NCBI RefSeq assembly: GCF_003602005.1
Contig: NZ_QZWD01000005.1
Location: 124,001-188,000, forward strand
Length of the DNA: 64,000 nucleotides
Origin: Salinisphaera sp. Q1T1-3
Lineage (GTDB): Bacteria; Pseudomonadota; Gammaproteobacteria; Nevskiales; Salinisphaeraceae
Direction: 5' to 3'
Of this stretch, positions 1 through 64,000 are shown piece by piece (the first letter of the stretch is position 1; each line of letters begins with the position of its first letter). The notes below the pieces were generated by a model that saw only the letters and a program-made list of their open reading frames with translations, was not told the origin of the DNA and did no database searches. Position numbers and translations under genes: made by a program.

Positions 1-504
1 GACGGCGTGAACACCATCGTGCGCATGGCGGTGGACTTCGGACTTTCGCTGGGGTTCGGTCAGGAGAGCCTGATATTGGCGCTCTTGCTCGTGCAGTTCA
101 TCGGTTTTCCGGCGGCGATCGCCTTCGGCTGGCTGGCCGCGCGCTGGGATACGAAAAAAGCGATCTATCTCGGTCTGTGTGTCTACGGCGCGATCTCGGC
201 CTGGGCCTATTTCCTGCAGGCGGTCTGGCAATTCTATGCCATGGCAGTGGCGATCGGGCTGGTGCAGGGCGGCGTGCAGTCGCTGTCGCGATCCTATTTC
301 GCGCGCTTGATTCCCGAAGGCAAGGCCGGCGAGTATTTCGGTATCTACAATATGCTCGGCAAGTTCGCCGCGGTTCTCGGGCCCTTGCTGGTCGGTGTCG
401 TGGCCGCCGTTTCCGGCAGCGCGCGGCTGTCGATCGTTTCCGTGGTCATTCTGTTCATCGCGGGGGGATGGTGTCTGACGCGCGTGGAGTCTAGGACCTG
501 TTAA
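1..504 (+). CDS. MFS transporter, UMF1/Atg22-like family, 3' part only
   Basis: C-terminal 167 codons of a gene that starts before the window; the frame is open from base 1. The text begins with DGVNTIVRMAVDFG, a stretch typical of the UMF1/Atg22-like branch of the major facilitator superfamily. Several hydrophobic segments follow (LALLLVQFIGFPAAIAFGWL, then two more), with RSYFARLIPEGKAGEYFGIYN as a characteristic loop. The last codons read SRTC followed by TAA and fall inside the left end of a mobile repeat (CTAG at 491-494, element from 495), so the native C-terminus has been replaced by a few element-encoded residues. It is probably still functional, because all the membrane segments expected at this end are present. 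Substrate unknown. Confidence 0.8.
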   Translation, partial: DGVNTIVRMAVDFGLSLGFGQESLILALLLVQFIGFPAAIAFGWLAARWDTKKAIYLGLCVYGAISAWAYFLQAVWQFYAMAVAIGLVQGGVQSLSRSYFARLIPEGKAGEYFGIYNMLGKFAAVLGPLLVGVVAAVSGSARLSIVSVVILFIAGGWCLTRVESRTC

Positions 505-929
505 CACGTCCCGCGTGCGCCGCGCCGGCGCTCATTTTTTGCAAGACAAGGCATCGGGCGCGTACGGCCGTCATTCTGGCGTCGCGAACGACAACGCCGG
601 ATTGCGGAAAATGACCGCCGTCCCGTCGGGTGGCGTCCAACAACCGGCCGTGCGGCGTTGCACGGCTTGACCTTGGTGTGACCAAGGCCGGCGCCTTGCC
701 TGGCCGGTTTCTGGGCGGCAACGCGGTCACGTGCGAACTGTTATTAACCCGGCCTAAAAATAGATGATTTTTCGGGTTGATAACGCGCGTGTGCGACAGC
801 ACGCGCGCCACGGCCAACGGCCGTGAAGCCATTGAAGATAAAAAGACGGACAAGTGCCAGCGTTTCTTTCGATGGCGTTGAAAACAGCTGACGTCGTCAG
901 CTGTTTTGGTGCCGGATTAATAACAGGCC
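495..929. mobile_element. R1 repeat (copy A), interrupted by an R2 element
   Basis: A non-coding element lying between CTAG at 491-494 and CTAG at 930-933. Its ends read gacctgttaac on the left and, on the opposite strand, ggcctgttat on the right, the same termini as R1 copies B (26427-26691) and D (57827-58132). Internal stretches also align loosely with copy B reversed, for example around gcaagac and ccggattgc. An R2 element is inserted near the right end at 744-920; removing it with one of its flanking TA dinucleotides restores gttaacaggcc, which matches the left terminus. No transposase is encoded. The flanking CTAG is consistent with target duplication of the IS5-family type, which is inference. 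Confidence 0.7.
744..920. mobile_element. R2 repeat (copy 1), TA-flanked, three strong hairpins
   Basis: About 177 bp, about 90 percent identical by eye to 56664-56839. It has short terminal inverted repeats (ttaacccgg and ccggattaa) and TA on each side (742-743, 921-922). Inside are three perfect stem-loops: 784-791/800-807 (8 bp arms), 809-815/819-825 (7 bp arms) and 881-892/896-907 (12 bp arms, 3-base loop). TA flanks plus short inverted ends are the pattern of a mini-element mobilised by an IS630/Tc1-mariner type transposase (inference). It ends 28 bp before the downstream start codon, so the hairpins would lie in that gene's 5' leader if transcription starts upstream. Confidence 0.75.
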
Positions 930-948
930 CTAGATTCGGAGTTCGACG

Positions 949-1488
949 ATGTTCGCCTATCCGCTCGATGACGCGCTGCAGCTTACCCTGGTCGCACCTC
1001 GACATGGCCCCGATCTTTTCGCGGCCGTCGATGCCAATCGTACCCACTTGCGGCAATGGCACCCCTGGGTCGATCGCACACGGTCGGTGAATGACTCACG
1101 AGGCGCGATCGTCGCGATGCAGGCGGCCTACCATGCGGGCGGGCAAATGCAGACGGCGATCTACGAAAACCACGCTCTGGTCGGCATGGTCGGTTTCAAC
1201 CAGATCGATGCCGGCAACCGGCTGGCCACGCTCGGCTACTGGTTGATTGCCGATGCCCAGGGCCGCGGCATCGTGACGAGGGCCTGCCGGGCCTATCTTG
1301 CCCACGGTTTCGATACGCTGGGGCTCAATCGAATCGAGATCCGTTGCGGGGTCGACAACGAGCGCAGTCGACGGGTCGCCGAGCGGCTCGGCTTTTCGCT
1401 CGAGGGCATACTGCACGACCGCGAATGGCTCTACGATCATTTCATCGATCATGCGATCTACGGGTTGAAGACGCCGCACGCCGCGTAG
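949..1488 (+). CDS. GNAT N-acetyltransferase, RimJ/RimL (YdaF-like) type
   Basis: 179 residues, a full-length single-domain GNAT enzyme that would transfer acetyl from acetyl-CoA to an amine. The N-terminus has the RimL/YdaF pattern (ADLF-like segment, then NRTHLRQWHPWVD at about 30-42). The acetyl-CoA loop is seen as AQGRGIVTRA near residues 103-112, followed by the LGLNRIEIRCGVDNERSRRVAERLGF block (about 122-147) that is diagnostic of ribosomal-protein-type acetyltransferases. Start chosen because a GGAG-type ribosome site lies about 9 bases upstream. The leader is occupied by R1/R2 repeat sequence. The actual acceptor (ribosomal protein, small molecule or toxin) cannot be told from sequence. 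Confidence 0.87.
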   Translation: MFAYPLDDALQLTLVAPRHGPDLFAAVDANRTHLRQWHPWVDRTRSVNDSRGAIVAMQAAYHAGGQMQTAIYENHALVGMVGFNQIDAGNRLATLGYWLIADAQGRGIVTRACRAYLAHGFDTLGLNRIEIRCGVDNERSRRVAERLGFSLEGILHDREWLYDHFIDHAIYGLKTPHAA

Positions 1489-1540
1489 TCTCGTCACGGT
1501 ATCGACAAACGCTGGTGGCCGTCTCTGGCTGCCGCGAACG

Positions 1541-2503
1541 TTACCCGTTGCCGGCGAGGTGGTCGTGTTCGTCGGCGGCGATCGTGCGTACGAGCTCGGC
1601 GAACTGGCGCGCCGAGGTCGACAGGGCTTCGCCGCGACGTGTGAGAATGCCGAAGGGCGCCATCACTTCGTCGAGCTGGACCGGCAGACGCACGATCAGC
1701 CCCATGTCGAGATAATCCCGCACCACCGATTCGCTCATCACCAGAATGCCGTCGCCGCGCCTGACCAGTTGCAGGGCCGCGAAAATCGAGCCGCATTCGA
1801 TGGTATCGCGTGGCGAGACCAGGCCGCGGCGTTCCAGTTCTTTCTCGAAAGCCTGTCTGGCCGGCGTGGCCATCGGCTGGACCAGCCACGGCCAGTCCTC
1901 GAGAAGACGGGCGAGGTCCAGCCGCGACGTGCCGGCCAGTGCATGGTCGTGGCGCACCACCACGATCATGCGTTCATTGGCCAGGGGCTCGAAATCGAAC
2001 TCGTTGTGTTGCAACGCCGCGGCATAACGCCCGATCGCCATGTCGATCCGGCTGCGGGCCAGCAGATCCAGCAACTGATCGCTGGTTTCGCCCATGAGCC
2101 GGATTCGCAGCAGGGGGCGCTGGCGTTTCATGTCGATGACCGCACGCGCGACGAGATCCGGTGCTGCACCCATGATGGCGCCCACCACCAGCTCGCCGCC
2201 GTCACCGTCGCGATACCGCTGCAGTTCCCCGGCGCACCGGTCCAGGCGGGTCAGGGCGTTGCGGGCGAAGCCGATCAGCACTTCGCCGAGACCGGTCGGG
2301 ACCACACCGCGCGCCTCGCGCGTGAACAGCGTGCTGTCGAACGTGGTTTCGATCTCGCGCAGCATCCGTGTGGCCGCCGGTTGCGACATGTTCATCGCCT
2401 CGGCCACGCGATGCAGATTCCGGCGCTCGTCGAGCAGTCGGATCATCAACAGATGCTTGTAACGCAGGCGATTGAGCAGGGCGGTTTGAGAGACGGCTGC
2501 CAC
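1541..2503 (-). CDS. LysR-type regulator (GbpR-like), probably of the rhamnose genes
   Basis: 320 residues. The N-terminal winged helix covers about residues 12-75 with the LysR signature (LHRVAEAMNMSQPAATRMLREIE, where the SQPA..R.L pattern is the recognition helix). The rest is a periplasmic-binding-protein-like inducer domain. The YKHLLMIRLLDE start resembles the GbpR/sugar-acid subgroup of LysR proteins. It is transcribed away from the rhamnonate dehydratase gene, and the shared 257-bp gap contains a LysR-type dyad at 2537-2559, so it most likely controls that operon and itself in response to a pathway intermediate (inference). Known rhamnose operons are more often controlled by AraC-, DeoR- or LacI/GntR-type proteins. 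Confidence 0.9.
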   Translation of the reverse strand: MAAVSQTALLNRLRYKHLLMIRLLDERRNLHRVAEAMNMSQPAATRMLREIETTFDSTLFTREARGVVPTGLGEVLIGFARNALTRLDRCAGELQRYRDGDGGELVVGAIMGAAPDLVARAVIDMKRQRPLLRIRLMGETSDQLLDLLARSRIDMAIGRYAAALQHNEFDFEPLANERMIVVVRHDHALAGTSRLDLARLLEDWPWLVQPMATPARQAFEKELERRGLVSPRDTIECGSIFAALQLVRRGDGILVMSESVVRDYLDMGLIVRLPVQLDEVMAPFGILTRRGEALSTSARQFAELVRTIAADEHDHLAGNG

Positions 2504-2536
2504 GACGAGCCCCGTTGAGAAGTGCGCGCAGAACTT

Positions 2537-2559
2537 AGCAATACCTTCATGCTATTGCT
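2537..2559. promoter_or_regulatory. LysR-type operator dyad before the rhamnose operon
   Basis: A perfect 7-bp inverted repeat, AGCAATA and TATTGCT, separated by 9 bases. The inner bases give T-N11-A (T at 2542, A at 2554), the classical LysR recognition layout. It lies 34 bp before the start of the LysR gene and about 200 bp before rhmD, a usual place for a recognition site that serves both divergent promoters. A second palindrome, TTATCGATAA, is at 2646-2655. Binding by the adjacent regulator is inferred. Confidence 0.6.
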
Positions 2560-2708
2560 CGTATCGCGGCTGAGACATTGGTCTTAGAGGGTTGAAGACG
2601 GCATTGAGCCATCCCCTGTCAAAGCCTGCTGGGCAAGGCTTTGGTTTATCGATAACAAAAATGCATTGCTTTGTGTCGTGCGCGTATTGGCGTCTCGGGC
2701 AAGCCGGC

Positions 2709-2736
2709 TGGTTTTCTCGTTGCATCGAGAAAACCA
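2709..2736 (+). promoter_or_regulatory. Stem-loop in the rhmD leader
   Basis: A perfect 11-bp stem (tggttttctcg / cgagaaaacca) with a 6-base loop, ending about 14 bases before the AAGGAG ribosome site of rhmD. It has no following T-run, so it is not an ordinary terminator. It could be an mRNA-stabilising 5' hairpin or an operator; neither can be decided from sequence. Confidence 0.5.
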
Positions 2737-2760
2737 AAAGCCGTTGATAAGGAGTTGCTC

Positions 2761-3945
2761 ATGGCCATGCCGACCATCAAGCAGGTGCGTGCCTACACCG
2801 TTCGCGGTGGCGGGGCCGATTATCACGATCAGGGCGAGGGCCACTGGATCGACGGCCAGATCGCCACGCCCATGAGCAAGTATCCGGCCTATCGCATGCA
2901 GCGCCGCAGCTTCGGGCTCAACGTGCTGGGCACGCTGGTCGTCGAGATCGAGGCCAGCGACGGCACGATCGGCTTCGCCGTGACCACGGCCGGCGAGATC
3001 GGGGCCTATATCGTCGAGAAACATCTGTCGCGGTTTCTCGAGGGAAAAAAGGTCACCGACATCGAAAAGATGTGGGACCAGATGTATCACGCGACCCTGT
3101 TCTACGGCCGCAAGGGCATCGTGGTGAACACGATCTCGGGCGTGGATCTGGCGCTCTGGGATTTGCTGGGCAAGGTGCGGGGCGAGCCGGTGCACGCCCT
3201 GCTCGGCGGTCCGGTACGCGATGAGTTGACCTTCTATGCCACCGGCGCGCGGCCCGATCTGGCCCAGGAGATGGGCTTCATCGGCGGCAAGCTGCCGCTC
3301 AAGCACGGCCCGGCCGAATTCGATACCGGTTTGCAGGCCAATCTCGAACAGCTGGCCGACATGCGGGCTCGCGTAGGCGACGATTTCTGGTTGATGTTCG
3401 ACTGCTGGATGAGTCTGAACGTGGAATACGCCACGCGCCTGGCCCACGGCGCATCCGAACTCGGCCTGAAATGGATCGAGGAGGCCCTGCCGCCGGACGA
3501 CTACTGGGGCTATGCGGCATTGCGCCGCAACATGCCGGCCGGCATGTGGTCGACCACCGGCGAACACGAGGCCACGCGCTGGGGCTTCCGGATGCTGCTG
3601 GAAATGGACTGCTGCGACGTGATCCAGCCGGACGTCGGCTGGTGCGGCGGCGTGACCGAGCTGATCAAGATCTCGGCGCTGGCCGATGCCCACAACAAGC
3701 TGGTCATCCCGCACGGCTCGTCGGTCTATAGCTATCACTTCGTGATCACGCGCCACAACAGCCCGTTCTCGGAGTTTTTGATGATGGCGCCGGAGGCCGA
3801 TCGGGTCGTGCCGATGTTCACGCCGTTGCTGGAGGGCGAGCCGGTGCCCGAAAACGGTCGCATCAAGGCCAGCGCGCTCGACGCGCCGGGCTTTGGGGTG
3901 ACGATCGCTGCCGATGCCGATCTGGCTCGGCCCTATACGCACTGA
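2761..3945 (+). CDS. rhmD: L-rhamnonate dehydratase
   Basis: 394 residues, enolase-superfamily enzyme converting L-rhamnonate to 2-keto-3-deoxy-L-rhamnonate. It matches the E. coli RhmD (YfaW) pattern closely as recalled: [18 protein letters not shown] at the N-terminal lid, [38 protein letters not shown] (metal Asp), [14 protein letters not shown], the GEHE metal residue, [13 protein letters not shown] and [11 protein letters not shown] with the catalytic His. The open frame extends further upstream, but the ATG at 2761 is preceded by AAGGAG and the family N-terminus begins here. First gene of the catabolic operon; the mutarotase gene follows 6 bp later. Confidence 0.96.
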
Positions 3946-3951
3946 TCGGCC

Positions 3952-4290
3952 ATGATCGTTCGGGCGTTTCGAATGCAGCTCTATCCCGGCCAGATCGACG
4001 CGTATCGACGTCGGCACGACGCGATCTGGCCGGAGCTGGCGGGCGCGCTGCGAGCCGCGGGCATCATCGACTATCGCATCTTCTGCGACGAGACGACCGG
4101 CACCCTGTTCGCGGTCATGACCCTGGCCGACGATCACAGGGCCGACGGTTTGCCGCAGGCTGCCGTCATGCAGCGTTGGTGGGCTCATATGGCGGACATC
4201 ATGGAAACCGAAGCCGACGATGCGCCGGTCGAAGTGCCGCTGACGCCGGTCTTTTCACTGATCGAGGAGGGCGACGATGCGCGTGATTGA
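3952..4290 (+). CDS. rhaM: L-rhamnose mutarotase
   Basis: 112 residues, small dimeric alpha/beta-barrel protein that interconverts the anomers of L-rhamnose so that the dehydrogenase receives the correct one. Family landmarks visible: FRMQLYPGQIDAYRRRHDAIWPEL at the N-terminus (RRH.AIWPEL is the signature with the catalytic His), Y-I-F-D strand, and QRWWAHMADIM near residues 65-75. Length equals the family norm (about 104). The end overlaps the start of the next gene by 14 bp, indicating translational coupling. Confidence 0.94.
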   Translation: MIVRAFRMQLYPGQIDAYRRRHDAIWPELAGALRAAGIIDYRIFCDETTGTLFAVMTLADDHRADGLPQAAVMQRWWAHMADIMETEADDAPVEVPLTPVFSLIEEGDDARD

Positions 4291-5176
4291 TCCGCATGTT
4301 CATTTCTGGCGGCTGGATCGCGGCAACCAGCCCTGGCTCGAGAATCCCCAACCCAATCTGCTCGGCGATTACTCGCCGATGGCCCGGGATTTCGGGCCGG
4401 TCGAGCTGTGTGCCGCGGCCGGCGATATAGAGATCGAGGCCGTCGTGCATGTCGAGGCCGATGCCATCGATCCGGTCGCCGAGACCGAATGGCTGGCTGG
4501 TTTACCCGGCGCGGATGCCTCGCACGATCTGCCCAGCGCGCTCGTGGTCGGCGCTGATCTGTCGGCGCCGGACGTCGGCGAGACGCTTTCAAGACAGATG
4601 GCGGCCAGCGATCGGGTGCGCGGCGTACGCCAGATCCTGAACGTGCACGCCGATCCGTTATTCGATTACGTCGGCCGACATTACATGCGCGAGCCGGCCT
4701 GGCGAGCCGGTTTTGAACAGCTCGCCGCGCAGGGCCTGTCGTTTGATCTGCAGCTTTATCCGGACCAGATGGGCTCGGCCGCGCAGCTGGCAGCCGACTT
4801 TCCGGACGTGACCTTCGTGATCAACCACGCCGGCATGTATGTCGATCGACATACAACAGCCGGCTGGCGGGCCTGGCGCGACGGGCTGGCGGCACTGGCC
4901 GCACGGGCCAACGTGACGATCAAGCTCTCGGGGTTCGGCATGCTCGATCACGACTGGACGCACGGCAGCATCCGGCCGCTGATCCTCCAGGCCATCGATA
5001 CGTTCGGCGTCGAGCGGTGCCTGTTCGCCTCGAACTATCCGGTCGACGGGCTTTATGCCGACTATCCGACGATCTGGACGGCCTATGCCGAGATCCTCGG
5101 CGGGGCGAGTGCGTCGGATCGCGCGGCGCTTTTCGCCGATAACGCGCGCCGGGTCTATCGCCTGGACGCGACATAA
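4277..5176 (+). CDS. Amidohydrolase-family lactonase, probable L-rhamnono-1,4-lactonase
   Basis: 299 residues, amidohydrolase-2 TIM-barrel fold. The N-terminal IDPHVHFW supplies the HxH metal pair. Later landmarks are HVEAD (about 57-61), LQLYPDQ, FVINHAGMYVDR (about 178-189, His), IKLSGFGML and LFASNYPVDGLY (about 250-261, the usual catalytic Asp position). The family contains sugar-acid lactonases. Placement between rhaM and rhaT in an operon that otherwise lacks a lactonase supports hydrolysis of L-rhamnono-lactone to L-rhamnonate. Substrate assignment comes from context; the fold is secure. Confidence 0.85.
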   Translation: MRVIDPHVHFWRLDRGNQPWLENPQPNLLGDYSPMARDFGPVELCAAAGDIEIEAVVHVEADAIDPVAETEWLAGLPGADASHDLPSALVVGADLSAPDVGETLSRQMAASDRVRGVRQILNVHADPLFDYVGRHYMREPAWRAGFEQLAAQGLSFDLQLYPDQMGSAAQLAADFPDVTFVINHAGMYVDRHTTAGWRAWRDGLAALAARANVTIKLSGFGMLDHDWTHGSIRPLILQAIDTFGVERCLFASNYPVDGLYADYPTIWTAYAEILGGASASDRAALFADNARRVYRLDAT

Positions 5177-5209
5177 CAAGACGAGACACAAAACAGAGGA
5201 GATTGCTTC

Positions 5210-6268
5210 ATGGGCGCCGTGCTACTCGGGGTGTTCCTGCATTTCGTCGGCGGCTTTGCAGCCGGCAGCTTCTATATCCCCTACAAGGAGGTCAAACGCT
5301 GGTCGTGGGAAAGCCTCTGGATTCTCGGCGGGCTGTTCTCCTGGCTCCTGGTACCCTGGATCGCGGCACTCATCACGGTCCCGGGCTACGGTTCGATCCT
5401 GTCGAATGCCGACACGTCCACGCTGTTCTGGACCTATATCTTCGGCGTGCTGTGGGGTGTCGGCGGGCTGACCTTCGGCCTGACGATGCGTTATCTCGGT
5501 CTGAGCCTGGGCATGGCGATCGTCATGGGCCTGACCTCGGCCTTCGGCGCGCTCATGCCGCCGCTGTATCGCGATCTGTTCACCGACGCCACGACCGGTA
5601 CGTTGAGTTACATGTTCTCGACGACCGGTGGGCTGCTCGTGCTCGGCGGTGTGGTGGTGTCGCTGGTCGGTATCGGCGTCTGCGGCCGGGCCGGCATGAT
5701 GAAGGAAAAAGAGGTCTCGGATGCCGACAAGTATGCCGGCGTGGCTGAGTTCTCGTTGCCCAAGGGGCTGGCCGTGGCGATTGTCTCGGGCGTGTTGTCG
5801 GCGGCCTTCAACTGGGGCATCAACGCCGGCCACCCGCTGGCTCAGGCGGCCCTGGACAGCGGCGCCAACTCGCTGTTCCAGAACAATGTGACCTTCATGT
5901 TGATCATGTGGGGCGGACTGACGACCAATGCCATCTGGTGTGTCGCGATGAATATCCGCAACCGCAGCTACACCGACTACGTGAACACCGACACGCCGCT
6001 GGTGCGTAATTATCTGCTGTGCGCGATCGCCGGCACGACGTGGTTCCTGCAGTTCTTCTTCTACGGCATGGGGGCTTCGAGACTGGCCAACGACGCCAGC
6101 TCCTGGGTGCTGCACATGTCGTTCATCATCATCGTGTCGAGCCTGTGGGGGCTGTTCTTCAAGGAATGGCAGGGCACGTCCCGGACCAATCGCCAAGTAC
6201 TGCTGGCCGGCATCGTGATCATCCTGGTCTCGGTGGTGATGGTCGGCTTCGGCAATTATCTGCGTTAA
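5210..6268 (+). CDS. rhaT: L-rhamnose-proton symporter
   Basis: 352 residues, ten hydrophobic segments, RhaT family (DMT superfamily). Landmarks shared with E. coli RhaT as recalled: FYIPYKEVKRWSWESLW near the N-terminus, LFSWLLVPWIAAL, FGVLWGVGGLTFGLTMRYLG, GWGI-type segment, WFLQFFFYGMG, SSWVLHMSF and LFFKEWQG near the C-terminus. Start has AGAGGAG 7 bases upstream. Brings L-rhamnose through the inner membrane with a proton. Followed after 19 bp by the dehydrogenase gene in the same operon. Confidence 0.96.
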   Translation: MGAVLLGVFLHFVGGFAAGSFYIPYKEVKRWSWESLWILGGLFSWLLVPWIAALITVPGYGSILSNADTSTLFWTYIFGVLWGVGGLTFGLTMRYLGLSLGMAIVMGLTSAFGALMPPLYRDLFTDATTGTLSYMFSTTGGLLVLGGVVVSLVGIGVCGRAGMMKEKEVSDADKYAGVAEFSLPKGLAVAIVSGVLSAAFNWGINAGHPLAQAALDSGANSLFQNNVTFMLIMWGGLTTNAIWCVAMNIRNRSYTDYVNTDTPLVRNYLLCAIAGTTWFLQFFFYGMGASRLANDASSWVLHMSFIIIVSSLWGLFFKEWQGTSRTNRQVLLAGIVIILVSVVMVGFGNYLR

Positions 6269-6287
6269 CGAAAGGACGGGAAAACGC

Positions 6288-7058
6288 ATGCTGCTCAATA
6301 ATCGCAACGTCTTTGTCACCGGCGGATCGAAGGGCATCGGTCGCGCCATCGCGCTCAAGTGCGCCGAGCACGGCGCCAACGTCGCGATCAGTGCCGAGGA
6401 CAGTCCCGAATCCCGCGGCGCCTTGGCCGCGACCGCCGAGGCTATCGCTGCCCACGGCGTGAAATCGGCCTGGATCGCTGCACCCGCGGAGGATCCCGAA
6501 ACCGGGCAGCGACTGGTGGATACGGCCGTCCGTGCCTTCGGTCGGCTGGATACATTCATCAACAACGCCGGCATCTGTCCGTTCCATTCGTTTCTGGACA
6601 TGCCACGCGAGACGTATCAGAAGACGGTCGACGTCAATCTCAACGGCGCTTTCTTCGCCGTTCAGGCCGCAGCCAACCAGATGGTCGCGCAGGGCGAGGG
6701 CGGCGCGATCGTCGCGGTCAGCTCCATTTCGGCGCTGGTCGGCGGCGGCATGCAGACGCATTACACGCCCACCAAGGCCGGCGTGCTGTCGTTGATGCAA
6801 TCGACGGCCGTGGCCCTGGGTCCGCACGGCATCCGTTGCAACGCCCTGTTGCCCGGCACGATCGAAACCGACATCAATCGCGCCGATCTGGCCGATACGG
6901 ACAAGCGGTCCTATATGGAAAGCCGCACGCCGCTCGGCCGACTCGGCGCGCCGGATGACCTGGCCGGACCGGCGGTGTTTCTGGCCTCGGATCTGGCGCA
7001 ATACGTCACCGGCGCGGCGCTGCTGGTCGACGGCGGTCTGTTCGTGAATCTGCAGTAA
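6288..7058 (+). CDS. L-rhamnose 1-dehydrogenase (SDR family)
   Basis: 256 residues, classical short-chain dehydrogenase. Cofactor loop TGGSKGIG (about 11-18), NNAG (about 90-93), catalytic Ser in SSISALVGG (about 144-152) and YTPTK (Tyr/Lys about 160-164). NAGICPFHSFLDMPRETY and the C-terminal YVTGAALLVDGGLFVNLQ are characteristic of the L-rhamnose 1-dehydrogenases of Azotobacter and Sphingomonas as recalled. It oxidises L-rhamnose to L-rhamnono-lactone with NAD(P)+, the first step of the non-phosphorylating route. Good ribosome site (AAAGGA) upstream. Confidence 0.92.
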   Translation: MLLNNRNVFVTGGSKGIGRAIALKCAEHGANVAISAEDSPESRGALAATAEAIAAHGVKSAWIAAPAEDPETGQRLVDTAVRAFGRLDTFINNAGICPFHSFLDMPRETYQKTVDVNLNGAFFAVQAAANQMVAQGEGGAIVAVSSISALVGGGMQTHYTPTKAGVLSLMQSTAVALGPHGIRCNALLPGTIETDINRADLADTDKRSYMESRTPLGRLGAPDDLAGPAVFLASDLAQYVTGAALLVDGGLFVNLQ

Positions 7059-7077
7059 TTTCGCGGAGTAGCTCCCC

Positions 7078-7884
7078 ATGGAACATCCCAAGAATCGTTT
7101 TCTCGCCGCGCTGGACCGAGCACCGGTGCACGGTTGCTGGCTCGGCACGGGCAGTGCCTACGTCGCCGAGATCGTGGCGACCACCGGTTTCGAATGGCTC
7201 CTGATCGACGGCGAACACGCGCCCAACACGGTGCCCGGCATTCTGGCCCAACTCCAGGCGATCGCGCCCTACGACACGGCGCCGGTCGTGCGTGCGGTCA
7301 ATCACGACCCGGCGCTGATCAAGCAGTTGCTGGATATCGGTGCGCAGACGCTGATGATCCCGATGGTCGAGACGGCCGCACAGGCCGAGGCCCTGGTGGC
7401 GGCCACACGCTATCCGCCCGCGGGCTTTCGTGGTGTCGGTGGCGGTCTGATTCGCGCTGGCCGCTGGGGCGCGGTGGCCGACTATCAGGCTGAAGCGCGC
7501 GATGAAATCTGCCTGATCGTTCAGATCGAATCCCAAACCGGTGTCGAGAACGCCGAGGCGATTGCCGCGGTTGACGGCGTGGACGGCGTATTCGTCGGCC
7601 CGGCCGATCTGTCGACGAGCGTCGGTCATCCGGGGGCGCCCGGCCACGAGACCGTCCAGCGACTGATTCATCAGGCGCTGGAGGCGGCACGCCGGGCCGG
7701 CAAGCCGGCCGGGATTCTGGCGCCCGCCGCCTCGGATGCCGATGCCTACGGGCAGGCCGGTTTTCAGTTCATCGCAACCGGCATCGATATCGTGATGCTG
7801 GCGGATACGGCACGTGCGACCGCAAGACGCCATCGCGGCGGCGAGCGCGCGGGGGCAGGCGGGTCCGCAAGCCGGACCTATTGA
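7078..7884 (+). CDS. rhmA: 2-keto-3-deoxy-L-rhamnonate aldolase
   Basis: 268 residues, class II HpcH/HpaI aldolase family. GCWLGTGSAYVAEIVATTGFEWLLIDGEHAPN (about 19-50) holds the family start and the catalytic His of DGEH. VRAVNHDPALIKQLLDIGAQTLMIPMVET, YPPAGFRGVGGGL, the metal Glu in VQIESQTGVENAEAIAAVDGVDGVFVGPADLS and GIDIVMLADT complete the pattern. With rhmD next door it most likely cleaves 2-keto-3-deoxy-L-rhamnonate to pyruvate and L-lactaldehyde. The last 20 residues are Gly/Arg-rich and unlike the family. Confidence 0.92.
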   Translation: MEHPKNRFLAALDRAPVHGCWLGTGSAYVAEIVATTGFEWLLIDGEHAPNTVPGILAQLQAIAPYDTAPVVRAVNHDPALIKQLLDIGAQTLMIPMVETAAQAEALVAATRYPPAGFRGVGGGLIRAGRWGAVADYQAEARDEICLIVQIESQTGVENAEAIAAVDGVDGVFVGPADLSTSVGHPGAPGHETVQRLIHQALEAARRAGKPAGILAPAASDADAYGQAGFQFIATGIDIVMLADTARATARRHRGGERAGAGGSASRTY

Positions 7885-7918
7885 GGGTCGTGATGGTCGC
7901 GCCAGACGAGATTCCGGC

Positions 7919-9214
7919 ATGACGGCGCTCGATCGGGCCGTTGCAAAGAATCGTCGGCGACTGGTGCCGTTCATGCTCGCGCTCTATGTGCTGGCGTTCC
8001 TGGATCGGTCGAACATCGGTTTTGCCAAGGATGCCTATCAGCTCGATACAGGGCTGAGTAACGAGGTCTATGCGCTGGGTGCCGGTATCTTCTTCGTGCT
8101 CTATGCCTTTCTCGGCATGCCGGCCAATCTGATCATGCATCGCTGGGGCGCGAAGAAATGGATCGGCACGATCACGGTGCTGTGGGGCCTGCTGTCGGCC
8201 GCCATGGCCTGGGCCGATACCGAGACGAAATTCCTTGTCGTGCGTACGCTGCTCGGGGCGGTCGAGGCCGGCTTCTTCCCCGGCATGATCTATCTGACCT
8301 CGCTGTGGTTCCCGCGCGACAAGCGCGCCGGGATCATGGGCCTGTTCTACATGGGCGCGCCCCTGGCGCTGACTTTCGGCTCGCCGCTGTCGGGCGCGTT
8401 GCTGGAAATGCACGGCTTTGTCGGTCAGCCGGGCTGGTTCTGGATGTTTCTTGTCGAGGGGTTGATGGCCGTGGTGGCAGGCGTGTTCACGTTCGTCTGG
8501 CTGGATGACACGCCCGAGACAGCGCGTTTTCTCACCGGCGAGGAAAAACGTGTGCTGCGAGAGACGCTCACGGGCGAAAAGGCGGACGCCGCGACCGGCC
8601 GCATACGCGATGCCGCTCGACAGCCGCGCATCTGGCATCTGGCGATCATCTACATGACGATCCAGATCGCGGTCTACGGGCTGATCTTCTTCCTGCCGAC
8701 TCAGGTCGCGGCCCTTCTGGGCACCGAGGTCGGCTTCCGGGCTTCGGTGGTCGCCGCCATTCCCTGGCTCGCAGCCCTTCTGGGCACGTGGCTCATCCCG
8801 AAATTCTCGGACCGGACCGGCGAGCGGCGCGTGACCGCGACTGTCACGCTGTTCCTGGCCGGACTGGGCATCGGCATATCGGGTCTTGTCTCGCCGCTGG
8901 CCGCCATCGTGGCGCTGAGCGTGGCCGCGATCGGTTTCATCGCGGTCCAGCCGATCTTCTGGACGCTGCCGACCCGGCTTTTGTCGGGGACCGCGCTGGC
9001 GGCAGGCATCGGTTTCGTCAACATGTTCGGCGCCTTCGGTGGCTTTCTGGCGCCGATGATTCGTGTTCGTGCCGATGCGCTGTTCGGCAATCAGGTGGCC
9101 GGGCTGATAACGCTGGCCGGAGTCGCGGTGCTCGGCGCCGCACTGCTCTTCGGGCTCGGCGGTGCGCCGGGGAAAACGCGGGCGACATCGGCATTTGGCA
9201 AGGTGGATGGATAG
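7919..9214 (+). CDS. MFS transporter, anion:cation symporter family, RhmT-like
   Basis: 431 residues, twelve hydrophobic segments, ACS branch of the MFS (LYVLAFLDRSNIGFAKD at about 20-36 is the family signature, also GAVEAGFFPGMIYLTSLWFP near 117-136). The open frame continues upstream of 7919, but this ATG begins the usual short cytoplasmic N-terminus. E. coli rhmD and rhmA sit beside the related carrier gene rhmT, so L-rhamnonate is a plausible substrate here, in addition to rhamnose uptake by RhaT. It begins 34 bp after the aldolase gene. Exact substrate is not certain. Confidence 0.88.
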   Translation: MTALDRAVAKNRRRLVPFMLALYVLAFLDRSNIGFAKDAYQLDTGLSNEVYALGAGIFFVLYAFLGMPANLIMHRWGAKKWIGTITVLWGLLSAAMAWADTETKFLVVRTLLGAVEAGFFPGMIYLTSLWFPRDKRAGIMGLFYMGAPLALTFGSPLSGALLEMHGFVGQPGWFWMFLVEGLMAVVAGVFTFVWLDDTPETARFLTGEEKRVLRETLTGEKADAATGRIRDAARQPRIWHLAIIYMTIQIAVYGLIFFLPTQVAALLGTEVGFRASVVAAIPWLAALLGTWLIPKFSDRTGERRVTATVTLFLAGLGIGISGLVSPLAAIVALSVAAIGFIAVQPIFWTLPTRLLSGTALAAGIGFVNMFGAFGGFLAPMIRVRADALFGNQVAGLITLAGVAVLGAALLFGLGGAPGKTRATSAFGKVDG

Positions 9215-9261
9215 GTGCGCTGGCCGCAGCAGCACTGCAAAACCAAAGCAAGGAGAACGCA

Positions 9262-10704
9262 ATGAGTGATGTGACGACCTACCAGAACTACATCGATGGC
9301 ACGTTCGTCGAGTCGGTGGCCGGTGAGCTGCGCGACAATCGCAATCCGGCGAACGATGCGTTGTTGTCACGGGTGCCGGAGTCCGATGCCGACGATGTCC
9401 AGCGGGCGGTCGAAGCCGCGCGCGCCGCGCAGGCCGGTTGGGCGGCCACACCGGCGGTCGAACGAGCAGGGTATCTCACCGCGATCGCCGACAAGCTACG
9501 GGCCAACGCCGATCATCTGGCCAGCGTCATTGTGGCCGAGCAGGGCAAGGTGCGCGCCCTGGCCGAGACCGAAGTGAACTTCACCGCCGACTATCTCGAC
9601 TACATGGCCGGCTGGGCCCGACGCATCGAGGGCGAGATCATCGAAAGCGATCGCCCCGGCGAGCACATGTTCCTGTTTCGCAAGCCGCTCGGCGTCGTGG
9701 CCGGCATCCTGCCCTGGAATTTCCCGTTCTTCCTCATCGCCCGCAAGATGGCGCCGGCCCTGGTTACCGGCAACACCATCGTGGTCAAGCCCAGCGAGGA
9801 AACGCCGAACAATTGTTTCGAGTTCACGAAACTGGCCGATACCGTCGGCTTGCCGAAGGGCGTGTTCAACGTTGTTTCCGGCGGCGGGGCGAGCACCGGT
9901 AACGCGCTTACGGCCCATCCGGATGTCGATCTGATCAGTTTCACCGGCAGCGTGGGCACCGGCTCGGCGATCATGCACAACGCCGCGGACCACATCACCA
10001 AGGTGAACCTGGAGCTGGGCGGCAAGGCACCGGCGATCGTGCTGGACGATGCCGATCTCGATCTGGCCGTCCAGGCGATCAAGGACTCGCGCGTGATCAA
10101 CAACGGTCAGGTCTGCAACTGTGCCGAGCGGGTTTACGTGCAGCGCGGCGTGGCCGAGGCCTTCCAGGAAAAGATCGCCAAGGCCATGCAGGCCACCAGC
10201 TACGGCGATCCGGGCGCGGATTCGTCGGTGGATATGGGCCCGCTGATCAACCAGGCCGGCCTGGACAAGGTCTCGCGCATGGTCGATTCGGCCAAACAGG
10301 CCGGGGCCGAAGTGTTGACCGGCGGTCGCGTGGCCGATGTCGGCCAGGGCTATCACTTCGAGCCGACGGTGCTTGCCGCCTGCACGCCCGACATGGACGT
10401 GATGAAAGACGAGATCTTCGGCCCGGTCCTGCCGATCCAGGTCGTCGACGATCTGGACGAGGCGATCGCACTCGCCAACAACTCCGACTATGGCCTGACC
10501 TCATCGGTCTATACCGCCAGCCTCAATCAGGCGCTCAAGGCCGTGCGCGAACTGGAATACGGCGAGACTTACGTCAACCGCGAAAACTTCGAGGCCATGC
10601 AGGGCTTCCACGCCGGCACCGGCAAGTCGGGCATCGGCGGCGCGGACGGCAAGCACGGGTTGTACGAATACACCCGGACACACGTCGCCTATATCCAGAC
10701 GTAA
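9262..10704 (+). CDS. aldA: Lactaldehyde/glycolaldehyde dehydrogenase
   Basis: 480 residues, NAD-dependent aldehyde dehydrogenase very close in pattern to E. coli AldA as recalled: FTADYLDYMAGWARRIEGEI, ESDRPGEHMFLFRKPLGVV, GILPWNFPFFLIARKMAPAL, the glutamate motif LELGGKAPA (about 251-259), the catalytic Cys in NNGQVCNCAERVYVQ (about 280-294) and NRENFEAMQGFHAG near the C-terminus. ATG at 9262 has AAGGAG 7 bases upstream; the frame stays open further upstream but without such a site. It would oxidise L-lactaldehyde released by the aldolase to L-lactate, completing the pathway. Confidence 0.95.
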   Translation: MSDVTTYQNYIDGTFVESVAGELRDNRNPANDALLSRVPESDADDVQRAVEAARAAQAGWAATPAVERAGYLTAIADKLRANADHLASVIVAEQGKVRALAETEVNFTADYLDYMAGWARRIEGEIIESDRPGEHMFLFRKPLGVVAGILPWNFPFFLIARKMAPALVTGNTIVVKPSEETPNNCFEFTKLADTVGLPKGVFNVVSGGGASTGNALTAHPDVDLISFTGSVGTGSAIMHNAADHITKVNLELGGKAPAIVLDDADLDLAVQAIKDSRVINNGQVCNCAERVYVQRGVAEAFQEKIAKAMQATSYGDPGADSSVDMGPLINQAGLDKVSRMVDSAKQAGAEVLTGGRVADVGQGYHFEPTVLAACTPDMDVMKDEIFGPVLPIQVVDDLDEAIALANNSDYGLTSSVYTASLNQALKAVRELEYGETYVNRENFEAMQGFHAGTGKSGIGGADGKHGLYEYTRTHVAYIQT

Positions 10705-10888
10705 GACAGGCGTCGTCGCTCGGCGGACCGTTATGGTCTGCCGGGTATCTTGTCGACCATGCCATCGGGCGGCGCTCGGCGGTCCATCAGCCAGGCACGA
10801 GCGTCAGCCGGTTTGCGCTGACGCGCGATGACCGGGGCCGGCCGATCGCTATCGCGGATGGTTGTGGATGCGGCGCAGCGCTGCCCGT

Positions 10889-11449
10889 TCAGTCCAGTTC
10901 TGGGGGCGCTTTCAACCAGGCCTCGACCTCGGGCGGCAGTTGGCGCGGCTGCGGATCGAAGCCCTGGCGTTGCAGCCAGTCGCGTACGGCCAGCCCGGTT
11001 CCGCCCGGCCAGTATTGCGCGCAGGCCTTGTCCACGTGGAAGTATTCCGCGAGTTCGCCGTCGGGCAGGGTGATCTCGCCGTGGCCGACCAGGTGATAGG
11101 CCAGCAGGATCTGATTCTTGCGGGCAAAACCGTATACGCCGATGAACTCGGTGATCTCGGCGGCCAGCCCCAGTTCCTCGGCGACTTCCCGCACGACCGC
11201 ATCGCGCGGTTCTTCGCGTGGCTCGAGAAAGCCGGTGACCACGCCATACATCCCCTTTGGCCAGCGCACATTGCGCGCGAAGACGAGTTGGCCCTCGTGC
11301 TCGACGATACCGGCGACGACCGGGATGGGGTTGTCCCAGAACACGAAACCACAGCCCGGATCGCCGCAGACGCGCCGATCGATTCCGGACAGGCGCTTGG
11401 TCATCAGCGGGGTGGCGCAGACGGGGCAATAGCGGCGACGGTCATCCAT
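10889..11449 (-). CDS. NUDIX hydrolase with N-terminal zinc ribbon
   Basis: 186 residues. Two CxxC-type pairs at the N-terminus (C8/C11 and C28/C33) form a zinc ribbon. The NUDIX box spans about residues 73-95 and fits G-X5-E-X7-REVxEELGL exactly. This two-part layout is found in the NudC-like/ADP-ribose pyrophosphatase-like group that hydrolyses nucleoside diphosphates linked to another moiety; the substrate cannot be told. It stands alone, convergent with aldA and divergent from an MFS gene. Confidence 0.9.
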   Translation of the reverse strand: MDDRRRYCPVCATPLMTKRLSGIDRRVCGDPGCGFVFWDNPIPVVAGIVEHEGQLVFARNVRWPKGMYGVVTGFLEPREEPRDAVVREVAEELGLAAEITEFIGVYGFARKNQILLAYHLVGHGEITLPDGELAEYFHVDKACAQYWPGGTGLAVRDWLQRQGFDPQPRQLPPEVEAWLKAPPELD

Positions 11450-11672
11450 GGTTCCTCCAGTGCGCGCCTATCCTACGCGATCCCGGCCGCGACGAGACCA
11501 TGCCGCAGGCCACCGACCGACGGTCATTCCAGAACCGAATCGATGACAGAAACAAATTCATTTGAGTGATCGATCGTCCACGCCTAGCCTGCATCCGCCG
11601 GCGCGATCACGGCGATGTCTATCGTCGATGTGATGCGAACCGTGCAAGTCAGGCCCTGCAAGGAGAACAAGA

Positions 11673-12851
11673 GTGGGCGACACGCGATTCTCGACGAATC
11701 TGGCGATCTGCTGTTTCGGATCGTTCATCAATATCGTGGCGATGACGGTGTTCATGCCGTTCCTGCCGGCTTATGTCGAGTCGCTCGGCGATTACTCGCC
11801 GGATCAGGTCTATGTCGCCTCCGCGGCCTGTTATGCGGTGACGTTTCTGACGGCCGCGGTGCTGGCACCGGTTTGGGGACGATTGGCCGACCGCTACGGC
11901 TCCAAGCCCAATCTGATTCGCGCCAGCTGCGGCATGTTTGTCTGTATGAGCCTGATCGCGCTGGCCGACTCGGTGTGGCAACTGTTTCTGTTGCGCGCCC
12001 TGGTCGGCGCGGCCGGTGGCTACACTTCGGGGGCGGCCATTCTCGTGGCACAGCAGAGCCGCACACACAGCGGTTTCACCCAGGGCCTGCTGGCATCCAG
12101 CGTCCTGCTCGGCAGTCTGGCCGGGCCAGCGATCGGTGGCTTTCTGGCGGTCGGCATCGGGATGCGCGGCGTGATCGCGATCACCAGCGCGCTGATTCTC
12201 GTCAATGTCATCGCCACGCTGGGCCTGACCTCGGACCGGCCGGAAGCCGTTCCCGGTCACGCTCGCTCGTGCACGCGGCCGTCGCCCGCCTTGGATGGGC
12301 GATACGCTGGGCTGCTGGTTGCTGCCGCGGCCGTGATGATCGTCAGCGTATCGATCGAGCCGATCATCTATGCCTACGTCAGCACCCTGCAGGGCGGGCA
12401 GACTCCGTTCGCCGCGGCCGGGCTGGCGCTGTCGGCCATGGCGCTCGGCAGCGTCGTCTCGTCGTCGATCGCCGGGCGCCTGGCCGACCGCATCGGTTAC
12501 GAGCGTGTGCTGGCGGCCGCCTTCGGGCTGTCGGCGGTGTGGCTCGTGGCGCATGTATTCGTCGACCGGTCGAGCACGCTGGTCGTCCTGCGTTGTCTGC
12601 TCGGTCTGTCGATCGGCGGCGCGTTGCCCTGTATCCGCGCGCGGCTGAAGCAGATCAGCGATCCGGCCGGTATCGGTCGTGTGATCGGCTGGTCGACGTC
12701 GGCACAATACGTCGGCCAGGTCGCCGGACCGCTCGGGGCCGGTCTGATCGCGGCAGCGGTCGGCATCCCCGCGGTCTTCCTCGCGAGTGCAGCCGTGAGC
12801 GCGCTCGTGGCGCTGGGCTTCGTGACACGGGGGCTGCACGACAGCGCTTGA
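11673..12851 (+). CDS. MFS transporter, probable drug efflux (MdtG-like)
   Basis: 392 residues with about twelve hydrophobic segments. The loop APVWGRLADRYGSKPNLIRAS near residues 65-85 is the MFS motif A region. FMPFLPAYVESLG in the first segment and RALVGAAGGYTSGAAILVAQQS resemble the MdtG/BCR-type drug:H+ antiporter group. Start is a GTG with AAGGAG 7 bases upstream. Transcribed away from the NUDIX gene and convergent with the transglutaminase gene. Substrate unknown. Confidence 0.85.
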   Translation: MGDTRFSTNLAICCFGSFINIVAMTVFMPFLPAYVESLGDYSPDQVYVASAACYAVTFLTAAVLAPVWGRLADRYGSKPNLIRASCGMFVCMSLIALADSVWQLFLLRALVGAAGGYTSGAAILVAQQSRTHSGFTQGLLASSVLLGSLAGPAIGGFLAVGIGMRGVIAITSALILVNVIATLGLTSDRPEAVPGHARSCTRPSPALDGRYAGLLVAAAAVMIVSVSIEPIIYAYVSTLQGGQTPFAAAGLALSAMALGSVVSSSIAGRLADRIGYERVLAAAFGLSAVWLVAHVFVDRSSTLVVLRCLLGLSIGGALPCIRARLKQISDPAGIGRVIGWSTSAQYVGQVAGPLGAGLIAAAVGIPAVFLASAAVSALVALGFVTRGLHDSA

Positions 12852-12877
12852 TGTGCCATGGCCATCGCCGGACCGTA

Positions 12878-14860
12878 TCAGCGACCACGGCCGATCCGAA
12901 AGCGCGCAGCGCGGCGCATGAAGGCCCGGCGGGCAGCCGGACCGGGAGCCGGATACGCATAGCGCATCTGGGTGTATTGCGCGGCCAGCTCGGGCAGCTC
13001 GGGCGCCAGGCTGGGTCGGCGCCGGACGGCTCGGGCGGCCAGGGCGCCTGGTGTTTCGCCGGTTATGCGTATCAAGCCACGACGGGCCAGCCGGCGTTCC
13101 ACGCGCAGCCAGGCACGCACCACGCCGTCGGGAGAGCGCGTCGGGCGCATGCGCCAGGCCAGCAGCAGGGAAATCAGACCGAGGGCGGCGACGATGAGGC
13201 CGGTGAGCACGGCCAGCGCCGGCCCGAAGCCGCCGAGACCGAGACGGCTGAACAGTTTCTCCTGCAGAGCCGGGCCATAGGCCAGAAACCACTGGTTCCA
13301 GGCGGCGTTGATGCCGTCCCAGGCCATGCGTGCCTGAAACCAGGGGTCGCGGTCGTCGCCGCGTGCCATGAAGGCCAGATCGCCGCGGTCGGCCACGGCC
13401 GCGGCAATGCTGTCGTCGATACGCGCGGGGGCGACCGCCGCCGTGGGGTCGACGCGCACCCAGCCCCGGCCGGCGATCCAGACCTCGGACCAGGCGTGGG
13501 CGTCGGCATTGCGCACGATCCAGTAATCGCCGTAGTCGGCCTTGCGGGCGCCAAGGAAACCGGTGACCACACGGGCCGGCACGCCCGCGGCTCGCATGAG
13601 AAACGTGAAGGCGCCAGCGTAATGCTCACAGAATCCGGCTCGGGTGCGAAACAGGAACGCATCGATGCTGTCTTCGCGCGGCGTGCGCGGCGGACTGAGC
13701 GTGTAGCGGAACGGCTCGTGGCGAAAAAGCGCGCGGGCCTGGTTCACGATCGCCGGTGTGGAATCGGCCGCGGCGGCCCAGCGTTGTGCCAGTGCGCGAG
13801 CGCGGGGGTTGCCGTGTGTCGGCAGGGCGAGTGCGCGCCGGCGTGTGGCCGGGCTGAGGTCCAGCCCGAGCCGATACGATGTCGCTGAACGTTCGACGTA
13901 GCGTATGCGTTCCTTAATCGGCGCCTCGGCGACCAGCGTACCGCCCGTGGTGCGCCCATCGCCGGGGCGCGCTTTCAGCGGCGCATCGAGAGCGAGTAGC
14001 CAGCGCTTGCCGTTCGGCTCCAGCGTGATGTCAATGCGCAGCGGCGCGGACAGGGCCTCGACATCGCCGGGCGGCGGGGGCGCAGCCCGGTTCTGCCAGG
14101 TCCCGCCGGCCAGATCCCAGAACACGGGGCCGCGCCAGTAACGTTGATCGGGGGATGGCACCGGGCCGTCAAAGCGTGCCCGGAAAGCGACTGCGCCCGA
14201 ACGCGCCAGTCGCTCGATCGCCCCGGGCGACATGCGATCGGACAGTCCGGTCAACCCGGTGCGGCCGTCGTTGGCCGGCAGGCCCCACAACGGGCCCGGC
14301 AGGCGAGGAAAAAGGAGAAAAAGCGCCACGGCAATGGGCACGGCAAGGCCCAGAAGCGCCGCCGACTCGCGCAGCGCGTGCCCGCTCCGGTGGGCGCCGG
14401 GCAGTGTGTGCAGATATACGAAGGCCGCGATCACGGCCCAGACACCGATGACCAGGCTGGCCGCCATGGCCATCGACTGCGAGAACAGAAACTGGGTGGC
14501 GAGCACGAAACAACACAGCGTCAGCACGACATACGCATCGCGAGCGCGTGTCAGTTCGGACAGCTTCAGGCCCAGCATCAACACCAGCAGCGACACGCCG
14601 GCATCCTGGCCGTTGACCCGGCCGAAGGCCGCGAAAACGCCCGCGAAGCAGGCCGCGGTCAACAACGCTCGGACGATGAGCGGCGGGGGGCGATGTCGTC
14701 TGGCCAGGGCGATGCCCTGCCAGATTAGCAGTGCGGCAACGAGCGCGCTGACCCACCACGGCAGATGCATGACGTGTGGTGCCATGATCAACGCCACGAG
14801 TCCGACGAGCACGCCGCGCTCTCGCGTGCCGAGGCGCATCGCGGAAACGTGCCGGCTCAT
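12878..14860 (-). CDS. tgpA: Membrane transglutaminase-like protein, TgpA family
   Basis: 660 residues. About six N-terminal hydrophobic segments (roughly residues 15-185), a periplasmic transglutaminase-core domain (about 360-500) and one more membrane segment near 550 followed by a cytoplasmic tail (DUF4129-like position). Catalytic triad is visible: Cys in TRAGFCEHYAGAF, His in NADAHAWSEVW and Asp in RVDPTAAV. The start overlaps the stop of the DUF58 gene by 4 bp (ATGA). The arrangement moxR-DUF58-tgpA is widespread in proteobacteria; TgpA is essential in Pseudomonas aeruginosa, but its natural substrate is unsettled. Confidence 0.93.
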   Translation of the reverse strand: MSRHVSAMRLGTRERGVLVGLVALIMAPHVMHLPWWVSALVAALLIWQGIALARRHRPPPLIVRALLTAACFAGVFAAFGRVNGQDAGVSLLVLMLGLKLSELTRARDAYVVLTLCCFVLATQFLFSQSMAMAASLVIGVWAVIAAFVYLHTLPGAHRSGHALRESAALLGLAVPIAVALFLLFPRLPGPLWGLPANDGRTGLTGLSDRMSPGAIERLARSGAVAFRARFDGPVPSPDQRYWRGPVFWDLAGGTWQNRAAPPPPGDVEALSAPLRIDITLEPNGKRWLLALDAPLKARPGDGRTTGGTLVAEAPIKERIRYVERSATSYRLGLDLSPATRRRALALPTHGNPRARALAQRWAAAADSTPAIVNQARALFRHEPFRYTLSPPRTPREDSIDAFLFRTRAGFCEHYAGAFTFLMRAAGVPARVVTGFLGARKADYGDYWIVRNADAHAWSEVWIAGRGWVRVDPTAAVAPARIDDSIAAAVADRGDLAFMARGDDRDPWFQARMAWDGINAAWNQWFLAYGPALQEKLFSRLGLGGFGPALAVLTGLIVAALGLISLLLAWRMRPTRSPDGVVRAWLRVERRLARRGLIRITGETPGALAARAVRRRPSLAPELPELAAQYTQMRYAYPAPGPAARRAFMRRAARFRIGRGR

Positions 14861-15810
14861 GAGAAGACCGCCAGCGCGTCCAGACAGACACGACGATGGC
14901 GCGGGCCCTGATCCGGACCGTAGCGGGCCTCGGGCAGCACGAGTTCGTAGCGCCGGCCGGCTGCATCGGCCTCGACGATCCACAACGCGAGTTGCGACAA
15001 CCGCGCTTCCAGGGCCAGATGGTCGAGCGCGCCGTAGTCGAAACAGGCACTCGGCGCACCGCCGGATCGAGCGCGTTCGCGAACCAGCAGATGCGGTCGA
15101 CGCGCGCTGTGTTTCCAGTCGATATCGCGGGCCGGGTCGCCGTCGCGATACGCGCGCAGCCCGGCGAATTCTGTCTCGTTGCCACCGTGGGGGCTGGATT
15201 CGACTGCCCCGTCGGCCGGGCCCGTCGGGGTCGCCGAATCACCGTGCGGGCGCGGATGCACCATGACCGAAACATCCGGCGCCAGTTGCGTCCAGCATCG
15301 AAACAGGCCGAGCGGATAGCGCGACTCGAGCCTCATGGTGGGCAGGGCCAGCCGGCCACGCCGAGTGGTGGGCAGGTCGATCTCGACCGTGGTGTGTGGG
15401 CCGACATCGAAAAAACGCGTTGCGGTCGACCCGAGCGTGATACCCAACCGGCGCCGATCACGGCGGGCACGGCGCGTGAACACGAGATTGAGCCGAGCGG
15501 TGTCCCCGGCAAAGACCGGCGCGGCCTGGATTTCGTCCAGGGTGAGACCGGACAGGTTGCGATGTGCCCGGTGCATCGAGACCAGGCCGACGGCACCGAG
15601 CCAGAACGTCAGCACGAAGGCGAGGTTATTGCCGTAGTTGGTCGCGCCGAGCGTCATGACGAGCAACAAGAGCGCGAACAGGCCACAGGCGGCCGTCGGC
15701 AGGATGTACAGCCGACGCGGCGAGACGGCCAGCGGCGGCGGCGTGCGCGGCGTACGACGGTCGATCTGGCGCGCGACGAAACCGCCGATGCCGCGCCTCG
15801 GCGCTGCCAT
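14857..15810 (-). CDS. DUF58 domain protein
   Basis: 317 residues. Two hydrophobic segments at about 37-80, then the DUF58 core with GNETEFAGLRAYRDGDPARDIDWKHSAR, the family's E-F-x-LR-Y-x-GD-x-R-xIDW signature, at about 205-233. Start placed at the ATG of MAAPRRG, 1 bp after the moxR stop; the frame is open further upstream but would overlap moxR heavily. It works with MoxR-type AAA+ ATPases, perhaps as a von Willebrand-factor-like assembly partner; biochemical role unknown. Confidence 0.9.
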   Translation of the reverse strand: MAAPRRGIGGFVARQIDRRTPRTPPPLAVSPRRLYILPTAACGLFALLLLVMTLGATNYGNNLAFVLTFWLGAVGLVSMHRAHRNLSGLTLDEIQAAPVFAGDTARLNLVFTRRARRDRRRLGITLGSTATRFFDVGPHTTVEIDLPTTRRGRLALPTMRLESRYPLGLFRCWTQLAPDVSVMVHPRPHGDSATPTGPADGAVESSPHGGNETEFAGLRAYRDGDPARDIDWKHSARRPHLLVRERARSGGAPSACFDYGALDHLALEARLSQLALWIVEADAAGRRYELVLPEARYGPDQGPRHRRVCLDALAVFS

Positions 15811-15811
15811 G

Positions 15812-16762
15812 TCAGGGCAGATCGACGGCGGCGAGCAGACGGGCCGAGGCGAGCCCGTCATCGGCGGCCAGATGCAGCCGATGGTCGACGACGGCCGGCA
15901 GCACGGTCTGAACGTCCTCGGGCGTGACATGATCCCGGCCGGCCAGCCAGGCGGCCGCCTGGGCCGCCCGGCGCAGGGCGATACCGGCTCGCGGCGACAA
16001 GCCGGTGGCGAACGCGTTATCCGTTCGGGTCCGTACGATCAGGGCCAGCAGGTAATCGATCAGCGGCGGGGCCAGGGCGACGTCTGCGACGGCCTGTTGC
16101 CAGGCGATGAGTTGTGCCGGATCGGCGACGGCAACCAGTGTCGGATCGGCCGGCCGCCCGGCGGCGGCCAGCAGGCGACGTTCCGCATCCGCCGGCGGAT
16201 AGCCGATATGGATCCGCATCAGGAACCGATCGAGTTGCGAATCGGGCAGATCGAACGTGCCACTGCGGTCAACCGGGTTCTGGGTCGCGATCACATGGAA
16301 AGGCTTTTCGAGTACATGCGTGGCGCCCTCCACGGTGACCTGGCCTTCGGCCATGGCCTCCAGCAGCGCACTCTGGGTACGCGGGCTTGCCCGGTTGATC
16401 TCGTCGGCGAGAACGAGCCGATGAAACAGAGGGCCACGGCGGAAGACAAAGGCCGTGCGGTGGCTGTCGAAGACCGAGACGCCGACGATATCGCCGGGCA
16501 ACAGATCGCTGGTGAACTGGATCCGAGTGAAATCCAGGGCGAAGACACGGGCCAGTCCCTGGGCCAGTGTGGTCTTGCCCACGCCGGGCACATCCTCGAT
16601 CAGCAGATGTCCGCCGGCCAGCAGGCAGACCAACGACAGATCGATCGGCTCGGGCTTGCCGTGCAATGTCTCGGCAAGCCACATGCGGATATCGGTGAGC
16701 CGGCCCGGCGACTGCGGGTCGGGCCGGGCGGCGGTCTGCGAGGAACCACGCTCGCGCATCAT
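15812..16762 (-). CDS. MoxR family AAA+ ATPase
   Basis: 316 residues. Walker A is EDVPGVGKTTLA (about 56-67), Walker B is LVLADEINRA (about 116-125), sensor 1 lies in IATQNPVDRSGTF (about 158-170), and the arginine finger region is SQLDRFLMR. C-terminal lid with PRAGIALRRAAQAAAWLAGRDHVTPEDV. First gene of the moxR-DUF58-tgpA operon; MoxR proteins are chaperone-like ATPases for metal-containing or membrane complexes. A second in-frame ATG one codon later is an equal start choice. Confidence 0.95.
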   Translation of the reverse strand: MMRERGSSQTAARPDPQSPGRLTDIRMWLAETLHGKPEPIDLSLVCLLAGGHLLIEDVPGVGKTTLAQGLARVFALDFTRIQFTSDLLPGDIVGVSVFDSHRTAFVFRRGPLFHRLVLADEINRASPRTQSALLEAMAEGQVTVEGATHVLEKPFHVIATQNPVDRSGTFDLPDSQLDRFLMRIHIGYPPADAERRLLAAAGRPADPTLVAVADPAQLIAWQQAVADVALAPPLIDYLLALIVRTRTDNAFATGLSPRAGIALRRAAQAAAWLAGRDHVTPEDVQTVLPAVVDHRLHLAADDGLASARLLAAVDLP

Positions 16763-16823
16763 CGAAGTGACAACAGAACAGCGATAGGGTCAGCCTACCC
16801 GGCCTGCAAAGACGATGCGATGC

Positions 16824-17324
16824 TCAATCGCCGCGTCCGATACGATCGTCGTGGCTGCGGTCGGGATCATTCTTGCGCTGGTATTCACCTTCGATGCTGC
16901 CGTCACGTCCGCTGCCCGGGCCACGCCGCCAGCCGCCGGCCGCTCCGGCACCGCGTCCGCCGGGGGCGAGTATGACGAGTCGGGACAACAATCCGCGGGC
17001 GATGCGCTCACGCAGGTTCGGTACCAGCAGGCAGAACCCGAGGATGTCGGAGATGAAGCCCGGCGTGAGCAGTAAAAGCCCCGCGAACAGCAGCGCGGCG
17101 CCGTCGACCATCGGCAGTGCCGGGGCTTCGCCACGCGCCTGGGCCTCGCGGATCCGGGCCATGACGGTCAGCCCCTGACGCCGTACGAGTTGGCTGCCGA
17201 TCACGGCGGTCAGCAGTACGAGCGCGATGGTCGGCACGATGCCGATCAGCCCGCCGATCTTGATGAGCACGAACAGCTCGACGATCGGCGCGATGATGAA
17301 CAACAGAAGCAATCGGGCAGCCAT
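16824..17324 (-). CDS. fxsA: FxsA family membrane protein
   Basis: 166 residues with three or four hydrophobic segments in the first 105. LLLLFIIAPIVELFVLIKIGGLIG at the start, ALVLLTAVIGSQLVRRQGL, ALLFAGLLLLTPGFISDILGF and VPNLRERIA are the FxsA signature blocks. E. coli FxsA relieves F-plasmid exclusion of phage T7; its normal role is unknown. C-terminal tail is Gly/Arg-rich and variable. Start at the ATG of MAARLL, since the upstream extension is Arg-rich and not conserved in the family. Confidence 0.9.
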   Translation of the reverse strand: MAARLLLLFIIAPIVELFVLIKIGGLIGIVPTIALVLLTAVIGSQLVRRQGLTVMARIREAQARGEAPALPMVDGAALLFAGLLLLTPGFISDILGFCLLVPNLRERIARGLLSRLVILAPGGRGAGAAGGWRRGPGSGRDGSIEGEYQRKNDPDRSHDDRIGRGD

Positions 17325-17383
17325 GGGTTTGTCTCGTCGGGTTCGTGAATGTTGTCGGTGCGGCCTCGGCATGGTCGATCTGT

Positions 17384-20332
17384 CTACAGGGCCGCGATGC
17401 GCGCTCGCTGTTCGGTCAATTCGCCGTGCTCGCGCTCCAATTCAAGCAACTGCGCACGCGCCTTGTCCACGACTTCGGCCGGTGCCTTGGCCACGAACGA
17501 CTCGCTGGCCAGCCGGTTGCGCGTGCCGGCGAGATCCTTTTCCAGCTTGGTCAGACGCTTGTCCAGGCGTGCCAGTTCGGCCTCGGTGTCGATCAGACCG
17601 GCGAGCGGCACACGCAGCTGCATGTCGCCGACGAGTGCGACCGCCGATTCCGGGATCTCGGCGGCCGGCAGCTCGTCGATCGAGGCCACACCAGCCAGGA
17701 AATCGATCGCGGCGCGGTTGGCGCGCAGTCGGTCACGATCGGCGGCATCGGCGCCGGCCACCAGGACCGGAACACGCTGCTTCGGTGCCAGATCCATCTC
17801 GCCGCGGATCGTGCGCAGCCCGCCGATGACCTTCTTGAGCCAATCGATCTCGGCTTCGGCCTGCGGGTCGATGCGCGCCTCGTCGGCTACCGGGAACGGG
17901 GCCAGGGAAATACTGCGGCCGGCTGTCTCGGCATCGCCCCGGGCCAGCGGCGCGACACGTTGCCAGATCTCTTCGGTGATGAACGGCATCAACGGGTGCA
18001 TCAGGCGCAGTGTGGTTTCCAGCGTGCGGACCAGCGTGCGCTGCGTGCCGGCTTTCGCGGCCGCGCTGGCGGGCCCGGACAGCACGGGTTTGATCAGTTC
18101 GAGATACCAGTCACAGAAGTGGTGCCAGACGAAATCGTGAATGGCGCTGGCGGCCAGATCGAAACGATAGGCATCGAACTGGGTCGTGACCTCGCGCTCG
18201 ACCCGCTGGAGGTGCGACACGATCCAGCGATCCGCGGCCGAGAGCTCGATCGCCGCGTCGTCGGGCAGCTCGAAATCTGCGGGCACCTGCATGAGCGCGA
18301 AACGCGCGGCGTTCCAGAGCTTGTTGCAGAAATTGCGATAGCCCTCGACGCGGCCGAGATCGAAGCGGATATCGCGCCCGGGCGAGGCCAGGGCGGCGAA
18401 GGTGAAACGCAGAGCGTCGGTTCCGTAGGCCGCGATGCCGTCGGGAAAGGCACGGCGTGTGGCTTTCTCGATCGCCTTGGCCTTCTGCGGCTGCATCATG
18501 TTGGCGGTGCGCTTGGCGACCAGCGATTCCAGATCGATGCCGTCGATGAGATCGATCGGGTCGAGCACGTTGCCCTTGGACTTGGACATCTTCGCGCCGT
18601 CGGAATCGCGCACCAGGCCGTGCACGTAGACCTCGCGAAATGGCACATCGCCCATGAATTCCAGGCCCATCATGATCATCCGGGCAACCCAGAAGAAGAT
18701 GATGTCGAAACCGGTGACCAGCACGCTGGTCGGGTAGAAGGTCGACAGCGCCTGGGTGTGCTCGGGCCAGCCGAGCGTCGAGAAGGCCCACAGACCGGAG
18801 GAATACCAGGTATCGAGGACATCCTCGTCCCGGGTCAGCGATACGTCGGCGGACAGCCCGTGCTTTTCCCGGACCTCGGTCTCGGAGCGAGCGACATAGA
18901 CATGGCCGGCCTCGTCATACCAGGCCGGAATGCGGTGCCCCCACCAGAGCTGGCGCGAGATGCACCAGTCCTGGATGTTGCGCATCCATTCGAAATAGGT
19001 CTTGTCCCAGTTGCCGGGCACGAAGCGGATCCGCCCGTCCTCGACGGCCGCGATGGCCGGTTTCGCCAGGGTCTTGGCATCGACGAACCACTGATTGGTC
19101 AGCATGGGTTCGATGACCACGCCGGACCGATCGCCGTAAGGCTGCATGATGGCCTTGTCCTCGACCGTGATCATCAGGCCTTCGGCATCGATATCGGCGA
19201 CGATGCGCTCGCGTGCGGCGAATCGGTCGAGCCCGCGATAGTCGTCGGGCACGAGGTTGATGGCATCGACGGTCATCGCGTCCGGCGTCTGGCCGCTGGC
19301 CACGATCGCCGCGGCCCGGGCGGCGGCCTCGGCGTAGGGTTCGCCGTCGTCGCGTAGATGGGCCCGCGTATCCATGAGTCGATACATCGGGATGTCGTTG
19401 CGCGTGGCGACCGCGTAGTCGTTGAAATCGTGGGCGCCGGTGATCTTGACCGCGCCGGAGCCGAACGTCGGATCGGGATAGTCGTCGGTGATGATCGGGA
19501 TCAATCGGCGCTGGGCCTTCGGGCCGACCGGAATCTCGCACCGATGGCCGACGAGCGGGGCATAGCGGGCATCGTCCGGATGTACGGCGATCGCGCCGTC
19601 GCCGAGCATGGTTTCCGGACGCGTGGTGGCGATCGAGATGTAGTCACGGGTTTCGCGAAATGTCTCGACACCGTCCGCGTCGCGTTCAACGTATTCGTAG
19701 ATCGCGCCATCGGCAAGCGGATACTTGAAGTGCCACATGTGGCCGGGCGAATCCATGTTCTCGACTTCGAGGTCGGAGATCGCCGTGTTGAGCACCGGGT
19801 CCCAGTTGACCAGACGCTGACCGCGATAGATCAGCCCCTTGTCATACAGGGCGACGAAGGTGTCCTGGACCGCATCGGAGAGCCCGTCGTCCATGGTGAA
19901 GCGTTCGCGCGACCAGTCGACGGATGCGCCCATGCGCCGCATCTGGCGCGTGATATGGCCGCCGGATTCGGCTTTCCAGTCCCAGATGCGATCAATGAAC
20001 GTCTCGCGCCCGAGCGTCGTGCGCGACGTGCCCTCGGCCTCCAGCTTGCGCTCGACCAGCATCTGTGTGGCGATGCCGGCGTGATCGGTGCCCGGCTGCC
20101 AGAGCGTGGGATGACCGCGCATGCGGTGATAACGCGTGAGCGCATCCATCAGCGTGTGCTGGAAGGCATGTCCCATGTGCAGGCTGCCGGTGACGTTGGG
20201 CGGCGGCAGCATGATGCTGTACGGCTCGCCCGGCGCGTTGTAGTCGGGCGCGAAATAGCCGCGCTCCTCCCATACCGGGTACCAACGGGCCTCGATCGCA
20301 TGCGGGTCGAAGGTCTTGTCCAATTCGGCCAT
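17384..20332 (-). CDS. valS: Valyl-tRNA synthetase
   Basis: 982 residues, class I synthetase. HIGH motif as LHMGHA at about 52-57, editing domain with the [10 protein letters not shown] motif (about 226-235), KMSKS as AKMSKSKGN near 566-574, anticodon-binding domain about 690-840, and the C-terminal coiled coil [24 protein letters not shown]. Start at [18 protein letters not shown], the family N-terminus. Located next to holC and pepA, the common gammaproteobacterial order pepA-holC-valS. Confidence 0.97.
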
Positions 20333-20486
20333 GGGGTCTCTCTGTCCGGGCTGTCGCCGCGATTCTATTGACTGTCGTCTTTGGGTTCGAGGGTCGGTAC
20401 GGCGGACCATGCCTCTCACGGCAGCAAAGGACCGCGCACTGAAAGAGGTGGTCGCTGTCGATCGCGCTGCGCTCCGCGCCTGCGGA

Positions 20487-20921
20487 TCAGCGCGCCGGAA
20501 TCTTGTGCGTGGTCAATGAATAACCACGATCCTTGAAATAGCGATAGCGTTCGCGCGCCGAAGCCACGTCGTCGGGGCCGACGATTTCGTTATGGCGCGA
20601 GAAACGTGAAAAGAAGGCGCCCACATCGCCGCCGATGTTGACGAGCACGTCGTCAAAGCCGTCCGGCGGTGTGGCGCTGCCGATGACCACCGGCGTCAGG
20701 TCATCGTCGGCGGCCAGATCATCGGCCGCGACATGCGGCACGAAACTGCCCTGACGGAAGGTCCAGAGCTGGCGGTCGAGGGTCTGGACCTGGGCCTGAT
20801 CGCCGGCGTGCAGATAGACCCGATGCCCTTCACCGTGTGCTTTTTCCACGAGGCGGCACGCGAAGTGCGTGCACGCCTCGGGCGCGGTGTCTTCGAGTAT
20901 GTAGAAGAAGACTTCGGTCAT
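20487..20921 (-). CDS. holC: DNA polymerase III chi subunit
   Basis: 144 residues, length normal for chi. The start [13 protein letters not shown] followed by [19 protein letters not shown] (about 23-41) and [16 protein letters not shown] (about 49-64) are chi family blocks. Chi links the clamp loader to single-strand-binding protein. Lies 29 bp downstream of pepA on the same strand, 154 bp before valS. Confidence 0.93.
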
Positions 20922-20950
20922 CGGGTCCGGTCGTCGCCTCGACTAGCCGA

Positions 20951-22459
20951 TCACGACGAGGGCGTCGCGCGATCGATCAGGTACTGCACGAGCAGGCCGA
21001 CCGGGCGGCCGGTCGCGCCTTTTTCCTTGCCGGATTTCCAGGCCACGCCGGCGATGTCCAGATGCGCCCAGCGCAGCTTGCGCGCGAAGCGATGCAGGAA
21101 ACTGGCCGCCGTGATCGAGCCGCCCGCGCGCCCGCCGACGTTGGCCATGTCGGCGAAGTTGGAATCCAGATCCGACTGATAGTCTTCCCAGAGCGGCATC
21201 GGCCAGGCCCGGTCGCCTACCACGTCGCCGGCATCGCGCAGGGCACGACGCAACGGGCTGTTGTTGCCGTACAGCGCGGCCGCGTGATGGCCGAGCGCGA
21301 CCACGGCGGCCCCGGTCAGGGTGGCCATGTCGATGACGGCATCCGCGTCGTAGTTGCGCTCGACATAGGTCAGGGCATCGGCCAGGGCCAGCCGGCCCTC
21401 GGCGTCCGTGTTCAGGATCTCGATCGTCTGGCCGGACATGCTGGTCAGCACGTCACCGGGCTTGAAGGCGTTGCCGTCCGGCAGGTTTTCGGTTGCCGCG
21501 ATGACACCGACGAGATTGACCGGCATGTCCAGGTCCGCGGCAGCCTGCATGGCGCCGAAGACACCGGCAGCGCCGCCCATGTCGTATTTCATCTCGTCCA
21601 TGGCCGCGCCGGGCTTGAGGCTGATGCCGCCGGCGTCGAAGGTCACGCCCTTGCCGACAAGCACCGTCGGCTTGTCGTTCTTCGCGCCCTGCATGTATTC
21701 CATGACGATGAACTTGGCCGGCTGGCTGGAGCCGCGCGACACGCCCAGCAGCGCTCCCATGCCCAGCGCTTCCATGTCTGCTTCCTCGAGCACGGTCGTC
21801 TTGACGCTGTTCTCGCGATCGGCCAGGGCGACGGCCTGTTCGGCGAGATAGGTCGGCGTACAGATGTTGCCCGGCATGTTGGCCAGATCCTTGGCCAGCT
21901 TGACGCCGTTGGCCGTGGCCACGCCTTCGTTGACGCCGCGCTCGGCGCGCGGCAGGTCGGAGCGACGTGGCACCTGAAAGGTCAGGCGAGACAGCTTGCG
22001 CGAGTGTTTTTCGTATTCCGGGCCGCGGCAGGCCTCGAAACGATAGAACGTCTCCTCGACCGCCAGCAGCGCCTGCTTGACGCTCCAGCCGAAGTCGTCG
22101 CGCCCGCGGACGTTGAGCTCGGTCAGATAGCAGGCTGCGTCCACGCCGCCCATGACATCCAGTTCGGCCGCAGCTGCCTTGCAGGCCTTGTAATAGGCCC
22201 GCGTGTTGAAGTCGCGTTCCTTGCCGCAGCCCACGAGCAGGATACGATCGCAGAAAAGATCATCCAGGCCGTGCAACAGTGTGGTCTGCCCGAGTTTGCC
22301 GTCCATGTCACCCCGGCGCATCACCGAGGCGATCAGGCCACCGCTGGCTTCGTCGAGTGCTTCGGCTTGCGCCGACGGCTTGCGCCGATCGAAGATACCG
22401 ACAATGACACAGCCGACACGCTGTTTTTCCGGGCTGCCGCTCTTGACGAGATATTCCAT
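20951..22459 (-). CDS. pepA: Leucyl aminopeptidase (M17)
   Basis: 502 residues. N-terminal macro-like domain, then the catalytic domain with metal and catalytic residues in VGKGVTFDAGGISLKP (about 267-282), MKYDMGGAAGVFG and the PROSITE signature NTDAEGRL (about 348-355). WAHLDIAGVAW near the C-terminus. Hexameric Mn/Zn exopeptidase of the cytoplasm; in enterobacteria it is also a DNA-binding protein. First gene of pepA-holC-valS, divergent from lptF across a 201-bp AT-rich gap. Confidence 0.96.
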   Translation of the reverse strand: MEYLVKSGSPEKQRVGCVIVGIFDRRKPSAQAEALDEASGGLIASVMRRGDMDGKLGQTTLLHGLDDLFCDRILLVGCGKERDFNTRAYYKACKAAAAELDVMGGVDAACYLTELNVRGRDDFGWSVKQALLAVEETFYRFEACRGPEYEKHSRKLSRLTFQVPRRSDLPRAERGVNEGVATANGVKLAKDLANMPGNICTPTYLAEQAVALADRENSVKTTVLEEADMEALGMGALLGVSRGSSQPAKFIVMEYMQGAKNDKPTVLVGKGVTFDAGGISLKPGAAMDEMKYDMGGAAGVFGAMQAAADLDMPVNLVGVIAATENLPDGNAFKPGDVLTSMSGQTIEILNTDAEGRLALADALTYVERNYDADAVIDMATLTGAAVVALGHHAAALYGNNSPLRRALRDAGDVVGDRAWPMPLWEDYQSDLDSNFADMANVGGRAGGSITAASFLHRFARKLRWAHLDIAGVAWKSGKEKGATGRPVGLLVQYLIDRATPSS

Positions 22460-22660
22460 GCTTGCTCCTGCGAAGCCGAAGTTAAAAATGCTGTTGCCAA
22501 CCGACGCTTTGCGATGTCATTTCCTTGAAGTCGAAAGGCGATGACGCAAGCCGAATTGGCGAAAGCGCGAAGTTTACCTAAACTCAAAAAAAAATCATCC
22601 CCCGGGGTACGCCCCAACTATTTAAATAAATAATTCTCGTTATTGGAATAGCCGCTGTTC

Positions 22661-23755
22661 ATGCCTCATGTGATTTTCCGTCATCTGCTCGGTGAAACGG
22701 CCAAGACCTGGCTCGTGATCACTGCCGTATTCGTGTTTCTCACGCTCGGTATCGGTCTGTCTCGTTTCATCGGTGACGCCGCGGCCGGACAGGTTCCGGT
22801 CAACACCGTCATCACGCTCGCCGTGCTTTCGGTGGTCGGCAACATGGACATCGTCATGCCGTTGTCCATTCTGCTGGCCATCATGCTCGTGGTCGGACGG
22901 CTGTGCCGCGATAATGAAATGGCGGCGCTGATGGCCGGCGGCGCCGGTCTATCGGTGATCTATCGGCCGTTTCTCACGGTCGCGGTGGGCGTCGCGGTCA
23001 TCGCCGGGACATTATCGCTGGTCGTCTCGCCTTACGCCGAACGTACGATGAACCAGCTCGGCGCGCAGACCGTGGCCAATGCCGTGCAGTCCGTCACACC
23101 CGGGCGGTTCGCGAGCTTCGATGACGGGCGCATCGCATTCTATGCCCGCAGCCGGGACGATGCCGGCAATCTGCATGATGTCTTCATTCGCGTCGTGCGC
23201 GAGAACGAGGCCGGCCGCAAGGTCCAGACGGTGGTCACGGCCCGGAAGGCCCGACAGAAGATCGACAATCAGCGGGCCGTCACGCTGGTGCTCACCGACG
23301 GCTGGCGCTACGAGGGCCAGCCGGGCCAGGCGGACTATCGCATGGTGCGCTTTGGCGAGCACGGTGTGCATCTGCTGCCCGGCAATGCCGTCAAGAAGGA
23401 CGATGAGGATGCGATGTCCACGCTCGCACTGATGGCCAGCGACGATGGCGAATACATCGCGACCTGGCAGACACGGGTCTCGGTGCCGCTGTCGATCATC
23501 ATTCTGGCGCTCATCGCGCTGCCCATCGGCCGCGTGCCGCCGCGGGCGGGTCGTTACGGGCGCATCATCGTCGGGATTCTGTTTTTCGTGGTTTATCTCA
23601 ATCTGGTCCGGCTATCCGGTCAGGCGCTGGAAAGTGAACTTCTGCCGCCGATCATCGGCGAATGGTGGGTGCATGTCGTCGTCGCCGGTATCGCGATGTA
23701 TCTGATCGCCCGCGAGAACGGGTTCGGCCAGCAGCCGAAGGACAGGCAGCGATGA
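22661..23755 (+). CDS. lptF: LPS export ABC transporter permease LptF
   Basis: 364 residues, YjgP/YjgQ family. Three N-terminal hydrophobic segments up to about residue 125, a periplasmic beta-jellyroll domain (about 130-265) and three C-terminal segments. ALMAGGAGLSVIYRPFL is the coupling-helix region contacting LptB. Works with LptG, LptB and LptC in moving lipopolysaccharide from the inner membrane to the periplasmic bridge. Stop overlaps lptG start by 4 bp. Confidence 0.95.
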   Translation: MPHVIFRHLLGETAKTWLVITAVFVFLTLGIGLSRFIGDAAAGQVPVNTVITLAVLSVVGNMDIVMPLSILLAIMLVVGRLCRDNEMAALMAGGAGLSVIYRPFLTVAVGVAVIAGTLSLVVSPYAERTMNQLGAQTVANAVQSVTPGRFASFDDGRIAFYARSRDDAGNLHDVFIRVVRENEAGRKVQTVVTARKARQKIDNQRAVTLVLTDGWRYEGQPGQADYRMVRFGEHGVHLLPGNAVKKDDEDAMSTLALMASDDGEYIATWQTRVSVPLSIIILALIALPIGRVPPRAGRYGRIIVGILFFVVYLNLVRLSGQALESELLPPIIGEWWVHVVVAGIAMYLIARENGFGQQPKDRQR

Positions 23756-24816
23756 ATCTCATCGATCGCTATATCGCGCGCACCATCGTTGCGGCCACCG
23801 GGGTCGTGATTCTCGTCATCGGCGCCTTGTTGTCGCTGATGTTGTTCATCAGCGAGGTCGATAACATCGGCGACGGCAGCTACGGACTGCTCAAGATTCT
23901 GGCCTGGGTGGCGATGATGCTGCCGGCACGCCTTTATCTGGTCCTGCCGGTGGTGGCATTGCTTGGTTCGCTGCTTGCACTCGGGGCGCTGGCAGCCGGC
24001 AGTGAGCTGGTCGTGATTCGCAGTGCCGGCGTATCGATGAAGCGGCTGGCGATCTCGGTCAGCTTCGCCGGTCTGGCGCTGGCGATCGTCACTGTGCTGC
24101 TCGGCGAATTCGTGGCCCCCACCGGGGTTTCCGATGCCACGCAGCTGCGCGACAAGGCACGCCACGGCGAGGCGAAGCGTTCGGTGGACGACGGCCTCTG
24201 GCTGCGCCAGCAGCAGTGGTATCTGCGTATCGATTCCGTACTGCCGGGTGGGCGTATCGACGGGCTGTACGCGTATCAGTTGAACGACGATGGCCAGCTC
24301 ACCGAATCGGTCAAGGCCCGATCGGCGCATACCGATGGCAATCAGCTGATTCTGGACTCGCCGCAGATCACGGTGCTTTCGCCGACGAAAAGCCAGACCG
24401 AAACGCCCGAGCATCTGGCGTTGCCGATCAAGATTTCCCCGGACGTGCTGGAACTGGCGGTCACGCAGCCGGACGAGCTGTCATCCAGCGGCTTGTGGCG
24501 TTACATCGACTATCTCGATGCCAACGATATCGATGCCGACGACTACCGGCTCGCGCTGTGGCGCAATATCGTCACGCCGTTCACGGTCTGGGCGCTCGTG
24601 GTCTTCGCGCTACCGTTCGCCTTCGGTTCGTTGCGCAGCGCCAGCGCCGGCCAGCGTCTGTTCGTCGGCGGGCTGATCGGGCTGCTGTTCTTCCTGTTCA
24701 ACGAGATCGTTGCCTCGACCGGGCCCGTTTACGGCATCCCGCCCTGGTTCGCTGCCAGCCTGCCGACCGTATTGCTGGCCCTGGGCACCGGTTACTGGAT
24801 GCGGCGTCTCAATTGA
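23752..24816 (+). CDS. lptG: LPS export ABC transporter permease LptG
   Basis: 354 residues, same architecture as LptF. MNLIDRYIARTIV at the start, SELVVIRSAGVSMKRLAIS (about 82-100) as coupling helix, periplasmic jellyroll domain about 125-265 and NIVTPFTVWALVVFALPFAFGSLR in the C-terminal membrane part. The C-terminal end overlaps the end of the convergent amidase gene by 8 bp. Confidence 0.95.
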   Translation: MNLIDRYIARTIVAATGVVILVIGALLSLMLFISEVDNIGDGSYGLLKILAWVAMMLPARLYLVLPVVALLGSLLALGALAAGSELVVIRSAGVSMKRLAISVSFAGLALAIVTVLLGEFVAPTGVSDATQLRDKARHGEAKRSVDDGLWLRQQQWYLRIDSVLPGGRIDGLYAYQLNDDGQLTESVKARSAHTDGNQLILDSPQITVLSPTKSQTETPEHLALPIKISPDVLELAVTQPDELSSSGLWRYIDYLDANDIDADDYRLALWRNIVTPFTVWALVVFALPFAFGSLRSASAGQRLFVGGLIGLLFFLFNEIVASTGPVYGIPPWFAASLPTVLLALGTGYWMRRLN

Positions 24817-26314
24817 TGTCATCGACGCCCGGCACCACCGGGCGTCGATCGAACCACGGCGCCATGCGCTCGAGCTGGCCGGCCAGTTCGAAAAGTCGGG
24901 TTTCGCCGCCGGGTGGCCCAACGAACTGGCTGCCGAGCGGCAGCCCTTCGGGCGTCCAGTACAACGGTACCGACACGGCCGGCGTGCCGGTCAGATTGGC
25001 CAGCTGCGTGAACGGCACCCAGGCCAGATTGGTTTCGGCCACGCGATCGAGCATACCGCTGGCGATCAGGGCGCGGCCGGTCGGCAGGCGAAGCATCACG
25101 GGCAGAAGCGCGCGCAAGATCGCCGGCGTGTCGAACGAGCCGACCGGACATGGCGGGCCGGCCAGCGTCGGCGTGAGCAGCAGGTCGCATCGGGTATGGA
25201 AATCGGCAAGGGCTTGGCGATAACCGCGCCAGCGCTCGTGCATGGCGGCGTATTCGGTGGCCGAAAACGCCCGGCCCACATGCGCCATGGCCCGTGTGTC
25301 CAGCTCGAAATCCCGCCAGTGACCGTGTGTCCGGGCGCGGATCTCGTCGAGGGCGACGGCGATGCGCACATACCAGGTCATCAGGAAATCCTGTGTCAGC
25401 TGCCGGCCGTCGATGCGCGGCGCAATGCGTTCGACGTGATGACCGGCATCCGTGAGCTGTTTCGTCGTGATTTCGAGCGCGGCGTGGGCTTCGGGCGCCA
25501 GCGGCAAGCCGAGGGGGGATTCCGCCATCACGCCGATCGTCATCGGCGCCGGGTCGATTTCGGCCGACTCGCGATAAGGCCGTATCGGCGGGGTGATATG
25601 GGCGATCGCTCCGGGCTCGTAGCCGGCCACGGCATCGAGCATTGCCGCGCTGTCGCGCACCGACCGGCTGATCACATGATCGGTGGCGATGCCGTGAGCC
25701 TGATCGGTGAAATGCGGACCGGCCGGTACGCGGGCACGCCCCGGTTTCAGGCCGAACAGGCCGCAGCAAGCCGCAGGAATACGAATCGAGCCGCCCCCAT
25801 CGTTGGCACCGGCCATCGGAACGACACCGGCGGCCACGGCAGCGGCCGAGCCGCCGGACGAGCCGCCCGGCGTGCGTGTCGAATCCCACGGATTGCGCGT
25901 GATGCCGTTGGCCGCAGTTTCGGTCACCCCCTTGGCGCCGAGCTCGGGCGTATTGGTCTTGCCGAGCACGTTGACGCCGGTTGCTAGGAACCGCGCAACG
26001 ATTTCGGCGTGGCGTTCGGGCCGGAAATCGGCCGCGCGCAATGCCTTGCAACCGTAGGTGCTGCGTACGCCGGCGTAGTCCTGGAAAAGATCCTTGAGCA
26101 GAAACGGCACGCCGGAAAACGCCCCGGGCGCCGGCTTGGCCGCGCGTTGCCGGGCGTGATCGTCCATGCGGGTGACCACCGTATTGAGGACCGGATCGAT
26201 CGCCGATAGACGGGCCAGCGCCGTGTCGACGAGTTCGGTGGCCCGGACTTCGCCGCGTGCTATGCAGTCGGCCAGGGCAGTGGCATCGTGTTTGACGTAT
26301 TCCTCGAAGCGCAT
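24809..26314 (-). CDS. Amidase, amidase-signature family
   Basis: 501 residues. Catalytic Ser-cisSer-Lys triad: Lys in PFLLKDL (about 70-76), the cis-Ser and nucleophile Ser in TPGGSSGGSAAAVAAG (about 147-162) and GANDGGGSIRIPAA (about 169-182). Hydrolyses a carboxamide to acid and ammonia; substrate not predictable. It lacks GatB/GatC partners and the glutamyl-tRNA specific context, so it is not GatA. Tail-to-tail with lptG. Confidence 0.92.
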   Translation of the reverse strand: MRFEEYVKHDATALADCIARGEVRATELVDTALARLSAIDPVLNTVVTRMDDHARQRAAKPAPGAFSGVPFLLKDLFQDYAGVRSTYGCKALRAADFRPERHAEIVARFLATGVNVLGKTNTPELGAKGVTETAANGITRNPWDSTRTPGGSSGGSAAAVAAGVVPMAGANDGGGSIRIPAACCGLFGLKPGRARVPAGPHFTDQAHGIATDHVISRSVRDSAAMLDAVAGYEPGAIAHITPPIRPYRESAEIDPAPMTIGVMAESPLGLPLAPEAHAALEITTKQLTDAGHHVERIAPRIDGRQLTQDFLMTWYVRIAVALDEIRARTHGHWRDFELDTRAMAHVGRAFSATEYAAMHERWRGYRQALADFHTRCDLLLTPTLAGPPCPVGSFDTPAILRALLPVMLRLPTGRALIASGMLDRVAETNLAWVPFTQLANLTGTPAVSVPLYWTPEGLPLGSQFVGPPGGETRLFELAGQLERMAPWFDRRPVVPGVDDIN

Positions 26315-26426
26315 CGTTGCGGCCCGTCGGTGACTGTCCGGCCAGATTACGGCTTCGCGCGGTCGGTCGCGAAATATGTCGCCGACCGGGATAATGCGCC
26401 GTTTCGGGCCACAGCATGTAAACTAG

Positions 26427-26691
26427 GGATTATTGATGTTTCGTGCGAGCGCCGCGTTGGCGTTCGTAAATCGTGTCCTGCAAGGCGCGCGTTGCTGCAT
26501 CGTGGCGTGCCACGATCCGGCCTGCCGACGCCGCAGGGCAGGGTTTGCGGCCCAACTCTTCGAGACGACCGCTGTTTTGCGGCAATCCGGGGTTCTAGCA
26601 CGCTGGCGCCGCATGACACGCTATGTGTGCTACGCCTCGTCTTGCCGCAAAACAGCGTTTGGCGCGGGCTCGCACGAAATATCAACAGGCC
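26427..26691. mobile_element. R1 repeat (copy B) in front of pcnB
   Basis: 265 bp between CTAG at 26423-26426 and CTAG at 26692-26695. Terminal inverted repeats of about 23 bp agree at 19 positions (26427-26449 and 26669-26691). It contains a perfect 16-bp inverted repeat (26570-26585 and 26642-26657) and an 8-bp hairpin with a 2-base loop at 26499-26516. When reversed it aligns with copy D at 57827-58132. No protein of its own. Its right edge is only 38 bp before the probable pcnB start, so it has replaced or supplies the pcnB promoter region. Confidence 0.75.
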
Positions 26692-26733
26692 CTAGCGGCC
26701 GTTTCGCAAGTCATCTTCATTCGGGGCGGATTC

Positions 26734-28029
26734 ATTAACGAGTTAAAAGTCATCGAGGCGAGCGAGCATGGCATCGCCCGCGCAGATCTGTCCGATGCCG
26801 CGCTTTCCGTGCTTGACGGGCTTCACGAGGCCGGCTATCGCGCCTGCCTCGTCGGCGGGGCGGTGCGCGATCTGCTTCTGGGCGTCGTGCCCAAGGATTT
26901 CGATGTTGCCACCGACGCCGAGCCCGAGGCCGTGGTCGACGTGTTCGGGCGCAAGGCACGCCTGATCGGCCGACGTTTCCAGATCTGCCATGTCCGCTTC
27001 GGTCGCGAGATCATCGAGGTCTCGACCTTCCGGGCCGATCCCGGCACCGCGGACGGCGACGACACGCGCGAGGTTGATGAGGCCGGGCGCGTGCTGCGTG
27101 ACAACGTCTTCGGCTCGATCGCCGAGGACGCGCGCCGACGCGATTTCGCGATCAACGGGCTCTACTGGGACGTGGCCGATGAATGCGTCCACGACTATGT
27201 CGGTGCCATGGACGACATCGCAGCCCACCGGCTGCGTCTGATCGGCGATCCGCGGGTGCGTTATCGCGAGGATCCGGTGCGCATGATCCGGGCCGTGCGC
27301 ATCGCGGCCAAGCTCGGGCTCACGATCGATCCGCCGGCCGAGCCGCCGGCCGATATGGTGGATCTGTTGGCCGATGTGCCGGCCGCGCGTCTGTTCGACG
27401 AAGTGCTCAAGCTGCTCATGCATCCGGCCGGCCCGGCGGTCTATGCCGGTTTGAAGCACTACGACCTGCTACGGCCGCTGTTCCCGCAGACCGGCGCAGT
27501 GCTCGCCTCGCCGGCAGGCGCCTCCAGCGAGACGCTGATCGAGAAAGCGATCTTCAACACCGCTGCCCGCATCGAGGCCGGCAAGCCGGTCACGCCGGCC
27601 TTCATCTTCGCGGCCCTGTTGTGGCCGGCGGTGCGCGAACGTGCCGCCGATCTGGAACGCGAGGGCATGCCGCCGGCACCGGCGCTGGCCAGCGCCCAGA
27701 GTTATGTCGTGACACGCCAGGCCCAGCGCGTGGCGATCCCCAAGCGTTTTTCCATTCCGATGCGCGAGATCTGGCAACTGCAGCCACGCTTTCACAAACG
27801 ACGCGGACGCCAGCCCAATCGTCTGATTCCGCATCCGCGTTTCCGCGCGGCCTACGATTTCCTGCTGCTGCGTGCCGAGGCCGGTGAAGTCGACCAGGCA
27901 CTGGCCGACTGGTGGACTGTCATGCAGGACGATCCGTCCACGCCGAAGCCGGCCTCCGGCGCGGTACCGAAGAAACGCAAGCGCCGCGGCGGCCGTCGTC
28001 GCAAGCCGCAGGTCGACCAGACCAGCTGA
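26734..28029 (+). CDS. pcnB: Poly(A) polymerase I, probable ATT start
   Basis: 431 residues from the proposed start. Nucleotidyltransferase signature ACLVGGAVRDLLLG and KDFDVATDA (about 34-60), RRFQICHVRFG, RRDFAINGLYWD, and RYREDPVRMIRAVRIAAKLG; C-terminal basic tail PKKRKRRGGRRRKPQ as in PcnB. Adds 3' A-tails to RNA. There is no ATG, GTG or TTG between the repeat and the conserved part; the frame's only ATG upstream (26623) is inside mobile repeat B. An ATT at 26734 follows a GGGGCGGA purine run. E. coli pcnB is known to use an inefficient AUU start, so the same is proposed here. Confidence 0.88.
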   Translation: MNELKVIEASEHGIARADLSDAALSVLDGLHEAGYRACLVGGAVRDLLLGVVPKDFDVATDAEPEAVVDVFGRKARLIGRRFQICHVRFGREIIEVSTFRADPGTADGDDTREVDEAGRVLRDNVFGSIAEDARRRDFAINGLYWDVADECVHDYVGAMDDIAAHRLRLIGDPRVRYREDPVRMIRAVRIAAKLGLTIDPPAEPPADMVDLLADVPAARLFDEVLKLLMHPAGPAVYAGLKHYDLLRPLFPQTGAVLASPAGASSETLIEKAIFNTAARIEAGKPVTPAFIFAALLWPAVRERAADLEREGMPPAPALASAQSYVVTRQAQRVAIPKRFSIPMREIWQLQPRFHKRRGRQPNRLIPHPRFRAAYDFLLLRAEAGEVDQALADWWTVMQDDPSTPKPASGAVPKKRKRRGGRRRKPQVDQTS

Positions 28030-28045
28030 GGCGCGGCGCCTCGAC

Positions 28046-28579
28046 ATGAGCGATCGGTCAGACAGGGCCGGTGAGGATCGGCGGCACCGCGCGGTGGCCT
28101 GGATCGGCATCGGCAGCAATCTCGACAATCCGGCCCGCCACGTCGCCGACGCCCTGGCCACACTCGCCGATGGCGCCGAGCCGCGACTGCTGGCGCGCTC
28201 GCGCTGCTACCGGACGGTGCCGGTCGGCGGCCCGGCCGATCAGCCGATGTTCTGCAACGCCGCTGCGGCGGTGGCCACCACACGCGATGCCCCCGCGCTG
28301 TTATCGTACCTGCAGGCCATCGAGTCCGCGCATGGGCGCATCCGCGACGTCCGCTGGGGCCCGCGCACGCTCGATCTCGACATCATCGCCTACGACGATC
28401 GCCGATCGGCGGATCCGCGACTGACGCTGCCGCATCCACGGGCGCATGAGCGGGCTTTTGTTCTGGTGCCGCTGGCCGAGATTGCGCCGGCGCTCTCGCT
28501 GGGGCCGGCCGGACGTGTCATCGACTGTCTGGCCCGCGTGGATGCCAATGACATCGCGCCGTGGCGGGGGGCTGGATGA
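28046..28579 (+). CDS. folK: 6-hydroxymethyl-dihydropterin pyrophosphokinase
   Basis: 177 residues. WIGIGSNLDNPARHV (about 18-32), NAAAAVAT, and the HPPK signature WGPRTLDLDIIAYDD (about 105-119) followed by LPHPRAHERAFVLVPLAEIAP. Transfers pyrophosphate from ATP in folate synthesis. Start at the ATG of MSDRSD, since the frame otherwise runs back into pcnB. Stop overlaps the next gene (ATGA). Order pcnB-folK is conserved in gammaproteobacteria. Confidence 0.94.
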   Translation: MSDRSDRAGEDRRHRAVAWIGIGSNLDNPARHVADALATLADGAEPRLLARSRCYRTVPVGGPADQPMFCNAAAAVATTRDAPALLSYLQAIESAHGRIRDVRWGPRTLDLDIIAYDDRRSADPRLTLPHPRAHERAFVLVPLAEIAPALSLGPAGRVIDCLARVDANDIAPWRGAG

Positions 28580-29220
28580 AGCCGGGCGCCTATATCGCGA
28601 TCGAGGGGCCGATCGGCGTCGGCAAGACGACTCTGGCCACGCGTCTGGCTGCCGATCTCGGCGCCGGCCTGCTGGCCGAGCAGCCCGACGACAATCCGTT
28701 CCTGGCCGATTTCTACGATCATCCGGAAGCCCAGGCGTTGTCGACGCAGCTGTTCTTTCTGCTCCAGCGGGCACGTCAGATCGATACGTTGCGGCAATCG
28801 GACCTGTTCTCGGCCGGCTGCGTGGCCGATTTCATGTTCGACAAGGATCCGTTGTTCGCCCGTCTGACCCTGTCGGGCGCCGAGCTGGCACTCTATAAAG
28901 ATATCCATGCCCGACTGGCGTGGCAGGCGCCGTGTCCGGACTGCGTGGTCTATCTCGATGCCGGTATCGACACGCTCGTCGAGCGCGTGGCAAGACGTGG
29001 CCGGACCGCCGAGGCCGGTTTGACGCGTGCCTATCTGGCGCAGGTCAAGGCTGCCTACGAGACGCATTTCATCGATTATGCGGCCGCGCCGGTGGTGCGG
29101 GTGGATACGGATGCGCTCGATCTCCTTGGCGACGAGGGTGCCTATACGCGCCTGCGCGAGGCGATTGCATGCCCCGGGACGGTGCACGCGCTGCCCGGGA
29201 CTGGGACGCCGATGCTATAG
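28576..29220 (+). CDS. Deoxynucleoside kinase family protein
   Basis: 214 residues. P-loop IEGPIGVGKTTLA (about 9-21), LFFLLQRARQID (about 59-70), DFMFDKDPLFA in place of the usual DRS-type motif, and a LID region RVARRGRTAE. Resembles the deoxyadenosine/deoxyguanosine kinase family, which in gammaproteobacteria is commonly found between folK and panB. Start taken as the ATG overlapping the folK stop; a GTG 15 bases earlier is possible. Exact nucleoside unknown. Confidence 0.88.
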   Translation: MKPGAYIAIEGPIGVGKTTLATRLAADLGAGLLAEQPDDNPFLADFYDHPEAQALSTQLFFLLQRARQIDTLRQSDLFSAGCVADFMFDKDPLFARLTLSGAELALYKDIHARLAWQAPCPDCVVYLDAGIDTLVERVARRGRTAEAGLTRAYLAQVKAAYETHFIDYAAAPVVRVDTDALDLLGDEGAYTRLREAIACPGTVHALPGTGTPML

Positions 29221-29228
29221 TCCGGGCC

Positions 29229-30065
29229 ATGAATACAAGCCCTTACCCCCATCTGCAGCAGCAATCGGCCCGGCCCGTCACGCTGGGCGATCTGCGCGCC
29301 ATGAAGAACTCCGGTGACAGGATCGCGTGTCTGACCGCCTATGACGCGAGTTTCGCCGCGCTCGAGGATCGGGCCGGCGTGGATGTCGTACTCGTCGGTG
29401 ACAGTCTCGGCATGGTCGTCCAGGGCGGCGCCTCGACGACCGGCGTGACGCTCGATGACATGGTTTATCACAGCCGCATCACGGCCGCCGGTCTGTCTCG
29501 CGCCTTTCTGATGACCGATCTGCCGTTTCTGACTTATGCCACGCCGCAAGCCGCGCTTTCGGCCGCCCATCGGCTCATGGCTGAAGGCCAGGCCAAGATG
29601 GTCAAGATCGAGGGTGGCGCGGAAATCGTCGAGACCGTGGATTTTCTGACCACGTATGGCGTGCCGGTCTGCGCGCATCTCGGGTTGCGACCGCAGATGG
29701 TGCACAAACTCGGCGGCTTCAAGGTTCAGGGGCGCGATGCTGCCGACGCCGAGACGATTCTCGCCGATGCCAAGCGCATGGAAGCGGCCGGCGCGGATAT
29801 CGTGCTGCTGGAGTGCGTGCCTTCGTCGCTCGGGGCCCGCGTGGCGGCGGCGCTGTCGATACCGGTCATCGGTATCGGCGCCGGTCCGGATACCGATGGC
29901 CAGATCCTGGTGATCTACGACATCCTGGGGCTGTCGCCCGGCAAGAAGCCGCGCTTCGTCCAGAATTTCATGGCCGATGCCGACTCCCTGGACACGGCGA
30001 CGGCCGACTATGTCGCCGCGGTCAAGAGCAGGGCTTATCCGCGCGACGAACACGGTTTCAAGTAA
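29229..30065 (+). CDS. panB: 3-methyl-2-oxobutanoate hydroxymethyltransferase
   Basis: 278 residues. IACLTAYDASFAALEDRAGVDVVLVGDSLGMVVQGG (Mg-binding Asp in GDSLG), KIEGG, CAHLGLRPQMVHKLGGFKVQGR, LLECVP and IGIGAGPDTDGQILVIYDILGL are all family blocks. First committed step of pantothenate synthesis. ATG at 29229 is 8 bp after the kinase stop; panC follows after 15 bp. Confidence 0.96.
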   Translation: MNTSPYPHLQQQSARPVTLGDLRAMKNSGDRIACLTAYDASFAALEDRAGVDVVLVGDSLGMVVQGGASTTGVTLDDMVYHSRITAAGLSRAFLMTDLPFLTYATPQAALSAAHRLMAEGQAKMVKIEGGAEIVETVDFLTTYGVPVCAHLGLRPQMVHKLGGFKVQGRDAADAETILADAKRMEAAGADIVLLECVPSSLGARVAAALSIPVIGIGAGPDTDGQILVIYDILGLSPGKKPRFVQNFMADADSLDTATADYVAAVKSRAYPRDEHGFK

Positions 30066-30080
30066 CCCGGCAGACAGACA

Positions 30081-30920
30081 ATGCAGATTCTGAGAACGAT
30101 CGCCGAGGTGCGCGCCTGGCGGCGCACGCGTGAGCGGGTCGGCCTGGTCCCCACGATGGGCAACCTGCACGCCGGTCATCTGGCGCTGGTCGAGGCCGCC
30201 GCGGCCGAACAGACCTCGGTCATTGCGAGCATCTTCGTCAATCCGCTGCAGTTCGGCCCGAACGAGGACCTGGCCAGCTATCCGCGTACTTTCGATGCCG
30301 ACCGGGCCGCGCTCGAACATGCCGGCGTGGCGGCGGTCTTCGCGCCGAACGTGGCCGAAATGTATCCGGACGAGGCGCGTAGTGCCACGACGGTGCATGT
30401 GGCGGGTATCACGGAGATGCTGTGTGGCGCGCGGCGGCCGGGGCATTTCGACGGCGTGGCCACGGTGGTCTCGAAGCTGTTCAACATCGTGACGCCGGAT
30501 GCAGCGTATTTCGGTGAAAAGGATTACCAGCAGCTGGCGGTGATCCGTCGGATGGTCGCCGACCTGGCCTTCGGCGTGGCGGTGATCGGCGTGCCGACAG
30601 TGCGTGAGCACGACGGCCTGGCCTATTCGTCGCGCAACGGCTATCTGGACGTATCCCAGCGCAAGCAGGCGTTGGCTCTGTCCGCGGCCATTCGCGACGT
30701 GCGCACGCGGCTGGAAGCCGGCGAGACCGATTATCGCGGTCTGGAGGCGCGCGGCTGGTCCCAGCTGGCCGATGCCGGCTTCGACCCGGACTACTTTGAA
30801 ATACGCGACGCCACACTGGCACCGGCGACGCCTCAGACGCAGCAGTTCCGCGTGCTGGGTGCTGGTTACCTCGGCCGTACCCGCCTGATCGATAACATGG
30901 GCGCCGCGCGCACCGCGTGA
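30081..30920 (+). CDS. panC: Pantothenate synthetase
   Basis: 279 residues. VGLVPTMGNLHAGHLALV holds the HIGH-like motif (about 20-37), then SIFVNPLQFGPNEDLASYPR, FGEKDYQQLAVIRRMV and the KMSKS-like SSRNGYLD (about 185-192). Joins pantoate and beta-alanine with ATP. Last gene of the pcnB-folK-kinase-panB-panC run; a 162-bp gap separates it from pgi. Confidence 0.96.
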   Translation: MQILRTIAEVRAWRRTRERVGLVPTMGNLHAGHLALVEAAAAEQTSVIASIFVNPLQFGPNEDLASYPRTFDADRAALEHAGVAAVFAPNVAEMYPDEARSATTVHVAGITEMLCGARRPGHFDGVATVVSKLFNIVTPDAAYFGEKDYQQLAVIRRMVADLAFGVAVIGVPTVREHDGLAYSSRNGYLDVSQRKQALALSAAIRDVRTRLEAGETDYRGLEARGWSQLADAGFDPDYFEIRDATLAPATPQTQQFRVLGAGYLGRTRLIDNMGAARTA

Positions 30921-31082
30921 TTACCGGCGGCGGATTGGACGGTAAGCCGGTGCACATGCGGTGCCACGTCCCGCTTCGTCTGTGCCCGCGATCTGTGGAT
31001 TGCACTGACGCCGTGGGCTAGGCTGCGGGGCACCCGATGATATTGCGAGACAGCCGCGTTTCGACAACGCGAAAGGCAAACC

Positions 31083-32699
31083 ATGATTGATCCGACACAG
31101 ACCCAGAGCTGGCAGGCCCTGACCGAACTCGCCGCCGACCGAGGCGACCAGCGTACCGTTGCGCTGTTCGATCGCGATCCCGAGCGGGCCACGCGTTATC
31201 GCCTGGAAGCGGCCGGCATCACGCTCGATTATTCGAAGCAGCGCATCGATGACGACATCCGCACTCAGCTCGCCGGACTGGTCGCCGAGTGCGGCGTCGA
31301 ACAGGCCCGCGATGCGATGTTCGCCGGTGATCATGTGAACACCAGCGAGGATCGGGCGGCCTGGCATGTGGCGCTGCGTGCGCCCGAGGCAGCGCCGATG
31401 TACGACGAAGTGCACGAAATTCGCCATGCCATGGCCGACTTCGCACAGGAAGTACGCGCCGGCCAGTGGCGCGGGTTCGCCGGCGATGCCATCACCGACG
31501 TCGTCAACATCGGTATCGGTGGTTCTGATCTCGGTCCGCGCCTGATCTGCGAGTCGCTGTACACCGGTGACGGCCCGCGGCCGCATTTCGTGGCCAACGT
31601 CGATCCGCACGATCTGGATGACACGCTGGCCCGGCTGGATCCGAAGACGACGCTCGTCATTGTCACCTCCAAGTCGTTCGGTACGGCCGAGACGCTCGCC
31701 AACGCGCGCGTGGCGCGCCAGTGGCTGATCGACGGGGGCGCCGGCGAGGGCGATGTCGCCAAGCATTTCGTGGCGGTGTCGAGCAATCGCGAGAAGGTCT
31801 CGGCGTTCGGCATCGAACGCATGTTCGGGTTCTGGGACTGGGTTGGTGGCCGTTATTCGCTCTGGTCGGCCGTGGGCCTGTCCATCGAGCTCGCACTCGG
31901 TCCGGATGTGTTCGAAGCTCTGCTGGGCGGTGCGCATGCCATGGACACGCATTTTCGCGAAGCGCCGGTCGAGGACAATCTGCCGATCTGGCTGGCATTG
32001 GCTGGAATCTGGAACAACAACTTCCTCGATCTGACCAGCCACTGCGTCGTGCCGTATGCCCAGCGCATGGCCAATCTGGCCTCGTTCCTCCAGCAGCTGG
32101 AGATGGAATCCAACGGCAAATCGGTCACGCGGGACGGCCAGCCCACGACCGTGGCGACCGTGCCGACCATCTGGGGCAGTGTGGGGACCAACGCCCAGCA
32201 CGCTTATTTCCAGATGCTTCACCAGGGCGATCTGACCGTCGATCTGGATTTCGTGTTGCCGCTGTCCGATGCCGATCAGGCCGGCGACGAACGCGAAGTC
32301 GAGCGCGTGGCCAACTGTCTGGCACAGGCCGAAGCGCTGATGTGCGGCCGTGACAGTCAGGCGCTTGCCGAAGAGCTCAAGGCGGAAGGGCTGTCGGGCG
32401 ATGCCCTGTCGCATCGTCTGGCCGCGCGTCAGTTCGCCGGCAACCGGCCCTCGAACATGCTCGTCATGGACCGGCTGGATGCCCACCATCTGGGCGCGTT
32501 GATCGCTGCCTACGAGCACAAGGTGTTCGTCCAGGGCATCATCTGGAACGTCAACAGCTTTGATCAGTGGGGCGTGGAGCTCGGCAAGACCATGGCCGGC
32601 AAGCTGGTCGAGGATCTGAACACCGCGGGCACGCCCTCGGCGCACGATGCCTCGACGGCTGCACTTCTGTCCCGCGTGCGGCAACGCTGGCAGCGATGA
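31083..32699 (+). CDS. pgi: Glucose-6-phosphate isomerase
   Basis: 538 residues. Signature 1 VVTSK..GTAET region read as VIVTSKSFGTAETLANA (about 194-210), GGSDLGPRLICESL (about 144-157), FWDWVGGRYSLWSAVGLSIEL (about 249-269) and signature 2 FVQGIIWNVNSFDQWGVELGK (about 481-501). Interconverts glucose-6- and fructose-6-phosphate. Its stop overlaps an ATG of the next frame by 3 bp. Confidence 0.96.
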   Translation: MIDPTQTQSWQALTELAADRGDQRTVALFDRDPERATRYRLEAAGITLDYSKQRIDDDIRTQLAGLVAECGVEQARDAMFAGDHVNTSEDRAAWHVALRAPEAAPMYDEVHEIRHAMADFAQEVRAGQWRGFAGDAITDVVNIGIGGSDLGPRLICESLYTGDGPRPHFVANVDPHDLDDTLARLDPKTTLVIVTSKSFGTAETLANARVARQWLIDGGAGEGDVAKHFVAVSSNREKVSAFGIERMFGFWDWVGGRYSLWSAVGLSIELALGPDVFEALLGGAHAMDTHFREAPVEDNLPIWLALAGIWNNNFLDLTSHCVVPYAQRMANLASFLQQLEMESNGKSVTRDGQPTTVATVPTIWGSVGTNAQHAYFQMLHQGDLTVDLDFVLPLSDADQAGDEREVERVANCLAQAEALMCGRDSQALAEELKAEGLSGDALSHRLAARQFAGNRPSNMLVMDRLDAHHLGALIAAYEHKVFVQGIIWNVNSFDQWGVELGKTMAGKLVEDLNTAGTPSAHDASTAALLSRVRQRWQR

Positions 32700-32716
32700 G
32701 CCAAGGGAGGACGGCG

Positions 32717-34237
32717 ATGCACGATACGAACGATTATCTGCCGCCGCGACTCTACGACGGCGCGCAGGTCGGCGCGCTTGATGCGCGTTTTGCTGCCGAA
32801 TTCGGCGTCAGCGGGCGGAGCCTGATGGAGCGCGCCGCACGCGCCGCCTACGACGAGCTCGTTGCTCGCTGGCCCATGCCGGGCCGGCTGGTCGCGTTCT
32901 GCGGGCCTGGCAACAACGGCGGTGATGGCGCCCTGATCGCAGTGCTGGCGCAGGCCAACGGCTGGGATGTACGGCTTGTTGCCCCGGCCGGGCTGGACGA
33001 GGCCGAAGGCGAGGCGGCGCGGGCCTTCGAGGCCTATCGCGGCGCTGGCGGCCGTGTCGTCGCATTCGAGGATGCGGCGATCGAGGGCGCGGATCTCATC
33101 ATCGATGCCTTGCTCGGTACGGGCGTCAATCGGGATGTAGAAGGCGCGATGGCACAGGCGATCGCGCGGATCAACGAAGCCGGCACAGATGGTGCCGGCA
33201 TCCTCTCGGTGGATATTCCCTCGGGGCTGGATGCCGGCACCGGACAACGGCGAGGCGATGCCGTGCAGGCCGACACGACCGTGACGTTCATCGGCGTCAA
33301 GCTCGGTCTGTTGACCGGAGACGGCCCGGTGCACTGTGGCGCGCTGGCCTTCGACGACCTGGGGGCGCCGGATGCGCTCTACGTCGATCAGCCGTATCGG
33401 GCCCGTCGGATCGCGCATCGCGATCTGCGCCGCGCATTGCCGGCGCGGGCCAAGAGCGCGCACAAGGGCAACAATGGCCACGGGCTCTGTCTGGGCGGCG
33501 ATCGTGGCATGGGCGGAGCGATCCGCCTGTGCGCCGAAGCCGGACTGCGGGCCGGCGCCGGTCTGGTCAGTGTGGTCTGTCACCCGGATCATGCCGGGGC
33601 GATGGCGCAGGCTCGACCCGAGCTGATGTGTCTGGGGCTGTCGGATGAGGCCGATATGGCCGACCGGCTCGACGCGCAGATCGCGGCGGCCTCGGTCATC
33701 GCGGTCGGCCCGGGTCTGGGCCAGAATGTCTGGGGCGACCGGCTGTTCGAGCAGGCGCTGGCGAGCTCGAAGCCGCTCGTGGTCGATGCCGATGCCCTCA
33801 ATCGCCTGGCCGTCGACCCTGTCCAGCGCGGCCATTGGATTCTGACGCCGCATCCGCGCGAGGCCGCGCGCCTGCTGGGTGTGCAGACCGCCGATATCCT
33901 GGCGGATCGCGTTGCCGCGGTGCGCGATCTTGCGGATCGCTATAAGGCGGTGGTGGTTCTGAAAGGGGCCGGCAGTCTGGTGGCCACACCCGATGAGATC
34001 TGGCTTTGTGCCGAAGGCAATCCGGGCATGGCGGTCGGTGGCATGGGCGATGTGCTGACCGGCGTGATCACCGCGCTCGTGGCCCAGAATCTCACGTTGT
34101 CGGATGCCGCCGTCTTCGGCACGTATACCCATGCCCTGGCCGGGGATGCCATCGCGGCTCGCGCCGGGGAGCGTGGCATGCTGCCCAGCGACCTGGTGAC
34201 GGCGCTGCCGTCGCAACTCAACCCGGTCCGGCGATGA
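32717..34237 (+). CDS. nnr: Bifunctional NAD(P)HX epimerase/dehydratase
   Basis: 506 residues. N-terminal YjeF_N epimerase domain (VSGRSLMERAARAA at about 28-41, FCGPGNNGGDGALIA at about 58-72, DALLGTGVNRDV, VDIPSGLDAGTG) and C-terminal ADP-dependent dehydratase domain (GDRGMGGAIRLCAEAGLRAGAG, VGPGLG, VDADALN, LTPHPREAARLLG, GNPGMAVGGMGDVLTGVI). Repairs hydrated NADH and NADPH. Start at 32717 preferred because GGGAGG stands 6 bases before it; an ATG at 32696 overlapping the pgi stop is the alternative. Overlaps tsaE by 4 bp. Confidence 0.94.
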   Translation: MHDTNDYLPPRLYDGAQVGALDARFAAEFGVSGRSLMERAARAAYDELVARWPMPGRLVAFCGPGNNGGDGALIAVLAQANGWDVRLVAPAGLDEAEGEAARAFEAYRGAGGRVVAFEDAAIEGADLIIDALLGTGVNRDVEGAMAQAIARINEAGTDGAGILSVDIPSGLDAGTGQRRGDAVQADTTVTFIGVKLGLLTGDGPVHCGALAFDDLGAPDALYVDQPYRARRIAHRDLRRALPARAKSAHKGNNGHGLCLGGDRGMGGAIRLCAEAGLRAGAGLVSVVCHPDHAGAMAQARPELMCLGLSDEADMADRLDAQIAAASVIAVGPGLGQNVWGDRLFEQALASSKPLVVDADALNRLAVDPVQRGHWILTPHPREAARLLGVQTADILADRVAAVRDLADRYKAVVVLKGAGSLVATPDEIWLCAEGNPGMAVGGMGDVLTGVITALVAQNLTLSDAAVFGTYTHALAGDAIAARAGERGMLPSDLVTALPSQLNPVRR

Positions 34238-34713
34238 ATCTGAGACTGGTCGGCCCGGCCGAGACCGAGGCGCTCGGGCATCGGTTGGCCCGGGCGCTGG
34301 CACTGGACACGGCCGGCGCCGTGGTACACCTGCGCGGCGAGCTCGGCGCCGGCAAGACCGCGCTCGTGCGCGCCACGCTACAGGGGCTGGGCCACGAGGG
34401 GGCGGTGGTTTCGCCCAGCTATACGCTCATCGAGCCCTACGCGATCGGCACCCGGCAGGTCTTTCATCTGGACCTGTATCGGCTGGGCGATCCGGAGGAG
34501 CTGGAATTTCTGGGCATTCGCGAGCTCAACCCGGCAACGGATCTGGTTCTTGTCGAGTGGCCGGAGCGCGGCGCCGGTTTCCTGCCGTCGCCGGATCTGC
34601 TCATCACGCTCGACTATGACGGCGATGGACGCTGCGCTGTGCTGGAGCCGGAAAGCCCGGCGGGTCAGGCCATGCTCGCGCGGCTGGACGCGCCCGGCGA
34701 ACCCGGTCGCTGA
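34234..34713 (+). CDS. tsaE: tRNA threonylcarbamoyladenosine biosynthesis ATPase TsaE
   Basis: 159 residues. Walker A LRGELGAGKTALVRATLQGLGHEGAVVSPSYTLIEPY (P-loop at about 33-41, switch I SPSYT), FHLDLYRLGDPEELEFLGI, and the Walker B-like LVLVEWPERGAGFLP (about 110-124). Partner of TsaB and TsaD in making t6A37 of ANN-decoding tRNAs. Operon nnr-tsaE-amiC is the standard order. Confidence 0.95.
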   Translation: MNLRLVGPAETEALGHRLARALALDTAGAVVHLRGELGAGKTALVRATLQGLGHEGAVVSPSYTLIEPYAIGTRQVFHLDLYRLGDPEELEFLGIRELNPATDLVLVEWPERGAGFLPSPDLLITLDYDGDGRCAVLEPESPAGQAMLARLDAPGEPGR

Positions 34714-34900
34714 CGCCTTCATTGCCGCGGCTCTAGCCCGATTCGTCGACCGCATGGTCGGTATCGACGACGATGTGGGGTGCTGTCAATGACCGCGTAT
34801 GCCGTGCCAGCCGTCATGCGGACCGTTCCGGTTCAGGTCGCGCTGGCGAAAATGTTGCCTTGACGCCGCGCCGCGGCTAGTCTTGGAAGAGGCGCGTTTC

Positions 34901-36409
34901 ATGGCTTTCTCGGGGTTTCGGGGGCAAGCACGCATGTGGTTCCGATCGGCGCGATTGCTGGTTCTGGCACTCGTGTGGCTCAGCGTGCCGGCATTCGCCG
35001 GCAGCGTGAAGCTGCAGGATGCCCGCCTGTGGGCTACTGATGCCCGCACGCGCGTGGTGCTGGATCTGTCCGCCGATACGCAGCCCGATATCTTCATGCT
35101 CGCCAACCCGAACCGGCTGGTCGTGGATCTGCCGCACACGCGCAATCTGGGACGTGTGGCCCAGAATAGCGCCGATTCGTCCCTGATCCGCGGCGTGCGC
35201 GCGGGAATCCGGCATGGTACCGACGTGCGCGTGGTGATGGATCTGACACAGCGCGTCCAGGCCAAGAGCTTCATGCTCGACCCGGATGGCCAGCACGGCT
35301 ATCGGCTCGTCGTCGATCTGTATCCCGGCGACAGCGCGGCCAAGGCCCCCGGCACACGGGTGGCCGAGCGCGATCCCGAACCCGCCAAGCCCGAGCCGTC
35401 CCCGGATAACAGCGACGACACTGCCGAGGCCGCTGCCGAAATTCTGGCCGATACACATGGCCAGAAGAACTCCGCCACGGCTCGCGATGTCGATGGGCCG
35501 ACCCGCGCCGAGCGGGCACAGGCAGCCGGTCGCGACATCGTGGTGGCGATCGACGCCGGCCACGGCGGCAAGGATCCCGGCGCCCACGGGCCCAACGGCC
35601 TGCTTGAGAAGACTGTCACGCTGGCGATTGCACGCCGATTGAAGGCCATGGTCGATGACCAGCCGCACATGAAGGGCGTGCTGACCCGCGATCGCGACGA
35701 GTACGTCGGGCTGCGTCAGCGCATGGTGATCGCGCGGCGCGACAAGGCGGATTTCTTCATTTCCATTCATTGTGATGCCTCGCCGCGTGGCGTATCGGCC
35801 AGCGGCGCCTCGGTTTATGCGCTCTCGCCGCATGGCGCGACGAGCGAGCACGCGCGCTGGCTTGCACGTCGCGAGAATGCGTCCGATCTGGTCAGCGGCG
35901 TCAGCCTCAAGGGCAAGAACAGCAGTCTCGCGTCGTTTGTGCTGGATCTGTCGCAGAGCGCGAGTATCGATGCCAGCCTCGATGCCGCCAAGCGGGTACT
36001 GACCCAGCTCGACGGGCTCGGCGATCTGCACAAGTCCGATGTGCAGCAGGCCGGTTTCATGGTGCTGAAATCGCCGGATATCCCCTCGATTCTCGTCGAG
36101 ACCAATTTCATCTCGAACCCGGCCGAGGCGAGCCGCCTCGGCAGTGCGCGCTACCAGCAACAGCTCGCCAGCGCCATGCTGCGCGGCATCAAGGGATATT
36201 TCGCGAGCTATCGACCCTCGACCTACATCACCGCCGCGCAGGTCTATCGCGTCAAGCCCGGCGACACGCTTTCGGAAATCGCCGAGCGTTTTGGCGTGAG
36301 TCCGGCCGTGCTCAAGCAGAACAACGATCTGGACAATACCCGTCTGCGTGTCGGTCAGGAGCTGAGAATCGACGCGGCCCAACCGCAGCAACTCGCCAGC
36401 CGGCAGTGA
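34901..36409 (+). CDS. amiC: N-acetylmuramoyl-L-alanine amidase (AmiC/AmiB type) with LysM
   Basis: 502 residues. Signal peptide ending near AFAG (about residue 30), AMIN domain about 32-145 (RVVLDLSADTQPDIFMLANPNRLVVDLP), a Glu/Asp/Pro-rich linker about 150-205, amidase_3 catalytic domain about 210-435 with zinc residues in DAGHGGKDPGAHG, the Glu after it (LLEKTV), SIHCDAS and the catalytic Glu of ILVETNFISN, and one C-terminal LysM (YRVKPGDTLSEIAERFGVSP, about 445-490). Splits septal peptidoglycan. Start at 34901 has GGAAGAGG upstream and gives a proper signal peptide. Overlaps the next gene by 4 bp. Confidence 0.93.
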   Translation: MAFSGFRGQARMWFRSARLLVLALVWLSVPAFAGSVKLQDARLWATDARTRVVLDLSADTQPDIFMLANPNRLVVDLPHTRNLGRVAQNSADSSLIRGVRAGIRHGTDVRVVMDLTQRVQAKSFMLDPDGQHGYRLVVDLYPGDSAAKAPGTRVAERDPEPAKPEPSPDNSDDTAEAAAEILADTHGQKNSATARDVDGPTRAERAQAAGRDIVVAIDAGHGGKDPGAHGPNGLLEKTVTLAIARRLKAMVDDQPHMKGVLTRDRDEYVGLRQRMVIARRDKADFFISIHCDASPRGVSASGASVYALSPHGATSEHARWLARRENASDLVSGVSLKGKNSSLASFVLDLSQSASIDASLDAAKRVLTQLDGLGDLHKSDVQQAGFMVLKSPDIPSILVETNFISNPAEASRLGSARYQQQLASAMLRGIKGYFASYRPSTYITAAQVYRVKPGDTLSEIAERFGVSPAVLKQNNDLDNTRLRVGQELRIDAAQPQQLASRQ

Positions 36410-37521
36410 TCGCGCCCGCGGGGCGACGTCGACTGCTGCTGGTCGGGCTCGGCCATGTGCACATGCAGCTGCTCGCGCGTCATCAACGCACACTTGCCGA
36501 AATCTTTGATCTGACCGTTCTGGCTCCCCATGGCGGCCGTTACATCGGGCATGCGCTGGCGTGCCTGGCCGAAACGTCGGTGCAGACGGAGGCGCAGCCG
36601 CGCTATGTGCCGCCGCCGGGCGTGGAGATTCGCCGAACACGCGTGATCGGCCTGCAGCCGCTGCATCGAAGACTGTGGATCGCCGATGGCCAGGCACTCG
36701 AATACGACGCCGCGAGCCTGAATACCGGTCATCGTCGTCTCCCCGACTGGGCAATATCGACCCGGATGAATCCGCCGGCCGTCTGGTCCGCGCACTCGGT
36801 CGATGATCTGTTCGGCCTGGCGCGTGTTCTGGAGGCCAGCGCCGGATCGGCCGGCGTGGTGATTGCTGGTGGGACACGTCAGGCCCTGCTTGTCGCCGAG
36901 GCGTTGTCGCGTCGTGTGGCAGGGCCGGTGCCGTGCACGCTCCTCTGGTCCGGTCAGACACCGGGTCGGCGAGGCCTGCGCTGGTTCAAACGGCTCGCCG
37001 AGCGCGGTGTGGATGTGGTGTGCGAGACCGTGGCGACGGGGTTGGCGCCCAACGCAGTGATCACCACCGACGGTCGGCGTTTTTTCGCCGATCATCTGTT
37101 GTGGGCCGGGACCGGTACGCCGAGTGCGTTGGCGTATGCGATCGGGCAGGGGCCGCGCGCCGACCGCGCGCCGACCGATCTGCGTATCGATCGACAACTC
37201 CGGATGCAGGGAATGCGCGAAACATTCGCGAGCGGTGCGACCGCCGGCTTCGACAACCGGCGCGCGCTGTCCGGTCGGGATGCCCGCCGACAGGCTGTCG
37301 TGCTGGCCAGCAACATCGCCGGTCTGTTCGATGCGCGGGGGCTGCGACGCTACCGACCGACCCGACGTCTCGAGCACACGGATCCGATCGACCGGCCGAT
37401 GGCAGGCGCGTTCAGATGTTGGTTCAAGGGGCCGCGTCTCGATTCGGTAATCGATGCACGCGACTGGGCCGAGATCCCGTTCCGGTCGTCGCGGCGCCGG
37501 GCGACAACAGGGGCGCGATGA
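36406..37521 (+). CDS. FAD/NAD-binding oxidoreductase like the N-terminal extension of SelD
   Basis: 371 residues. The start LLLVGLGHVHMQLLARH resembles the GGGHxHV..L loop of pyridine-nucleotide-disulfide oxidoreductase domains found fused to or beside selenide-water dikinase (SelD). Further blocks: YDAASLNTGHRR, VVIAGGTRQALLVAEALS (second nucleotide fold, about 149-166), HLLWAGTGTPSAL and FASGATAGF. No SelD domain follows and none is seen in the window. Several usual glycines are missing (GLGH instead of GGGH), so activity is uncertain. GTG start overlaps the amiC stop. Confidence 0.65.
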   Translation: MIAPAGRRRLLLVGLGHVHMQLLARHQRTLAEIFDLTVLAPHGGRYIGHALACLAETSVQTEAQPRYVPPPGVEIRRTRVIGLQPLHRRLWIADGQALEYDAASLNTGHRRLPDWAISTRMNPPAVWSAHSVDDLFGLARVLEASAGSAGVVIAGGTRQALLVAEALSRRVAGPVPCTLLWSGQTPGRRGLRWFKRLAERGVDVVCETVATGLAPNAVITTDGRRFFADHLLWAGTGTPSALAYAIGQGPRADRAPTDLRIDRQLRMQGMRETFASGATAGFDNRRALSGRDARRQAVVLASNIAGLFDARGLRRYRPTRRLEHTDPIDRPMAGAFRCWFKGPRLDSVIDARDWAEIPFRSSRRRATTGAR

Positions 37522-38074
37522 CGAGAACGGCGGCACGCATCGCGCGCCGTCGCGGCCGGCAGTCGGGGCACGTTCGTTGCTCGGATACGGTGTGTGTCGT
37601 CGGCGACTTTTTCTCGGCTGTAGATACGGTTTGCAACACGCCAGGCGAACGATCGCGTCGCCGGCGGTGTGGCGGTTCGACGCCTTGGTCTGGCCCATGT
37701 TCGGGAGCCGGGCGACGACGTGTTCATCCATCGGCGGCGACGGTCTGCCGGGCGGCAAGACCGGCTCGCGCAGGGCGGGCGAAACTCCCTCGGATCGATG
37801 AGCCACGTCCGCTTGCGATGGTCCAGCCGCGGGATTGATCGGCCCGCCGCGCCGGGTGTTGCGCACGCTGTTCGATGAGCCGTCGGCGTGCCGGCATCGC
37901 GACCTGCGCTCCGCGTGGCGGCTCGCACGACGGTGCGATGGGAACGGCCTGTCGATATCCGCATTCGCGGTGTGCGACCGCAAACACATGCGGCGCGGCG
38001 TTGCCATCGGCCGACGGTTTGCCCGAAACTGGTCGGCTAATCGTTTGTCCGCGCGGCTCGGCCGCCCAACTGCC
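37522..38074. other. 553-bp gap without a recognised gene
   Basis: Between the oxidoreductase gene and mutL. Frames through it on both strands are Arg-rich shadows without homology signs or ribosome sites. No terminal inverted repeats of the R1-R3 families were found. It may be degraded coding sequence plus the mutL promoter. Confidence 0.4.
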
Positions 38075-39958
38075 ATGGCCATACAACGTCTCGACGATAC
38101 GCTGGTCAGCCAGATCGCCGCCGGCGAGGTTGTCGAGCGCCCGGCTTCCATCGTCAAGGAACTGATGGAGAACGCGCTCGACGCCGGGGCGACGAGTATC
38201 GAGGTCATTGTCGAAGAGGGCGGGTTGCGACGTATCGCGGTCATCGACGACGGCTGCGGTATCGCGGCCAACGAAGTGCCGCTGGCACTGGCGCGACACG
38301 CCACGAGCAAGATCGACAGCCTGTCGGCCCTCGAATCGGTGGGCAGCCTGGGCTTTCGCGGTGAGGCACTGGCCAGTATGGCCTCGGTGGCCGAACTGAC
38401 CTTGACCTCGCGAACCCGCGATGCCCCGCACGCCAGCGAGATCGCGGCGGCCCGCGAGACCGTGGTCCGCCCGGCGGCCGGTGAATACGGCACGCGTGTC
38501 GAGGTGCGTGAACTGTTCGCGCGCATCCCGGCGCGGCGCAAGTTCCTGCGTGCGCCGCCTACCGAGTTCAAGCACGTCCGACAGGCCTTCCAGCAGCTCG
38601 CGCTGTCGCGCTTCGATGTGGCTTTCAAGCTCTCCCACGGCGGCGTGGAGAATGCCGCGCTACCGGTGGCCACGGACGAGGCCGGGGCCAAGCGTCGCGT
38701 GGCCAGCGTGCTCGGCGCGGAATTCGATGACCACGCGGTGGCGGTGGACGAAGCCGCGGCCGGCATGCGGCTGACCGGATGGATCGCCACGCCGGGATTC
38801 TCGCGCGGCCAGGCCGATCGACAATACAGCTACGTCAACAACCGGCCGATTCGGGACAAGGTCTTCAACCATGCGGTGCGGCTGGCGTATCGCGATCTGT
38901 TGCACAATCAGCGCCACCCGGCCTATGCGCTGTATCTGAGCGTAGACCCGCGCCAGGTGGATGTGAACGCGCATCCGGCCAAGGCCGAAGTGCGTTTCCG
39001 ACAATCCCGGCTGGTTCACGACTTCGTCTTTCGCAGTGTCTCGCGGGCACTCGCGGCGGTCGAGGCCAAGCCACACGAGGCCCGGACGGTCGATCTGTCA
39101 CCGAGCCCGGGGTCGGCTGCCGAGTCGCCACGGCCTGCCATGACGCCGCGAGGCTTCGATTTTCGCAGCGAGCGATCCGGCGTGTCCGAGCGGGCTGCCG
39201 CGTATCGATTTCAGGCGCCGGACGATACGCCGGCATCGACCGCGCCCGCGGCTGCCGACCATGCGCCGACAACCCGGGCACCGGGTACGCGTGAGGCGAC
39301 CGACATCGCCCCTGCGGCCGCTGCGTCCCCGTCGGCGGGCGAGGCAGCGTCGTTGCCGGAAACCGACGCGACCCCGGCGCTTGGCTATGCGATCGGCCAG
39401 CTCCACGACATTTATATCCTCGCGCAAAACGCCGAGGGGCTGGTGCTCGTCGACATGCACGCGGCCCACGAACGGGTGCTCTACGAGCAGCTCAAGGCCG
39501 AGTTCTCGGCGGGTACGATTCAGTGCACGCATCTGCTCGTACCCGAGACGCTGTCGCTTTCGGAAAGTGAAGCAGCAACGGTCGAATCGGCCAGCGAAGC
39601 GTTATCGCAGGTCGGCTTCGAGATCACCCAGAGCGGCCCGACCGAGGCGCTGCTGCGCGGCGTGCCGACGCTGATGGCTGATCGCGATTATCTGGCCCTG
39701 GCGCGGGATGTGATCGCTGAGATCGATGACGGCGCGCGCGGGGCCGATACCGTACGGGACGCCCTCGACGATGTTCTGGCCGATATCGGCTGCAAGGCCG
39801 CGGTCAAGGCCGGGCGCCGTCTGACGCTGGACGAGATGAATGCCCTGCTGCGCGACATGGAACACACCGACCGGGCCGGGCACTGCAACCACGGCCGCCC
39901 GAGTTGGGTGAGCGTCGATCGCGCCGGGCTCGATCGATTGTTCATGCGCGGCAAATGA
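38075..39958 (+). CDS. mutL: DNA mismatch repair protein MutL
   Basis: 627 residues. GHKL ATPase N-terminus: AIQRLDDTLVSQIAAGEVVERPASIVKELMENALDAGA with the catalytic Glu, DDGCGI, HATSKI and GFRGEALASMASV (about 5-110). Variable Ala/Pro-rich linker about 345-450, then C-terminal dimerisation domain beginning GYAIGQLHDIYILAQNAEGLVLVDMHAAHER. No DQHA(X)2E(X)4E endonuclease motif (it reads DMHAAHERVLYE), as in methyl-directed gammaproteobacterial MutL. No mutS in the window. Overlaps miaA by 4 bp. Confidence 0.96.
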   Translation: MAIQRLDDTLVSQIAAGEVVERPASIVKELMENALDAGATSIEVIVEEGGLRRIAVIDDGCGIAANEVPLALARHATSKIDSLSALESVGSLGFRGEALASMASVAELTLTSRTRDAPHASEIAAARETVVRPAAGEYGTRVEVRELFARIPARRKFLRAPPTEFKHVRQAFQQLALSRFDVAFKLSHGGVENAALPVATDEAGAKRRVASVLGAEFDDHAVAVDEAAAGMRLTGWIATPGFSRGQADRQYSYVNNRPIRDKVFNHAVRLAYRDLLHNQRHPAYALYLSVDPRQVDVNAHPAKAEVRFRQSRLVHDFVFRSVSRALAAVEAKPHEARTVDLSPSPGSAAESPRPAMTPRGFDFRSERSGVSERAAAYRFQAPDDTPASTAPAAADHAPTTRAPGTREATDIAPAAAASPSAGEAASLPETDATPALGYAIGQLHDIYILAQNAEGLVLVDMHAAHERVLYEQLKAEFSAGTIQCTHLLVPETLSLSESEAATVESASEALSQVGFEITQSGPTEALLRGVPTLMADRDYLALARDVIAEIDDGARGADTVRDALDDVLADIGCKAAVKAGRRLTLDEMNALLRDMEHTDRAGHCNHGRPSWVSVDRAGLDRLFMRGK

Positions 39959-40896
39959 CGGCCAGCGAGGACAACAGGCTGGTGCTGTTGATGGGGCCGA
40001 CGGCCTCCGGCAAGACCGCGCTGGCCATCGATCTGGTCGCGCGCTTGAACGCCGAGATCGTCTCGGTGGACTCGGCCATGGTCTATCGGGACATGGATAT
40101 CGGCACTGCCAAGCCCGATGCCGCCACGCAGGCGATTGCCCCCCACGCGCTCATCGATCTGCGGGATCCGGCCGAGACCTATTCGGCCGCGGAATTCGTG
40201 GCCGATGCCAGGCGCGAGATCGCCCGCATCCGGGCGGCCGGCCGGCTCCCGATTCTGACCGGCGGCACCTCGTTGTATTTCCGTGCCCTGACCGACGGGC
40301 TTTCGGCATTGCCGGGGCGGGACGAGGACGTGCGCGCCCGCCTGTCGGCGGAGGCCGAAACGCTCGGCTGGGCGGCGCTCCATGCCCGGCTGGCCGAGGC
40401 CGATCCGGCGGTGGCGGCGCGTATCCACCCCAACGATGCCCAGCGTATCCAGCGGATGCTGGAGATCATGGCGCTGACCGGAGAGCGCCCGAGCGTGCTG
40501 CATGCCCGCGGTACACAGGGCCTGGCCGGGCAGCGGCTGGTCCGGATGGTGGTCTGTCCGGCGTCGCGTGCAGCGCTGCATGACCGCATCGAGCAGCGTT
40601 TTTCGCAGATGATGAGTGAAGGATTGCTCACAGAGGTTGAAAAACTGCACGCGCGGCCCGACCTCGATCTGTCGCAGCCGTCCATGCGCTCGGTTGGCTA
40701 CCGTCAGCTCTGGCAAGTACTCGATGGTGATCTGTCGCTCGACGACGGTGTCGCCCGCGGGATCATCGCCTCGCGGCAGCTCGCCAAGCGTCAATTGACA
40801 TGGCTGCGTTCACTCGCGGATGCCCACTGGCTGGCGAGTGATGATGACAACAACACCGCGCGCGCCGAGGCGTTAATCATGCGAGCCGGCACGTGA
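39955..40896 (+). CDS. miaA: tRNA dimethylallyltransferase
   Basis: 313 residues. P-loop LMGPTASGKTALAIDL (about 11-26), VSVDSAMVYRDMDIGTAKPD (about 37-56), ILTGGTSLYFRAL, and DAQRIQRMLE. Adds an isoprenoid to A37 of tRNAs reading UNN codons. Start is the ATG overlapping the mutL stop. Conserved order mutL-miaA-hfq-hflX. Confidence 0.96.
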   Translation: MTASEDNRLVLLMGPTASGKTALAIDLVARLNAEIVSVDSAMVYRDMDIGTAKPDAATQAIAPHALIDLRDPAETYSAAEFVADARREIARIRAAGRLPILTGGTSLYFRALTDGLSALPGRDEDVRARLSAEAETLGWAALHARLAEADPAVAARIHPNDAQRIQRMLEIMALTGERPSVLHARGTQGLAGQRLVRMVVCPASRAALHDRIEQRFSQMMSEGLLTEVEKLHARPDLDLSQPSMRSVGYRQLWQVLDGDLSLDDGVARGIIASRQLAKRQLTWLRSLADAHWLASDDDNNTARAEALIMRAGT

Positions 40897-40952
40897 CGGG
40901 CGTGATAACATTCTTAACGATTTATTAAACCCCTTGAGTCGGAGCCCGGTCC

Positions 40953-41207
40953 ATGGCCAAAGGTCAAACATTACAAGAACCATTCCTCAATGCACTGCGC
41001 AAGGAGCGCGTGCCGGTCTCGATATATCTCGTGAACGGTATCAAGCTGCAGGGCCAGATCGAATCTTTCGACCAGTTCGTGGTGCTGTTGCGCAACGCTG
41101 TGAGCCAGATGGTCTACAAGCACGCGATTTCCACCATCGTGCCGTCGCGCAACGTGCGCAGCGAGATACGCGACGAGATGTCGCAGGAGTCCGAGGACGA
41201 TTCGTAA
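40953..41207 (+). CDS. hfq: RNA chaperone Hfq
   Basis: 84 residues, Sm-like hexamer subunit. [34 protein letters not shown] (Sm1) and [22 protein letters not shown] (Sm2, with YKHAIST lining the RNA pore). The C-terminal tail is short (about 15 residues, acidic), compared with the 102-residue E. coli protein. Own AT-rich 56-bp leader after miaA (gataacattcttaacgattta region) that may hold a promoter. Confidence 0.98.
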
Positions 41208-41221
41208 ACGAGTAGCCCAGC

Positions 41222-42559
41222 ATGTTTGAGCGGCCGGCGGTCGGCCAGGGTGCCGTGATCGTTCACATCGGCTTCGGCAACGACGAGTATGCCGAGGCCG
41301 ATCGTGAATTCCGCGAACTGGTCCGATCGGCGGACGCGGATGTGCTTGCGCACATCGGCGGTTCTCGCCGCGTGCCGGATCCGCGTTACTTCATCGGCGG
41401 CGGCAAGGTCGATGAAGTGGCGGCCGCGGTGACCGAGCACGGGGCCGAACTCGTGGTCTTCAACCACGATCTGTCTCCGAGTCAGGAACGCAATCTGGAA
41501 AAACGTCTCCAGGCACGCGTTCTCGATCGCGCCGGTCTCATTCTCGATATCTTTGCGCGTCGGGCGCGCTCGCACGAAGGCAAGCTGCAGGTCGAGCTCG
41601 CCCAGCTGCAGCATCTGGCCACGCGCCTGGTGCGTGGCTGGTCGCACCTGGAGCGACAAAAAGGCGGTATCGGCCTGCGCGGCCCGGGTGAGTCCCAGCT
41701 GGAGACCGACCGCCGTCTGCTCAATGATCGCATCAAGATGCTGCGCGACCGGCTCGACAAGGTGCTGGCCCGGCGCGATCAGGGCCGCGCCTCGCGACGT
41801 CGGGCCCGGACCCCGGTGGTCTCGCTCGTCGGCTATACCAACGCCGGTAAATCGACGCTGTTCAACCGCCTGACCGGCGAGGATATCTATTCCGCGGACC
41901 AGTTGTTCGCCACGCTCGATCCCACCTTGCGACGCATGGATGTGCCGGTCGGTGAGCCGTTGATCCTGGCCGACACGGTCGGTTTCATCCGCGATCTCCC
42001 GCATGAACTGGTGGCCGCGTTCCGTGCCACGCTCGAGGAGACGCGCGAGGCTGACGTGCTGGTTCACGTCATCGACGTGGCCGACAAGGAACGACGTGCC
42101 CATGCACGCGAGGTCAACGCCGTACTCGAAGAGATCGGGGCGAGCGAAGTCCCGCAGCTGGAAGTCTTCAACAAGATCGATCAGGTGCCGGGAGAGCAGC
42201 CGCGCGTTGAATATGACGCGCACGGCAAGCCGGTGCGGGTCTATGTCTCGGCGGCCACGGGCGAAGGCCTGGATGCCCTGCGACACGCGCTGGCCGCATT
42301 CTGTCATCCCGATACGATTGCCGGCACGCTGCGTCTGCCGCCGGCTGCCGGCTGGCTCCGGGCCCAGTTGTTCGAGTTGGGTGTGGTCTCCGGCGAGGAC
42401 TACGATACGGCGGGCAACGTGCTGCTCTCGGTCACGCTTTCCCAGGCCGATCTGGAGCGCATCACCGCCCAGGCCGGGCTTTCGGTCGACGCGGTGCTGG
42501 TCGAAAGACGACCGGTGCACATCGACGCAACGGGCATGGCAGAGACGGGCATCGAATGA
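41222..42559 (+). CDS. hflX: GTPase HflX
   Basis: 445 residues. N-terminal HflX domain (GGGKVDEVAAAV, LVVFNHDLSPSQERNLEKRL, VLDRAGLILDIFARRARSHEGKLQVELAQLQ), a helical linker, and the G domain with G1 GYTNAGKSTLF (about 206-216), G3 DTVGFIRDLP and G4 NKID. Ribosome-splitting heat-shock GTPase. Starts 14 bp after hfq; 283 bp with no recognised gene separate it from hflK. Confidence 0.96.
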   Translation: MFERPAVGQGAVIVHIGFGNDEYAEADREFRELVRSADADVLAHIGGSRRVPDPRYFIGGGKVDEVAAAVTEHGAELVVFNHDLSPSQERNLEKRLQARVLDRAGLILDIFARRARSHEGKLQVELAQLQHLATRLVRGWSHLERQKGGIGLRGPGESQLETDRRLLNDRIKMLRDRLDKVLARRDQGRASRRRARTPVVSLVGYTNAGKSTLFNRLTGEDIYSADQLFATLDPTLRRMDVPVGEPLILADTVGFIRDLPHELVAAFRATLEETREADVLVHVIDVADKERRAHAREVNAVLEEIGASEVPQLEVFNKIDQVPGEQPRVEYDAHGKPVRVYVSAATGEGLDALRHALAAFCHPDTIAGTLRLPPAAGWLRAQLFELGVVSGEDYDTAGNVLLSVTLSQADLERITAQAGLSVDAVLVERRPVHIDATGMAETGIE

Positions 42560-42842
42560 ACAAAACGGCCGCGGAAGACCGAGCGGTCGTCACAGGGTTC
42601 GACAGGGTATTGGACGCTCGATAGACTGGCGCCCTGGCCAGCGTATTGCGCTCGGTTTCGGGCGTGATCGGCATCGCGTGTTCCGCGATCGCGGCCGATT
42701 CGCGGATGTGTCGCGCGCTGCCGCGCCACGAATTCATCAACGACGAGTCGCTCGCGTTTTCGGGCGTATCGGCGATGCTTTGCGAACAGGACGGGGGCGA
42801 CCTGCCAAGGTCGTCGATCGACTCGATCAGAGGCTTTTCAGC

Positions 42843-44270
42843 ATGGCGTGGAACGAGCCCGGCAAGGGCAAGGATTCCTGGAGCGGGGGCGGTGGCAACC
42901 GCAACAACGACGGTGGTGGGCCGCCGGATCTGGATCAGATCTGGAAGCGCCTCAAGGCTCGATTCAATTCGGGCAACGGCGGCGGCTCGAACAACAACGG
43001 CGGCGGTGGTAACGGCTCCGGCGGCATCCCGACCGGGCTGATTGCCGGCATCGTCGGTGTGCTGGTGCTTGCATGGCTCGTGGTCGGCGGGTTGTACGTG
43101 GTCCAGCCCGGCGAGAAAGGCGTGGTCCTGCGCTTCGGCGAATATGCCGATACCGCCTCACCCGGCTGGCACTGGCATCTGCCGTACCCGATCGCCTCGG
43201 TCACCAAGGTGGATGTCCAGCAGGTGCGTCGGGTCTCCAATCGCGCTGTGATGCTGACCAAGGACGAGAACATCGTCGACGTGGAGATATCGGCGCAGTA
43301 CCGCATCTCCAATGCGATGAACTACCTGTTCAATCTCCAGGATCCGGATCAGACGGTTCAGCAGGTGTTGCGCTCGGCGGTGCGCGAGATCGTCGGCACC
43401 TCGAACATGAATCAGGTGATTCAGGAAGGCGTACAGGTCAACCAGCTCGAGGATCCGGCGATCGGCAATGTCGATCTCAAGCAGGGAACCGGTCAGCCGA
43501 AGAAGAAGGACGGGCTGAAGGACATCGACCAGAAGCTCGTCGGCCAGATCAAGGAAAAACAGAACGAGTACCCGCAGATCACCGATCGTTCGCGCGCCAA
43601 GCTGCCGTCGAACGTGAAGCAGATCATGCAGTACACGCTGAACAAGTACGACGCCGGCATCGACATCGTTGCGGTCAACGTGCAGTACGCACAGCCGCCG
43701 GAGCAGGTCCAGGGCGCGTTCCAGGAAGCGATCAAGGCCCGCGAGGAAGAAGAGCGTGCCAAGAACATCGCCCGGGCCTACGCCCGTGACGTGGTGGCCC
43801 GCGCCCAGGGCGACAAGGCCCAGATGATCGCCGAGGCCAAGGCTTACAAGTCGCGCAAGATCAACCGCGCGGAAGGCCAGGCCGCCCGTTTTGACGATCT
43901 GCTCACGCAGTATCAGAAGGCACCGGAGGTCACGCGTACCCGTCTGTATCTGGAGACGATGGGCGATGTCCTGTCGGCGTCTCACCTGGTACTCAATGAC
44001 GGCGACGGCAATTCGATGACCTATCTGCCGCTCGACAAGCTGATCGACAAGGCCAGCCGCAAGTCGGCCAATGACGACACGAGTGAATCGTCCGGCCAGG
44101 ACAGCGGCAACGACAGCAGCGGTTCGAGCAGCAGCGGATCCAGCGACGACGGATCCGGCCAGAGCAGCACGAACAGCAACAGCAGTAGCGGCTCGAACGG
44201 CAACAGCCGTTCCAGTGACAGCAACGCCTACGACATCGACGCCCTGCGCAGCCGGAGCCGTAACTCATGA
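42843..44270 (+). CDS. hflK: FtsH protease regulator HflK, with an insertion and Ser-rich tail
   Basis: 475 residues. Gly/Asn-rich N-terminus, GGGPPDLDQIWKRL motif (about 24-37), one membrane helix (about 62-84), then SPFH/band-7 domain (QPGEKGVVLRFGEY, VRRVSNRAVMLTKDENIVDVEISAQYRI, LRSAVREIVG). In place of the short segment after the conserved VG helix it has about 55 extra charged residues at about 198-255 (Lys-rich PKKKDGLKDIDQ). The last 60 residues are Ser/Asp/Asn/Gly-rich. Forms the HflKC cage around FtsH. Start is the ATG of MAWNEPGKGKDSW. Overlaps hflC by 4 bp. Confidence 0.94.
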   Translation: MAWNEPGKGKDSWSGGGGNRNNDGGGPPDLDQIWKRLKARFNSGNGGGSNNNGGGGNGSGGIPTGLIAGIVGVLVLAWLVVGGLYVVQPGEKGVVLRFGEYADTASPGWHWHLPYPIASVTKVDVQQVRRVSNRAVMLTKDENIVDVEISAQYRISNAMNYLFNLQDPDQTVQQVLRSAVREIVGTSNMNQVIQEGVQVNQLEDPAIGNVDLKQGTGQPKKKDGLKDIDQKLVGQIKEKQNEYPQITDRSRAKLPSNVKQIMQYTLNKYDAGIDIVAVNVQYAQPPEQVQGAFQEAIKAREEEERAKNIARAYARDVVARAQGDKAQMIAEAKAYKSRKINRAEGQAARFDDLLTQYQKAPEVTRTRLYLETMGDVLSASHLVLNDGDGNSMTYLPLDKLIDKASRKSANDDTSESSGQDSGNDSSGSSSSGSSDDGSGQSSTNSNSSSGSNGNSRSSDSNAYDIDALRSRSRNS

Positions 44271-45154
44271 ATGCCAAGCAGACCGTGATTCTCGTGGCCG
44301 TGCTGATCGTCGCCGCGCTGGTCTATAGCTCGACCTTCATCGTGACGCCGAAGCAGCGTGTGGTTCTCGTACAGATGGGCGAGATCGTGGGCTCGGACTA
44401 TGAGCCGGGCCTGCACTTCAAGTGGCCTCTCATCCAGACCGTGCATCGATTCGATCGTCGCGTCATGACGCTGACCGGGGATATCGAACGTGTGCTGACG
44501 TCGGAGAACAAGAACCTGTCGGTGGATTATTTCGTCAAGTGGCGAATCGCCGACCCGGTCAAGTACTACCTGGCCACGCACGGCGACGCCGCTCGAGCGC
44601 GTGGATTGCTGACGGAATCGGTCGAAAACGATCTGCTCGCCGAATTCTCCAAGCGCACGATCCGCCAGGCCGTCGGCGACGACCGCAACGAGATCGTCGC
44701 GGCCGTGCAGGTTCAGGTGAGTCAGGCCGCCAAGCAGCTCGGGATTGAGGTCGAGGATGTCCGCATCATGAAACTCGACCTGCCGGACAAGGTCAGCGAC
44801 ACCGTCTATGAGCGGATGCGCTCGGAGCGACAGGAGGTCATCCGGACGCTGCGTGCCCAGGGCGACGCCGCGGCCAAGGAAATTCGATCGGACGCCGATC
44901 GTGAACGCACCGTGGTGCTGGCCAAGGCGTACAACCAGGCTGAGCGGATCAAGGGCCAGGGCGATGCCCAGGCGGCCGGAATCTACGCCAAGGCGTATTC
45001 GCAGGATCCGGATTTCTACAAGTTCTATCGTAGTCTGCAGACCTATCGGGACAGTATCGGTAAGGACGATTTCCTGCTGCTCAAGCCCGATGGCGCACTG
45101 TTCCAGTACTTCAATCCGGCCGTCGCCAAGGGCGCAGGGTCGGGCACGCCCTGA
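44267..45154 (+). CDS. hflC: FtsH protease regulator HflC
   Basis: 295 residues. One N-terminal membrane helix (about 6-25), band-7 domain with FIVTPKQRVVLVQMGEIV, GLHFKWPLIQTVHRFDRRVMTL and NLSVDYFVKWRI, then the helical ERQEVIRTLRAQGDAAAKEIRSDADRERTVVLA region typical of HflC, and DPDFYKFYRSLQTYRDS. Membrane partner of HflK; modulates FtsH proteolysis. Confidence 0.96.
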   Translation: MNAKQTVILVAVLIVAALVYSSTFIVTPKQRVVLVQMGEIVGSDYEPGLHFKWPLIQTVHRFDRRVMTLTGDIERVLTSENKNLSVDYFVKWRIADPVKYYLATHGDAARARGLLTESVENDLLAEFSKRTIRQAVGDDRNEIVAAVQVQVSQAAKQLGIEVEDVRIMKLDLPDKVSDTVYERMRSERQEVIRTLRAQGDAAAKEIRSDADRERTVVLAKAYNQAERIKGQGDAQAAGIYAKAYSQDPDFYKFYRSLQTYRDSIGKDDFLLLKPDGALFQYFNPAVAKGAGSGTP

Positions 45155-45166
45155 TCCTGCGCTGTC

Positions 45167-45358
45167 GTGTGGCTTGATCTCATCCGGGCGCTGGCGCTCG
45201 TGGCGGTAATCGAGGGGCTGGCGCCCTTCGTCGCGCCCGAACGCTGGCGTGCGGCCATGCTGCGACTGGCCGATATGCCGGCCGGCCAGCTTCGCATCGG
45301 CGGCGCAGTGGCCATTGCCATTGGGGTCGTGGTGCTGCAGTTAATCCATCAGTTCTAG
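45167..45358 (+). CDS. DUF2065 small membrane protein
   Basis: 63 residues, GTG start, 12 bp after hflC. Two hydrophobic segments (about 3-21 and 42-60) joined by FVAPERWRAAMLRLADMP, the DUF2065 signature (E-GL-P-xxP-xxWR). Found between hflC and hisZ/purA in many gammaproteobacteria. Function unknown. Confidence 0.88.
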   Translation: MWLDLIRALALVAVIEGLAPFVAPERWRAAMLRLADMPAGQLRIGGAVAIAIGVVVLQLIHQF

Positions 45359-45359
45359 C

Positions 45360-47860
<2,501 letters not shown>

Positions 47861-47940
47861 TTCTCCGGAAACGTGTGCCTGCGCCTGGGCCGCGTCGAGC
47901 GGACGATGGGTGGGGTGCGATTCGATCCAGCGCTTGAGAT

Positions 47941-47954
47941 GATTGTCGACAATC
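47941..47954. promoter_or_regulatory. Purine-regulon palindrome, guaD site 1
   Basis: Perfect 14-bp palindrome GATTGTCGACAATC. The inner TTGTCGACAA fits the TTGTNNACA(A/G) pattern that recurs before other purine genes in this window. An identical copy lies 23 bp downstream, about two helical turns away, which would allow two dimers to bind on one face. Proposed ligand: the GntR/FCD protein at 51986-52723 (inference). Confidence 0.65.
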
Positions 47955-47963
47955 GATAAAACA

Positions 47964-47977
47964 GATTGTCGACAATC
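47964..47977. promoter_or_regulatory. Purine-regulon palindrome, guaD site 2
   Basis: Second exact copy of GATTGTCGACAATC, ending 16 bp before the guaD ATG. Occupancy this close to the start would block transcription or initiation, so a repressor role is likely. Confidence 0.65.
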
Positions 47978-47993
47978 ACAAGCGCCAGCCATC

Positions 47994-49349
47994 ATGGGAT
48001 CAGCCAGTCAGCCGCATGCCGTCCGGGGCACACTCGTCCATTGTCAGCGTGACCCGGACACGGCGGGCGCGAGCCAGGGGCTCGTTGTGCACGAGGACGG
48101 CCTGCTGGTCGCCGCCGATGGCCACATCGTCGATGTCGGCCCGTTCGAGGCCGTGCAGGATCGGCTCGGGCAAGACATACCGATCATCGATCATCGGGGC
48201 TGCCTGATCGTGCCCGGGTTCGTGGATACGCATATCCACTACGCCCAGACGGATATGATCGCGAGCTACGGCGAGCAGCTGCTGACCTGGCTCGAACGCT
48301 ATACGTTTCCGGCGGAGGCAGCGTTCGCGGATCGTGCCGTGGCCGAGGATACGGCTGCTTTCTTTATCGACGAACTGTTGCGTAACGGCACCACTTCGGC
48401 GCTGGTTCTGGGAACGGTGCACGCGCACTCCGCAGAGGCCATATTCGCCGAGGCGGCCCGTCACGGCATGCGCTTGGCAGCGGGCAAGGTATTGATGGAT
48501 CGCAATGCGCCTGCGGCGCTCTGTGACCATCGCGACGAAGGCATGGCCCGGACCCGCGATCTGATCGAACGCTGGCACGGGTACGATCGATTGAGCTATG
48601 CGATCACACCCCGCTTCGCGCCGGCCTGCTCGGCCACACAGCTCACCGCGGCTGGCGCGCTCGCGGCCGCCTATCCGGACACCTATATTCATACCCATCT
48701 GGCCGAGAATCACGACGAGATCGCCTGGGTGGCCGCGCTTTTTCCGGAATCACGCAGCTACTTCGATGTCTACGATCGGGCCGGCCTGGTGCGGGAGCGG
48801 GCGGTCTTTGCGCACTGTCTTCATATGGATGACGTCGATCGTCGTCGGATGACCGAGGCCGGTGCCGTGGCAGTGAACTGTCCCACATCGAACATGTTTC
48901 TCGGCAGCGGCCTGTTCGATTTCGGTGCAGCGCACCGGCACGGCACGACCGTCGGACTGGCGACGGATGTCGGGGCCGGGACTTCTTTTTCGATGCTGAC
49001 AACGGCGACCGCGGCGTATCAGACCGCCCAGCTGACGGGCCAGACGCTGTCACCGGCGCGCATGTTGTATCTGGCCACGCTGGCCGGGGCCGAAGCGCTG
49101 GATGTGGCGGATCGCATCGGCCGCTTGATGCCGGGATACGAGGCGGATTTCGTGGTTCTGGACCCGGCCGCGACGCCCTTGATGGCACGGCGTGCACGCC
49201 ACGCGTCGGATATTGCCGCCCGGCTGTTCATGACCTTCGTTCTGGGCGATGACCGTAGCGTGCTCGAAACCTGGGTTGCCGGTCAGCGGCGTCATCGGCG
49301 CGCGCCGACACATCCGCACGCGCACACGGCTAACCTAAGGAACCGCTGA
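47994..49349 (+). CDS. guaD: Guanine deaminase
   Basis: 451 residues, amidohydrolase superfamily. GCLIVPGFVDTHIHYAQTDMIASYGEQLLTWLERYTFPAE (HxH metal pair) matches the E. coli GuaD start closely as recalled; also LLRNGTTSALVLGTVHAHSAEAIF, KVLMDRNAPAAL, YAITPRFAPACS, HTHLAENHDEI, FAHCLHMDD, NCPTSNMFLGSGLFD and TDVGAGTSFSML (metal Asp). Deaminates guanine to xanthine. No clear ribosome site precedes the ATG. The stop codon (TGA, 49347-49349) and last few codons lie in mobile element R3, so the C-terminal tail (Pro/His/Arg-rich) may be altered. Confidence 0.95.
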   Translation: MGSASQPHAVRGTLVHCQRDPDTAGASQGLVVHEDGLLVAADGHIVDVGPFEAVQDRLGQDIPIIDHRGCLIVPGFVDTHIHYAQTDMIASYGEQLLTWLERYTFPAEAAFADRAVAEDTAAFFIDELLRNGTTSALVLGTVHAHSAEAIFAEAARHGMRLAAGKVLMDRNAPAALCDHRDEGMARTRDLIERWHGYDRLSYAITPRFAPACSATQLTAAGALAAAYPDTYIHTHLAENHDEIAWVAALFPESRSYFDVYDRAGLVRERAVFAHCLHMDDVDRRRMTEAGAVAVNCPTSNMFLGSGLFDFGAAHRHGTTVGLATDVGAGTSFSMLTTATAAYQTAQLTGQTLSPARMLYLATLAGAEALDVADRIGRLMPGYEADFVVLDPAATPLMARRARHASDIAARLFMTFVLGDDRSVLETWVAGQRRHRRAPTHPHAHTANLRNR

Positions 49350-49611
49350 TCTATTCATCCACGGTCGCGTTCGAGTCGCAAAAGGCCACGATACAAGGCG
49401 CATGGCGCCGCGTCATAGCCACTCCATGATCCAGCCATGCAAGGCCGTAGCGCGGCCTTTTGGGCCAAACCGCTTGGCGGCCGGGCTTTTGCGCGCGCCT
49501 GAGCGGCGTTGCCGCTCGCTCATTTGCATTCAGCAAACGGCGCTCGCGGCGTCTTGTCAGACGCGCGCAAAAGACACCGGCGCGACCGTAGATGAATAGA
49601 TCAGAGGTTCC
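49339..49611. mobile_element. R3 repeat, 31-bp terminal inverted repeats
   Basis: 273 bp non-coding element. Ends at 49339-49369 and 49581-49611 are inverted copies with 2 mismatches in 31 (core tgatctattcat). CTAA flanks both sides (49335-49338 and 49612-49615), fitting a 4-bp YTAR target duplication as made by some IS5-family elements (inference). Interior is GC-rich with further dyads but no protein. The left end supplies the guaD stop codon. Confidence 0.8.
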
Positions 49612-49613
49612 CT

Positions 49614-49625
49614 AACAGGCCCTAG
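49614..49625. repeat. R1 terminus remnant
   Basis: The 12-mer aacaggccctag, identical to the right end of R1 copies including the CTAG flank, stands directly after R3 without a matching left end. It may be what is left of an R1 element into which R3 inserted. Confidence 0.4.
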
Positions 49626-49678
49626 CCCGCAGGATTGAAGATCACGTGGCACGGATTCTGCTTCCACCAAAGGCCTTT

Positions 49679-49692
49679 GATTGTTAACAGTC
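49679..49692. promoter_or_regulatory. Purine-regulon palindrome before the permease gene
   Basis: GATTGTTAACAGTC agrees with the guaD palindrome at 11 of 14 positions and fits TTGTNNACA(A/G). It lies 107 bp before the permease start codon, in a promoter-like position. Binding by the GntR protein is inferred. Confidence 0.55.
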
Positions 49693-49799
49693 CGGTCGCG
49701 TTTCCGTATGCCGTCGGCTGTTTTGCCCGGGTCAGCGCCGGAACGTGACCCGCCGGCCGGCGTGCGCGCTCACATCAATCGTTTCATGCCGGTAACCTG

Positions 49800-51194
49800 A
49801 TGACGACTGCACCGAACAAACGCGATATGAGCGAAAGCCAGACCCCTGACCGTGAACCGGCAATAGCCTCGACCCCACAGGATCCCGTGGCCCGTTACTT
49901 CGATTTCGCACGCGAGGGGACGACCTGGCAGCGCGAGATCGTCGGCGGGGTGACGACGTTCCTGGCCATGGCCTACATCATGTTCGTCAATCCGACCATC
50001 CTGTCGGCGGCCGGCATGGATCAGGGCGCGCTGTTCACGGCCACCGGCCTGTCGGCGATCGTCGGGACACTGCTCATGGCGCTGGTTGCGCGGTATCCCG
50101 TCGGCATCGCCCCCAGCATGGGGCTCAATGCCTTTTTCGCTTATTCGGTGGTGCTCGGCATGGGCGTGTCCTGGCAGACAGCGCTGGTCGGTGTGCTGTT
50201 TTCCGGGTTGATCTTCGTGGCCATCACAGCGCTGCGGATACGCGAGATGGTTCTCGATGCGATCCCGCTGGATCTCAAGCTCGCCTCGGCTTGTGGCATC
50301 GGGCTCTTCATTGCGCTCATCGGTTTCGAGGATGCCGGTATCGTTGTCGATAACCAGGCGACACTCGTCATGCTCGGCAATCTGACGGCGCCGGCGACGC
50401 TGCTCACCGTCGTCGGACTGATCGTCTCGGTCGGGCTCATGCTCCGACGCGTGCCCGGTGCCATTTTCTTCGGCATGGTGGTGACATCACTGCTGGGAAT
50501 CGCCATGGGGGTGATCGCGATGCCCGATGCCGTGGTGAGCCTCGCGCCGAGCGTCACCCCGGTGTTCGGGACCGCCATCAGCCAGCTTTTCGCGCACCCC
50601 GAATCGCTGTTCACGCTCAACTTCTTGGTCGTGGTGCTGACTTTTCTGTTCGTCGAATTCTTCGACACGGCCGGCACGCTCATGGCCGTGGCGAACAAGG
50701 CCGGACTGATGGCGGGGAATACGATGCGCCGTGCGCGGCCGGCCATGCTCGCCGATTCGTCTTCCGTGGTCGCGTCCGCGCTGATCGGCACCTCGCCGAC
50801 CACTTCCTATATCGAGTCCACGGCCGGAGTGGCCTCCGGCGCCCGCACCGGCATGGCCTCGATCGTCACGGCGCTGCTGTTCGCTGCCGCGTTGTTCTTC
50901 TCGCCACTGCTGGCGGTGGTGACAGCACACGTGACCGCGCCCGCGCTGATCATCGTCGGCGTGCTGATGGTCTCCTCGCTTGGAGAAATCGACTGGAAAC
51001 GGCTGGAGATCGCCGTGCCGGCATTTCTGACGCTGATCGCCATGCCGGCGACCTACAGCATCGCCAACGGCATCGCGCTGGGTCTGGTGATGTATCCGAT
51101 CACCATGGTGGTGGCCGGCCGCGGGCGGGAGTTGCATCCGGTCATGTATATCCTGTTCGCGATCTTCGTGGCGTATTTCGCCTTTCTGTCGTAG
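49800..51194 (+). CDS. Purine base permease, AzgA/PbuG type (NCS2)
   Basis: 464 residues with about 12-14 hydrophobic segments. FAREGTTWQREIVGGVTTFLAMAYIMFVNPTILSAAGMD is the AzgA-type N-terminus. IAPSMGLNAFFAYSVV, FVEFFDTAGTLMAVA (about 281-295, substrate Glu/Asp) and GTSPTTSYIESTAGVASGARTG (about 325-346) are the two NCS2/AzgA signatures. Family members import adenine, guanine and hypoxanthine with protons. Placement with guaD and xdh supports this. Second ATG at 49827 is an alternative start. Confidence 0.92.
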   Translation: MTTAPNKRDMSESQTPDREPAIASTPQDPVARYFDFAREGTTWQREIVGGVTTFLAMAYIMFVNPTILSAAGMDQGALFTATGLSAIVGTLLMALVARYPVGIAPSMGLNAFFAYSVVLGMGVSWQTALVGVLFSGLIFVAITALRIREMVLDAIPLDLKLASACGIGLFIALIGFEDAGIVVDNQATLVMLGNLTAPATLLTVVGLIVSVGLMLRRVPGAIFFGMVVTSLLGIAMGVIAMPDAVVSLAPSVTPVFGTAISQLFAHPESLFTLNFLVVVLTFLFVEFFDTAGTLMAVANKAGLMAGNTMRRARPAMLADSSSVVASALIGTSPTTSYIESTAGVASGARTGMASIVTALLFAAALFFSPLLAVVTAHVTAPALIIVGVLMVSSLGEIDWKRLEIAVPAFLTLIAMPATYSIANGIALGLVMYPITMVVAGRGRELHPVMYILFAIFVAYFAFLS

Positions 51195-51318
51195 TGCATC
51201 GCGTCAGGCAAGACCGGCCGTGGTCGCAAACGCTCCAAGAAGAGCAATCCGGCGTGATTGATCACCGAGCTCGCGCGGCGATGGCACGTGCGTATCAACT
51301 CCGGCAGGTGCGAGACGC

Positions 51319-51639
51319 ATGAGCACGGCGCTTTCGGCAACCTTCATCTGTCTTCTTGTGCTCGGCATCGTCTGGTTTGTCTTATTGACGTTGTTGTTCC
51401 GTCGACTCGAAAAAGTACACCCGCATCGATATACGCGGATGGGCAGGCCCGACCTGTTCCGGAACCACGCGATGAAGACAGGTTTTGCGACCTTGAGATT
51501 TGTCATCAGACGCGAGCATCGCAGCTTGAAGGATCCGCGTCTGGGGTATCTCAGCGATACGGCGATGGCGGTTTTCGTTATATATATCGTCTTGTTTTTC
51601 AGCCTGTGCCTGGGCGTCTTTTTTGTAGAAGGGCACTGA
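51319..51639 (+). CDS. Small two-helix membrane protein, UspB-like layout
   Basis: 106 residues. N-terminal membrane helix about 7-29, a basic soluble middle (HPHRYTRMGRPDLFRNHAMKTGFATLRFV), and a second helix about 81-101. The layout (helix, L-x-P-x-x-Y-x-x-M/G-G-x-x-x-F, long basic loop, helix) recalls universal stress protein B, but identity is too weak to name it. No operon partner. Confidence 0.6.
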   Translation: MSTALSATFICLLVLGIVWFVLLTLLFRRLEKVHPHRYTRMGRPDLFRNHAMKTGFATLRFVIRREHRSLKDPRLGYLSDTAMAVFVIYIVLFFSLCLGVFFVEGH

Positions 51640-51985
51640 CCGAGTACCCATCGGCTCGCTGCGATCCACCGTCCAGAGCGCGGCCGCGGGTCGAGTTGGC
51701 GACGCGACCGTCTTCTGTGTAGGCGATAACCGGGCCTGAATTTTTCTCGTGGCGTCACGGCGTAGCTGTTGTGGGTCCGGGCCGGCGGATGCGCGGCGCC
51801 AACGGCGCAATTTCGGAGCGCGGTCGTGGCCCCGGCCGCGCGTGGCGCCTCGCCTGTCCGTTGACGGGCTCGGACCGTTCGTACGGCCACGCCTTGTTTC
51901 GCGACGAACGCTCCGGGCGCGCGACGACGAATCAGCCTCGACAGGTCTGATGCTTCAATCGGCCGTGCGGCCGCGATGTGCCGCG
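51640..51985. other. 346-bp gap without a recognised gene
   Basis: Between the small membrane protein gene and the gntR stop. Frames through it lack ribosome sites and family signs. A stretch near 51736 loosely recalls an R1 end but no partner end was found. Nothing else seen. Confidence 0.35.
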
Positions 51986-52723
51986 TTATCCCGGGCTTGC
52001 CGGCTGCGTGTCAGTGGCCGCGCCGAAGATCGCGGCGAGATCGACCGTATTCTGCGCGCGGGCGTAATCGAGTCGCGCTTCGAGATGCGACAGATGGGCC
52101 GTCATGAGCGCGGCGGCCTGTTTGCTGTCGCCGGCATCGAGCGCTTCGATGATATGGCGATGGTCGTCTTCGCGATAGCAGGCTGCCATCCCCGGGACCT
52201 TATAAAGTGCGACCGCGATGGAGGTGCGCAGGATCAGTCCGTCCAGCATGCCGGCCAGAACGCGATTGGGACAGGCCGCGGCAAGCTGCTGGTGGAAGGC
52301 CAGCGAGTGATGAATACGCTGGTCGTGTGCGCCGGCTTCGTGCGCGCTGCGTTCGTCATCGAGCGTTTTTTCCAGCGCCTGGCGCTGGCCGGCGGATAGA
52401 GCGCCGGCCGTCAGGCGCACGACTTCACATTCCACGAGCCGGCGCGCAGCGAACAGTTCCGCGGTTTCTTCCCGGCTGGGCTCGGCCACCGTCGCGCTCT
52501 GATTGCGACGACTGGTGAGGATGCCGTCGGCGGTCAGCCGTACCAGCGCCTTGCGCACGATCGCCCGGTTGACCGCGAACACCTGCGCAAGCCGGGATTC
52601 CGGCAGCCGCGTCCCGGCCGGCAGCTGCTGATTGAGGATGGCGTGACGCACTGATCGGGCAATACGCCAGGCGGGATCGTCCGTGGCGGTCGGTGGCTCG
52701 GATTGCTGCAGAAATTCACTCAT
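51986..52723 (-). CDS. GntR-family regulator with FCD domain, probable purine regulator
   Basis: 245 residues. Winged helix at about 18-85 (ILNQQLPAGTRLPESRLAQVFAVNRAIVRKALVRLTADGIL, the GntR signature), then an all-helical FCD ligand domain about 92-235 with metal-binding His positions (H-H-S-LAFHQQL, HRHIIEAL, HLSHLE). FadR/FCD proteins bind TNGTNNNACNA-type dyads. It is divergent from xdhA, and palindromes of that kind occur before xdhA, guaD, the permease and the urate oxidase. Likely repressor relieved by a purine catabolite (inference). Confidence 0.92.
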   Translation of the reverse strand: MSEFLQQSEPPTATDDPAWRIARSVRHAILNQQLPAGTRLPESRLAQVFAVNRAIVRKALVRLTADGILTSRRNQSATVAEPSREETAELFAARRLVECEVVRLTAGALSAGQRQALEKTLDDERSAHEAGAHDQRIHHSLAFHQQLAAACPNRVLAGMLDGLILRTSIAVALYKVPGMAACYREDDHRHIIEALDAGDSKQAAALMTAHLSHLEARLDYARAQNTVDLAAIFGAATDTQPASPG

Positions 52724-52771
52724 GAGAAGGCCGTCTGGCAGAGCACTCTTGTTCGCTGAATGGCACGGAAA

Positions 52772-52781
52772 TTGTTAACAA
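52772..52781. promoter_or_regulatory. Purine-regulon palindrome between gntR and xdhA
   Basis: Perfect palindrome TTGTTAACAA, 49 bp from the gntR start and 55 bp from the xdhA start. It shares the TTGTNNACAA form with the guaD sites and could serve both divergent promoters, giving autoregulation. Confidence 0.6.
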
Positions 52782-52836
52782 GTATAGTCATATATTGCCG
52801 GTAATCGTTTCGCCGGCGTCTGTATGGGAGGTGACA

Positions 52837-54288
52837 GTGCGCCATACTCTACGCTTCCTCCTGGGCGATACGCTGCAGGAGCTGACCGGCGTCGATCCGA
52901 CTCAGACCGTACTCGCCTGGCTGCGTGCCAACGGACACACCGGAACCAAGGAAGGCTGTGCGGAAGGGGATTGCGGGGCCTGCACGGTCGTGATCGGTCG
53001 GGCGGATGCCGATGGGGCTATGGTCTATCGTGCGCTCAATGCCTGCATCATGTTTGTCGGCATGCTCGACGGCGCACAGTTGCTGACTGTCGCGCATCTG
53101 GCCGCCGCAGACGGCACCCTGCACCCGGTCCAGCAGGCGCTGGTCGATCACCACGGCTCGCAGTGCGGTTTCTGTACGCCGGGCTTCGTGATGTCGCTTT
53201 ACAGTTTCTATCGCAGTGGCCAGACGCCGACGCGAGCCGGTGTGTCGGACGCCATCGCGGGCAATCTGTGTCGCTGTACCGGCTATCGTCCGATCGTGGA
53301 TGCCGCCCTGTGCATGCACGACTATCCGGTCGTCGATGCGGGCGATACCGCGGCCATTGCCGCCCGTCTTCGCGCCCTGGACGACGGCGAGCCGATGGAT
53401 GTCGGCGACGGTGATCGCCGCTTCATCGCGCCGCGCGATCTGGCCGGGGTACAGCAGGCGCTGGCGCGTCATCCCACGGCGAGGCTGGTGGCCGGTGGCA
53501 CGGATGTCGGTCTGTGGGTGACCAAGCAACATCGTGACCTGGCGGTATTGATTCATCTGTCGCGGGTCAGCGAATTGCAGGGGATCGCGACATCGCCGAC
53601 GACGTTGATCATCGGCGGGGCGACCACACATGCAACCGCCCTGAGCGGGCTCGCCGCGCTGCATGCGGATATCGGCGAGCTGTTTCGTCGGTTTGGTTCC
53701 TGTCTGATCCGCAATGCCTCGACGGTGGGCGGCAACATCGCCAACGGTTCGCCGATCGGTGACTCGATGCCGGTGCTGATCGCACTCGGGGCCGAGGTGG
53801 AACTGGCGGGCCCGGTGGATCGGCGCCGGGTCGTGCTCGAGGCGCTGTACCGTGATTATCAGGAACAGGCCCGGGCATCAAACGAACTCGTCGCTCGCAT
53901 CGTGGTGCCGCGTCTGAGCGCGAATCAGCGATTCGGCTGCTACAAGCTCTCCAAGCGTTTCGACCAGGATATTTCGGCGGTCTGTGCTGCGTTTCGCATC
54001 ACGCTGGATGCAGGGCGCGTCATCGAAGCCCGGCTGGCTTTCGGTGGCATGGCCGCGATTCCGATTCGCGCCCGCCGGGCCGAAGCCGCGCTGGTGGGAC
54101 AGGCATGGAACGAGGCGAGTGTCGCGGCTGCCCGTGATGCGCTGGCCGAGGAGCTGTCGCCGATCAGTGACATGCGCGCCTCGGCGTCGTACCGACAGCG
54201 GGCGGCCGCGCAGCTTCTGCATCGTTTCTGGGTAGAAACCACCACGCCGGAGACATCGACACGCGTGTTGGCGGCGGAGCCGGTGTGA
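52837..54288 (+). CDS. xdhA: Xanthine dehydrogenase small subunit (2Fe-2S and FAD domains)
   Basis: 483 residues. 2Fe-2S ferredoxin domain with EGCAEGDCGACTV (about 41-53), second cluster CGFCTPGF and NLCRCTGYRPI (about 110-155), then FAD domain with ARLVAGGTDVGLW (about 217-229) and IRNASTVGGNIANGSPIGDS (about 291-310). Passes electrons from the Mo site to NAD+. GTG start chosen because GGGAGG lies 5 bases before it and the family N-terminus RHTLRFLLGD begins there. Overlaps xdhB by 4 bp. Confidence 0.95.
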   Translation: MRHTLRFLLGDTLQELTGVDPTQTVLAWLRANGHTGTKEGCAEGDCGACTVVIGRADADGAMVYRALNACIMFVGMLDGAQLLTVAHLAAADGTLHPVQQALVDHHGSQCGFCTPGFVMSLYSFYRSGQTPTRAGVSDAIAGNLCRCTGYRPIVDAALCMHDYPVVDAGDTAAIAARLRALDDGEPMDVGDGDRRFIAPRDLAGVQQALARHPTARLVAGGTDVGLWVTKQHRDLAVLIHLSRVSELQGIATSPTTLIIGGATTHATALSGLAALHADIGELFRRFGSCLIRNASTVGGNIANGSPIGDSMPVLIALGAEVELAGPVDRRRVVLEALYRDYQEQARASNELVARIVVPRLSANQRFGCYKLSKRFDQDISAVCAAFRITLDAGRVIEARLAFGGMAAIPIRARRAEAALVGQAWNEASVAAARDALAEELSPISDMRASASYRQRAAAQLLHRFWVETTTPETSTRVLAAEPV

Positions 54289-56648
54289 TGGATCAGCCCA
54301 CCCCGAAGCACAATCCCAGCGCCCGTCAGCCGATCGCGCACGACAGTGCGCATAAACACGTCACCGGTACGGCCCGTTACGGCGACGATATCCCGGAGCC
54401 GCGCGGTCTGTTGCATACCTATGCCTTTCCGGCCGAACGCACCCATGCTCGTGTGAGTCGACTGGATCTGTCGGCTGTCCGGGCGGCGCCGGGCGTGGCT
54501 GCGGTCGTCTCGGCGGCCGATCTGGCGGCTACGACCAACGATATCGGGCCGGTCTTTCCGGGCGACCAGGTGTTCGCCGATGGCGAGGTCCTGTTCTACG
54601 GCCAGCCGCTGTTCGCCGTGGCGGCCGAATCAATCGCCGCGGCGCGTCGAGCCGCGGGTCGGGCGATCGTCGAATATGTGGATCTGCCGGCGATTCTGAC
54701 CACCGACGCGGCGATCGACGCCGAGGCGTTCGTTGTGCCGTCCAAGACCTGGGGCCAGGGCGATCCGGACCGGGCTCTGGCAAGCGCGCCGCATCGGTTG
54801 AGCGGACGAACGACGGTCGGCGGCCAGGAGCATTTCTATCTCGAGGGCCAGGTTGCACTGGCCGTGCCCGGCGAGGATGGTGATCTGCTGGTCCACAGCT
54901 CGACGCAGCATCCGTCCGAAGTCCAGCGGGCGATCGCTCACGTGCTCGGCCGCGCCGATCATGCGGTGACGGTCGAGAACCGACGCATGGGCGGCGGTTT
55001 CGGGGGCAAGGAGACCCAGGGGGCCTGGTTCGCGGTGATCGCGGCCTGGCTGGCGGCGGCTACCGGGCGTCCAGTGAAGTATCGCCTGGATCGCGACGAT
55101 GACATGACGATGACCGGCAAGCGGCATCCGTTTGTCATCGATTACGACGTGGGCTTTGACGCCGACGGCCGGATCGTCGCACTCGACGTGATCCAGGCCG
55201 CCGACTGCGGCTATGCGCCGGATCTGTCGCATTCGATCGCGGATCGGGCGATGTATCACGCCGACAACGCCTATTATCTCGGCGATGTCCGGGTGACTTC
55301 GCATCGCTGTCGCACGCACAAGGTCTCGAACACTGCCTTCCGCGGTTTCGGCGGGCCGCAGGGCATGATCGGCATCGAGGAGATCATCGAGCAGATCGCC
55401 CGAGCGACTGGTCTGGACCCGCTCACCGTGCGTCGGCGCAACTACTACGGCACCGAGAATCGCAACCGCACGCCGTACGGCATGACGGTGGACGACAACA
55501 TCCTCGATCCGTTGACCGATGAACTGCTGGCCTCGGTCGATTATGCCCGCCGCCGGGCCGCGATCGCGGACGACAACGCCGCGAATGCCGTGCTCAAGAA
55601 AGGGTTGGCGTTCACCCCGGTGAAGTTCGGGATCTCCTTCACCAGCAAGTTTCTCAATCAGGCCGGCGCGCTGGTCCTGGTCTATCTCGATGGCAGTGTC
55701 CAGCTCAACCACGGCGGGACAGAGATGGGCCAGGGCCTGCACACCAAGGTTGCGCAGGTCGTCGCCGAGGTTTTCGGGCTGGACTTCGAGCGGGTGCGGA
55801 TCACCGCGACGAACACTGGCAAGGTGCCCAACACCTCGCCCACGGCCGCCTCGTCGGGCAGCGATCTGAACGGGGCTGCGGCCTACAACGCCGCCCGCAA
55901 GATCGTCGATCGGCTGCTGCCGGTCATTCGTGATCATTTCGATGTGCCCAGCGAAGATGCCATCCGTTTTGGCGAGAACGCGGTCCATGCCGGGCCGCGC
56001 CGTCTGGGCTCGTTCGCCGACATCGTGCAGATCGCGCACCGGGCCCGGGTCCAGCTATCGGCGGCCGGGTTCTATGCCACGCCCAAGATCGAAGTCGACG
56101 CGTTGGGCCGGGGGCGCCCGTTTTTCTACTTCGCCTACGGCGTGGCCTGCTCGGAAGTCGTGATCGACACGCTGACCGGGGAGCACCGGATGACCCGTGT
56201 CGATATTCTGCACGACGTCGGGAAATCGCTGAATCCGGCCATCGACATGGGCCAGATCGAAGGCGGCTTCATCCAGGGCGTGGGCTGGCTGACGACCGAG
56301 GAAAACGTCTGGGATGCATCCGGCAAGCTACTCACGCACGCCCCCTCGACCTACAAGATCCCGGTCGCCTCGGATGTCTGCGCGCGATTCACTGCCCGCA
56401 TCTATGAGCGCGGGGAGAACGTGGAGGACGCGGTCTATCGTTCCAAGGCTGTCGGCGAACCGCCGTTCATGCTGAGCCTGTCGGTTTTGCATGCCCTCAA
56501 GGACGCACTGGCCGCCATCGACGGGTATCGCAGCGCCGCGCCTCTGAACGCGCCCGCCACGCCAGAGGCAGTTCTGGCGGCGGCCGATGCCATGGCCGAG
56601 CGGGCCGCGCGACGAAGTATTTCCGCACTGCCGGAGCCGGCCGAGTGA
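54285..56648 (+). CDS. xdhB: Xanthine dehydrogenase molybdopterin-binding subunit
   Basis: 787 residues. N-terminal HDSAHKHVTGTARYGDDIPEPRGLLH, then molybdopterin-contact motifs GGGFGGKE (about 238-245), NTAFRGFGGPQGM (about 351-363), GGTEMGQGLHTKVAQV and the catalytic Glu in SKAVGEPPFMLSLSVLHAL (about 722-740). Oxidises hypoxanthine and xanthine to urate. Operon xdhAB; xdhC follows after a 206-bp gap holding an R2 element. Confidence 0.96.
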   Translation: MMDQPTPKHNPSARQPIAHDSAHKHVTGTARYGDDIPEPRGLLHTYAFPAERTHARVSRLDLSAVRAAPGVAAVVSAADLAATTNDIGPVFPGDQVFADGEVLFYGQPLFAVAAESIAAARRAAGRAIVEYVDLPAILTTDAAIDAEAFVVPSKTWGQGDPDRALASAPHRLSGRTTVGGQEHFYLEGQVALAVPGEDGDLLVHSSTQHPSEVQRAIAHVLGRADHAVTVENRRMGGGFGGKETQGAWFAVIAAWLAAATGRPVKYRLDRDDDMTMTGKRHPFVIDYDVGFDADGRIVALDVIQAADCGYAPDLSHSIADRAMYHADNAYYLGDVRVTSHRCRTHKVSNTAFRGFGGPQGMIGIEEIIEQIARATGLDPLTVRRRNYYGTENRNRTPYGMTVDDNILDPLTDELLASVDYARRRAAIADDNAANAVLKKGLAFTPVKFGISFTSKFLNQAGALVLVYLDGSVQLNHGGTEMGQGLHTKVAQVVAEVFGLDFERVRITATNTGKVPNTSPTAASSGSDLNGAAAYNAARKIVDRLLPVIRDHFDVPSEDAIRFGENAVHAGPRRLGSFADIVQIAHRARVQLSAAGFYATPKIEVDALGRGRPFFYFAYGVACSEVVIDTLTGEHRMTRVDILHDVGKSLNPAIDMGQIEGGFIQGVGWLTTEENVWDASGKLLTHAPSTYKIPVASDVCARFTARIYERGENVEDAVYRSKAVGEPPFMLSLSVLHALKDALAAIDGYRSAAPLNAPATPEAVLAAADAMAERAARRSISALPEPAE

Positions 56649-56663
56649 CGGTCTGTCTCGTTA

Positions 56664-56839
56664 TCAACGCGGTATGAAAATAGATGATTTTTCGGGTTGA
56701 TAACACGCGTGTGCGAAAGCACGCGCGCCACGGCCAACGGCCGTGAAGCCATTGAAAATAAAAGACAGGCAGGTGCCGGCGTTTCTTTCGATGGTGTTGA
56801 AAACAGCTGACGTCGTCAGCGGTGTTGGTGCCGGATTAA
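56664..56839. mobile_element. R2 repeat (copy 2) between xdhB and xdhC
   Basis: About 176 bp, closely matching 744-920. Ends tcaacgcgg and ccggattaa, with TA on both sides (56662-56663, 56840-56841). The three hairpins are kept, the last one with mismatches in its right arm. It ends 15 bp before the xdhC start, just upstream of that gene's GGAG, so xdhC translation would take place directly after a string of hairpins in the xdh mRNA. Confidence 0.75.
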
Positions 56840-56854
56840 TAATCGGAGAGCACG

Positions 56855-57826
56855 ATGACTGCGCAATCCATCTGGGCGGCGATTGATGAGCGTCTGGCCG
56901 CCGGCCAGCGGCTCTGGATCGTCGCCGTCGTGGCCCATACTCGCGGTTCGCCAGGTACCACCGGCGCGGTCCTCTACGTGGCCGACAACGGCGATGTCGG
57001 CGGCACGATCGGCGGCGGGGGCATGGAGAAACGTCTGATCGCCGATGGCCATGCCGCGCTGGGCGCCCCGGCCTATGGGCCGCGCTGGCGTCGCGAGGTT
57101 CACCGCGCGGACGCCGGGGAAGTAGCCTCCGGACTGATCTGTGCCGGTGAGCAGTGCAACGTGATGTTCGTTGTCGAACCCGAGCGCGACGGCGCCGCCA
57201 TCCGAGCCTTCGGCAGGGCGCTCGTGACCGGTGAAACCGGCGTGCTGACAATCACGACCGACGCGCCCGTCGTGTTCGTGGCCGGTGAGGCGACGCCGAC
57301 CGGTGTCTGGCCGGCCACCGACCGGGCTTGCGCGCGGGTAACGATCTCATCGAGACAGACGCGTCGGCTCGTCGTTTTCGGCGGCGGACACTGTGGGCGG
57401 CAATTGGCGAGTCTGGCAACCGATATCGGTTATCACGTGACCGTCCATGATCGGCGCGGCGAGGTGTTGTCCGATGCAGGGTGGCCGGCCGGTGTCGCAC
57501 GACGCCAGCTGCCGGAGACCGGTATCCCCGATATCGTCACACGGGATGCGACCGGGGCGTTCGCCGTGGTCATGAACGATAACGTGCTGGCGGATGTCGC
57601 GGTGCTGGCGGCCGTCGCGAATCTGCCGTGGCGCTGGCTCGGGGTGATGGGTAGCCGCCACAAGATCCATGTCATTCGCAGCAAACTCGGCGAGGCCAGC
57701 GTGGCCGACGAGACCATCGCCCGAATCGTCGGGCCGATCGGCCTGCCGATGAAAAGCGATACGCCGGCCGAAATCGCGGTCAGCGTGATGGGCCAGTTGC
57801 TCCAGATCGAAGGTCGGGCACGCTAG
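56855..57826 (+). CDS. xdhC: Xanthine dehydrogenase accessory protein XdhC
   Basis: 323 residues. N-terminal XdhC/CoxI domain (RLWIVAVVAHTRGSPGTTGAVLYV; GTIGGGGMEKRL; ICAGEQCNVMFV with the conserved CxGxxC-like pattern) and C-terminal Rossmann domain (RLVVFGGGHCGRQLASLA, about 170-187; WRWLGVMGSRHK). Chaperone that inserts sulfurated molybdenum cofactor into XdhB. Start has GGAGAG 6 bases upstream. The stop TAG is the TAG of the CTAG that flanks R1 copy D. Confidence 0.94.
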   Translation: MTAQSIWAAIDERLAAGQRLWIVAVVAHTRGSPGTTGAVLYVADNGDVGGTIGGGGMEKRLIADGHAALGAPAYGPRWRREVHRADAGEVASGLICAGEQCNVMFVVEPERDGAAIRAFGRALVTGETGVLTITTDAPVVFVAGEATPTGVWPATDRACARVTISSRQTRRLVVFGGGHCGRQLASLATDIGYHVTVHDRRGEVLSDAGWPAGVARRQLPETGIPDIVTRDATGAFAVVMNDNVLADVAVLAAVANLPWRWLGVMGSRHKIHVIRSKLGEASVADETIARIVGPIGLPMKSDTPAEIAVSVMGQLLQIEGRAR

Positions 57827-58132
57827 GGCCTGTTGATGTGTCGTGCGAGTCCGCGCCAAGCGCGCCCTGAAATTGACGATGGGCGGCAAGACGAGGCGCC
57901 GCAGGCATAGCGTGTCATTCTGCGCCAGCGGGCTACAATGCTGGATTGCCGTCGTGTTCTTGATTTTGGGGCGCTTGTCCCTTCGGGTTGGGCCGCCCAT
58001 GAAAAATCGACGATGGGCGCCCGGCGGCGTTTCGAGTCTGGATCGTGGCACCCCACGATCGGCGACTCGCGCCTTGCCGGACACACGGCGGTCTCTCGAT
58101 GAAAAGGCGCTCGAAAGAAACATCAACAGGCC
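57827..58132. mobile_element. R1 repeat (copy D) after xdhC
   Basis: 306 bp, opposite orientation to copy B and recognisably homologous along its length (shared ggcaagacgaggcg, gcatagcgtgtcat, ggatcgtggca, gcgccttgc segments). Left flank is CTAG (57823-57826); the right flank is CGGG, so one flank has mutated. Ends are 23-bp imperfect inverted repeats. Hairpin with 7-bp arms at 58042-58059. No protein of its own. Confidence 0.75.
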
Positions 58133-58382
58133 CGGGCGCGTCGTCACGAGATAGACCGTCGCGGCGCCTGCGGCCAGGCCGCGGGCGCGCCTTGCCTGGC
58201 AACGTCGGCGGGCCAATGCGGCTGCTGATCTCCCGACGATACAACTGGGGCATATCGACGCCGGCGCGTCGGGATCGGGAACGGTGCCGACACGATGACC
58301 GGCGGCCATCGCCCGGCTCCGCTCAGGCGCCAGCCGGATCATCGTCACCGAACCGGCCGCGTATCGATAGCGGGCGGATCGG

Positions 58383-59942
58383 TCATGAGCGGCCGGTTGT
58401 CACACGATGCTCGAAGCGGTGAAAGTCCTGCTCGAGCTGCCATTGACTTCGTGCCTTGTCGCTGGCCTTGATGAAACGTCGACAGCGCGCATCCATCCGC
58501 TGCGCCTCGAGTGCTTGTGCACAGGCCGGTACGGCGCGCCGGGGTGCCTTGGGCTGCCACAGACTCGGGCCGGGAAGAAACGCATAGATCAGGCTGTTCC
58601 GCGAGAGCTGCTTCAGAGCGCGATAATCGAGGCCCTGTTCACGAACGGCGCGTTCGTACTCATGGGTGAGATCGATGCGTGAGACGCCGGGATCGTCGGT
58701 CGATAACACGACGGGTACGCCGGCGCGTCGATAGAGGTTCAACGGGTGTTCGGCGCCGGCCACACCGAGGATGACGTCGTTACTGGTGAGATTGATCTCG
58801 ACCGCAACGGGCTGATTGCGCATACGGGCCAGCGTGGCCGCAGCGTCGTCTTCGCTGGCGATGTCCACGCCGTGGCCGATGCGATCGGCACCGGCGGCGA
58901 GAGCTGCGGCGATATGAAAGCGCAGGTCGGCCGGCGGCACGAGTCCCGGCGTCAGCTCGCCGGCATGCAGGCTCAGCGCGACGTCCGGATAGCGTCGATG
59001 GAAGAAGGCGAACATCGCCATGTGTTGACGATAATCGGCCCGGGCCGTCGGGTTGTCTTCGGGCGCGACGATGTTGACCGCCACCACGCGTGGATCGGCC
59101 GCAGCCAGAGCGAAGCCGAGTGCCATCTGCGCGAAGACCTTTTCGGGCGGTAACGTGCGCAACACATAGAACTGAAATCGATAGGCGACGTCGCAGGCCG
59201 GCTGTGCGTCGGGCGTGTCACAGCCGAGACGTTGATCGAGCCGGTCGATGTCGTCGTCGAACGCCTGTCGGGCCGCTGCCACGCGTTGCCCGATCCCGTC
59301 CTGGATATGGGCCAGGGCCTTGTCGTAGGCGCCCGTCTGCCAAGGCATATCGGTAACCAGCGGTGCCAGCGTGCCCAGCGCCGCCGGGTCCGTCATCGTT
59401 TCGATATAGCGCACGTGCTCGGCTGCAGCCTGCTGAAGCACCAGGGCGAGCATGTCGGTGCGATGGCGTGCGCTGATCGCAGCGAACCGGCCGAACGTGT
59501 CGAAGAACTGATCGTGGCCCGAATCGGCGCCGTCCCCGGGCACGAAATCGCGCATCGACATGGCATCGACGGTCTCGTTGTAGAAGGCCGGGGCACGCGA
59601 GGCCAGACCGCGCGCCGGTTCGTCCGTGTCGGCGTCGCAGGGCCCGGGATGCGCCCGGTGGTCGGCTTTGTCGATACAGGCCTGATCGGCATCCGCCCAG
59701 CGCAGCAGGTGCTCGGCATAGACAGCGCCATCGAGATGATGATGCAGATCCCCGCCCTTTGGCAGTGCGCGCAGAAATTGCCGCAGCTGCGGCGGCTGAT
59801 CCACGAGATCGGCCATGGTCGCTGCGGTCGCGGCCGTATCGTCGGTATCGCCCGGTGGGTCGTCGATCGCGGCCTGGGCGCTGAGCGAGACACCGAGCAA
59901 AAGCCCGGCGAGTGCGGCGCGGCCGGACGGCTTAATCGGCAT
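58383..59942 (-). CDS. Exported adenosine deaminase family protein
   Basis: 519 residues. Signal peptide GRAALAGLLLGVSLSAQA, predicted cleavage near residue 24. Deaminase core: GGDLHHHLDGAVYAEHLLRWA (HxH metal pair, about 63-83), LSLHAGELTPG (metal His and catalytic Glu, about 329-339), ADRIGHGVDIASEDD (catalytic His, about 352-366) and VVLSTDDPGVSR (metal Asp pair, about 404-415). Pattern fits adenosine deaminase-related growth factor-like proteins, longer than the cytosolic enzyme (about 340). Would turn adenosine into inosine in the periplasm. Start overlaps the upstream gene's stop by 11 bp. Confidence 0.9.
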   Translation of the reverse strand: MPIKPSGRAALAGLLLGVSLSAQAAIDDPPGDTDDTAATAATMADLVDQPPQLRQFLRALPKGGDLHHHLDGAVYAEHLLRWADADQACIDKADHRAHPGPCDADTDEPARGLASRAPAFYNETVDAMSMRDFVPGDGADSGHDQFFDTFGRFAAISARHRTDMLALVLQQAAAEHVRYIETMTDPAALGTLAPLVTDMPWQTGAYDKALAHIQDGIGQRVAAARQAFDDDIDRLDQRLGCDTPDAQPACDVAYRFQFYVLRTLPPEKVFAQMALGFALAAADPRVVAVNIVAPEDNPTARADYRQHMAMFAFFHRRYPDVALSLHAGELTPGLVPPADLRFHIAAALAAGADRIGHGVDIASEDDAAATLARMRNQPVAVEINLTSNDVILGVAGAEHPLNLYRRAGVPVVLSTDDPGVSRIDLTHEYERAVREQGLDYRALKQLSRNSLIYAFLPGPSLWQPKAPRRAVPACAQALEAQRMDARCRRFIKASDKARSQWQLEQDFHRFEHRVTTGRS

Positions 59943-61053
59943 GGTCGGGCCCGGTGCGCTCGCCAGTGCCGGGCATCTGGTCGCGATAGGTCGGCCAGCC
60001 GTCGACGATTGCCGAAACGACCGGCGAGGCGACCCGGTAGGCCGATTCCACCGACAATGCCAGTCCCGAATAGCCCGACTGTTCGCTGGCCAGGCTTTCA
60101 GCGGGCGTCTGGCCGGCGTGCGGCACGGTGAAATTGCTCACCGTGCGCAGCACGAGTACGCGGTCGGCATCGACACGCCCGGCGGTATCCAGACGATGGA
60201 GTTCCAGCAGCGTCCCGGTATCCTCCATTGCCGAGGTCACGAATTCACCCTGACCGTCGGTCCAGTACTTGACCCAGCGGTTGGCCCAGTCGTTGAGCCG
60301 GTCGCCGTGCCAGAACGTCATCGCAGCCAGATTGTCGCCTTTCTGGACTCGCGGCGGGCGTCGGGCCGCTTTCTGCTGGAACTGGTCGCGATAGGCCGCG
60401 ACATCGTCGGCATCCGGCAGTTTGACGTTTCGGGTCAGCGTATAGGCCCAGTCGGTCAGCCCGGCGTTCAGACGGAAACGCTGGACGGCGTTCAAGTCGC
60501 CCGGGATGGGCTTCTGGTATGGCTTGGTGCCCCACATCGGCAGGTAGCCGGTCGACCAGTTGTCGGGAATCTCTCGGGCATCGATTTCGTGGGCCAGATC
60601 GCCGTCGACGACGTAATCTGCCCAGACCGCCGACCCGAGCGACGTATCGGCGGGGTCGCCGCCGGAAATACCGGCCACCACCCAGTAGGCATGCGACAGA
60701 TCCAGCCGCGGGTCGTAGCCGACGGCGGCGATCGTGGAGACGGCGTTGGCCGTGCCCACGCCCGTGACCACGCCCAGCACGCCGGTCTTGGGGTTGAGCC
60801 AGGCATCGTGATAGGCGCCGGGCAGACTCAAACGCTGTGTCAAGCCGGCGCGTTTCTTCCAGAGTTGAAATTCGCCGGCCGTATCGCCTTCATCCTCGCC
60901 GATCTCGAACATGGTGACGACCACGGCCTTGATCGGAATCGGTGATGCATCGTCATGCGCCGGGGCGGGGGCCGCCCACGTCCGGGTCGCCAGGAGCAGC
61001 AGGAGGCTGGCGGCCGCGATCAGGGCCGGGTGTATGCGGATGAAACGGATCAA
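59932..61053 (-). CDS. Exported purine nucleoside permease/phosphorylase-like protein (NUP family)
   Basis: 373 residues from the preferred TTG start, which has AAAGGGG 6 bases before it and yields a compact signal peptide (ALIAAASLLLLLATRTWA, cleavage before APAPAHDD). An ATG 36 bases upstream lacks a ribosome site. Core blocks are IKAVVVTMFEIGEDEGDTAGEFQLW, GVVTGVGTANAVSTIAAVGYDPRLDLSHAYWVVAGISGGDP and VLRTVSNFTVPHAGQ. The bacterial family is named after fungal nucleoside permease NUP, but its fold is related to nucleoside phosphorylases and it has no multiple membrane helices. A periplasmic nucleoside-cleaving or binding role is more likely than a channel (inference). Confidence 0.85.
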   Translation of the reverse strand: MIRFIRIHPALIAAASLLLLLATRTWAAPAPAHDDASPIPIKAVVVTMFEIGEDEGDTAGEFQLWKKRAGLTQRLSLPGAYHDAWLNPKTGVLGVVTGVGTANAVSTIAAVGYDPRLDLSHAYWVVAGISGGDPADTSLGSAVWADYVVDGDLAHEIDAREIPDNWSTGYLPMWGTKPYQKPIPGDLNAVQRFRLNAGLTDWAYTLTRNVKLPDADDVAAYRDQFQQKAARRPPRVQKGDNLAAMTFWHGDRLNDWANRWVKYWTDGQGEFVTSAMEDTGTLLELHRLDTAGRVDADRVLVLRTVSNFTVPHAGQTPAESLASEQSGYSGLALSVESAYRVASPVVSAIVDGWPTYRDQMPGTGERTGPDHAD

Positions 61054-61201
61054 TGATTTCCCCTTTTGTTTTGATGAGCCGGCCGACATCGGTGCGTGTC
61101 GGCCGGTGGGTGTGGCAGCCGGCCGGCGCAGGCGACGTTGTCAGTAAATCCCGGCCCGCCGCGGGTGCGTCCGGCCGGTCAGGCTCGAAAGAGCCGTGGT
61201 C

Positions 61202-61232
61202 CGGCGGCGACAATTCAGTATTGTCGCCGCCG
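61202..61232 (-). terminator. Strong 13-bp stem-loop downstream of the TonB receptor gene
   Basis: Perfect inverted repeat with 13-bp arms (cggcggcgacaat / attgtcgccgccg) and a 5-base loop, 25 bp after the receptor stop codon. A smaller stem with a 4-base loop (ggctc / gagcc) lies just beyond at about 61182-61195. There is no T-run, so this may be a processing or stability hairpin rather than a classical terminator; it separates the outer-membrane receptor from the enzyme genes. Confidence 0.5.
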
Positions 61233-61256
61233 AGACAACGCCCGGGCGACGGACGT

Positions 61257-63596
61257 CTAGAAACGCATCTTGAACTGGGCCCCCCAGATCCGCGGGTCGT
61301 TCACGAAAGCGGTCAGATTGTTGAAGTCGATTGCCCCATTGGAACGAATCTCGTTGGTGCAGTTGCGACAAAAGGCAGCGACTTCGTATTTCTCGTTATC
61401 CCAGGTGTAGCCGAGGCGCACGCCCCCCTGAACGAGCGATTTCGCACGAAACTCCTTGGCTTCGTAGAGGAAGATGTTGAAATCGTCGCGGTAGGACCAG
61501 TCCGTGTACAGATAAATACCGCGCCCGTCGGACAGCGGCCAGTCGTAGCGCGCGCTGATGGTGCCGATGAACTTCGGGGCCCGCGGCAGCGGGTTGCCGT
61601 CCAGGGCGTACAGCCCGCTTCCGACGGACGGGTCGGTGACGGTGCAGGCGGCACCGCAACCGCTCGAGAACAGGTTGTTATCGTCGAGCTCGGTGTGGTT
61701 GTAGCTGCCGTTGAGCGTGATCATCAGACGCGATGTGAGAAAGGCGTCGACATCCAGCTCCGCGCCGTAGCCTTGCGTGGAATCGGCATTGAGCAGCCGC
61801 GTGATGTTGCGTTGCCCGCCGGTGGCGGTGAGCTGCTGGCCGTCGACATCGTAGTAATAGATATCGAAGTTGGTGCGAATGCGACGATCCCAGTATTCGG
61901 TCTTGGCACCCAGCTCGTAGGAAATGACGTCTTCGCTGCCGGCCTGGGTGATCGGCAGGTTGCTGTCCGGTCGGGCGAAGCTGCCGGCTCGAAAACCGGT
62001 CGCCACACGGGCATAGGTCATGACGTCGTCGGTCCAGTCGTAGGACAGGGTGGCATCCCAGCTGACCTTGCCCTCGCTGGTGTCGTCCTGCCGCGGTCCA
62101 ATGATCGACAGATTGTCGATGCGCTTCACGGCGAACTTCTTGTCATTGTAGGTGTAGCGCACGCCTGCCTTGAACTGCAACCGGTCCGTGAAGTCGTAGG
62201 TCAGAGCACCGAACACCGCCCCGGACTGGGTCGTCTGCTCGTCGGTGATGCTGCTGACCTCGTCGCCGCCGGCCAGCGTGTCGTAGGTGAGGTTCGAGCC
62301 ATCGACGTCTTCATAGAAGTAATAGAGTCCGCCCTGCCAGTTGAGAGGGCCGTCGTAGTCTGATTGCGCCCGGAATTCCTGTGTGATCTGGGCGAGATCG
62401 TTGATCCGCGAAGCGGTTTCCACCGAGAAAGGTGTATTGGTCGGATTGCCGCCGTCGATATCCCCGCGGCTGTAGTAGTTCAGCACCGACTCGTAGCCGG
62501 TGATGGAATACAGCGTGATGTCATGCCCGGTGTCGTAGCTGAGATGCAGATTGGTGCCGAAGGTCGACAGATCCTGGTCGTTACGCCCGTCGGTATCGGT
62601 TTTGTCGACATCGAAGCCGGGCCGCAGCGAATTGCTACCGGTGTTCAAGGCGTTGGCGTGGAAGACTCGGGCCGTGCCGTCCAGAATCCGGCCGTGGACG
62701 TTGGCCAGCGCACGGAAAGCACTGTTGGGTTTGTAGAGCAGTTGCACCCGGTAGGCACGGTCGTCGTAGCTGCCGAGCTGATCATCCTGGTCGGTATAGG
62801 TGTTGTCGATGAAGTCGTCCCGATGCTCCTCGAGTAGAGAGACCCGTAGCGCGAGGCTATCGCTGAGCACGGTGTTATGTGCCATCTCCACGTTGATGGT
62901 GTTGTAGCGTCCCCAGGAGGTCTTTAAATAGCCACTGCCGTCGTCGGTCAGGGACGGGGCCGCCGATTCGAGCTTGACGACGCCGGCCGGCGTGTTTCGG
63001 CCGTAAAGCGCGCCCTGTGGGCCGCGTAGCACTTCCACATTCGCCAGATCGTAGAGCGGGAAACTCTTCAGGACCGCGTTGTTGAGCTGGATATCGTCGT
63101 AGACCAGCCCGACGGGCTGCGAGGCGAAGATCGAGAAATCCGTATTGCCATAGCCGCGGATATAGAAACGCGGCAGCGTCCGTCCGTTCGAGGACTCCAC
63201 GTAAAGGCTCGGCGTGTTGCCGGACAGCACGCGGATGTCCTGACCGCTCGTGTTGAGCGCTTCCATCTTTTCCCGCGGTATCACCGTGGCCGACGAGGCC
63301 ACGTCCTGAACGTTGGCCGGTGCCCGGTCGGAAGTCACGGTGATCGCCGAGAGCGTCTGCGCCGGCGATGTGCTGCTCGCGGCTGTGCTCGCGGTGGCCG
63401 GCACCGCAGCGGCAGGCGCGGCGGCGGTCGGTGCAGACTCGGATGTGGCCGGCTCGGCCGGTGCGGCAGCGACAGGGGGCCTGTCGGTCTCTCGGTCTTC
63501 GTCGGCCCAGCTCGGTGGGCAGACCATCGTGGCCAGCAGACTCCCCGGAAAAACCCCCCAACGCCACAGTGGCTGGCGTGCCATTACTGTCTTCAT
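61257..63596 (-). CDS. TonB-dependent outer membrane receptor, probably for purines or nucleosides
   Basis: 779 residues. Signal peptide to about residue 33 (PPSWADED), an unusual Ala/Pro/Ser/Thr-rich linker of about 40 residues, TonB box-like SAITVTSDRAP, plug domain (VIPREKMEALNTSGQDIRVLSGN, FYIRGYGNTDFSIF, VEVLRGPQGALYGRNTPAGVV) and a 22-strand barrel ending in Phe (GAQFKMRF). Start at MKTVMARQ has GGGGGAA upstream. Position beside exported nucleoside enzymes and divergent from urate oxidase suggests a nucleoside or purine ligand rather than a siderophore; this is context only. Confidence 0.9.
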   Translation of the reverse strand: MKTVMARQPLWRWGVFPGSLLATMVCPPSWADEDRETDRPPVAAAPAEPATSESAPTAAAPAAAVPATASTAASSTSPAQTLSAITVTSDRAPANVQDVASSATVIPREKMEALNTSGQDIRVLSGNTPSLYVESSNGRTLPRFYIRGYGNTDFSIFASQPVGLVYDDIQLNNAVLKSFPLYDLANVEVLRGPQGALYGRNTPAGVVKLESAAPSLTDDGSGYLKTSWGRYNTINVEMAHNTVLSDSLALRVSLLEEHRDDFIDNTYTDQDDQLGSYDDRAYRVQLLYKPNSAFRALANVHGRILDGTARVFHANALNTGSNSLRPGFDVDKTDTDGRNDQDLSTFGTNLHLSYDTGHDITLYSITGYESVLNYYSRGDIDGGNPTNTPFSVETASRINDLAQITQEFRAQSDYDGPLNWQGGLYYFYEDVDGSNLTYDTLAGGDEVSSITDEQTTQSGAVFGALTYDFTDRLQFKAGVRYTYNDKKFAVKRIDNLSIIGPRQDDTSEGKVSWDATLSYDWTDDVMTYARVATGFRAGSFARPDSNLPITQAGSEDVISYELGAKTEYWDRRIRTNFDIYYYDVDGQQLTATGGQRNITRLLNADSTQGYGAELDVDAFLTSRLMITLNGSYNHTELDDNNLFSSGCGAACTVTDPSVGSGLYALDGNPLPRAPKFIGTISARYDWPLSDGRGIYLYTDWSYRDDFNIFLYEAKEFRAKSLVQGGVRLGYTWDNEKYEVAAFCRNCTNEIRSNGAIDFNNLTAFVNDPRIWGAQFKMRF

Positions 63597-63754
63597 GGTT
63601 CCCCCTGATAGTGCAGTCGTTCTGGATTGGTGCAATTAAGCGTTTTCGACTGTCAACAGGATTGACGCAATTTATGTTCCAGTTGGATTGCAGAGGCGGG
63701 CATGAGCAGTTGTATCAATCAAGCGATTACGAAATTGCTCGATCGTTTCGATTT

Positions 63755-63764
63755 TTGTGTACAG
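63755..63764. promoter_or_regulatory. Purine-regulon-like palindrome before the urate oxidase gene
   Basis: TTGTGTACAG, fitting TTGTNNACA(A/G), in the 224-bp gap shared by the TonB receptor and urate oxidase genes, 56 bp before the latter's ATG. Weaker match than the guaD sites but in the expected place. Confidence 0.45.
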
Positions 63765-63777
63765 ATATTGCTTGATA

Positions 63778-63802
63778 TTAGTCACAGTTTATAAGTGACT
63801 AA
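63778..63802. promoter_or_regulatory. 8-bp inverted repeat before the urate oxidase gene
   Basis: TTAGTCAC and GTGACTAA separated by 9 AT-rich bases, ending 8 bp before the GGGAG ribosome site. It looks like a second operator of a different regulator, or overlaps the -10 region. No similar dyad was noticed elsewhere in the window. Confidence 0.5.
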
Positions 63803-63820
63803 ATTGACCCGGGAGTCCTG

Positions 63821-64000
63821 ATGAAAATCGAACACGTCGAATACGGTAAATGCGAGGTGAGCCTTTATCGCAGCTATGCCACGCCACTGCACGGTCTGCG
63901 CCCAATCCCGGAATCCGCGTTTACAGGGCGCGAGAATCGACTGTTCGCCGTGAATATTGCGGTGCATGTGCTGGGCCATCACGTCGAGGCGGCCTACACA
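63821..64000 (+). CDS. Factor-independent urate oxidase (uricase), N-terminal part
   Basis: First 60 codons of a gene that runs off the window. EHVEYGKCEVSLYRSYATPLHGLRPIPESAFTGRENRLFAVN matches the uricase start (YGKGDV..YRTYxxPLxGVRxIPESPFSGRDHxLFGxN in Bacillus PucL, from memory), including the Tyr/Lys of the catalytic region. Oxidises urate to 5-hydroxyisourate with O2, the step after xanthine dehydrogenase. ATG at 63821 follows GGGAG by 5 bases. Divergent from the TonB receptor gene. Confidence 0.88.
   Translation, partial: MKIEHVEYGKCEVSLYRSYATPLHGLRPIPESAFTGRENRLFAVNIAVHVLGHHVEAAYT

Follow-up and report, generated by a model that had tools for sequence, protein, structure and literature searches.

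The 64,000-nucleotide stretch analysed here (the window) carries, next to genes of purine oxidation, a TonB-dependent receptor, an adenosine deaminase and a protein of the NUP family, and it raises the question of whether purine nucleosides are broken down outside the inner membrane. Dissolved nucleosides are a food for marine bacteria. The family is commonly read as a carrier, and the available text of a coastal bacterioplankton study included COG5042, purine nucleoside permease, in its list of transporters (PMC2847192). We rather favour the view that receptor, exported deaminase and exported NUP constitute a purine-nucleoside utilisation module acting outside the inner membrane, as judged from sequences and predicted structures; what was observed is which genes are present, how they are ordered and how often they recur, together with predicted folds and conserved residues, and all activities and locations are inferred from these.

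Gene content of the locus

The trio that a sequence-only reading had placed at 58383-63596 was recovered from open reading frames and Pfam with exact coordinates, position 58383 being the terminus of the deaminase ORF. The operon-like overlap of deaminase and NUP was also found, as the NUP stop codon and the deaminase ATG, both on the minus strand, overlap by 11 bp. For NUP, a start at TTG 61053 was read from the sequence with AAGGGG immediately upstream, and the alternative ATG 61089 likewise yields a signal peptide by a home-made rule. The receptor ORF in the mechanical list begins at TTG 63635, and GGGGGAACC directly precedes ATG 63596. Purine oxidation genes do lie beside the trio, with both xanthine dehydrogenase subunits above NCBIfam cut-offs and uricase next to the receptor; the rest of uricase, an OHCU decarboxylase and a second permease follow directly past the window edge. 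The PF00860 permease is presumably of the AzgA type.

Features of the locus, with strand and basis of assignment
Feature	Coordinates	Strand	Basis or remark
PF00860 purine-base permease	49800..51194	+	Pfam; homologues recur in NUP loci
GntR/FCD regulator	51986..52723	-	Pfam and NCBIfam
Xanthine dehydrogenase small subunit (xdhA)	52795..54288	+	TIGR02963 above cut-off (611.6 vs 467); start codon provisional
Xanthine dehydrogenase molybdopterin subunit (xdhB)	54285..56648	+	TIGR02965 above cut-off (1160.7 vs 849.5)
XdhC-like maturation factor	56855..57826	+	above Pfam cut-offs, below NCBIfam cut-offs
ADA2/ADGF-like adenosine deaminase, predicted exported	58383..59942	-	Pfam, conserved residues, structure match
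NUP (PF06516), MTAN/PNP fold with predicted export, putative purine nucleosidase	59932..61053	-	Pfam, model, profile alignment; TTG start preferred
Perfect 13-bp stem hairpin, without U-run	61202..61232		in 203-bp receptor-NUP gap
TonB-dependent receptor (plug and barrel)	61257..63596	-	ORF reading, Pfam; position 63596 is an in-frame ATG
Perfect palindrome TTAGTCAC-N9-GTGACTAA	63778..63802	+	18 bp ahead of uricase ATG
Uricase gene start, divergent from receptor	63821..64000	+	PF01014; remainder at L002:822-1757

Predicted fold and active site of NUP

NUP matched PF06516 with 365.8 bits (cut-off 27) over model positions 2-312 of 313. Its N-terminus resembles a signal peptide by the home-made rule, with the h-region IAAASLLLLL followed by TWA, and past residue 30 not one 19-residue window reaches a KD hydropathy of at least 1.6, against 109 such windows in the PF00860 permease. 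Structure prediction, which the sequence-only reading had proposed as a check, gave a soluble alpha/beta AlphaFold model (pLDDT 89.2, pTM 0.89) that is nucleosidase-like and not transporter-like, and a permease reading was rejected on this predicted fold and on hydropathy. The best VIA match was 5b7q, a periplasmic MTAN (Z 24.2, 239 residues, 3.1 A), the first 49 of the best 50 VIA rows were MTAN or futalosine hydrolase, and the best Foldseek match was again an MTAN (E 7.3e-11). On fold, NUP thus belongs to the purine/uridine phosphorylase superfamily (VIA Z 24.2 to 5b7q), where the available text of PMC9815663 had already placed the NUP profile.

This relationship was also visible in profile alignment. 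With an MTAN set of E. coli Mtn, 17 phmmer matches from the loci and 10 exported MTAN-like proteins, hhalign aligned NUP and MTAN colinearly (local E 2.6e-4, prob 42; global E 1.3e-7, prob 91), pairing E35 with E12, E251 with E174 and S280-N281 with S196-D197 (residue numbers refer to the mature fragments, taken from base 60975 for NUP and from base 59870 for the deaminase). An earlier alignment with a 6-row MTAN set was not significant (prob 1.7), and its 19 columns paired S280-N281 with S196-D197. E35, E251 and N281 are each conserved in 102 of 103 related NUPs. One protein, in NUP locus L115, combines PNP_UDP_1 (132.3 bits) with a sub-threshold NUP match (23.3 vs 27) on overlapping stretches. 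PDB sequence searches recovered no relative, either with the single NUP (chance-like E values of 0.032 and 0.51) or with its profile (no match).

Among known systems, the nearest are the MTA/SAH nucleosidases, including the Aeromonas enzyme (5b7q, 5b7p), which is periplasmic by its PDB title and thereby resembles the predicted exported NUP; fold (Z 24.2) and equivalents of E12 and E174 are common to both. NUP differs in having 14% identity, about 100 additional residues, no match in PDB sequence searches and an invariant Asn for Asp197. Because of this replacement NUP is nucleosidase-like but lacks the full MTAN triad E12/E174/D197, and so is not classed here as an MTAN. We infer that, within the purine/uridine phosphorylase fold, it most resembles the hydrolytic nucleosidases, and it is accordingly named here a predicted nucleosidase. 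The invariant Asn suggests that 6-oxopurines (inosine, guanosine) are the preferred substrates, and the presence of a linked deaminase would then be accounted for. A PDB entry title records the E. coli MTAN Asp197Asn mutant crystallised with substrate, so the Asn of NUP could also mean weak activity or another role.

Recurrence of the gene set

Looking for the trio in further genomes, likewise proposed earlier, gave a positive result. Homologous loci were found by a genome scan with six peptide patterns taken from the window NUP, and the 70 named loci are therefore close relatives (44-61% identity); they include 14 from Gluconobacter and many from Alteromonas, hence are not independent, and the proteins of L067 (Solimonas marina) are identical to those of G025 (L036). 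By clustering, the receptor was found in the fetched stretch of 49/70 loci and the exported deaminase in 47/70, and BLAST gave 48/70 and 47/70, against 0/20 for each in random 20-kb stretches from two genomes only. The trio therefore recurs more often than chance. In 40 of the 70 loci the receptor adjoins NUP in the gene list, which bears out the claimed link between the two; 21 loci are shorter than 20 kb, and the gene finder called NUP in 69 of the 70. In Gluconobacter all 14 loci have deaminase and NUP together but show no receptor in the fetched flanks, so a receptor is not an obligatory part, and in the fetched stretches of the 56 other loci the exported deaminase is absent from 23 and the receptor from 7. 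Exported MTAN-, PNP- and IUNH-like proteins, base permeases and xanthine dehydrogenase are also carried by related loci, in line with the expectation of base permeases and xanthine dehydrogenase near the trio (Pfam/NCBIfam).

Export of deaminase and NUP, claimed from the letters, was predicted for both window proteins by the home-made rule. Across the relatives, where it considered ATG starts only, the rule was positive for 54/67 deaminases and 77/103 NUPs (negative for 13/67 and 26/103), compared with cytosolic deaminase 0/46, XdhA 0/15, AzgA-type permease 1/36 and NCS2 permease 3/31.

Trees were built from 95 NUP, 57 deaminase and 65 receptor rows, L115, L116, short rows, duplicates and most Gluconobacter being excluded. 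NUP is accompanied by deaminases from two deep clades and by receptors from two clades that are only distantly related to each other. The window receptor, in a tree built by a quick method, shares a clade with receptors of the Microbulbifer, Haliea and G044 NUP loci, and window receptor and NUP have the same sister genome; the pairing of the window NUP with that of G044 was flagged by the tree program as a union of two long branches. From these sequences the window trio looks mosaic, as if one function had been put together repeatedly.

The deaminase scored 88.1 bits for A_deaminase (cut-off 27), and its N-terminus, AALAGLLLGV ending in AQA, is signal-peptide-like by the home-made rule only. 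H43, H45, H302, E305, H333, D392 and D393, the zinc and catalytic residues, are invariant in 30 sequences, in agreement with membership in PF00962, and six Cys (three pairs) are kept in 12/12 members of its clade. Its model has the extended fold of ADA2 (3lgd, Z 33.5, 409 residues aligned). With the secreted ADA2/ADGF deaminases, a bacterial ADGF homologue among them, it has in common a near-full-length fold, the zinc site and, by prediction, export; it differs by 18% identity, by falling under the ADGF/ADA2 profile cut-off (TIGR01431, 50.3 vs 315 bits) and by its operon partner NUP. The receptor matched the TonB barrel (107 bits) and plug (60.7 bits) models of Pfam, as a TonB-dependent receptor, and its N-terminus, MKTVMARQPLWRWGVFPGSLLATMVCPPSWA, reads by eye as a signal peptide although unflagged by the home-made rule.

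Proposed route and its alternatives

Nucleosides or related purine compounds would arrive in the periplasm, probably with the help of the TonB receptor, and there the ADGF-like deaminase, exported and catalytically complete by sequence, may convert adenosine to inosine. NUP would then cleave the purine nucleoside to a base and a sugar, as fold and active-site mapping indicate, and the PF00860 permeases would take up the bases for oxidation by xanthine dehydrogenase and uricase. The extracytoplasmic layout proposed earlier is largely supported by predicted export and the nucleosidase-like NUP. Besides a NupG-type nucleoside symporter (397.4 bits), the genome encodes a uridine phosphorylase and a deaminase that lacks a signal peptide; the extracytoplasmic route is thus an additional one and need not be exclusive. 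Matches to CNT and Bmp families numbered 0 in this genome, and a Bmp-type substrate-binding protein occurs in 11/89 NUP loci, all from order-level relatives; together with NupG, this means that intact nucleosides may enter too. A further exported IUNH-type nucleoside hydrolase (export by the home-made rule) is encoded elsewhere in the genome, and the layout is thus broader than the trio.

Small nucleosides pass porins, which makes it unexpected that they should have a TonB receptor, and it is conceivable, if doubtful, that the exported enzymes act as proposed while nucleosides enter by porins and the receptor, their neighbour for some other reason, carries an oligonucleotide-like compound, a siderophore, haem or cobalamin. 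The siderophore subfamily is indeed its best NCBIfam match, and the loci with no receptor fit such a cargo; that profile (TIGR01783) is however far below cut-off (104.3 vs 223.5), as it is for three relatives. The best Fur-box match near the receptor was 12/19, equalled in 59/300 shuffles, and a reading of the receptor as iron-regulated was rejected, no Fur box being above chance. Adjacency to NUP in 40/70 loci, the pairing of two distant receptor clades with NUP and the common sister genome argue further against an unrelated cargo. Somewhat less probable is that AMP or some other adenyl compound, and not adenosine, is the substrate of the ADGF-like enzyme: the AMP deaminase of Helix pomatia (9ntg, Z 32.7, 413 aligned) matches its model as well as ADA2 does, but adenosine deamination is reported for a secreted bacterial ADGF homologue (Skaldin 2018, cited in the available text of PMC10358891).

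For NUP itself, a phosphorylase releasing ribose-1-phosphate is unlikely. The superfamily holds both kinds of enzyme and uridine phosphorylases are among the fold matches (3kvr, Z 20.5 by VIA; 4txj by Foldseek), but the first 49 VIA rows are all MTAN or futalosine hydrolase, and periplasmic ribose-1-phosphate would, by established physiology, require its own importer. Least probable, and by some distance, is a part in transport, for instance as a periplasmic protein that binds nucleosides and whose nucleosidase fold is dead. The Asn in place of the catalytic Asp and the ABC-type genes that a minority of the NUP loci carry (Bmp-like as above; an ATPase-like cluster, named by eye, in 7/89) point that way, as does the family name, which is also borne by the C. 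albicans protein that we take to be a member of PF06516. The latter is described as a transporter in the available text of PMC9431476, is compared here by description only, and enables adenosine use by an adenine-auxotrophic yeast, a complementation that favours the transport reading and speaks against strict 6-oxopurine specificity across the family. CaNUP gave no toyocamycin sensitivity whereas CNT did (same text); its authors infer a narrower transport specificity, and in our reinterpretation extracellular cleavage fits better. Invariant equivalents of E12 and E174, unexpected in a mere binder, and the lack of any membrane segment also oppose transport.

With NUP as a predicted nucleosidase, a wider proposition can be drawn, for and against which we see the balance as even: all PF06516/COG5042 proteins would be misnamed exported purine nucleosidases with Asn for the catalytic Asp, bacteria would have repeatedly built nucleoside utilisation loci from TonB receptor, exported deaminase, exported nucleosidases and base permeases, and the fungal permease data would reflect extracellular cleavage followed by base uptake. 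Such loci would be the purine counterpart of polysaccharide utilisation loci, in which one locus combines an outer-membrane receptor, exported enzymes and inner-membrane uptake; the component layout is the same, and the substrate here would differ in being a small nucleoside. Plants have an extracellular nucleoside hydrolase, presumably of the IUNH family and not of NUP's. As described in the available text of PMC4688390, it resembles the proposed route in processing nucleosides outside the membrane and differs in belonging to a plant system. Among the matches listed in open-licence literature, we recognised no paper testing NUP as a nucleosidase or describing receptor-deaminase-NUP loci, a weak sign that none exists. 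Should NUP be a nucleosidase, metabolic models would change, as would the substrates guessed for TonB receptors and the interpretation of nucleoside uptake in fungi; two TonB receptor clades gain a concrete substrate guess, and similar gene sets in other bacteria open the family to direct enzyme testing.

Base composition and noncoding elements

GC content of the module (61.5-66.7% in 1500-base windows, 57-63.5 kb) is similar to its surroundings, so a recent foreign origin has no compositional support. NUP was absent from 13/13 congeners searched. The sole congener with a close uricase (70%), G004, carries uricase, HIU hydrolase, OHCU decarboxylase, xdh-like and guanine-deaminase-like genes, and NUP, exported deaminase and receptor are all absent from about 40 kb of that region.

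A promoter and terminator scan gave no excess over shuffles. The stretch 61195-61262, which holds the hairpin between receptor and NUP, has a z of -5.43, and the hairpin is possibly a protector of an mRNA 3' end. An operator common to uricase and the xdh genes was dropped, as the window and L002, searched with up to 3 mismatches allowed, hold no second copy of the palindrome. The palindrome ahead of uricase, with its one match in the window and 0.03 expected at up to 3 mismatches, is a possible candidate operator.

Fold and active site of the NUP

The trio proposed by the sequence-only reading, a TonB-dependent receptor, a NUP ("purine nucleoside permease", PF06516) and an adenosine-deaminase-like protein, was confirmed as overlapping NUP and deaminase genes and a receptor gene on the minus strand (see table), ATG 61089 being a possible alternative start of the NUP. 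The AlphaFold model of the NUP (41-row alignment; pLDDT 89.2, pTM 0.89) gave MTA/SAH nucleosidases (MTANs) as top Foldseek matches (E 7.3e-11). Its best VIA match was 5b7q, a periplasmic Aeromonas MTAN (Z 24.2, 239 residues, 3.1 A), followed by further MTANs, by futalosine hydrolases (Z 23.1) and, 50th among the best 50 rows, by a uridine phosphorylase (Z 20.5). A broad set of MTANs, compared with the NUP by profile, matched it colinearly along 230 alignment columns (local E 2.6e-4, prob 42; global E 1.3e-7, prob 91); with a smaller MTAN set the match was not significant. E35, E251 and S280-N281 (counted from base 60975) aligned with MTAN E12, E174 and S196-D197; E35, E251 and N281 are each conserved in 102/103 NUPs, the misses being a gap or contig end. 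A protein of NUP locus L115 carries overlapping PNP_UDP_1 and sub-cut-off NUP matches. Membership of the NUP profile in the PUP superfamily is already published (PMC9815663); the active-site reading comes from the present analysis. Model and sequence suggest that the NUP is an exported, soluble enzyme, a prediction on which all indirect tests agree. The firmest new point is that this "permease" is a predicted exported nucleosidase-fold protein whose active site is altered and invariant.

The MTAN Asp at the Asp197 position is the general acid, and mutants of this residue and of E12 figure in PDB titles among the Foldseek matches. Trimeric PNPs use Asn for 6-oxopurines; an Asn enzyme needing inosine or guanosine, as proposed for the NUP, would explain the partnership with a deaminase. 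Counting against this 6-oxopurine reading, a Candida NUP lets adenine-requiring yeast grow on adenosine (PMC9431476). The same Asn occurs in MTAN-like proteins, exported by sequence, whose genes adjoin NUP in order-level relatives (ten loci), and PNP-like proteins with SISN, their signal peptides recognised by eye, occur in five such loci; the latter are a further putative exported nucleosidase-fold family. In Henriciella and Ponticaulis loci, a lipoprotein of the PNP superfamily retains Asp (SLSD). These NUP loci encode lipoprotein-like proteins of ~630 aa containing a PNP-superfamily domain (L075:5783-7762, L115:5856-7763); in the L115 protein searched, the C-terminal half had no Pfam match.

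Coordinates of the genes discussed (L numbers are fetched genome stretches; L002 runs on from the window)
Feature	Location	Strand	Remarks
TonB-dependent receptor	63596-61257	minus	
NUP-family protein	61053-59932	minus	TTG start, good ribosome-binding sequence
Adenosine-deaminase-like protein	59942-58383	minus	11 bp overlap with NUP
PF00860 base permease	window, lower coordinates than trio	plus	
GntR regulator	window, lower coordinates than trio	minus	divergent from xdhA
xdhA, xdhB, xdhC	window, lower coordinates than trio	plus	
Uricase, OHCU decarboxylase, second PF00860 permease	L002, directly past window end		
HIU hydrolase	L002, directly past window end		by reading of sequence
Deaminase without signal peptide	L002, directly past window end		
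IUNH-type nucleoside hydrolase, predicted exported	L130:7040-8434 (own genome, contig C43)		first Asp motif altered to IDQDGSGPGGSNERA
Bmp-type ABC substrate-binding proteins	L032:5179-6291, ten more loci		NUP loci of order-level relatives; own genome without Bmp
Exported MTAN-like proteins, Asn at Asp197 position	L033:5903-6751, L035:13328-14170, eight more loci		between NUP and exported deaminase
PNP/MTAP-like proteins (PF01048), SISN motif	L044:12450-13565, four more loci		adjoin NUP; signal peptide by eye

The predicted exported deaminase and recurrence of the gene set

The deaminase model (pLDDT 92.6, pTM 0.92) aligned with human ADAL (Z 34.5, 335 residues), ADA2 (Z 33.5, 409 residues) and an AMP deaminase from a snail, belonging to the secreted ADGF group (Z 32.7, 413 residues), matches within 1 Z of one another being ties. 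Among the matches listed, aligned lengths were longest for the ADA2/ADGF and snail enzymes, and these and CRISPR deaminases covered the N-terminus. The protein is called ADGF-like because it scores under the ADGF model cut-off. Its zinc and catalytic residues are invariant across 30 homologues, and its clade has six Cys as three close pairs (12/12 sequences), and NUPs average 0.66 Cys (112 sequences), the window NUP having 0; this is what a site outside the cytosol would lead one to expect.

The window NUP served as query against 84,980 species genomes, and 70 named loci resulted. The search for the trio elsewhere, suggested by the sequence-only reading, was borne out: within the fetched stretches, a receptor was found in 49/70 (adjoining NUP in 40/70), an exported deaminase in 47/70 (adjoining in 28/70), a PF00860 permease in 40/70, a cytosolic deaminase in 23/70 and xanthine dehydrogenase in 14/70. 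Leaving out 14 Gluconobacter loci, the receptor was present in 49/56, the exported deaminase in 33/56 and both in 30/56. A common BLAST search, run with ten reference receptors and E values up to 1e-8, recovered receptors in 48/70 of these loci and exported deaminases in 47/70, against 0/20 for each in random 20-kb stretches from two related genomes. The home-made, ATG-only export rule was positive for 54/67 NUP-linked deaminases and 77/103 NUPs (41 as lipoproteins), and for 0/46 cytosolic deaminases.

Window NUP and receptor each paired with those of G044, an order-level relative (100/98 and SH-aLRT 100, respectively), the NUP pair being long branches joined, per the tree tool's warning. The deaminase paired with Solimonas-type deaminases (98/88), whose adjoining NUPs belong to a different NUP clade. 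The deaminases of NUP loci fall into two deep clades, and so do the receptors. Exact placements are tentative; such repeated assembly would be hard to explain without a common function.

Compartment layout and other nucleoside routes

Taken together, a module for purine-nucleoside utilisation outside the inner membrane, with ADGF-like deamination, NUP cleavage, base permeases and oxidation, is moderately favoured, made slightly less likely by Bmp-type import genes in related loci. Such binding proteins occur in 11/89 NUP loci, all from order-level relatives (one member Pfam-confirmed); the own genome gave 0 CNT and 0 Bmp matches and one strong NupG-type symporter. This symporter and the related-locus Bmp proteins make uptake of intact nucleosides as such possible, the extracytoplasmic route then being an addition. 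On balance, the periplasmic layout first proposed, with its predicted exported deaminase and nucleosidase-fold NUP, holds up in large part, and it need not be the sole route. The weakest link of the compartment model is the substrate of the TonB receptor.

The own genome has one NUP, a family present in 17/146 genomes (own genome counted) and absent from 13/13 congeners searched. Its only PF00962 members are the exported deaminase and the L002 deaminase, which exceeds two NCBIfam cut-offs for adenosine deaminases (448 vs 419; 332.2 vs 216.55); proteins like it can be adenine deaminases. Four PNP_UDP_1 members are best named methylthioinosine phosphorylase, uridine phosphorylase, AMP nucleosidase and, sub-cut-off, hopanoid-type phosphorylase. 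The single IUNH carries a predicted signal peptide. The usual first Asp motif of this family is DTDPG.DDA, from which a linked homologue (L042:4141-5253; LDDDFTGFSNV) likewise departs; such altered motifs possibly reflect a divergent metal site.

Neighbouring DNA elements

A perfect hairpin of 13 bp with no U-run occupies part of the 203-bp gap past the receptor (stretch z -5.43) and perhaps sets receptor and enzyme levels apart. A perfect palindrome lies 18 bp upstream of uricase, and no Fur box match stood out. At 57821-58138 lies a MITE-like interspersed repeat of ~312 bp with imperfect 29-nt terminal inverted repeats, with at least 40 near-full-length copies in the own genome, the window copy counted (40 of 280 first-look candidates scored). 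Other copies are 88-95% identical, and 2/4 distinct copies among those listed have CTAG at each end. A further copy adjoins the exported IUNH (L130:8489-8801).
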